Positions 1 to 32,542 of a stretch of DNA of 32,542 bases are shown here, piece after piece; positions within the stretch are counted from its first letter, which is position 1; the number at the start of each line of letters is the position of its first letter. The stretch is from Nitrosovibrio sp. Nv4 (GTDB taxonomy: Bacteria > Pseudomonadota > Gammaproteobacteria > Burkholderiales > SG8-39), in contig CAMDRF010000033.1 of the NCBI GenBank assembly GCA_945906765.1, positions 1-32,542 of the forward strand, given 5' to 3'. Made by a program: the position numbers and the translations under genes. The notes beneath the pieces are model-generated. The model had not been told where the DNA came from. It saw only the letters and a program-made list of their open reading frames with translations, and did no database searches.

Positions 1-10
1 CATGCCGCCA

Positions 11-1153
11 TCAACCCTGCTTGGCCGCTGCCTTTGCAGGCGCGGCCGGCTGGCCGATCTTGGAGTTGGACACGTAGTTGTCGTAGGTGTGCTCGGCGAC
101 GCGGAACCAGAGGAACTGCTCGTCGCGGAACTTCTTCCAGTCCGAATATACGCGCTTGAAGTGGGGGCTCTTGGCCTCGAACTCGGCGTACGTCTCGTAG
201 GCTGCCTTCTCGCAGGCCTCGAGTACCGCACGCGAGAACGGCCGGAGTTGGGTGCCCGCCGCCACCAGCCTGCGCAGCGCCGCCGGGTTCAGCGCGTCGT
301 ACTTGGCCGGCATCCAGAGCGCCGCCTCGTTGCACGCCACCTGCAGCGCCGATTGGAACTGCTTCGGCAGCTCGGCCCACTTCTTTTCGTTGACCAGGCA
401 GTGCGTCATCGGACCGCCTTCCCACCATCCCGGGTAATAGTAGTACTTGGCGACCTTGTTGAGGCCGAGCTTCTCGTCGTCGTAGGGCCCGACCCATTCG
501 GCCGCGTCGATGGTGCCTTTTTCCAGCGCAGGATAGATGTCCGGGGCCGCCAGTTGCGTCGGCACCACGCCGAGCTTTGCCAGAATCACGCCGGTCATGC
601 CGCCGATGCGGAACTTGACGCCCTTCAGGTCGGCGACCGTCTTGATCTCCTTGCGCCAGAAGCCGCCCATCTGGCAGCCGGTGTTGCCGGCCATCATCGC
701 GATGCAGCCATAGTCCTTGAAGAGCGGCGCCATCGCCTCGGCGCCGCCGCCGTGCAGCCACCAGGCCGCCTGCTGGCGCGCGTTGCCGCCGAAAGCGACG
801 GCGGTGCCAAAACCGAATGCCGGGTCCTTGCCAAAGTAGTAGTACGACGCCGTATGGCCGCACTCTACGGTGCCCGCCTGTACCGCGTCGAGCACCTGCA
901 GCCCGGGCACGATTTCGCCCGCCGCGAAGCCGCGGATCTGGAACTTGCCGTCGGTGATCTCGCCGACCCGGCGGCAAATCAGTTCAACACCGCCAAAAAG
1001 CGTATCCAGGCTCTTGGGCCAGCTGGCCGCCATGCGCCAGTTGACGGTCGGCTGCGACGAGACTACGGTCGGCGCCTGCCCGAATACCGGCGCCGCAACG
1101 CTCCCGACTGCCAGGCCCGCCGCGGCTTTCTTGAGAAATGATCTGCGCTTCAT
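11..1153 (-). CDS. TRAP transporter solute-binding protein (DctP family, TakP-like)
   Basis: Periplasmic substrate-binding subunit of a TRAP transporter, 380 aa. It starts with a twin-arginine (Tat) signal, MKRRSFLKKAAAGLAVG, and a probable cleavage site near VFGQA. The mature part resembles the alpha-keto acid/lactate-binding TakP subgroup as I recall it: WRMAASWPKSLDTLFGG, FAAGEIVPGLQVLDAV, VKFRIGG (an Arg typical of the carboxylate-binding pocket) and EWVGPYDDEKLG. The exact ligand is inference. The start is supported by a strong Shine-Dalgarno run (gaggaggagggg) just upstream. No membrane subunits are in the window. A CAT at 1-3, seven bases past the stop, could be the ATG of a following minus-strand gene such as the small permease, but it is cut by the window edge. 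Confidence 0.93.
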   Translation of the reverse strand: MKRRSFLKKAAAGLAVGSVAAPVFGQAPTVVSSQPTVNWRMAASWPKSLDTLFGGVELICRRVGEITDGKFQIRGFAAGEIVPGLQVLDAVQAGTVECGHTASYYYFGKDPAFGFGTAVAFGGNARQQAAWWLHGGGAEAMAPLFKDYGCIAMMAGNTGCQMGGFWRKEIKTVADLKGVKFRIGGMTGVILAKLGVVPTQLAAPDIYPALEKGTIDAAEWVGPYDDEKLGLNKVAKYYYYPGWWEGGPMTHCLVNEKKWAELPKQFQSALQVACNEAALWMPAKYDALNPAALRRLVAAGTQLRPFSRAVLEACEKAAYETYAEFEAKSPHFKRVYSDWKKFRDEQFLWFRVAEHTYDNYVSNSKIGQPAAPAKAAAKQG

Positions 1154-1211
1154 ATATCCCCTCCTCCTCGTTGATTCGATCGGTGGACCTGCGAGTGCAG
1201 TCCGGACGGCG

Positions 1212-1217
1212 ATTCTA
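1212..1217 (-). promoter_or_regulatory. Candidate -10 element for the TRAP binding protein
   Basis: TAGAAT on the minus strand, just downstream of the sirB1-like stop codon, predicts a leader of about 50 nt that carries the strong Shine-Dalgarno of the TRAP gene. The -35 region has no good match, so this is a weak call. Confidence 0.3.
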
Positions 1218-1220
1218 GCC

Positions 1221-2075
1221 TCAATTCAGGCGCGCGCAGCGCAGGGTCAGGTCCACCATTTTCGCCCTGACCTCGTCCTGGTCCGCGGCATCGGGCTCGC
1301 GCTGCAGGTACTCGGCCAGGTCCTGGAGCGCCGGGCGCCAGCATTCCAGGCGCTGGTAGACGAGGCCCCGGTCGCGCAGCTCGACGGCCGACTCCGGCGC
1401 CACGACGACCATCCGGTTCAGCACCGCGAGCAGCCGCTCAGGCTGGTCCTTCTCGCGGTAGACCCCCTTGAGATTGCGCAGCAGACGCGCGAGTATTTGC
1501 CGGTTGTTGGCCGGCTCGAGGAACTGGTCGAGCGGCAACTCGGCGACCGGGACACCGCCCAGTGCCTCGCGCGGTATGACCCGTTTCAGCCGCTCCCGGA
1601 GCTCGGCCTCCGGCTGCGGCACGCCGCCGGAAAACGGATCCAGCATCAGCGTGCCGCCCCGCAGCGGCAACCGCACCAGGAAGTGGCCTGGGAAAGAGAC
1701 GCCCTCGAAGGGCAAACCGATGCGCCGGCCAATCTCCATGTAGAGGATAGAGAGCGTGATCGGTATTCCGGTGCGGCGATCGATGACTTCGTTCAGGTAG
1801 GAGTTGCGCGGATCGTAGTAGTCGTCGGTATTGCCGCCGAATCCCAGATCGTCGAACAGAAATTCATTGAGCGCGATGATCCGGTCTTCGATGAGCGCCT
1901 GTGGCGCGAAGCGCGCGCGAAGACGCGTGGCGAAGCGCTCGAGCTCACCGACATAGCCCTCGATGTCCAGCCCGGGGTAGGCATCCTGCGCGATCTGCAG
2001 GCAGGCCCTTGCCAGTTCGATCCTGTCGTCCTGCCGCGTGACGAGTTCCACGAACGGGTCGAGCCCGGCGCTCAA
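1221..2075 (-). CDS. SirB1 family protein (transglutaminase-like fold plus TPR)
   Basis: 284 aa, using a TTG start. Recognised by the SirB1/transglutaminase-like core with [37 protein letters not shown] and a later FPGHFLVRL segment, followed by a TPR-like helical C-terminus ([20 protein letters not shown], then [16 protein letters not shown]). The biochemical role of the family is not established; a link to peptidoglycan or cell-envelope work is only suggested by the neighbour murJ. The start is chosen because GGAGGT lies five bases before TTG, and that TTG overlaps the murJ stop (TTGA), implying translational coupling. The ORF track extends this frame to 2822, but that extension runs antisense-in-frame through murJ and is not real. 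Confidence 0.85.
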
Positions 2076-3622
2076 TCGGCACCTCCGATGACGAATTGGC
2101 GCAGGCGGAATCCCAGCAGCAGCAGGCAGGCGCCGTAGACCGCGCTCCCCAGCAGCACCAGGCCCGCGAGCATGCCCACTTTCCATTGCCAGCCCGCCGC
2201 CAGCCAGGCCGACGCGGGACCCATCGCAATGACCAGCGCCGCCGCCATTGCGACAACCGACACGCCGACTTTGAGGGTGAAGGCCAGCCACCCCGGCTGC
2301 GGATCGTAAATACCCTGTTTGAGCAGGTACCGATAGAGCAGCGCGGCGTTCAAGCAGGCGCCGAGGCCGATCGCGAGCGCGAGGCCTGCATGCTTGAGCG
2401 GACCGATGAACGCGAGGTTCATGAGCTGCGTCGCGGCAAGCGTGACCAGGCCGATCTTCACCGGCGTCACCACGTTCTGCCGCGCATAGAAGCCGGGCGC
2501 GAGGATTTTCACCAGGATCATGCCGACCAGCCCGAGGCTGTAGGCGACCAGCGCCTCGCGCGTCATCCAGGCATCCTGCGCACTGAATTGTCCGTAGTGG
2601 AACAGCGTCGCGATCAGCGGCATCGCGAGTACCGCCAGCGCCGCCGCCGCCGGCAACGCCAGCAGCAGGGTCACGCGCAACCCCCAATCGAGGAGCCGGC
2701 TGTATTCCGCCGACGCGCCGCCGGCATGGTGTTTCGCCAAGCTGGGCAGAAGAATTGTGCCAAGGGCCGCCCCGAGCACGCCCGCCGGAAATTCCATCAG
2801 GCGGTCGGCGTAATACAGCCACGAGACGCTGCCGGTGACGAGGAACGATGCAAAGATGGTGTTGATCAGCAGCGATATCTGGCTCACCGACACCCCGAAC
2901 ACCGCGGGCGCCATCAGTTTGAGCACGCGCGCGACGCCCGGATGCTTCAGGTCGAAGCGCCAGCGCGGCAGCATGCCGATCTTCCAGAGAAACGGCACTT
3001 GCAGCGCGAGCTGCAGCAGGCCGCCAATGAACACCGCCCAGGCGAGTACCAGCACCGGCGGATCGAAGCGCTCGGCGAAGAACGCGGCGCCGACGATGAA
3101 TGAAACATTCAGCAGCACCGGCGTGAACGCCGGCACCGCGAAGCGGCTCCAGGTATTCAGGACGCCCGCGGCCAGCGCCACCAGCGAGATGAAGAGGATG
3201 TAGGGAAAGGTGATGCGCAGCATCGCCACCGTCAGCTCGAACTTGCCGGGCTCCGCGGCAAAGCCCGGCGCCGATACATAAACAACCAGCGGCGCCAGGG
3301 CCATCCCCAACGCGGTTGCCGCCAACAGCGCGAGGAACAGTGCCGTGGAGACGCAGTCCACCAGTGCCCGCGTATCTTCGGCGCCGGCTTTTCCTTCGTT
3401 GCGGTTGCGCACCTCGGCCAGGATCGGCACGAAAGCCTGCGAAAATGCCCCTTCGGCGAACAGGCGCCGCATCAGGTTGGGGATGCGCAAGGCCACGAAA
3501 AAAGCATCGGTCGCAAGCCCTGCGCCAAACAGCCGGGCAATGAAAGAATCCCGCACGAAGCCCAGCACCCGGGAAAGCAGGGTCATGCTGCTTACGGTAG
3601 CCAGGGTACGCAGGAGGTTCAT
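2072..3622 (-). CDS. murJ: Lipid II flippase MurJ
   Basis: 516 aa polytopic membrane protein of the MurJ/MviN (MOP) family, which flips lipid II across the inner membrane for peptidoglycan synthesis. The N-terminus is diagnostic: [18 protein letters not shown], then [19 protein letters not shown] and [17 protein letters not shown], followed by many hydrophobic segments consistent with about 14 helices. Length fits the family. The chosen start ([13 protein letters not shown]) drops 15 residues from the ORF-track start, which lie in the intergenic region. It is divergent from rpsT with only 38 bp between starts and overlaps the downstream SirB1-like gene by 4 bp. Confidence 0.95.
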
Positions 3623-3630
3623 GCTAGAAT
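3621..3630 (+). promoter_or_regulatory. Candidate extended -10 promoter of rpsT
   Basis: TGCTAGAAT (an extended -10, TGnTAGAAT) begins inside the divergent murJ start codon and is correctly placed to start an rpsT transcript with a leader of about 24 nt. No convincing -35 hexamer is visible, which is tolerated by extended -10 promoters. Confidence 0.45.
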
Positions 3631-3660
3631 CCGCGCCTTTTTCGAAGCTGGAACAAACAC

Positions 3661-3924
3661 ATGGCAAACATCAAATCGGCCCGCAAGCGGGCGCGCCAGG
3701 CAGTCGGGCTGCGCAGCCGCAACATGAGCCTGCGCACCACCGCGCGCAGCGCGATCAAGGAAGTGAAGAAAGCCATCGCCGCGGGCGACAAGAAAGCCGC
3801 CGCCGCCGCGCTGGTAAAGTCGCAGTCGGTCATCGACCGCGTCGCAGCCAAGGGCGTCGTGCACCGCAACGCCGCCGCGCGCCAGAAGAGCCGCCTCGCC
3901 CACGCCATCAAGGCGATGGCCTAG
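3661..3924 (+). CDS. rpsT: 30S ribosomal protein S20
   Basis: 87 aa, lysine/arginine/alanine-rich, with the typical S20 opening [13 protein letters not shown] and the [21 protein letters not shown]-like helix seen here as [19 protein letters not shown]. It binds 16S rRNA early in 30S assembly. Ends with [10 protein letters not shown], the usual S20 tail. It is a single gene, divergent from murJ and convergent with the DUF3579 gene, whose stop lies 26 bp away. No clear intrinsic terminator is visible in that gap. Confidence 0.97.
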
Positions 3925-3950
3925 TACAGAAAACAGGGTCCCTCCCCCAT

Positions 3951-4307
3951 TCAATCAGTATCACCGGCGCGCAGCACCTTGGCGAGCTCGGTCCGGCCGG
4001 CGACGCGCCCGTCACGCGTCTTGAGTTCATTTTCCTCGGCGAAGCCGAGCAGGAAGCGGTAAGCCATCGGCTCGATTTCCTCGAGCCGGATGTCCACCAC
4101 CACGCAGCGCACCCCCGAGGCGGTCACCGGATGAACGTAAGGGGAGTACTGCATGCGATGGTCGCCGCCAAACGCGGACATCACGCCGCACAGACGCTCG
4201 GCCCAGTCGCTCGGCCGGAACGGCTTGCCGTCCAGCGTCACCCCCTGAATGACGAACTCGACGACGGCGGCGTCGGCTGCCGTTCCTCCGCGCATGGCCT
4301 CGAGCAT
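3951..4307 (-). CDS. DUF3579 family protein
   Basis: 118 aa. I recognise the betaproteobacterial DUF3579 family by FVIQGVTLDGKPFRPSDWAE, RLCGVMSAFGGDHRMQYSPY and GVRCVVVDIRLEEIEPMAY. The function is unknown. From memory it often lies between rpsT and arginine genes, as here. Two ATG starts are possible (4307 and 4295); the first lies 5 bases after a TATAAT hexamer, so the message would be leaderless or almost so. A GGAGGAACGG run falls inside the coding region and cannot serve either ATG. It is divergent from the decarboxylase gene, sharing one small AT-rich box with it. Confidence 0.85.
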   Translation of the reverse strand: MLEAMRGGTAADAAVVEFVIQGVTLDGKPFRPSDWAERLCGVMSAFGGDHRMQYSPYVHPVTASGVRCVVVDIRLEEIEPMAYRFLLGFAEENELKTRDGRVAGRTELAKVLRAGDTD

Positions 4308-4312
4308 GCGGA

Positions 4313-4320
4313 ATTATACT
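4313..4320. promoter_or_regulatory. Overlapping divergent -10 boxes (bidirectional promoter candidate)
   Basis: The sequence attatact reads TATAAT on the minus strand (4318 to 4313) and TATACT on the plus strand (4315 to 4320). Standard spacing puts the minus transcript start on or beside the DUF3579 ATG (4307) and the plus start about 2 nt before the decarboxylase ATG (4329). Only 21 bp separate the two start codons. Neither side has a recognisable -35 hexamer or an upstream Shine-Dalgarno. Confidence 0.5.
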
Positions 4321-4328
4321 GACCCCGC

Positions 4329-6311
4329 ATGTCCAAACCCCTCAGCCGGATCCTGGTTATCGAAGACGAGCCGCTTCCCCTGCGCGAGATCGTCAAGGGC
4401 CTGAACGCGGCCGCGCGATCGCTCGACAACCCCCTGGGCATCACCTTCAGCGGCGTCGCCACCGCCCGGGAGGCGCTCGCCGCGATCGAGGCCGGCGGCG
4501 ACATCCAGGCCGTGCTGGTGGATGACAAGCTGTACTCGCTCGCCGAGGGAAAGAAGAACAGCGGCAGGAAGAGGCTGCAGATGTCGGCGCTCGAACTGGT
4601 GCGGCGGATCACACGCTTTCGCCCGGAGCTCGATGTCTACATCCTGATCGCGCAGGAGAAGGAAGACGACGTCGTCGACGCCCTGTTCACCGAGGCGGTG
4701 GACGGCTACTTCTACCGCGAGGAGCGCGACTACCGCGGCATCTACCGCATCCTCAACGCGCAGATCCAGGAAAAAGCGCGCACCCCCTTCACCGACCAGC
4801 TCAAGACCTACGTCTGGATGGCCAAGGACCAGTGGCACACACCGGGCCATTCCTCCGGCGAGTCGCTGCGCGGCAGTCCCTGGGTGAACGATTTCTACGA
4901 ATTCATGGGCGACCACGTGTTCGATGCCGACCTGTCGGTGTCGGTGCCGATGCTCGATTCGCTGATGGAGCCGAGGGGCGTGATTGCGCAAGCGCAGCAG
5001 ATGGCGGCCAAGGCCTTCGGCGCGCGGCGCACCTTTTTCGCCACCAACGGCACCTCGACCGCCAACAAGGTGATCTTCCAGACGCTGCTCGCGCCGGGCG
5101 AGAAGCTGCTGCTCGATCGCAATTGCCACAAGAGCGTGCATCACGGTGTGGTGCTCTCCGGCGCGCACCCGGTTTATCTGGATTCGGCGTTGAACAGGAA
5201 GTACGGGCTGTATGGCCCTGTTCCGAAGAAAACGCTGTTGCGGGAAATTCAAAAACATCCCGACGCACAGGCGTTGATCCTGACCTCCTGCACCTACGAC
5301 GGCCTGCGCTACGACCTCGCGCCCATCGTCGAGGCCGCGCACGCAAGAGGGATCAAAGTCATCGTCGACGAGGCCTGGTACGGCTTCGCGCGCTTCCATC
5401 CGGAATTCCGGCCCACCGCGCTCGAAGCCGGCGCGGACTACGCGACGCAGTCCACGCACAAGGTGCTGTCGGCGTTCTCGCAGGCCTCGATGATCCACGT
5501 CAACGATCCGGACTTCAGGGAACACCTGTTCCGCGAGAACTTCAACATGCACACTTCCACCTCGCCGCAATACAGCCTGATCGCGAGCCTGGACATTGCC
5601 CGCAAACAAGCGACGATGGAGGGCTACAAGCTGCTCTCGCGCACCATCGCGCTCGCCAAGGAATTGCGCCAGCAGATCAATTCCACCGGCGTGTTCCGCG
5701 TGCTGGAGCTGGCCGACCTGCTGCCCGACGAGGTGCGGCGTGACGGCATCCGCCTGGACATCACCAAGGTGACCGTGGATGTGTCGGGCTGCGGCTATAC
5801 CGTGGACGACCTGCAGAAGGAGCTTTTCGACCGCTACAACATCCAGATCGAGAAGAGCACCTTCAACACCATCACCCTGTTGCTCACCATCGGCACCACG
5901 CGCTCCAAGGTTTCGCGCCTGTACGACGCGCTGATGCGCATCTCGCGCGAGAAGCGCGCGCCGCGCCGCCTGGTGCGCGCACCCGAGATCCCCGCGCTCA
6001 CCAGGTTGCGCTACCTGCCGCGCGACGCCTATTACTGCGGCGGCGAGCTCCTTCCCGTGTTCGACGACAAGGAACGCGTCAACCGCAAACTGGCGCACCG
6101 CGTCTGCGCCGACGGCATCGTGCCCTACCCGCCCGGCATCCCGGTGCTGGTCCCCGGGCAGCTCATCACGCCCAAAATCAGCGAGTACCTCGCCAACCTG
6201 CTGCGCTCGCAGAAGCGCACCGAATTGCACGGCATCGTCCACGAGGGCTACCAGCCCTGCGTGCGGGTGCTCAAGCCCAAGGAAGAACGCGGCCTGAAAC
6301 GAATTGGCTGA
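4329..6311 (+). CDS. PLP-dependent Orn/Lys/Arg decarboxylase with receiver-like N-terminal domain
   Basis: 660 aa fold-type I decarboxylase of the bacterial Orn/Lys/Arg group, which turns a basic amino acid into a diamine or agmatine. Residues 1-140 form the 'wing' domain; here it strongly recalls a response-regulator fold (ILVIEDEPLPL, then AVLVDDKLYSL). The PLP domain spans about 150-500: HTPGHSSGES at 170-179, ATNGTSTANK near 238, DEAW at 347-350 and the Schiff-base lysine K378 in STHKVLSAFSQASMIHV. The C-terminal domain contains PYPPGIPVLVPGQ. Substrate cannot be assigned safely; location beside arginine genes is suggestive only. It is shorter than the roughly 710-755 aa E. coli enzymes. 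Its stop codon is part of the first long inverted repeat. Confidence 0.88.
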   Translation: MSKPLSRILVIEDEPLPLREIVKGLNAAARSLDNPLGITFSGVATAREALAAIEAGGDIQAVLVDDKLYSLAEGKKNSGRKRLQMSALELVRRITRFRPELDVYILIAQEKEDDVVDALFTEAVDGYFYREERDYRGIYRILNAQIQEKARTPFTDQLKTYVWMAKDQWHTPGHSSGESLRGSPWVNDFYEFMGDHVFDADLSVSVPMLDSLMEPRGVIAQAQQMAAKAFGARRTFFATNGTSTANKVIFQTLLAPGEKLLLDRNCHKSVHHGVVLSGAHPVYLDSALNRKYGLYGPVPKKTLLREIQKHPDAQALILTSCTYDGLRYDLAPIVEAAHARGIKVIVDEAWYGFARFHPEFRPTALEAGADYATQSTHKVLSAFSQASMIHVNDPDFREHLFRENFNMHTSTSPQYSLIASLDIARKQATMEGYKLLSRTIALAKELRQQINSTGVFRVLELADLLPDEVRRDGIRLDITKVTVDVSGCGYTVDDLQKELFDRYNIQIEKSTFNTITLLLTIGTTRSKVSRLYDALMRISREKRAPRRLVRAPEIPALTRLRYLPRDAYYCGGELLPVFDDKERVNRKLAHRVCADGIVPYPPGIPVLVPGQLITPKISEYLANLLRSQKRTELHGIVHEGYQPCVRVLKPKEERGLKRIG

Positions 6312-6368
6312 AAATCAGGGACAGACCACGTTTTCTCGGTTCGAAAACGTGGTCTGTCCCTGATTTTC
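6310..6368. repeat. Perfect 26-bp inverted repeat, copy 1 of a dispersed family
   Basis: Left arm 6310-6335 and right arm 6343-6368 are exact reverse complements, with a 7-nt loop (tcggttc). The arms contain the core cagggacagaccacgttttc, also found at 11140-11215. The left arm begins inside the decarboxylase stop codon. Each arm ends in an A- or T-rich run, so the hairpin could terminate transcription in either direction. It looks like a REP-type or dispersed palindromic element; family identity is inference. Confidence 0.93.
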
Positions 6369-6386
6369 CTGATACGATTCTTGAGA

Positions 6387-6414
6387 CGGCGGCATCGGCC
6401 GCCGTTTTTCTTTT
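6387..6414 (+). terminator. Intrinsic-terminator-like hairpin abutting the argD ribosome-binding site
   Basis: CGGCGGC / GCCGCCG form a 7-bp all-GC stem with loop atcg, followed at once by TTTTTCTTTT. The T-run ends directly at GGAGA, the argD Shine-Dalgarno. It may simply end the decarboxylase transcript, or be a leader terminator (attenuator) if a promoter lies upstream. A weak TACGAT hexamer lies at 6373-6378. Confidence 0.7.
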
Positions 6415-6424
6415 GGAGACGCCC

Positions 6425-7630
6425 ATGAGCCATGTCATGAACACGTACGCCCGCCAGCCGGTCGCGTTCGTGCGCGGCCAGGGCGTGTGGCTCTACGACG
6501 AGTCGGGCAAGAAGTATCTCGATGCGCTCTCCGGCATCGCGGTCAACACGCTGGGCCACAATCACCCGCGGCTGGTGCGCGCGCTCACGGAACAGATCGG
6601 GCGCATCATCCACAGTTCCAACCTGTTTCAGATGCCGCTGCAGGAGCAGGCGGCCGACCGGATCGCGCAAATCACCGGCCTGGACGAGGTGTTCTTCTGC
6701 AACTCCGGGCTGGAGGCCGGCGAGGCCTCCATCAAGGTCGCGCGCAAGTACGGCCACGACCGCGGCATCGCGGAGCCCGCGATCATCGTTATGGAGAAGG
6801 CTTTCCATGGCCGCTCGCTCGCGACGCTTTCGGCCACCGCCAGCCGCAAGGTCCAGGCGGGCTTCGAGCCGCTGGTGCAGGGTTTCGTGCGCGTGCCGTT
6901 AAACGACCTCGACGCCGTGCGCCAGGTCGCCGCGCACAACAAGAACGTGGTGGCGGTGTTCGTCGAGCCCATCCAGGGCGAAGGCGGCATCAACGTTTCG
7001 CGCCTGGACTACCTGAAGGGCCTGAAGGAGGTCTGCGACCAGAACAAATGGCTGTTCATGTCCGACGAAATTCAATGCGGCCTGGGGCGTACCGGCAAGT
7101 GGTTCGTCTACCAGCACGCCGGCATCCTGCCGGATGTGGTGCCGCTCGCCAAAGGCCTGGCCGGCGGCGTGCCGGTGGGCGCCTGCGTGGTCGGCGGACG
7201 GGCGAAGGGCGTGTTCAAGCCCGGCAATCACGGCTCGACCTTCGGCGGCAATCAGCTGGCGATGTGCGGCGTGATAACCACGCTCGATACGATGCAAGAG
7301 GAAGGGCTGCTCGAAAACGCGGCGCAATGCGGCGCGGCGATGCTCGCGGGACTGAGCGCGTCGCTCGGCGGCTTGCCCGGCGTGGTCCAGATTCGCGGCA
7401 TGGGCCTGATGATCGGCATCGAGCTCGACCGGCCCTGCGGCGAATTGGTGAAGATGGGCCTGGACGCCGGACTGGTGTTCAACGTCACCGCCGACAACGT
7501 TATCCGCCTGCTGCCGGCGCTGGTGATCAGCGCGGCCGAAAGCCGCGAGGTGATCGAGCGGCTGGTGCCGCTGGTGAAGGAGTTCCTCGCGCGGAGCGCG
7601 TCGCAGCCCAAGCTCGCTGCGGCGCGCTGA
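6425..7630 (+). CDS. argD: Acetylornithine aminotransferase
   Basis: 401 aa class-III PLP aminotransferase that converts N-acetylglutamate semialdehyde to N-acetylornithine in arginine synthesis. Motifs include SGIAVNTLGHNHP, FCNSGLEAGEASIKVARK (phosphate-binding region), EPIQGEGG, FMSDEIQCGLGRTGKW (Asp contacting the PLP pyridine nitrogen) and PLAKGLAGGVPVG, where the Lys is the Schiff-base residue. It is closest to the ArgD branch because argF follows only 19 bp later. The ATG at 6425 is preferred over the track's TTG at 6413 because GGAG sits 6 bases before it, and the TTG lies in the T-run and Shine-Dalgarno itself. Confidence 0.93.
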   Translation: MSHVMNTYARQPVAFVRGQGVWLYDESGKKYLDALSGIAVNTLGHNHPRLVRALTEQIGRIIHSSNLFQMPLQEQAADRIAQITGLDEVFFCNSGLEAGEASIKVARKYGHDRGIAEPAIIVMEKAFHGRSLATLSATASRKVQAGFEPLVQGFVRVPLNDLDAVRQVAAHNKNVVAVFVEPIQGEGGINVSRLDYLKGLKEVCDQNKWLFMSDEIQCGLGRTGKWFVYQHAGILPDVVPLAKGLAGGVPVGACVVGGRAKGVFKPGNHGSTFGGNQLAMCGVITTLDTMQEEGLLENAAQCGAAMLAGLSASLGGLPGVVQIRGMGLMIGIELDRPCGELVKMGLDAGLVFNVTADNVIRLLPALVISAAESREVIERLVPLVKEFLARSASQPKLAAAR

Positions 7631-7649
7631 GGCACCGGAGCCGGCCGCC

Positions 7650-10642
<2,993 letters not shown>

Positions 10643-10653
10643 GAAAGACCGGC

Positions 10654-11139
10654 GTGCCGTCGTTCGACATCGTCTCGCAGGTGGACCGCCAGGAAGTAAA
10701 AAACGCGGTCGACCAGGCGAACAAGGAAGTCACCAACCGTTTCGACTTCAAGGGCTCCGACGCCAGAATCGAACTGGCCGAACTGGTGCTCACGGTTTTC
10801 GCCGACGATGAATTCAAGCTCGGCCAGGTGCTGGATGTGCTGCGCGGCCGCATGGCCAAGCGCAACATCGACGTGCGCTGCATCGAACTCGGCGCGGTGG
10901 AGAAGATCTCCGGCGATAAGCTGAAGCAGCCGGTGACCGTCAAGGTCGGCGTGCCGCAGGACAAGGCCAAGCAGATTCAGAAACTGGTGAAAGATGCAAA
11001 ACTGAAAGTGGCCGCGTCGATTCAGGGCGACGCGATTCGCATTTCGGGAGCGAAGAAAGACGACCTGCAGGCCGCCATCCAGCTGGTGCGCGCTTCGGTC
11101 ACCGACCTGCCGCTGCAGTTCACCAACTTCAGGGACTAA
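10654..11139 (+). CDS. yajQ: YajQ family nucleotide-binding protein
   Basis: 161 aa, full length for the family. Opens with [20 protein letters not shown] and has [14 protein letters not shown] and the tail [15 protein letters not shown], all typical of YajQ/DUF520. Some family members bind cyclic di-GMP and affect transcription or virulence; that has not been shown for this protein. The start codon is GTG, with agga about 10 bases upstream. The stop is immediately followed by the second long inverted repeat, which separates it from the convergent amidotransferase gene. Confidence 0.95.
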
Positions 11140-11215
11140 AGGAAAAACAGGGACAGACCACGTTTTCCACGGTATGGCTGAATGGCGGAAAACGTGGTCT
11201 GTCCCTGTTTTTCCT
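11140..11215. repeat. Perfect 29-bp inverted repeat, copy 2 of a dispersed family
   Basis: Arms 11140-11168 and 11187-11215 are exact reverse complements around an 18-nt spacer (acggtatggctgaatggc). They share the core cagggacagaccacgttttc with copy 1 at 6310-6368; the flanks and loop differ. It fills the gap between two convergent genes: it begins one base after the yajQ stop and overlaps two bases of the stop codon of the minus-strand amidotransferase. The CCCTGTTTTTCC arm ends on both strands suit a bidirectional terminator. Confidence 0.93.
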
Positions 11216-11924
11216 ACCCCCTCCCGAGTCCTTCCGTCCAGCGGTCGTAGATCCGGTCGGCGATCTTGTGCAGCGCGTCGACCCGCGCTTCGAGGTTTTT
11301 CTCCATTTTCGCGGGCGTCTGCACGCCCGGACTCGCCGCCGACTCGCGGATCTCGTCCGCGCCGCCCCGGCACCAGTTGCGGATCAGGTCCCCGGTCATC
11401 TCGACGTGGCACTGCATGCCCAGATGCCTGCCGGTGGCGAATGCCTGGTTGGCGCAGTGCGCGTTGCCGAGCACGCGCGTCGCGCCCGGCGGAATGCTGA
11501 ACGTTTCCCCGTGCCAGTGAAACGACTCGAAGGCCGTGACCGGCGCGAACCACTCGCGCGCGACGTTGTTGTCGGCGACCTTGACCTGGCCCCAGCCGAT
11601 CTCCTTCACGCGCGTGCGCGTCACCTCCCCGCCCAGCGCCTTCGACATCAGCTGTCCGCCGAGGCAGTGGCCCAGCGTGGGCACGTCCTTGCGAACAGCC
11701 TCGCGCACCAGTTCGACCATCGGCTTGATCCAGGGCAGCTCGTCGTTGACGCTCATCGGCCCTCCCATGAACACGAACCCCGAGAACTTGCGTACATCCT
11801 TGGGAACCTTGCGTCCTTCGTCGAGGGCAAAGAGTTTCCAGGGAATCGCGCGGCGCTCGAGGTAGGTGGCAAAATAAGCCGGACCTTCACTGCGCGCGTG
11901 CCTGAATATGGCGACCGGTTTCAT
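11214..11924 (-). CDS. Class I glutamine amidotransferase-like protein
   Basis: 236 aa, related to the GMP synthase glutaminase domain but standing alone. The nucleophile elbow is TLGHCLGGQLMSKALGG, the catalytic His-Glu pair is in MQCHVEMT, and GFVFMGGPMSVNDELPWI matches the oxyanion region. Such free-standing proteins may hydrolyse gamma-glutamyl compounds or act with an unknown partner; the substrate is not determinable here. The start MKPVAIFRHARSEGPAYF removes an antisense N-terminal extension present in the track. Its ATG shares a CATG with the ATG of the divergent aspartic protease gene. A TAGAAT box 8 bp upstream predicts an almost leaderless message. Confidence 0.88.
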   Translation of the reverse strand: MKPVAIFRHARSEGPAYFATYLERRAIPWKLFALDEGRKVPKDVRKFSGFVFMGGPMSVNDELPWIKPMVELVREAVRKDVPTLGHCLGGQLMSKALGGEVTRTRVKEIGWGQVKVADNNVAREWFAPVTAFESFHWHGETFSIPPGATRVLGNAHCANQAFATGRHLGMQCHVEMTGDLIRNWCRGGADEIRESAASPGVQTPAKMEKNLEARVDALHKIADRIYDRWTEGLGRG

Positions 11925-12558
11925 GCTGCGACATTCTATTGCGGTTGTTGCGCTGCTGGCGTGCTCTCCGGCCGCGGCAACCGACGTCGCCCTGATCGGC
12001 ACTTTCGAATCCAAGGCCGCGATTTTGTCGATCGACGCGGGCGCACCCAAGACGGTGAAAGTGGGGCAGAGCTTCGCCGGCATCACGCTGATCGCCGTGG
12101 AAAAGGACCGCGCGACGGTGGAGATCGACGGCAAACGCCGCGTGCTGCAGCGCGGCCAGACCTACAGCAGCGGCGGCGCAGGCTCGGGCGCCCAGAGTGT
12201 GACGCTGTCGGCCGGGGCGGGCGGGCATTTCATGGCCGAGGGCCAGATCAACGGCGGCGCCATCCGTTTCCTCGTCGACACGGGCGCCTCTGCGGTCGCG
12301 ATTCCCGCCAGCGAGGCGAACCGGCTGCGCATCGACTACCGCAAAGGCCGGCGCGGCACCAGCCAGACGGCCGGCGGACCGACCGAGGTGTACATCGTCC
12401 GGCTCGACAGCATTCGCGTCGGCGGCATCGAACTGCAGAACATCGATGCAATCGTGATCGAGCGGGGCCTGGAGATATCCCTGCTCGGCAACACCTTCCT
12501 GAACCGCATGGACATCCGGCAGGACGGCCGGACGATGACCCTCACGCGCCGCTTCTAG
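11923..12558 (+). CDS. Retropepsin-like aspartic protease, exported (TIGR02281-type)
   Basis: 211 aa from ATG 11923; another in-frame ATG lies at 11908. It has a Sec signal peptide (MLRHSIAVVALLACSPAAA), a middle region, and a C-terminal clan AA aspartic protease domain. The active-site motif is FLVDTGASAVAIPASEA, and ISLLGNTFLNRM matches the family's conserved LLG motif. As a single-domain protein it should act as a dimer, in the periplasm or anchored there. The peptide target is unknown. The 5' end overlaps the divergent amidotransferase gene by 2 bp (or 17 bp from 11908), so its promoter must lie inside that gene. It converges on pcm with a 4-bp gap. Confidence 0.85.
   Translation: MLRHSIAVVALLACSPAAATDVALIGTFESKAAILSIDAGAPKTVKVGQSFAGITLIAVEKDRATVEIDGKRRVLQRGQTYSSGGAGSGAQSVTLSAGAGGHFMAEGQINGGAIRFLVDTGASAVAIPASEANRLRIDYRKGRRGTSQTAGGPTEVYIVRLDSIRVGGIELQNIDAIVIERGLEISLLGNTFLNRMDIRQDGRTMTLTRRF
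11933..11938 (-). promoter_or_regulatory. Candidate -10 (TAGAAT) for the glutamine amidotransferase-like gene
   Basis: Minus-strand TAGAAT followed by 8 bases and then ATG (11924). The predicted transcript start lies about 2 nt before the start codon. It is located inside the aspartic protease coding sequence. No -35 match and no Shine-Dalgarno were found. Confidence 0.4.
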
Positions 12559-12562
12559 GGAA

Positions 12563-13264
12563 TCAGCGTCCGGGCACCAGCGGGACCAGAGGCACCAGCG
12601 GCACGAAGCGCACGGGCAGGATACTCTTCTGTTCGATTTTTCCTGCCGCGGTCTTGACGATCAGCAGCAGTTCCTGCGCCCTGCCGGCGGCGCCGACGGG
12701 GATGACCATCCTGCCGCCAAGCTTGAGCTGCGCGAGCAGCGCCTCGGGCACCTGCGGTGCGGCGGCGGTGACCACGATGCCGTCGAACGGCGCCTTCTCC
12801 GGCCAGCCTTTGTACCCGTCGCCGATCCTTATTTCAATGTTCTCGTATTGAAGTTCCTTAAGAGCAATTGCGGCGGCGACACCCAGTGATTGAAGAATCT
12901 CGATCGAATAGACCCTTTGCACAATCTCCGCCAGCACCGCGGCCTGGTAACCCGAACCGGCGCCAATCTCGAGCACCGTGTGATGCGGCTGCGGCGCAAT
13001 CAGGTCCGTGGAGAGCGCGACGATGTAAGGCTGCGAGATGGTCTGCCCCTGCCCGATCGGCAGGGGGTGGTTGCGGTAGGCGAGCGCGCGCTGTGCGTCC
13101 GGCACCAGCCGGTGGCGCTCGACCTTGCCGAGGGCCGCGCGCACCTGCGGCGACATGGCGGGCAAACCGGTGAGGCCGCGGGTCTCGGCATACATCGCCT
13201 CGACCTCGGCAACCATGCGGGCCCGCTGGGCGGAAAAATCCTGTGCTTGGGCTTCTACGATCAA
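12563..13264 (-). CDS. pcm: Protein-L-isoaspartate O-methyltransferase
   Basis: At least 233 aa. S-adenosylmethionine-dependent repair enzyme for isoaspartyl residues. Motifs: LPIGQGQTISQPYIVAL, VLEIGAGSGYQAAVLAE (SAM motif I), FDGIVVTAAAPQVPEALL and a final RFVPL. The only canonical start near the N-terminus is TTG 13264. The reading frame continues upstream, open to 13304, and encodes RVVLGLLLIVEAQAQD, a good signal-peptide core with no ATG, GTG or TTG before it; an ATA overlapping the folE2 stop is the only nearby near-start. The protein may therefore be exported, using a non-standard start. The C-terminus is lengthened by a 9-bp tandem repeat (VPLVPLVP). Confidence 0.88.
   Translation of the reverse strand: MIVEAQAQDFSAQRARMVAEVEAMYAETRGLTGLPAMSPQVRAALGKVERHRLVPDAQRALAYRNHPLPIGQGQTISQPYIVALSTDLIAPQPHHTVLEIGAGSGYQAAVLAEIVQRVYSIEILQSLGVAAAIALKELQYENIEIRIGDGYKGWPEKAPFDGIVVTAAAPQVPEALLAQLKLGGRMVIPVGAAGRAQELLLIVKTAAGKIEQKSILPVRFVPLVPLVPLVPGR
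12573..12604. repeat. 9-bp tandem repeat at the pcm 3' end
   Basis: ggcaccagc, gggaccaga, ggcaccagc and ggcac make about 3.5 imperfect 9-bp units. On the minus strand they encode VPL-VPL-VPL-VP, directly after the conserved RFVPL of Pcm. In the E. coli protein, as I recall it, RFVPLV is followed by a short different tail. This is consistent with slippage extending the C-terminus by whole codons. Confidence 0.75.
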
Positions 13265-13287
13265 AAGAAGCCCTAAAACAACTCGGG

Positions 13288-14091
13288 CTATTGAGCCCGT
13301 TTGTCCCTCTCAATGAGGGCGTAGGCAGAATGGTTGTGGATCGATTCGAAGTTCTCCGACTCGACCACGTAGGCGATGATGCGCTCGTCCAGGTTGAGAA
13401 TCACAGCCACGTCGCGCACCATGTCCTCGACGAACTTCGGGTTGTCGTAGGCGCGCTCGGTGACGAACTTCTCGTCCGGGCGCTTGAGCAGGCCATAGAG
13501 CTCGCTCGAGGCCTGCTTCTCGATCAGGTCTACGATCTCCTCGATCCAGACGAAACCGCTGGTCTTGGCCGTGACCGTGACGTGCGAGCGCTGGTTGTGG
13601 GCGCCGTAGTCGGATATTTTCTTCGAGCAGGGGCAAAGGCTGGTCACCGGCACCAGCACCTTTATCGCGAAGCACTGCTCGCCCTTCTTGATCTCGCCGA
13701 TGAAAGTGACCTCGTAATCCATCAGGCTTTTGACGCCGGATACCGGGGCCTGCTTCTCGATGAAGTACGGGAAACTCATCTCGATGCGGCCCTCGCGGGC
13801 ATCGAGGCGCTCGACCATTTCCCTGAGCATCGCCTTGAAGCTCTCGACCGTGAGCTCGCGCTCCTGCGCGCTCAGGATCTCGACGAAACGCGACATGTGC
13901 GTGCCCTTGAACTGGTGCGGCAGGCCGACGTACATGTTGAACATCGCGATGGTGTGCTGCACGCCGCCCGCGCGTTCCATGACCTTGACCGGGTGGCGGA
14001 TCGCCTTGACGCCGACCTGGTCGATGGCCAGCTTGCGTGAGTCGGCGTCGTTCTGGACGTCCGGGATGGCGTGCGGATCTTTGGCGTTCAT
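13288..14091 (-). CDS. folE2: GTP cyclohydrolase FolE2 (type IB)
   Basis: 267 aa. Opens GTP to dihydroneopterin triphosphate for folate synthesis; the FolE2 type works with varied metals and is often useful under zinc limitation. Recognised by [52 protein letters not shown] (active-site Cys and His region) and [20 protein letters not shown]. The start [13 protein letters not shown] is used; the 53 extra residues in the track's version run back into dxs. A TATAAT lies exactly 6 bases before the ATG, predicting a leaderless message. No zinc-uptake operator could be recognised. Confidence 0.95.
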
Positions 14092-14097
14092 GGCGCC

Positions 14098-14125
14098 ATT
14101 ATAACTCCCGAGTGAATTACTCGGG
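14098..14125 (-). promoter_or_regulatory. folE2 -10 box plus a 7-bp dyad
   Basis: Minus-strand TATAAT (14103 to 14098) ends 6 bases before the folE2 ATG, so standard spacing places the transcript start on the A of ATG. Just upstream, CCCGAGT (14107-14113), GAATT and ACTCGGG (14119-14125) form a perfect 7-bp dyad that also includes the dxs stop codon. With no T-run it is a poor terminator; it covers the folE2 spacer and -35 region and could be an operator. Confidence 0.5.
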
Positions 14126-16009
14126 TATTGCAATGCGAATCGACCTATGAATGCCTTCGGCGTCCAGACCGACGCCGGAAAGCAGCTTCGCCGAGTCACC
14201 ATGATCGATGAAACGGTCCGGCAAACCGAGCAAAAGTACCTTCTTTTCAATGCCTAAGGCCATCAGCGCTTCGCACACTGCGCTCCCGGCCCCGCCCATG
14301 ACCTGATGCTCCTCGATCGTAACGAGCCGCTCGTGGGTTTCGGCGAGCTGCTGCACCAGTGCGGTATCCAGCGGCTTGATGAAGCGCATGTTGGCCACGG
14401 TCGCGTCCAGCTTTTTGGCCGCTTCCAGCGCCGGTTTCAGCATCGAGCCGAAAGCAAGAATGGCGATCTTTTTGCCTTCCCGTCTGACTTCGCCCTTGCC
14501 GATCGGAATTGGAGAAAACTCTTTCTGCAAAACAACCCCGGGCCCGGAGCCCCGCGGATAGCGCACCGCCGCCGGGCTGTTGAGTTGATAGCCCGTGTAC
14601 AGCATCTGGCGGCACTCGTTCTCGTCGGCGGGCGCCATCAAGGTGAGATTGGGCACGGTGCGCAGGAAGGCGTAATCGAACGCGCCGTTGTGCGTCTGGC
14701 CGTCGCCGCCCACCAGGCCGCCCCGGTCCAGCGCAAACAACACCGGCAGGTTCTGGATCGCGACATCGTGAATCAGCTGGTCGTAGCCGCGCTGCAGGAA
14801 GGTGGAGTAGATCGCCACCACCGGCTTGAGGCCTTCGCAGGCCATGCCCGCGGCGAAGGTGACCGCGTGCTGCTCCGCGATGGCGACATCGAAATAGCGG
14901 TCCGGAAATTCCTCCGAGAACCGCACCATGCCGGAGCCCTCGCGCATCGCGGGGGTAATCGCCATCAGGCGCTTGTCGGCGCGCGCCATGTCGCACAGCC
15001 AGTCGCCGAAAACCTGGCTGTAGGTGGGTTTGCCGCCCCCGGCCGACTTCTTGATGCCCTCAGTGGGATCAAATTTTCCGGGGCCGTGGTAGGCGATCGG
15101 ATCGTCTTCGGCGAGCTTGTAGCCCTGGCCTTTCTTGGTGATGACGTGCAGGATCTGCGGCCCTTGCATCGCCGTGATGTTCTTCAGCGTCGGGATGAGC
15201 GAATCGAGATCGTGGCCGTCGATCGGCCCGATGTAGGTAAAGCCGAATTCCTCGAACAGGGTCGAGGGCACGACCAGACCCTTGGCGTGCTCCTCGAAGC
15301 GCCGGGCGAATTCGTAGAGCGGCGGTACCGCGCTGAGCAATATCTTGCCCGCCTTGCGCGCCGCCACATACGGCCCCGACATCAGCCGCGCAAGGTAGCG
15401 GTTGAGCGCGCCGACGGCAGGCGAGATCGACATCTCGTTGTCGTTGAGGATCACCAGCAGGTCGGAATCCATGACGCCGGCGTTGTTCAGCGCCTCGAAT
15501 GCCATCCCGGCGGACAGGGCGCCGTCGCCGATCACCGCGACCACGCGCCGCGATTCGCCCTTTCTTTTCGCCGCCACCGCCATGCCGAGCGCCGCCGAAA
15601 TCGAGGTCGAGGAGTGCGCCGTGCCGAAGGCATCGTATTTTGATTCGCTGCGGCGCGGGAAACCCGAGATGCCGTCCATCATGCGCAGCCGCGCCATCTG
15701 CTCGCGCCGGCCGGTGAGAATCTTGTGCGCATAGGTCTGGTGCCCGACGTCCCAGACGATCCGGTCTTGCGGCGTGTTGAACACGTAGTGCAGCGCGATG
15801 GTCAGCTCGACCGTGCCAAGATTCGAGGACAGGTGACCGCCGGTCTTCGATACCGTGTCGAGCAGATAAGCACGCAATTCAGCGGCAAGCTGAGGCAACT
15901 GGCGGTGGTCGAGTCGCCGCAGCGCGGCCGGGTCGTCGATCGTCTTCAGCAACTCGTACATCGCCGGATTGTAGTCCTGCGCGGGAATGTCCCCCGTGAT
16001 CGTCGTCAT
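14117..16009 (-). CDS. dxs: 1-deoxy-D-xylulose-5-phosphate synthase
   Basis: 630 aa thiamine-diphosphate enzyme, first step of the MEP isoprenoid pathway, joining pyruvate and glyceraldehyde 3-phosphate. Motifs: [56 protein letters not shown] (diphosphate/Mg site), [17 protein letters not shown] and [20 protein letters not shown]. The start [13 protein letters not shown] lies 2 bp after the ispA stop; a second ATG at 15961 (MYELLKTID) matches the usual N-terminus of homologues and is an alternative. The track's longer version includes ispA in another frame and is rejected. It is the last gene of xseB-ispA-dxs. Confidence 0.96.
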
Positions 16010-16011
16010 GC

Positions 16012-16917
16012 CTAGAACTTTCGCAGCACGACAAAATCCGCGACCTGCCGCAGGCGCTGCGTGCGTGCGCCGGGATGGTCGAGGGTATCGAGCGCCGCGT
16101 GCGCGCCGAGGCGCAATTCCTCGGCGAACTGCCTGGCGCGCGCGGCCCCCATCGCCGAAACGTAGGTCGGCTTGCCCTGCTTCGAATCCTTGCCCGCGGT
16201 CTTGCCCAGCGTCGCGCTGCTCGCCTGCGTATCCAGCACATCGTCCACGACCTGGAACGCGAGACCGACGCGATTCGCGTACTGCTCCAGCGCCGCCGGA
16301 CAGGGGCCGGCGCACAGCGCGCCCAGCTTCACCGCCGCGCTGATCAGCGCGCCGGTCTTGCGTACGTGCATGAATTCGAGCTCGGCCTGGGAAAGCGTCT
16401 TGCCCGTCGCCTCCAGATCGATCGCCTGCCCGCCCGCCATGCCGCGCGAACCGGCGGCAACGGCCAGCGTGCGCAGCATTTCCAGTTGCGCAGCGGCGTT
16501 GCCGGCTGCCGGATGTTCGGCGAGCAACTGAAAGGCGAGCGTCTGCAGCGCATCGCCCACCAGCAGCGCGGTCGCCTCGTCGTATTCGACGTGCACCGTG
16601 CGCTTGCCCCGGCGCAGCACGTCGTCGTCGATGCACGGCATGTCGTCGTGCACCAGGGAGTAGCTGTGGATCATTTCGACCGCGCAAGCCGCGATGTCGA
16701 GCCGGGCCGGGTCCGCGCCGACAAGCTCGCCGGCGGCGAAGGTCAGCAGCGGCCGCACGCGCTTGCCGCCTTCAAGGGCGGCATAGCGCATCGCCTGGTG
16801 CAGGCGCGCCGGGGCGTGTTGCGCTCCCGGCAGATTGCGCGCAAGAGCAGCTTCGATGCGCGCCTGGATGGAACCCATCCAGGCGGCAAAATCAGCTTCA
16901 GTCTCGATTGCCAGCAT
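16012..16917 (-). CDS. ispA: Polyprenyl (farnesyl/geranyl) diphosphate synthase
   Basis: 301 aa trans-prenyltransferase making C10-C15 diphosphates from IPP and DMAPP. First aspartate-rich motif in [20 protein letters not shown], second in [27 protein letters not shown] and [13 protein letters not shown] also match. The bulk at positions before the first DDxxD suggests a short-chain (farnesyl) product, which is inference. The start [14 protein letters not shown] overlaps xseB by 20 bp, so translation is probably coupled; dxs begins 2 bp after its stop. Confidence 0.94.
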
Positions 16918-17149
16918 CGGATGCGGCCGCCAGCGGTTTGAGTACTTCTCCTTCAAGCACGCGCACCTGCTGTTGCGCGGCATCGAGGCGCTCGCGGCAC
17001 TGCTTCGCGAGCTCGAGGCCGCGCTTGTGCGCTGCGAGCGATTGCTCGAGCGACAGACCGCCGTCTTCCATCTTCGCGACGATGCTTTCGAGCTCCGCCA
17101 GGGCCTGCTCGAAACTGGGCTCCGCGGCGCTCTTCGCTTGCTTGGTCAT
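16898..17149 (-). CDS. xseB: Exodeoxyribonuclease VII small subunit
   Basis: 83 aa, helical, with the family motif SFEQALAELESIVAKMEDGG and LSLEQSLAAHKRGLELAKQC. Partners the large subunit XseA (not in this window) to degrade single-stranded DNA. First gene of the xseB-ispA-dxs unit, a common proteobacterial arrangement. The last 20 bp overlap the start of ispA. The ATG has little Shine-Dalgarno sequence before it. Confidence 0.93.
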   Translation of the reverse strand: MTKQAKSAAEPSFEQALAELESIVAKMEDGGLSLEQSLAAHKRGLELAKQCRERLDAAQQQVRVLEGEVLKPLAAASDAGNRD

Positions 17150-17160
17150 AGGGGGCCGCC

Positions 17161-17189
17161 ACCTTAACCGAGTGCGGCAGCAGGGTCAA
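17161..17189 (-). promoter_or_regulatory. Candidate promoter of xseB-ispA-dxs
   Basis: Minus strand TTGACC (17189 to 17184; 5 of 6 to TTGACA), 17-bp spacer, then TAAGGT (17166 to 17161). The predicted transcript start is about 5 nt before the xseB ATG. A TAAAAT on the plus strand at 17202-17207 could serve the divergent Rieske operon but has no -35. Confidence 0.4.
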
Positions 17190-17255
17190 ACCCGGATCAT
17201 GTAAAATGCTTCGCTTTTAGGCACTTAGCCTCGCCTCGCCGAATTTACCGAGCGC

Positions 17256-18356
17256 ATGTCCAATTCCATCCCTACTCCCCATCTGCGGCCGGTGCAGTGC
17301 CAGCTGCCGATGCGCTGGTATTTCGATCCGGAAATCTTCGAACGCGAGAAGCAACTGCTGTTCGACGCCGGCTCCAACTACGTCGGGCACGAATTGATGG
17401 TGCCGGCGCCGGGCGACTACCAGACCATCGGCTGGATGGACCACGCCAAGGTGCTGGTAAAAAATTCCTCCGGCGTCGAGCTGCTCTCCAACATCTGCCG
17501 CCACAGGCAAGCGCTGCTGCTGGAGGGACGCGGCAATATCGAGAACATCGTCTGTCCGCTGCACCGCTGGACCTATGACCTGAAGGGCGAACTGCTCGGC
17601 GCGCCGCGCTTCGCCGAGAGCCCCTGCGTCAAGCTGCGCTCGACGCCGCTGATGCGCTGGAACGGACTGCTGTTTGCCGGGCCCGGCAACCCGCTTGAGG
17701 AACTGGCCGATTTCGGTTGCAGCGAGGATTTCGATTTCTCGGGCTACGTTCTGGATCGCGTGGAGACCACGGACTACGCCACCAACTGGAAGACCTTCGT
17801 CGAGGTCTACCTCGAGGTCTACCACGTGGACTTCCTGCACGCGGGCCTCGGCAATTTCGCCAACTGCGACGACTTCCACGTCAGGTACGGCAAGAGCAAC
17901 TCGGTCCAGGTGATGACCGCGAAGCAGGGACTCACCGCACCCGGCACGCCGGTCTACCGCAGGTGGCAGGAAGCCTGCCTCAAGCAGCTGCGCGGCGAGA
18001 CGCCCAAATACGGCGCGCTCTGGGCCACCAGCTTTCCCGGATTGACGTTCGAGTGGTATCCGAACGTGCTGATCGTCTCGAACCTGATCCCGCGCTCCCC
18101 CGGGCTCACCACCAACGTGGTCGAGTTCTACTACCCGGAGGAAATCGTCCACTTCGAGCGCGATTTCATCGAAGCGCAGAAGGCCGCCTACACTGAGACC
18201 GCGCTGGAGGACGACGAAATCTGCCGGCGGCTGGACCGCGGCCGCCGGGCGCTGTGGCAGCAGGGCCTGGAGGACGCCGGTCCCTATCAGTCGCCGATGG
18301 AAGATACGATGGTGCACTTTCACGAATGGCTCAGACGCGAGCTGGAAGGGAATTGA
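17256..18356 (+). CDS. Rieske aromatic ring-hydroxylating oxygenase alpha-like subunit
   Basis: 366 aa. N-terminal Rieske [2Fe-2S] domain with CRH (in SNICRHRQALL) and CPLHRWTYD as the Cys-x-His/Cys-x2-His ligand pair. The C-terminal catalytic domain has NWKTFVEVYLEVYHVDFLH, in which the H-x4-H pair and a later acidic residue would bind the mononuclear iron. Substrate unknown; no beta subunit or reductase gene is adjacent, so electrons must come from elsewhere. In many betaproteobacteria, as I recall, this gene faces xseB-ispA-dxs, hinting at a conserved rather than catabolic role. First gene of a plus-strand run through DUF2784; the next gene starts one base after its stop. Confidence 0.9.
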   Translation: MSNSIPTPHLRPVQCQLPMRWYFDPEIFEREKQLLFDAGSNYVGHELMVPAPGDYQTIGWMDHAKVLVKNSSGVELLSNICRHRQALLLEGRGNIENIVCPLHRWTYDLKGELLGAPRFAESPCVKLRSTPLMRWNGLLFAGPGNPLEELADFGCSEDFDFSGYVLDRVETTDYATNWKTFVEVYLEVYHVDFLHAGLGNFANCDDFHVRYGKSNSVQVMTAKQGLTAPGTPVYRRWQEACLKQLRGETPKYGALWATSFPGLTFEWYPNVLIVSNLIPRSPGLTTNVVEFYYPEEIVHFERDFIEAQKAAYTETALEDDEICRRLDRGRRALWQQGLEDAGPYQSPMEDTMVHFHEWLRRELEGN

Positions 18357-18357
18357 C

Positions 18358-19185
18358 TTGAACACACTGGTCTCGACCGAGGAACTTGCAGCGCACCCTG
18401 AGTGGCGGGTGTTCGATTGCCGGCACGATCTGGCCAACCCGGCACTGGGAGAGCAGCAGTATCTCGAGGGACACATCCCCGGGGCTTTGTTCGCGCATCT
18501 GGATCGCGATCTCTCCGGCACGAAGACGGGCGGCAATGGCCGCCACCCCCTGCCGGAGCCCAAGACATTCGTCAACTGGGTCGGCAAGCAGGGACTGCAG
18601 CTGACCGACCAGGTGCTGTGCTACGACGGCGGCTCAGGCTCGATGGCGTCGCGCCTGTGGTGGATGCTGCGCTGGGTTGGCCACGAATCGGTCGCCGTGC
18701 TGGATGGCGGATATGCGAAGTGGCAGCGCGAAGGCCGTCCGGTGACGCTGGATGTCCAGGCCGTCACAGCGGCCGCGTACCCCGGGCGCGCGAAAATGTC
18801 GATGGTCGCGTACCTCTCGCACGTCGAGAAAAAACTCAAGAAGGCGGCGCTGCTCGACGCGCGTGCGCCGGCTCGCTATCGCGGCGAGCAGGAACCCATC
18901 GACCCGGTCGCCGGCCGCATTCCGGGCGCGAAGAACCGCTTCAACAACGACAACCTCGCCGCCGACGGCACATTCAAGAAAGCCGCATCGCTGCGCGCGG
19001 AATTCGATGCCGTCCTTGCCGGCCGCAATCCCGGCGACGTCATAAACTATTGTGGCTCCGGCGTCTCGGCGTGCCACAACGCCCTGGCGATGGAGATCGC
19101 GGGCCTGACCGGATCGCGCGTATACCCGGGTTCCTGGAGTGAATGGTCGGCGGATCCGGCAAGGCCGATCTCCAGAAGCGTGTAG
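18358..19185 (+). CDS. 3-mercaptopyruvate/thiosulfate-type sulfurtransferase (double rhodanese)
   Basis: 275 aa with two rhodanese domains. The N-terminal one has LEGHIPGALFAHLDRDLSG; the C-terminal one carries the active Cys in NYCGSGVSACHNALAM. The CGSGV(S/T)AC loop matches mercaptopyruvate sulfurtransferases rather than the CRKGVT loop of thiosulfate enzymes, so SseA-like activity is the better guess. The start codon is TTG with GGAAGGG about 7 bases upstream, one base after the oxygenase stop. Confidence 0.92.
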   Translation: MNTLVSTEELAAHPEWRVFDCRHDLANPALGEQQYLEGHIPGALFAHLDRDLSGTKTGGNGRHPLPEPKTFVNWVGKQGLQLTDQVLCYDGGSGSMASRLWWMLRWVGHESVAVLDGGYAKWQREGRPVTLDVQAVTAAAYPGRAKMSMVAYLSHVEKKLKKAALLDARAPARYRGEQEPIDPVAGRIPGAKNRFNNDNLAADGTFKKAASLRAEFDAVLAGRNPGDVINYCGSGVSACHNALAMEIAGLTGSRVYPGSWSEWSADPARPISRSV

Positions 19186-19201
19186 CCCTGCCGTCTGCGC
19201 C

Positions 19202-19810
19202 ATGCATATCGTCTGCCTCGATCTCGAGGGCGTACTCATCCCGGAAATCTGGATCGAGGTCGCCGAGCGCACCGGCATCGCGGCGCTCCAGCGCACCACG
19301 CGCGACGGGCCCGACTACGACAATCTCATGCAGGGGCGCCTTGCGATTCTCGCCCAGCACAAGCTGCGCCTCGCTGACATCCAGGCGGTGATCGCCGGCA
19401 TGGCGCCGATGGCGGGCGCGCGCGCGTTCCTCGACAGCTTGCGCACGTCGCGGCAGGTGGTGATCCTTTCGGACACGTTCTACGAATTCGCCGCGCCCAT
19501 GATGGCGCAGCTGGGCTGGCCGACGCTCTTCTGCCATCGGCTGGAAGCCGACGCGCAGGGTTTCGTGCGCGCCTACCACCTGCGCATGCCCGACCAGAAA
19601 CGCGCCGCGGTCGAAGCCTTCCGCGCGCTGAACTTCAAGGTGATCGCGGCGGGCGATTCCTTCAACGACACTTCGATGCTCGCGGCAGCCGATGCGGGCA
19701 TCTTCTTCCGCCCTCCTCCCGAGATCGCCGCGCGGTTTCCGCAGTTCCCGGTGACGCAGGACTACGCCGCGCTCGCCGCGGCGCTGGACGCCGCCGCCGC
19801 GAAGCTCTGA
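19202..19810 (+). CDS. thrH: Phosphoserine phosphatase / homoserine phosphotransferase ThrH
   Basis: 202 aa HAD-family enzyme. Closely matches Pseudomonas ThrH as I remember it: CLDLEGVLIPEIWIEVAE (nucleophile Asp in DLEGVL), TTRDGPDYDNLMQGRL, VVILSDTFYEFAAPMM and IAAGDSFNDTSML (Mg-binding Asp). It removes phosphate from phosphoserine and can transfer phosphate to homoserine. Start ATG 19202; the track's earlier ATG at 19139 lies inside the sulfurtransferase gene. It is followed after 5 bp by the DUF2784 gene. Confidence 0.93.
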   Translation: MHIVCLDLEGVLIPEIWIEVAERTGIAALQRTTRDGPDYDNLMQGRLAILAQHKLRLADIQAVIAGMAPMAGARAFLDSLRTSRQVVILSDTFYEFAAPMMAQLGWPTLFCHRLEADAQGFVRAYHLRMPDQKRAAVEAFRALNFKVIAAGDSFNDTSMLAAADAGIFFRPPPEIAARFPQFPVTQDYAALAAALDAAAAKL

Positions 19811-19815
19811 GACCG

Positions 19816-20181
19816 GTGGCTGACGCGCTTCTCGTTCTCCATTTCCTGATTGCCGGATTCATCGTTGCGGGGCTGGTCCTGGTGTGGATCGGCGCGCTGG
19901 CCCGCTGGGCCTGGATCCGCAATCCCTGGTTCCGTTACCTGCACCTCGCGGCCATCGTATTCGTCGCCGCCGAAGCCCTGCTCGGCATCGCCTGCCCGCT
20001 CACCGTCTGGGAAGACCTGCTGCGCGGCGGCGCGCGGCCCGATTCCTTCATCGGGCGCTGGGTCGCTCGCCTGCTCTACTACAACGCGCCGGAGTGGATG
20101 TTCACCGCGCTCTACGCGGCTTGGGCGGCGGCGGCGCTGGTGACACTAAGGTTGGTACCTCCAAGACGAAAGGGGCGCTAG
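19816..20181 (+). CDS. DUF2784 membrane protein
   Basis: 121 aa, GTG start. About three to four hydrophobic helices: LLVLHFLIAGFIVAGLVLVW, YLHLAAIVFVAAEALLGIAC and MFTALYAAWAAAALVTL, with ACPLTVWEDLLR between them, as in the DUF2784 family. Function unknown; inner membrane expected. Last gene of the Rieske run. The final 68 bp have a diverged second copy about 690 bp downstream, past the toxin-antitoxin remnant. Confidence 0.85.
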   Translation: MADALLVLHFLIAGFIVAGLVLVWIGALARWAWIRNPWFRYLHLAAIVFVAAEALLGIACPLTVWEDLLRGGARPDSFIGRWVARLLYYNAPEWMFTALYAAWAAAALVTLRLVPPRRKGR

Positions 20182-20217
20182 CGACTCCATTTCGCGGGCG
20201 AACAGAAGATTAACAGC

Positions 20218-20250
20218 TATGATCGATATCATGATAGATACCAATATGAG
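20218..20250 (+). promoter_or_regulatory. Candidate promoter/operator of the Phd-like antitoxin
   Basis: A small AT-rich island (unusual here) holds TATGAT at 20218-20223 as a possible -10 and the perfect palindrome TATCATGATA at 20227-20236, with related half-sites nearby (gatagata, ccaatatg). Antitoxins of this family typically repress their own promoters by binding such palindromes. GAGG at 20247-20250 is the antitoxin Shine-Dalgarno. Confidence 0.5.
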
Positions 20251-20257
20251 GACCTCC

Positions 20258-20545
20258 ATGAATATCCTCACCAATGCACAAATCAAGCGCCGCGGCATTG
20301 CCGCAGTCGAGGATGCGCTGCGCCGCGGGCCGGTGCATCTAATCAAGCGCAACCGGCAAGTGGGCGTGGTCGTCAGCGAAGCCGACTATGCGGCGGCGGC
20401 GGCGCGCTCTGGCGCGCAGCCTGGCGCGGCGGCGCAGCCGGATTTTCTCGACTGGTTCATGGCCGATCAACCAAGCGGCAAGCTCGACGCGGCCGGACTG
20501 CAGCGCCGCATCGCCAAGGAACGCGCTAGCTGGAACGAGCGGTGA
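20258..20545 (+). CDS. Phd/YefM-like antitoxin
   Basis: 95 aa. The N-terminal half has the Phd-type DNA-binding pattern (MNILTNAQIKRRGIAAVEDA, then GPVHLIKRNRQVGVVVSEADY). The C-terminal half (DFLDWFMADQPSGKLD to ASWNER) is the toxin-binding tail. ATG 20258 follows GAGG by 7 bases; the track's earlier start at 20219 lies in the promoter. Its stop overlaps the ATG of the PIN toxin remnant (TGATG), so this was a two-gene operon. The toxin is broken, leaving the antitoxin orphaned. Confidence 0.8.
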   Translation: MNILTNAQIKRRGIAAVEDALRRGPVHLIKRNRQVGVVVSEADYAAAAARSGAQPGAAAQPDFLDWFMADQPSGKLDAAGLQRRIAKERASWNER

Positions 20546-20773
20546 TGCTGTTCCTCGACGCGCGACCTTGAAGTGTTCGATGTCAGCGCGGCGGTGCTGG
20601 AGCGTGCCACCGAGTTGCGCGCCGCGCTCGGGTTGAGGACGGCGGACGCGATTCACGCCGCCACCGCGCTGTTGGCAGGTGCGCGCGCGTTCATTACGTC
20701 AGATGCGGGGTTCGAGCGGGTGCCGGGATTGAACGTGTGCCTGGTCAAACTTTCCGGGCGGAAGGTCAGATAG
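20545..20773 (+). pseudogene. PIN-domain toxin remnant (internal deletion plus frameshift)
   Basis: The first six codons read MLFLDA, the classic PIN N-terminus with the first catalytic Asp, in frame from the ATG that overlaps the antitoxin stop; that frame ends at a TGA a few codons later. In the +1 frame, from about 20561, follows the C-terminal PIN third: RDLEVFDVSAAVLERATEL, LRTADAIHAATALL and AFITSDAGFERVPG, with the late catalytic Asp residues. Roughly the middle half of a normal 130-140 aa PIN toxin is missing, and the two parts are out of frame. No nuclease activity is expected. Confidence 0.85.
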
Positions 20774-20800
20774 GCACCTCCTCGGTTGCCGGAACAGCTT

Positions 20801-20893
20801 GGGCTTTACTCCGCGTGGGCAGCGGCAGTGCTGTTCACATTGGGATTGGCGCCTCCGAGGCGAAATGGAGCAACGGATGCTGCAGGACTATAA
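20801..20893 (+). pseudogene. Detached 3'-end copy of a DUF2784 gene
   Basis: Reads GLYSAWAAAVLFTLGLAPPR, RNGATDAAGL and stop. This aligns with the end of the intact DUF2784 gene (ALYAAWAAAALVTLRLVPPR, RKGR): 16 of 23 residues and 49 of 68 bases match by my count (20107-20174 against 20801-20868). There is no start codon or upstream part of the gene. It must be a leftover from recombination or insertion at this locus. The TAA lies inside the TATAAT proposed for mntA. Confidence 0.8.
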
Positions 20894-20894
20894 T
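20889..20894 (+). promoter_or_regulatory. TATAAT -10 of the mntA-hepT module
   Basis: Perfect TATAAT followed by cccccgcc and the mntA ATG (20903); the predicted transcript start is about 2 nt before the ATG. No -35 match and no Shine-Dalgarno, so a leaderless or near-leaderless message is likely. Confidence 0.5.
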
Positions 20895-20902
20895 CCCCCG
20901 CC

Positions 20903-21193
20903 ATGCAGCCCTCTACTGCCCTCAGAAACCGCAAGGACCGCGTCCTTGAGATCGCGCGCGCGCACCGAATGCAGCGCTTGCGGGTATTCGGCTCCGTCTT
21001 GCACGGCACGGATCGGGAGGGAAGCGACCTTGACCTGCTCGTGGACGCCCCTCAGGGGACGACGCTTTTTGACCTCGCCGGTTTCGAGGAGGAACTGCGG
21101 GAAGCCTTGGGGGTGCCGGTTCAGGTGCTGACCGAAGGCGACCTGCCGCAGCGCATCCGCGGCCGCGTTCTCGCGGAAGCCAAGCCGCTTTGA
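20903..21193 (+). CDS. mntA: MntA-type nucleotidyltransferase antitoxin
   Basis: 96 aa minimal nucleotidyltransferase. The GSx10DxD active-site motif is complete: GSVLHGTDREGSDLD, followed by LLVDAPQGTTLFDL. In characterised MntA/HepT pairs the antitoxin adds AMP to a tyrosine of HepT and so neutralises it; the motif supports that role here. Its stop overlaps the hepT TTG start (TTGA), giving coupled translation. Confidence 0.88.
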   Translation: MQPSTALRNRKDRVLEIARAHRMQRLRVFGSVLHGTDREGSDLDLLVDAPQGTTLFDLAGFEEELREALGVPVQVLTEGDLPQRIRGRVLAEAKPL

Positions 21194-21540
21194 GCGAGCG
21201 GGACCTCGTCTATCTCGACAGCCTGGTTGATGCCGCCGATGCGATTCGCGAATTCATCGGTTCGCTTACCAAGGAAGAATTCTTCGCGCAACGGCTCGTG
21301 CGGGATGCTGTTCTGCGCAATCTGGAAGTGCTCGGTGAAGCCGCGGGCCGCGTGAGCGCCGAACTGCAGCGCGCGCATCCGGAGGTCGCATGGAAGAAGG
21401 CCGCCGGAATGCGCAACCACCTCGCGCATGGCTACTTGACGTTGAACATGGATCTGATCTGGGATACGGTAAAGCGCGACGTACCATCGATCGGCGAGCA
21501 GGCGCGAGCGATACGATCCAAACTTGAAGACGGCAAGTAG
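21190..21540 (+). CDS. hepT: HepT-like (DUF86) ribonuclease toxin
   Basis: 116 aa helical HEPN-domain protein. The catalytic RX4HXY motif is intact in GMRNHLAHGYLTLN (R-NHLA-H-G-Y), the same motif that carries the AMP-accepting Tyr in known HepT proteins. Other family stretches: LVRDAVLRNLEVLGEAAGRV. TTG start overlapping the mntA stop; ggaag lies upstream. Together with mntA it forms an apparently intact toxin-antitoxin module, in contrast to the broken PIN system next to it. Confidence 0.88.
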   Translation: MSERDLVYLDSLVDAADAIREFIGSLTKEEFFAQRLVRDAVLRNLEVLGEAAGRVSAELQRAHPEVAWKKAAGMRNHLAHGYLTLNMDLIWDTVKRDVPSIGEQARAIRSKLEDGK

Positions 21541-21593
21541 CGCTTCCAAGCCCAATCGCGCAGTGGCCGGACGCCATTGCGAGCCAGCGCGAT

Positions 21594-21800
21594 CTAATTC
21601 TGCAATCCTCTGCGCAATCCAATGGTGCGTTCAATCAGCCCGCGCTGAAACCTGAACTGATCGATTGCCCACTCGGCGTAGTCCTCGCTCGATTTGTACC
21701 AGTCCACGAAGTCGAGTCGCCTCAGGAGTTTGTCGTATTCCGGATCATCAAGTGCGCGATAAAAGACATCGTGCAAAATTTTCGTGCGCGCAGGATCCAT
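21594..21800 (-). CDS. Small hypothetical protein
   Basis: 68 aa, not recognised. It looks like a real protein, not a shadow: charged and aromatic, probably helical (ILHDVFYRALDDPEYDKLLR, then FVDWYKSSEDYAEWAIDQFR), with no competing gene on the other strand and a reasonable Shine-Dalgarno (gcaggt) 4 bases before ATG. It lies at the edge of the toxin-antitoxin patch. A role in that patch is only guilt by association. Confidence 0.5.
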   Translation of the reverse strand: MDPARTKILHDVFYRALDDPEYDKLLRRLDFVDWYKSSEDYAEWAIDQFRFQRGLIERTIGLRRGLQN

Positions 21801-21879
21801 GTGACCTGCCCCCGATATTCAGGCCGCCAAGTCCCCTCCGGAACAGCGAAGAGCACGGTTCCCTTGGACGATATTCAAG

Positions 21880-22779
21880 TTAGACCGTTGCGGTCCATGC
21901 AAAGAGCTGCCTGAACACTTCCTCGCGAATCTCGGCACGCGATAGCACCAGGTCGTGCAGCCCGCCCGGAAACTGGCGCACGCTCACGTTGCTGCCGAGC
22001 GTATGCGACCAGCGCGAGACCTGCTTCCAGTCGAGCACGATGTCGGCTTCGTCCGAGTGCATCGAGAGCATCGGGCAGGTGAGCGACAGTCCGGCGTGGA
22101 CTTTGGCGTGCGCCTCGAAGATCGCCCTCACCCAACCGAAATACGCCGGGAATCCCATGAGCGGCTTGAGCGCCAGGTCGAAATCCCATTCGCCATCCCA
22201 GTTCGTGTGAAGGCTTCGGACGTACGCAGGCAGGACGGAACGGGGATCGCTGGAAAACGGAAAATAGCGTCCAAGAAACGAGGCCAGCTTCAATTTCCTT
22301 CGCATTGCACCCTGGGCGCGCCAGTCGAAGAACGGGCTGTTGAGCCACAGCGCGCGCACGCGATCGCGCAGTTCGCCTTGGTGCTTGTACAGGGAACAGA
22401 TCAAGCCGCCGGTCGAGTGGCCGGCGAGCAGCACATCGGTGTCGATTTCCGCCAGGGCGCTCGTGATGTCGCCGTAGTACTCGGCTACATCCTTGCAAAA
22501 GCAGGGGTGCTGGTGCGGCAGCAGCGAACGGCCGTGCTTGCGCAGGTCAAGGGCGTAGAACGCATAACCTTCCGCGGCGAAGCGCTCGGCCATGTGGCGC
22601 TGGAAGAAATAATCGACGAAGCCGTGAACGTACAGGACAGTGCCTCGCACCGCGCCACTCCGCGCCTCGGGTACCGGCAGGCGCACCAGCGTCGCCACGA
22701 CGCGCCCGTCGTAGTCATCCGGCGCCGCGAGCTCGAGCGCCTCGAAGCCCGGCAGCAGGCGGTCAGGCTGCCACGCCAT
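21880..22779 (-). CDS. Alpha/beta hydrolase (serine esterase/lysophospholipase-like, S33 type)
   Basis: 299 aa. Oxyanion-hole region YVHGFVDYFFQRH, nucleophile elbow LLAGHSTGGLICSLY, acid residue near MHSDEADIVLD and catalytic His in FPGGLHDLVLSR, in the correct order. Resembles monoacylglycerol-lipase or PldB-like proteins (FYALDLRKHGRSLLPHQHP). Substrate unknown. No signal peptide, so probably cytoplasmic. The start overlaps the 3' end of queG by 17 bp, suggesting cotranscription. Confidence 0.85.
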   Translation of the reverse strand: MAWQPDRLLPGFEALELAAPDDYDGRVVATLVRLPVPEARSGAVRGTVLYVHGFVDYFFQRHMAERFAAEGYAFYALDLRKHGRSLLPHQHPCFCKDVAEYYGDITSALAEIDTDVLLAGHSTGGLICSLYKHQGELRDRVRALWLNSPFFDWRAQGAMRRKLKLASFLGRYFPFSSDPRSVLPAYVRSLHTNWDGEWDFDLALKPLMGFPAYFGWVRAIFEAHAKVHAGLSLTCPMLSMHSDEADIVLDWKQVSRWSHTLGSNVSVRQFPGGLHDLVLSRAEIREEVFRQLFAWTATV

Positions 22780-23821
22780 GACGTTCCAAGGCCCAATTCA
22801 CATGCTCGCGCACCAGCGCGGAGGAATGATCCGATTTTTGTTTGAGAGAGAAGATCACCTCGGGCGAGGTTGGCGCATTGCCCAATCCTACCGCCAGGTT
22901 TCTGAGCCAGCGCTCGTAGCCGATGCGCCGGATCGGGGAACCCTGCATGCGGCGGTCAAACTCTTCCTCGGTCCAGGCGAAGAGCTGGAGCAGGCTGGAG
23001 GAGTCCAGCCCGTTGCGGACCTGGAAGTCCAGTTCCGCTGAAGTCTTCGCGAATCCATTCCAGGGGCAGACCAGCTGGCAGTCGTCGCAGCCGTAGACGC
23101 GGTTGCCGATCAGCGGCCGCAGGTCTTCCGGAATCGGGCCTTTCAATTCGATCGTCAGGTAGGAGATGCAGCGCCGCGCGTCCAACTGGTAGGGCGCGGT
23201 AATGGCCTGGGTCGGGCAGATGTCGATGCATTTGCGGCAGGTGCCGCAATGGTTCGCAACGGGTGCATCCGTTTCCAGGTCCAAGTCACAATAAATTTCG
23301 CCAAGGAAAAACCAGGACCCCTGGCGATCGAGCAGCAGCGTGTGCTTGCCGCGCCAGCCGATGCCGGCGCGCACCGCCAGTTCCACTTCCATGACCGGCG
23401 CGGAATCGGCGAAGGCGCGATGGCCAAACGGCCCCACCTCGGACTCGATGCGTTCGCAGAGCTTCTGCAGGCGGCCACGCATCACCTTGTGATAGTCGCG
23501 GCCACGGGCGTAACGCGCGATGTAGGCCTGCGAAAATTCCTGCAACTCTCGCTCGACGGGCCCCGGAATGTCGGCCAGGTAATCCATGCGGCAGGAAAGA
23601 ACCCGCACGGTGCCGGGCACGAGATCCGCCGGTTGCGAGCGAAGCGCGGCGTGGCGCGCCATATAATCCATCTCGCCGTGCCATCCCATTCCCAGCCATT
23701 CGGCGAGGCGGCCGCCGGCGGCGGACAGGTCGACGTCCGCGATGCCGACCGCCTGGAAGCCGAGTTCGGCGCCCCAGAGTTTGATTTGATGCGGCTTGAT
23801 CCGATTCGCGAGCGCAGCCAT
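22763..23821 (-). CDS. queG: Epoxyqueuosine reductase
   Basis: 352 aa. Cobalamin- and Fe-S-dependent enzyme for the last step of queuosine tRNA modification. Two [4Fe-4S] clusters are visible: CGTCRKCIDICPTQAI and the second set in YGCDDCQLVCPWN. FADSAPVMEVELAVRAGIGW contains the catalytic Asp, and GKHTLLLDRQGSWFFLGEI matches the family. The C-terminus is HEAT-like. The start MAALANRIKPHQIKLWG removes 41 antisense residues in the track version. The ATG overlaps that of tsaE in a single CATG. A TAAGAT 8 bp before the ATG suggests a nearly leaderless message. Confidence 0.95.
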   Translation of the reverse strand: MAALANRIKPHQIKLWGAELGFQAVGIADVDLSAAGGRLAEWLGMGWHGEMDYMARHAALRSQPADLVPGTVRVLSCRMDYLADIPGPVERELQEFSQAYIARYARGRDYHKVMRGRLQKLCERIESEVGPFGHRAFADSAPVMEVELAVRAGIGWRGKHTLLLDRQGSWFFLGEIYCDLDLETDAPVANHCGTCRKCIDICPTQAITAPYQLDARRCISYLTIELKGPIPEDLRPLIGNRVYGCDDCQLVCPWNGFAKTSAELDFQVRNGLDSSSLLQLFAWTEEEFDRRMQGSPIRRIGYERWLRNLAVGLGNAPTSPEVIFSLKQKSDHSSALVREHVNWALERHGVAA

Positions 23822-24293
23822 GGCAGACCATCTTAGTTTGCCCGATGAGGCCGCAACGCTCCGGCTGGGCGACGCCTTGGCCGCCGGCGCGGCCAAGGGG
23901 CTGGTTTTGCACCTCAATGGGGAGCTCGGCGCCGGCAAGACCACCCTGGTCCGGGGCCTGATCCGCGCCCTCGGACACCCCGGCCGGGTGAAAAGCCCGA
24001 CCTACACCCTGCTTGAATCTTATGATCTTTTGAGATTAAACTTGTATCACTTTGATTTTTATAGATTCAAGGATCACTCGGAATGGCTGAGTTCTGGGTT
24101 CCGCGAGCACTTCAACCCCGCATCGCTTTGCATTGTGGAATGGCCCGAGCGGGCCGGGAATCTGCTCGCGCCACCGGACCTCGAGATCCAGCTGCAATAC
24201 GAGGCGCAAGCACGCAGCGCGAGGCCGGTCGCGCATTCGGCACCCGGCAAAGCCTGGCTGGCCGCTACCTTGTCGCGCTGGCGCTCCTCCTAG
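23820..24293 (+). CDS. tsaE: tRNA threonylcarbamoyladenosine biosynthesis ATPase TsaE
   Basis: 157 aa P-loop ATPase working with TsaB and TsaD on tRNA t6A. Walker A: LNGELGAGKTTLVRGLIRAL; then VKSPTYTLLESYDL and the FDFYRFKDHSEWLSSGFREH motif. The start MADHLSLPDE shares its CATG with the divergent queG. Codons 24018-24077 are strikingly AT-rich (16 of 60 bases G/C) within an otherwise GC-rich gene, including rare AGA and TTA codons. The 3' end overlaps the probable 5' end of amiC in another frame. Confidence 0.94.
   Translation: MADHLSLPDEAATLRLGDALAAGAAKGLVLHLNGELGAGKTTLVRGLIRALGHPGRVKSPTYTLLESYDLLRLNLYHFDFYRFKDHSEWLSSGFREHFNPASLCIVEWPERAGNLLAPPDLEIQLQYEAQARSARPVAHSAPGKAWLAATLSRWRSS
23830..23835 (-). 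promoter_or_regulatory. Candidate -10 (TAAGAT) for queG
   Basis: Minus-strand TAAGAT followed by ggtctgcc and the queG ATG (23821). The predicted transcript start is about 2 nt before the ATG. It lies in the tsaE coding region. No -35 match; weak call that gains support from the same spacing at other genes here. Confidence 0.3.
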
Positions 24294-25456
24294 GCGCCGC
24301 CTGCGCCCAGGCACAGGTCGTTTCAACACGCATCTGGCCGGCCAAGGACTACACGCGCGTCACGCTGGAGACGAAAGCCCAGATCAAGTTCCAGCTCTTC
24401 GCGGTAAAGAATCCCGAGCGGCTCGTTCTCGATCTGGAAGGGGCTGAACTCAGCCCGGCGCTCGCCGAGCTGGACGGCAAGGTCGCCACCGGCGATCCCT
24501 ATATCGACAAGCTGCGCGTCGGCCGCAACCGTCCGGGCGTGGTGCGGGTGGTGATCGACCTCAAGGCCGAAGTCAAACCGCAGGTGTTCATGCTCAAGCC
24601 GGTGGGCGAATACGGCCATCGCCTGGTACTCGATCTCTACCCGGTCGTGGCGCCCGATCCGCTCGCCGCGCTGATCGAGGCGGATGGCAAGCTGCCTAAA
24701 CCCACACAGGAGCCCGTCCCGCTCCCCGACAAGCCCAGAGTATCGCGCCTTGCAACCATCGTCATCGACCCCGGGCACGGTGGCGAGGATCCGGGTGCGC
24801 TCGGCAGGCTGGGCTCGCGCGAGAAAGACATCACGCTGACGATCGCCAAGCGCCTGAAGCAACTCATCGACGCCGAACCCGAGATGCGCGCGGTACTGAC
24901 ACGCGATGGAGACTTCTACGTCCCGCTGCAGACCCGCGTCGACAAGGCACGCCGGGTGAAGGCGGACCTGTTCGTCTCGGTGCACGCTGATGCGTTCATC
25001 CGGCCGCATGCGCGCGGCTCGAGCGTGTTCGCGCTCTCGGAACGGCGCGCGACCTCGGAAGCCGCCCGCTGGCTGGCGAAAAAGGAAAACGAGGCCGACC
25101 TGGTCGGCGGCGTGAACATCGACGTCAAGGACAGGTACCTGGCGCAGACGCTGCTCGATCTCTCGCAGACCGCGACCATCGAGCACAGCCTGCGCCTGGG
25201 CAACGCCGTGCTGGGCGAACTGGGCCACGTAAACACCTTGCACAAGGCGCAGGTCGAACAGGCGAGCTTCGCGGTGCTCAAATCACCGGACGTGCCCTCG
25301 ATCCTGGTGGAAACGGCGTTCATCTCCAACCCGGAAGAAGAAAAACGCCTCAACGACGAGATCTACCAGGACCAGCTCGCGCGCGCCATCCTCGGCGGCA
25401 TCAAGCGCTACCTCACCAAGCACCCTCCCCGTCCCTCACCCGTGGCGCTGAACTGA
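24140..25456 (+). CDS. amiC: N-acetylmuramoyl-L-alanine amidase (AmiC type, AMIN plus Amidase_3)
   Basis: About 438 aa. Splits septal peptidoglycan in the periplasm during cell separation. Hydrophobic export segment YLVALALLLGAACAQAQ; an AMIN domain (VVSTRIWPAKDYTRVTLETK to LVLDLYP); then the zinc amidase domain with IVIDPGHGGEDPGALG (His), FVSVHADAF (His) and ILVETAFISNPEEEKRL (catalytic Glu). The start is uncertain. From ATG 24140 the protein has an unusually long, arginine-rich region before the hydrophobic core and overlaps tsaE by 154 bp. No GTG or TTG lies closer; a CTG at 24254 would give a normal-length signal peptide. Confidence 0.9.
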   Translation: MARAGRESARATGPRDPAAIRGASTQREAGRAFGTRQSLAGRYLVALALLLGAACAQAQVVSTRIWPAKDYTRVTLETKAQIKFQLFAVKNPERLVLDLEGAELSPALAELDGKVATGDPYIDKLRVGRNRPGVVRVVIDLKAEVKPQVFMLKPVGEYGHRLVLDLYPVVAPDPLAALIEADGKLPKPTQEPVPLPDKPRVSRLATIVIDPGHGGEDPGALGRLGSREKDITLTIAKRLKQLIDAEPEMRAVLTRDGDFYVPLQTRVDKARRVKADLFVSVHADAFIRPHARGSSVFALSERRATSEAARWLAKKENEADLVGGVNIDVKDRYLAQTLLDLSQTATIEHSLRLGNAVLGELGHVNTLHKAQVEQASFAVLKSPDVPSILVETAFISNPEEEKRLNDEIYQDQLARAILGGIKRYLTKHPPRPSPVALN

Positions 25457-25541
25457 TCTCGTCTTCAGCCAGGCAATTTTGTCATGCCCGCACAGTCGCT
25501 GATTGCCGCCCCATCCTCCAATCCCAATTTGCCAATCCATC

Positions 25542-25994
25542 ATGTTTGAGTTCTCTCCAGAATCCGGCCTGTGGGGCCTGTTTGCCTCCGCCTTTATTTC
25601 CGCCACGCTGCTGCCTGGCTCCTCCGAAATTGTGCTCATCGGCTTGCTCGCCAAATATCCCGAGTTGCTCTGGACAGCCATCGCTGTCGCCACCATCGGC
25701 AACACCTGCGGCGGCATCACCTCTTATTGGCTCGGACGATTGTTCCCCAATCGCGCCGAAGGCCGGGCGCTTGAATGGCTCAAAAAATATGGGCTGTGGT
25801 CGCTGCTGTTCAGTTGGGTGCCGTTGTTTGGTGACGCGCTGTGTGTCGCCGCGGGCTGGATGCGGTTCAATTTCTGGGCGTGCATGGCGCTGTTTGCCAT
25901 CGGCAAGCTATTTCGCTATCTGTTGGTCGCGGGTGGCGCGACGTGGTTTTTTGCCACGCTGTGGCCGTGGGTGAAGGCGCCGTTTGGGTGGTGA
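25542..25994 (+). CDS. YqaA/DedA-like small inner-membrane protein
   Basis: 150 aa from ATG 25542 (MFEFSPESGLWGLFASAFIS). Hydrophobic helices include TLLPGSSEIVLIGLLAKYP, then GNTCGGITSYWLGRLFP and YGLWSLLFSWVPLFGDALCV, matching the SNARE-associated/DedA-type YqaA family, which sits in the inner membrane with poorly known function. Its base composition is visibly less GC-rich, with more TTG, TTT and AAA codons than its neighbours. It separates amiC from mutL, which are adjacent in many proteobacteria. Possible late acquisition; no mobile element seen. Confidence 0.82.
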   Translation: MFEFSPESGLWGLFASAFISATLLPGSSEIVLIGLLAKYPELLWTAIAVATIGNTCGGITSYWLGRLFPNRAEGRALEWLKKYGLWSLLFSWVPLFGDALCVAAGWMRFNFWACMALFAIGKLFRYLLVAGGATWFFATLWPWVKAPFGW

Positions 25995-26005
25995 GGGATG
26001 GGTTA

Positions 26006-26011
26006 TATACT
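26006..26011 (+). promoter_or_regulatory. Candidate -10 (TATACT) upstream of mutL
   Basis: TATACT at 26006-26011 predicts transcription from 26018, exactly the G of an in-frame GTG that opens the 12-codon ORF listed next. No good -35 is visible. Confidence 0.4.
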
Positions 26012-26017
26012 CCCCGC

Positions 26018-26056
26018 GTGAGCGCCCCGCATTTGCCAGGCACGTACCCGGCATGA
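26018..26056 (+). CDS. Putative 12-codon upstream ORF overlapping the mutL start
   Basis: GTG-initiated, reads MSAPHLPGTYPA then TGA. The stop overlaps the mutL ATG (ATGA). If the TATACT box is used, the GTG is the first codon of a leaderless transcript and ribosomes ending here would be placed on mutL, which lacks a strong Shine-Dalgarno of its own. Proposed from sequence layout only; too short for coding statistics. Confidence 0.3.
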   Translation: MSAPHLPGTYPA

Positions 26057-27792
26057 ACCCGATCCGCGTCCTGCCCGACCTGCTGATCAGCCAGATCGCC
26101 GCGGGCGAAGTGGTCGAGCGGCCCGCGTCGGTGCTGAAGGAACTGCTCGAGAACGCGCTCGATGCGGGCGCGCGTGAAATCCAGGTGACCCTCGACCAGG
26201 GCGGCTTGAAGCGCGTGCAGGTGGATGACGACGGCAGCGGCCTCGGCAAGGAAGAACTGCCGCTCGCGCTGGCGCGCCACGCGACGAGCAAGATCCAGTC
26301 GCTGGACGACCTGCAGGGTATCGCGACGATGGGATTTCGCGGCGAAGCGCTCGCGTCGATCGCGTCGGTTGCCCGCATTTCGCTCTCGAGCCGCGTAACT
26401 GACGCCACTCATGCCTGGTTAATCCGCGCCGAGGGCAGCGCTGCCGGAAGCGCGGCCGAGCCCGCCGCCCGCGCTCCCGGCACCACCGTGCTGGTGGAAG
26501 ATCTCTATTTCAATACGCCGGCGCGCAAGAAGTTCATGCGTAGCGAGCAGACCGAATTCGGCCATTGCGAGGAAATGTTCCGGCGCCTCGCACTGGCGCA
26601 TCCCGATACCGCGTTCATCCTCAGGCATAACGGCAGGGTCTCCACCTTGGTGCGCGCGCAGACGCTCGGCGAACGCGCGGCGGCGCTGCTGGGCCGCGAG
26701 TTCCTGGATGCGAGCTTTCCGCTCGAGGCGCAGGCAGGCACGCTGCGCCTGAGCGGTCTCGCCGGCACGCCCCTGGCGGCGCGGGCGCGCGCCGATGCGC
26801 AGTACCTGTTCGTCAACGGCCGCTTCGTGCGCGACCGCGTGCTGTCCCACGCGGTGCGCGAGGCCTACCGCGACCTGCTCCACGGCGAGCGCCAGCCGGC
26901 CTACCTGCTCTTCCTTGAAATCGATCCGCGCGGCGTGGACGTCAACGTCCATCCGGCGAAAATCGAAGTGCGCTTCCGCGACTCCGGCAGCATCCACCAG
27001 TTCGTCGTGCACGCGCTCAAGCGAGCGCTCTCGCCTACCGCGGCCGAGGCTCCGGTCGCCTATGCAACGCTGTCGGGTTCCGGCGCCGGGCCTGCTATAC
27101 GTAAGGGATTTCAACAGCCGGGCTTTCAATTGGCGCAACCCGCGCAGACCTATCAATCTTTCATGGCGGCCGCCGCCAATCCCGCCGCCCTTCCGTCCTC
27201 TCACGCCGCGCCCCCGCTAGGCTATGCGCTGGCGCAGCTGCACGGCGTCTACGTCCTGGCGCAAAACGATGCCGGGCTGGTGCTCATCGATATGCATGCG
27301 GCGCACGAGCGCATCGTCTACGAGAAGCTGAAGGACAACCTCGATGCCGGGCGCGTCGAGCGGCAGCAGCTGCTGGTGCCGGCGGCCTTCCGCGCCGACG
27401 CGCTCGAGGTCGCCGCCGCCGAGGAGAACCAGGAAACGCTCGAACGCCTCGGCCTGGAACTAAGTGCCGCAGGCCCGAACGAACTGGCGGTGCGCGCCGC
27501 CCCGATGCTGCTCGCCGGAGGCGATGTGGCCGGATTGGCGAGAAGCGTGCTGAGCGAAATTCGCGAATACGGCGCGGCGCAGGCGCTCGCCGCGCGGCGC
27601 GACGAACTGCTCGCGGGCATGGCCTGCCACGCGGCGGTGCGCGCCAACCGGATCCTCACGCTGACGGAGATGAACGCGTTGCTGCGCGAGATGGAGGCCA
27701 CCGAGCGCGCCGGCAGCTGCAATCACGGCCGCCCGACGTGGTACCAGCTCACCATGGCGGACCTGGACCGGCTCTTCATGCGAGGGCACTAG
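26053..27792 (+). CDS. mutL: DNA mismatch repair protein MutL
   Basis: 579 aa. N-terminal GHKL ATPase: IAAGEVVERPASVLKELLEN, DDDGSGLGKEELPLALARHA and TMGFRGEALASI. Linker roughly residues 330-390, then the C-terminal dimerisation domain. Unlike E. coli MutL it keeps endonuclease-type motifs: DMHAAHERIVYE (the DQHA(X)2E(X)4E motif with Met for Gln), ACHAAVRAN and CNHGRP. This suggests nicking activity, as in organisms without MutH. The start MNPIRVLPDLLISQ is the family's usual N-terminus; the track's 23-residue extension is not needed. The SDR gene begins 2 bp downstream. Confidence 0.96.
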   Translation: MNPIRVLPDLLISQIAAGEVVERPASVLKELLENALDAGAREIQVTLDQGGLKRVQVDDDGSGLGKEELPLALARHATSKIQSLDDLQGIATMGFRGEALASIASVARISLSSRVTDATHAWLIRAEGSAAGSAAEPAARAPGTTVLVEDLYFNTPARKKFMRSEQTEFGHCEEMFRRLALAHPDTAFILRHNGRVSTLVRAQTLGERAAALLGREFLDASFPLEAQAGTLRLSGLAGTPLAARARADAQYLFVNGRFVRDRVLSHAVREAYRDLLHGERQPAYLLFLEIDPRGVDVNVHPAKIEVRFRDSGSIHQFVVHALKRALSPTAAEAPVAYATLSGSGAGPAIRKGFQQPGFQLAQPAQTYQSFMAAAANPAALPSSHAAPPLGYALAQLHGVYVLAQNDAGLVLIDMHAAHERIVYEKLKDNLDAGRVERQQLLVPAAFRADALEVAAAEENQETLERLGLELSAAGPNELAVRAAPMLLAGGDVAGLARSVLSEIREYGAAQALAARRDELLAGMACHAAVRANRILTLTEMNALLREMEATERAGSCNHGRPTWYQLTMADLDRLFMRGH

Positions 27793-27794
27793 CC

Positions 27795-28565
27795 ATGGCG
27801 GGCGTACAGGCAAGGAACACGCGGGGCGTGTTAGTGGTTACCGGGGGAGGACGCGGCATCGGCGCCGCCACGGCGAGGCTTGCAGCGGCACGCGGCTACG
27901 CGGTCTGCGTGAACTTCCTGCGCGACCACGACGCCGCGCAAGCAGTGGTTCGCGATATCAGAAACGACGGCGGGCGCGCGATTGCGGTACCGGGCGATGT
28001 CGCCTCCGAAGCCGACGTGGTGAGGCTGTTCCAGGAATGCGACCGGTCGCTTGGGCCGCTCGCGGCGCTGGTCAACAACGCCGGCATCGTCGCGACCCGA
28101 TCGCGCGTCGAAGCGATGGACGCCGGGCGCCTGCAGCGCATGTTTTCGATCAACGTCGTCGGCGCGTTCCTGTGCGCACGCGAGGCAATCAAGCGCATGT
28201 CCACGAAGCACGGCGGCAGCGGCGGCGCGATCGTCAACGTTTCCTCGGGCGCGGCGCGCCTCGGCTCGCCGGGCGAGTGGGTGGATTACGCCGCCTCCAA
28301 GGGCGCCATCGACACCATGACCATCGGCCTTTCCAAGGAAGTGGCGGAGGAAGGCATCCGCGTCAACTGCGTGCGGCCCGGTTTCGTCAACACGGAGATC
28401 CACGCCAACGCCGGCGAACCGAACCGGATAGAGCGCCTGCGCGCCGGCATCCCGATGAGGCGCGGCGGCGAGCCCGAGGAAGTGGCGCGCGCCATTCTGT
28501 GGCTGCTCTCGGATGAAGCGTCCTACTCCACCGGGGCGATCCTGGATGTGACCGGCGGCCGCTAG
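27795..28565 (+). CDS. Short-chain dehydrogenase/reductase
   Basis: 256 aa classical SDR. Cofactor motif VVTGGGRGIGAATARLAA, NNAGIVATRSR, catalytic Ser in VNVSSGAARLGS, and YAASKGAIDTM (Tyr and Lys of YxxxK); ends LDVTGGR. The absence of an acidic residue right after the second strand (VNFLRDHDAA, with nearby Arg) leans to NADPH, but this is a guess. Substrate unknown. It is inserted between mutL and miaA, 2 bp from each; start ATG 27795. Confidence 0.92.
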   Translation: MAGVQARNTRGVLVVTGGGRGIGAATARLAAARGYAVCVNFLRDHDAAQAVVRDIRNDGGRAIAVPGDVASEADVVRLFQECDRSLGPLAALVNNAGIVATRSRVEAMDAGRLQRMFSINVVGAFLCAREAIKRMSTKHGGSGGAIVNVSSGAARLGSPGEWVDYAASKGAIDTMTIGLSKEVAEEGIRVNCVRPGFVNTEIHANAGEPNRIERLRAGIPMRRGGEPEEVARAILWLLSDEASYSTGAILDVTGGR

Positions 28566-28567
28566 CG

Positions 28568-29473
28568 GTGGCCGAGACGAAGCGCATTGCTTTTGCCCTG
28601 CTCGGCCCGACGGCGAGCGGCAAGTCGCGCAGGGCGATGCAGCTTGCGTCGCAGCATCCGATCGAAATCGTCAGCATCGATTCAGCGCAGGTCTATCGCG
28701 GCATGGACATCGGCACCGCCAAGCCCTCGCTCGAAGAGCGCCGCGCAGTGCCCCATCACCTGATCGACTTGCTCGACCCGACCGAACGCTACTCGGCGGG
28801 GCGTTTCCGCGACGATGCGATCCGCGCGGTAGGAGAAATTCATGCCCGGGAAAAGATCCCGCTGCTCGTCGGCGGCACGATGCTTTATTACCGCGCCCTC
28901 GCCGTGGGGATGGATGCGCTGCCGCCGGCGAACCTGGAAGTTCGGATGCAGATCGACGCCGAGGCTGCGACGAAGGGCTGGCCCGCGCTGCATGAAGAGC
29001 TGGCGACAGTGGATCCACGGACCGCTGCCCGCCTCAAGGCAGGCGATGCGCAGCGCATCCAGCGTGCGCTGGAGGTCCATCGCCTGACGGGAAAGCCGAT
29101 CTCGGAACTGCAGAACCGGCCGAAGATCGAATTGCCTTTCGTACTGAAAGCGTTTTCCCTGTTTCCGGAAGACCGGTCCGAGTTGCATCAGCGCATCGCC
29201 GCACGCTTCGGAGTCATGCTGCAGGACGGTCTGGTGGACGAACTGAAAGCGCTCAGGAGACGCTACGAGTTGAGCGCCGAACTGCCAAGCATGCGCTGCG
29301 TCGGCTACCGGCAGGCCTGGGAGTTTCTCGAAGGCAAATGCGACGAAGCGGGACTGGGCGAGACAGGCATCGCCGCCACGCGGCAACTCGCCAAGCGCCA
29401 GCTCACCTGGCTGCGCAGCCTTCCCAACCTCGAGCCGGTGGAGCGGCTCGCCGCGGCGCTCAGCAACGCCTGA
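28568..29473 (+). CDS. miaA: tRNA dimethylallyltransferase MiaA
   Basis: 301 aa. Adds a dimethylallyl group from DMAPP to A37 of tRNAs reading UNN codons. P-loop LLGPTASGKSRRAMQLA, IVSIDSAQVYRGMDIGTAKP, VPHHLIDLLDPTERYSAGRF, VGGTMLYYRALAVGMDALP and MRCVGYRQAWEFLEG are all family motifs. GTG start, 2 bp after the SDR stop. The hfq gene that often follows miaA is absent; a minus-strand gene comes next. Confidence 0.95.
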   Translation: MAETKRIAFALLGPTASGKSRRAMQLASQHPIEIVSIDSAQVYRGMDIGTAKPSLEERRAVPHHLIDLLDPTERYSAGRFRDDAIRAVGEIHAREKIPLLVGGTMLYYRALAVGMDALPPANLEVRMQIDAEAATKGWPALHEELATVDPRTAARLKAGDAQRIQRALEVHRLTGKPISELQNRPKIELPFVLKAFSLFPEDRSELHQRIAARFGVMLQDGLVDELKALRRRYELSAELPSMRCVGYRQAWEFLEGKCDEAGLGETGIAATRQLAKRQLTWLRSLPNLEPVERLAAALSNA

Positions 29474-29499
29474 GGGCGTTCAATCCGGCCTGAGAGCGC

Positions 29500-30450
29500 T
29501 CAATCCAGACTGAGGTTCATCGCGCGCGCGGCGCGCCGGTAGGCCTCGAGCTGCTCCGCGACAAACGCCGACAGCTCCTGCGGCGTCGAACTACGCGGCT
29601 CGAACGCGAGGCGTCCGAAGGCATCCTTCACCTCGGGCTTGGCGAGCACGATGGCCAGCTCACGCCCGACACGGTCGACGATCTCCTGCGGCATCTTCGG
29701 CGGCCCGAACAACCCGCCCCAAGGGGTGATCGGCACGTTCACGAGTCCGGCCTCCGACATCGTCGGCGCCGTCGGCAGCAGCTGGTTGCGATTCGGCAGC
29801 AGCGTGGCGAGCACGCGCAGCCTGCCCTCCTTCACCTGCGGCGCGAGCGTGCCCGGCGTCGCGATCGCGACATTCACGCGCCCCGCGATCAGGTCGATCG
29901 ACAGCGGGCCGTCGCCCTTGTAGGGGATATGCGCCATGTCGAGCTTCTGCTGCGCCGCGAACAGGCCGGTCGCGAGGATGCTGGTGGCGTTGCCGGTGCC
30001 GTAGTTGAGTTTGCCCGGATTGGCGCGCGCGTAACCGATCAGGTCGCCGATGGTATACACCGGCATGCTCGCATGCGAAAACACGAAGAAGCCGAAAATC
30101 CCGACCAACGAAATCGGCGTGAAGTCGTTCACCGGATCGTAGGGCGGCACTTTCTTCGCCGCCGGCGCGAACGACATTCCGGTCGCCGTGCCGTAGTACA
30201 GCGTGTAGCCGTCGGCGGGCGCCTGCCGCACGGCCTCGGAGGCGATGATGCCCTCGGCGCCCGGCCTGGTCTCGATGATCACCGGCTGACCGAGGGCCTG
30301 CCCGAGCGGCTGCGCGAAGATGCGCGCGCCGAGTTCCGCCGCGCCGCCCGGCGGGAACGGCACGATCAGGCGAATGGGCTTGTTCGGATATTGCGCCACA
30401 GCGCCGGAACTCAGCAGCGCCGCGATAAGAGTTGCAACGATTTTCTTCAT
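29500..30450 (-). CDS. Bug-family (TctC-like) solute-binding protein, copy 2
   Basis: 316 aa periplasmic binding protein of the tripartite tricarboxylate transporter type. Signal peptide MKKIVATLIAALLSSGAVAQ; then YPNKPIRLIVPFPPGG, the PADGYTLYYGTATG loop, VPPYDPVNDFTPISLVG, NPGKLNYGTGNATSILATG and AHIPYKGDGPLSIDLIAGRV, all typical of Bug proteins. Ligand unknown. The start at 30450 is chosen over the track's 30525 because of the signal peptide and GGAG upstream. It lies 4 bp after the stop of its paralogue; no membrane (TctA/TctB) genes are present. Confidence 0.94.
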   Translation of the reverse strand: MKKIVATLIAALLSSGAVAQYPNKPIRLIVPFPPGGAAELGARIFAQPLGQALGQPVIIETRPGAEGIIASEAVRQAPADGYTLYYGTATGMSFAPAAKKVPPYDPVNDFTPISLVGIFGFFVFSHASMPVYTIGDLIGYARANPGKLNYGTGNATSILATGLFAAQQKLDMAHIPYKGDGPLSIDLIAGRVNVAIATPGTLAPQVKEGRLRVLATLLPNRNQLLPTAPTMSEAGLVNVPITPWGGLFGPPKMPQEIVDRVGRELAIVLAKPEVKDAFGRLAFEPRSSTPQELSAFVAEQLEAYRRAARAMNLSLD

Positions 30451-30454
30451 GGCT

Positions 30455-31417
30455 CTACTCCGGTTGCACGCCGGCGGCGCGCAGGATGTTGCGGTAGCTT
30501 TCGAGTTGCTCCTTGACGAAACCACCCAACTTCTCGGGTGTCGAAGGACTGAGTACGAAGGCCTGCTTCTCCATCGCCGCCTGCACGTCGGGGCGGCCCA
30601 TCGCGGCGACGAATTCCCGATTGAGGCGGTCGAGGACTTCTTTCGGCATTTTCGCCGGACCGAACAGGCCCGCCCAGGAAGTCACCGAGAATTCAGGCAT
30701 GCCGGCTTCGGCGATCGTCGGCACGTCCGGCAGCAGGTGGCTGCGCCGGGCAAGCGTGGTCACGAGGGCGCGCAGTTTGCCGTCGCGTACTTGCGGTACC
30801 GAGGTGCTCGAAGAGGCGAACATCAGCTGCACGCGGCCGCTGATCATGTCGGTCATCGCCTGCGGTTCCCCCTTGTAGGGGACGTGCACCATTTCCACCT
30901 TTGCCAGCGACGAAAAAAACGCCGTGGAGACGATGCCGGTGGTGTTGCCGGTGGCGTAATTGATCTTGCCGGGATTCGCCTTCGCGTACTGGATCAGCTC
31001 GGCAAGGCTCTTCGCCGGCACGCCGGGGTGCACGACGATGAAGAACGTGTAGCGGCCGATGTCGGTGATCGGCGTGAAGTCCGTCACCGGATCGTAGGGC
31101 GGGACTTTCTTCATCGCCGGGACCGCGGACATCGGGCTGTTGGTCGCCATCAGAAGCGTGTAGCCGTCGGGCGCGGCTCTCACCACCTCGGCGCCCGCGA
31201 TCGCGCCATCGGCCCCGGCCTTGTTGTCGACGACCACCGGCTGGCCGACCGCGGCAGATACCGAATTGCCAAGGATGCGGGTGATGGTGTCGGTCGCCGA
31301 ACCGGCCGGGAACGGCACGACGATGCGGATGGGCTTGCTGGGGAACTGCGCGAACGACGGCGCCGCGAACAGGCATGCGGCGGCCGCAGTGGCAACACAC
31401 GCTAGAACACGCTTCAT
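30455..31417 (-). CDS. Bug-family (TctC-like) solute-binding protein, copy 1
   Basis: 320 aa, signal peptide MKRVLACVATAAAACLFAAPSFA, then FPSKPIRIVVPFPAGSATDT, APDGYTLLMATNSPM, VPPYDPVTDFTPITDIG, NPGKINYATGNTTGIVSTAF and VHVPYKGEPQAMTDMISGRV. Clearly paralogous to the next gene and ending with the same RxILRAAG/YRRAARAM-type tail. Strong Shine-Dalgarno (aggagg) before ATG. Ligand unknown. Divergent from the 6-phosphogluconate dehydrogenase gene with 53 bp between starts. Confidence 0.94.
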   Translation of the reverse strand: MKRVLACVATAAAACLFAAPSFAQFPSKPIRIVVPFPAGSATDTITRILGNSVSAAVGQPVVVDNKAGADGAIAGAEVVRAAPDGYTLLMATNSPMSAVPAMKKVPPYDPVTDFTPITDIGRYTFFIVVHPGVPAKSLAELIQYAKANPGKINYATGNTTGIVSTAFFSSLAKVEMVHVPYKGEPQAMTDMISGRVQLMFASSSTSVPQVRDGKLRALVTTLARRSHLLPDVPTIAEAGMPEFSVTSWAGLFGPAKMPKEVLDRLNREFVAAMGRPDVQAAMEKQAFVLSPSTPEKLGGFVKEQLESYRNILRAAGVQPE

Positions 31418-31442
31418 TGTGATCCTCCTCTTCTCCGATGCA

Positions 31443-31452
31443 ATTATAGAAT
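31443..31452. promoter_or_regulatory. Overlapping divergent -10 boxes between Bug and gnd genes
   Basis: attatagaat reads TATAAT on the minus strand (31448 to 31443) and TAGAAT on the plus strand (31447-31452). The minus transcript would carry a leader of about 19 nt containing AGGAGG; the plus one a leader of about 12 nt containing gggggt. Same layout as the divergent box at 4313-4320. Confidence 0.5.
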
Positions 31453-31470
31453 GGGGAAACGGGGGTTCGC

Positions 31471-32379
31471 ATGGAAATCGGAGTCGTCGGCCTGGGCAGG
31501 ATGGGCGCCAACATGGCGCGGCGCATGGCGCGCGGCGGCGCCCGGGTGGTCGCTTTTGACCGCGAACCGGGGGCAGGGCTCGCGCTCAAAGACGAGAAAA
31601 ATATCGCCTGCGTGGAGAGCCTCGCCTCGCTGGCGACAAAACTTGCCGGTGAGCGCGTCGTCCTGGTGATGCTGCCCGCGGGCCCGGCCACCGAGGACGC
31701 GCTGGCGGAGCTGCTGCCGCTGCTCTCGGCGGGTGATACGCTGGTGGACGGCGGCAACGCTTTCTACAAGGATTCGATGGCGCGCGCGCTGAAGATGTCG
31801 CAGCGCGGGCTGCGCTACATCGACGCCGGCGTGTCCGGCGGCATCCACGGCCTCGCCAACGGCTACTGCCTGATGCTGGGCGGCACGGCGAAATCGGTCG
31901 AGCGCTTCGAGCCCTTCGCGCGCATCCTCGCGCCGGCGCCCGACACCGGCTGGCTGCATTGCGGCCCGAGCGGCGCCGGGCATTTCGCCAAGATGATCCA
32001 CAACGGCATCGAATACGGAATGATGCAGGCCTTCGCCGAAGGCTTCGCGCTGCTCGCCGCGCGCAAGGACCTGGAGTTCGACCTCGGGCGCCTGGCCGAG
32101 ACCTGGCGCCACGGCAGCGTGGTGCGCTCCTGGCTGCTCGATCTCTCCGCCGAGATCCTCAAGGAGGACGAAGGCCTGGAGCGCATCGCGCCGGTGGTGG
32201 CCGATTCGGGCGAGGGCCGCTGGACCGTGCTCGAATCCGTCGAACTGGGCGTGCCCGCGCCGGTGATCACGATGGCGTTGATGGCGCGCTTCTCCAGCCA
32301 GGGGAAATCCGACTACGCGAGGAAGCTGCTCGCCATGATGCGCGCGAAGTTTGGCGGTCACGCCATCACGCGAGCGTGA
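31471..32379 (+). CDS. gnd: 6-phosphogluconate dehydrogenase, decarboxylating (short form)
   Basis: 302 aa, the short (about 300 aa) class rather than the 470 aa E. coli form; this class often prefers NAD. Rossmann motif IGVVGLGRMGANMARRMARG, LVDGGNAFYKDSMARA, DAGVSGGIHGLANGYCLMLG (substrate loop) and GPSGAGHFAKMIHNGIEYGM with the catalytic Lys. Converts 6-phosphogluconate to ribulose 5-phosphate. A gluconokinase gene follows 17 bp later, giving a two-gene gluconate-use unit. Confidence 0.92.
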   Translation: MEIGVVGLGRMGANMARRMARGGARVVAFDREPGAGLALKDEKNIACVESLASLATKLAGERVVLVMLPAGPATEDALAELLPLLSAGDTLVDGGNAFYKDSMARALKMSQRGLRYIDAGVSGGIHGLANGYCLMLGGTAKSVERFEPFARILAPAPDTGWLHCGPSGAGHFAKMIHNGIEYGMMQAFAEGFALLAARKDLEFDLGRLAETWRHGSVVRSWLLDLSAEILKEDEGLERIAPVVADSGEGRWTVLESVELGVPAPVITMALMARFSSQGKSDYARKLLAMMRAKFGGHAITRA

Positions 32380-32396
32380 TCCTTGCGGCCTGAAGC

Positions 32397-32542
32397 ATGA
32401 TCGTCGTCGTCATGGGCGTGTCCGGGTCCGGCAAGACGACCATCGGCACGCTTCTCGCCGCGCATCTCGGTTGCCCATTCCTCGATGGCGACGACTTCCA
32501 TCCGCCGGAGAACGTCGCCAAAATGGCCGCGGGCACGCCGCT
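32397..32542 (+). CDS. gntK: Gluconokinase (partial, cut by the window end)
   Basis: First 48 codons only. [20 protein letters not shown] holds the Walker A P-loop, and [20 protein letters not shown] is the gluconate-kinase signature. It phosphorylates gluconate to 6-phosphogluconate, the substrate of the preceding enzyme. No ORF-track line exists because the frame is open at the window edge. Confidence 0.88.

Follow-up and report, generated by a model that had tools for sequence, protein, structure and literature searches.

Two diverged copies of a DUF2784 gene tail around toxin-antitoxin genes in Nitrosovibrio sp. Nv4: a probable scar of one-sided recombination

One-sided displacement has been proposed for T6SS effector-immunity arrays (PMC5361080). 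Such homology-facilitated illegitimate recombination, of which the Vibrio T6SS arrays in that paper and the C-terminal displacement of rhs genes are examples, resembles the locus described here in that a new module follows an upstream anchor that is conserved, and the old 3' end lies displaced further downstream. In our case, however, an unrelated housekeeping or restriction-modification (RM) gene serves as the anchor, and an intracellular toxin-antitoxin (TA) module as the cargo. A small addiction-type gene pair between direct target copies of ∼100 bp is also what insertion with long target duplication leaves (Nobusato 2000, as cited in PMC3874152 and PMC3031569); by contrast, the copies considered here differ like orthologous coding sequences and not like duplicates made by an insertion. 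The ccdO157 islet between folA and apaH is similar as a TA locus that is situated between core genes, varies among strains, and decays, but a tail scar goes unmentioned in the available part of its description (PMC7167474), where the way in which TA modules integrate is stated to be unknown. A full-text literature search with partial coverage yielded no paper combining toxin-antitoxin systems with homology-facilitated illegitimate recombination.

The window, i.e. the whole stretch of 32,542 nucleotides analyzed here, comes from a metagenome-assembled genome of Nitrosovibrio sp. Nv4 (3.1 Mb in 149 contigs). It carries a complete DUF2784 gene and, beyond a Phd-PIN segment, a second, diverged copy of approximately the last 90 bases of this gene (Table 1). 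The end of the gene (tail 1, 20107-20174) and the orphan copy (tail 2, 20801-20868) are identical at 49 of 68 positions (72%) without gaps, while the runner-up match to the tail anywhere in the window reaches 34/68, and the 99th percentile for the best match of random 68-mers from the window, used as the background, is 45. A protein search of the same genome with DUF2784 returned exactly two places, the full gene (E=4e-76) and positions 20798-20869 (E=9e-4). Tail 2 is open and reads GLYSAWAAAVLFTLGLAPPRRNGATDAAGL up to the stop codon TAA at 20891-20893. Both the match of about 72% and the in-frame continuation of the second copy to its own stop had been noticed in an earlier sequence-only reading, and both are borne out. 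The signal at the window's own locus is carried by 68-90 bp alone.

Table 1. Features of the window around the two DUF2784 tails, and other TA loci bracketed by gene tails
Locus	Feature	Coordinates	Strand	Basis or remark
Window	DUF2784 gene, complete, ending in tail 1	19816..20181	+	PF10861, E=1.6e-22; orthologues in 57/98 family genomes
Window	Tail 1 of DUF2784, codons 98-121 and stop	20107..20181	+	49/68 identity to 20801-20868
Window	Antitoxin leader with 10-bp palindrome TATCATGATA	20208..20260	+	Sequence itself
Window	Phd-like antitoxin, 94 aa	20261..20545	+	Homologues 39-45% identical, matching from residue 1
Window	PIN toxin start, MLFLDARP then stop	20545..20571	+	Overlaps antitoxin stop; aligned to intact L041 PIN
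Window	PIN toxin, C-terminal half	20564..20773	+	PF01850, E=3.5e-10, positions 71-119 of 120
Window	Junction, PIN end to tail 2	20774..20800	.	DUF2784 similarity ends at 20798-20801, none upstream
Window	Tail 2, orphan DUF2784 C-terminus with own stop	20801..20893	+	Nucleotide match and protein search
Window	MNT nucleotidyltransferase, HEPN/MNT antitoxin	20903..21193	+	PF01909, E=1.6e-10; PADLOC PDC-S09, E=1.6e-27
Window	HepT-like RNase toxin	21190..21540	+	PF01934, E=1.1e-24; intact RNHLAHGY motif
Window	TctC receptor gene relic, C-terminus only	21594..21800	-	78-81% identical to C-termini of two full G001 TctC genes
L050	Gene-tail bracket, GIY-YIG gene			Copy frame-shifted
L053, L054, L055	Gene-tail brackets, hsdR
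L057	Gene-tail bracket, MerR-like
L134 (G424, window's own family)	Acyl-CoA synthetase-like tail, 654-codon reading frame, MNT-HepT, tail copy			71%
L221	Gene-tail bracket, MacB-like permease			86%

The 20 differences between the tails are distributed over the first, second, and third codon positions as 4/3/13 (p=0.004), unlike the decay of a non-coding duplicate, and so both copies appear to have diverged as parts of working genes. A recent target duplication, which the sequence-only reading had also argued against, is rejected on the 72% identity and this codon-position pattern; for the same reasons the flanking copies cannot be treated as duplicates of one target. Tail 2 is nearest to tail 1 (49/69, compared to at most 44/69 for the tails of 27 relatives), which points to a close yet unsampled source.

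In comparison with the sister species (G005), identity falls from 89% in the gene body to 62% in tail 1, and the fraction of changed third positions rises from 24 to 70%. Fast variation of the tail is general, with z=1.55 for this pair on total differences; the mean third-position excess of the window's tail is the largest of 27 genomes. The jump in divergence suggests that one tail has been replaced, either in the window's species or in G005. As the hydrolase is missing at this site in G005, the tail of the latter may itself be the altered one. GC3 is 0.46 in the last 13 codons of tail 1 and 0.86 in the DUF2784 body, but the third positions are AT-rich in both tails and hence composition cannot pick the native one; no sampled relative is close to either tail. 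Import of a tail from a homologous DUF2784 gene by recombination, as proposed from the sequence alone, agrees with the jump and the codon bias and is the best reading, in which either tail may be the native one.

Both genes that had been placed between the tails, a Phd antitoxin and a PIN remnant, are present, the former starting most likely at 20261 rather than at 20219. The palindrome in its leader is a possible operator. The Phd-like product scores 13.1 bits with the PF02604 antitoxin profile, below the cut-off of 29.8, and its homologue beside a PIN gene in L041 also stays below this cut-off. None of the other genus members covered by the homology search has this gene, while homologues with 39-45% identity occur in other families of the order, one of them adjoining a PIN gene (L041); therefore, the gene looks like a foreign one that was brought in. 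The PIN toxin is not intact. Alignment to the intact L041 homologue shows that ∼66 codons have been deleted and the frame lost, which refines the remnant to a start piece (20545-20571) and a frame-shifted C-terminal half (20564-20773). In L041 (genome G311) itself, the intact Phd-PIN pair is located between two convergent TctC genes (445-1419 and 2270-3225), one of which has an in-frame stop.

The segment joins two TA modules, which had escaped the earlier reading: a complete MNT-HepT pair begins 9 bp after tail 2. Like the type VII (HEPN/MNT) MntA-HepT system, it consists of PF01909 and PF01934 genes overlapping by 4 bp, and both catalytic motifs are kept, GSx10DxD in MNT as GSVLHGTDREGSDLD and Rx4-6HxY in HepT as RNHLAHGY, so that the pair is apparently intact. 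However, its scores with the NCBIfam MntA-HepT equivalog profiles (31 and 40 bits) are below the cut-offs of 60. Further downstream, a TctC relic is situated between HepT and the hydrolase; in G001 (L026), two full tandem TctC genes (2255-3277 and 3303-4253) occupy the same place, and hence most of the TctC segment was deleted in the window.

The usual gene order in the relatives is rhodanese, DUF2784, and a convergent alpha/beta hydrolase or queG, and in most relatives examined the 3' end of the hydrolase or queG gene touches or overlaps DUF2784, with no insert between them, the arrangement that the sequence-only reading had proposed to look for. In three congeners (G001, G002, and G008), an RHH-VapBC pair begins 40 bp past the DUF2784 stop. 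Given this pair and the absence of the window's Phd from the other members of the genus, the TA modules acquired at the DUF2784 site differ from species to species, and this variability supports the earlier view of the region as a recombination site. The same Phd-PIN pair behind another DUF2784 gene, the other arrangement proposed for checking, was looked for and not found; congeners carry RHH-VapBC instead. The extra DUF2784 tail is present in the window's genome alone among 98 family genomes. No donor allele, be it DUF2784-Phd-PIN or DUF2784-MNT-HepT, was found in these 98 genomes, and so neither side of the recombination has been observed. The window (19202-19810) and G005 (L024, 4795-5358) also have a ThrH gene (phosphoserine phosphatase/homoserine phosphotransferase) between rhodanese and DUF2784, an insertion seen only in these two among ten relatives compared.

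We consider it fairly probable that the segment is a recombination scar produced by one-sided homology, with the tail of another lineage left as an orphan. The incoming DNA would have come from another lineage and comprised the final part of its DUF2784 orthologue with a TA module directly behind it. Homology inside the resident DUF2784 gene would anchor this DNA on one side only, while an illegitimate join at the far end would fall within the resident tail or shortly ahead of it. The outcome would be a DUF2784 gene that is complete but chimeric, followed by the TA module and by the tail of the other lineage as an orphan. The surviving joins would be those that spare the start or end of the downstream gene, and the recipient's tail would thus stay. 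Such an insertion probably persists because both tails are retained, which leaves the upstream gene and the downstream neighbor unbroken. With alleles of the site carrying different modules in different species, two would have become stacked here, the decayed Phd-PIN and the apparently intact MNT-HepT. The segment may thus fuse a DUF2784-Phd-PIN allele with a DUF2784-MNT-HepT allele, and tail 2 could equally have arrived with MNT-HepT. Both the one-sidedness of the homology and the order of events are what we infer from this arrangement.

The junction of hsdR and hsdS provides a comparison. Here, orphan tails were sought with the hsdR C-terminus alone, blind to TA genes. In insert-free genomes (G113, G334, and G255), the hsdR and hsdS genes share 4 bp (ATGA). 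Five genomes have a TA pair that separates a complete hsdR from an orphan hsdR tail, Phd-YafQ in G304, G037, and G144 and MNT-HepT in G391 and G154. In G066, the insert at hsdR is a DUF4143 ATPase and an orphan tail is present, and in G166 (L197) the orphan tail has shrunk to ∼10 bp. The hsdR tails differ mainly at third positions and are too short for a tree to resolve. As the orphan tail still overlaps the hsdS start in G304 and G066, the simplest reading there is that the orphan belongs to the recipient and has never moved, the complete hsdR carrying the incoming tail. Seven hsdR loci (L189, L190, L191, L187, L188, L196, and L197) show TA modules and the DUF4143 ATPase landing repeatedly at the hsdR-hsdS junction, with an orphan hsdR tail at all but one insert.

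The main rival of one-sided recombination yields the same product from a circle by a single crossover: two tails would recombine and release a circle with the TA genes and one tail, which would then enter the same gene of another cell through ordinary homologous recombination. This would create exactly the order tail-TA-tail in one step, and it would suit G304 and G037, which belong to different families and have the insert, the junction, and the orphan tail in common (751 bp at 87%). On the other hand, an earlier event is needed to create the bracketed state, and 68 bp are too little to resolve the chimerism of the tail under this model. Overall, we regard a circle as unlikely at this locus.

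The same pattern, not seen in the sequence-only reading, recurs at other TA loci. These were collected by homology to Phd, PIN, or HepT alone, and a locus was considered bracketed if the TA gene was flanked on both sides by the copies of a direct repeat (≥40 nt and ≥45 bits, with the copies 0.3-3 kb apart). As controls we used random positions in a further 364 kb of DNA of this order, a large part of which came from the same genomes. In the first set, which was looked at after the pattern had been noticed, 10/74 TA loci were bracketed, compared to 0.9% of random positions. The second set was prospective: of 29 MNT loci fetched later, four were bracketed (p=1e-4), one of these four by a clear gene tail. 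Taken together, direct repeats bracket 14/103 other TA loci, compared to 0.9% of random positions. In at least seven of these 14 loci, the repeat is the 3' end of a neighboring gene (Table 1; MerR-like and acyl-CoA synthetase-like are names from reading the sequence, not from a family search). Even for these gene-tail brackets alone, 7/103 against 0.9% gives p=4e-5. The nucleotide bracket test with controls replaced a self-search for repeated tails at the protein level, whose matches were mostly due to chance. Pooled over nine bracket pairs of gene segments, the differences at the three codon positions are 42/29/104 (p=1e-12). L107, one of the nine, has no third-position bias (4/1/2), and neither has G424 (7/8/10).

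These codon positions bear on the possibility that insertion was accompanied by a long target duplication, as for restriction-modification genes, and that the copies diverged later. The target duplications of RM systems are in the order of 100 bp (PMC3874152), similar to the size seen here. However, the third-position bias in nearly all cases is unexpected for a non-coding relic, tail 2 is open to its stop, and 72% identity would demand great age, which makes this explanation quite doubtful. Tandem DUF2784 paralogues, one of them deleted save for its tail, would account for third-position-biased divergence, and full tandem genes had been named as the case that would overturn the earlier reading. 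We looked for them in 98 family genomes and found no tandem or adjacent pair among the 57 that carry DUF2784; moreover, paralogues leave the same scar at hsdR and other genes unexplained, and we consider them very improbable. Islands classically integrate at the 3' ends of genes and replace the tail, but a site-specific integrase-type element that brought a new 3' end and has since shrunk to its cargo is the least probable explanation of all, given that there is no integrase gene between the tails and no att core (the longest identical run shared by the tails is 5 bp), the insert is just ∼0.6 kb, and modules and junctions differ at the same gene.

The presence of the same scar around other TA pairs in related bacteria points to an entry route of small selfish modules. 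Extending the one-sided reading beyond the window, we tentatively suggest, with confidence just short of even, that gene-tail capture serves chromosomal TA modules as a general way in: they would ride on the 3' end of the preceding gene, land beside orthologues of it through homologous recombination that is either one-sided or mediated by a circle, and leave behind a diverged orphan tail of the recipient or the donor. The scar would explain how insertions are tolerated between tightly overlapping genes, and, if the suggestion is true, orphan gene tails beside TA modules are a record of past insertions. As the scar is recognizable by sequence, is enriched at TA modules, and occurs at six unrelated genes in one order, the question of entry can be approached by counting; computer searches can gather empty sites, donors, and junctions, and laboratory strains could be used to rebuild the recombination.

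The remaining bracketed loci were excluded as tail scars, L061, L109, L210, and L224 as their repeats are unclear as gene tails, and L107, L110, and L211 as the repeats are internal gene segments. In L107 (880-1116 and 2226-2462) and L110 (1-162 and 2058-2219), sugar-transferase and rfbC-like segments, 97 and 93% identical, flank MNT-HepT, and these internal-segment brackets are perhaps a related product of recombination. In L210, three copies (331-412, 942-1145, and 1880-2088) of a non-coding or unrecognized repeat of 80-200 bp are found around the MNT-HepT locus.
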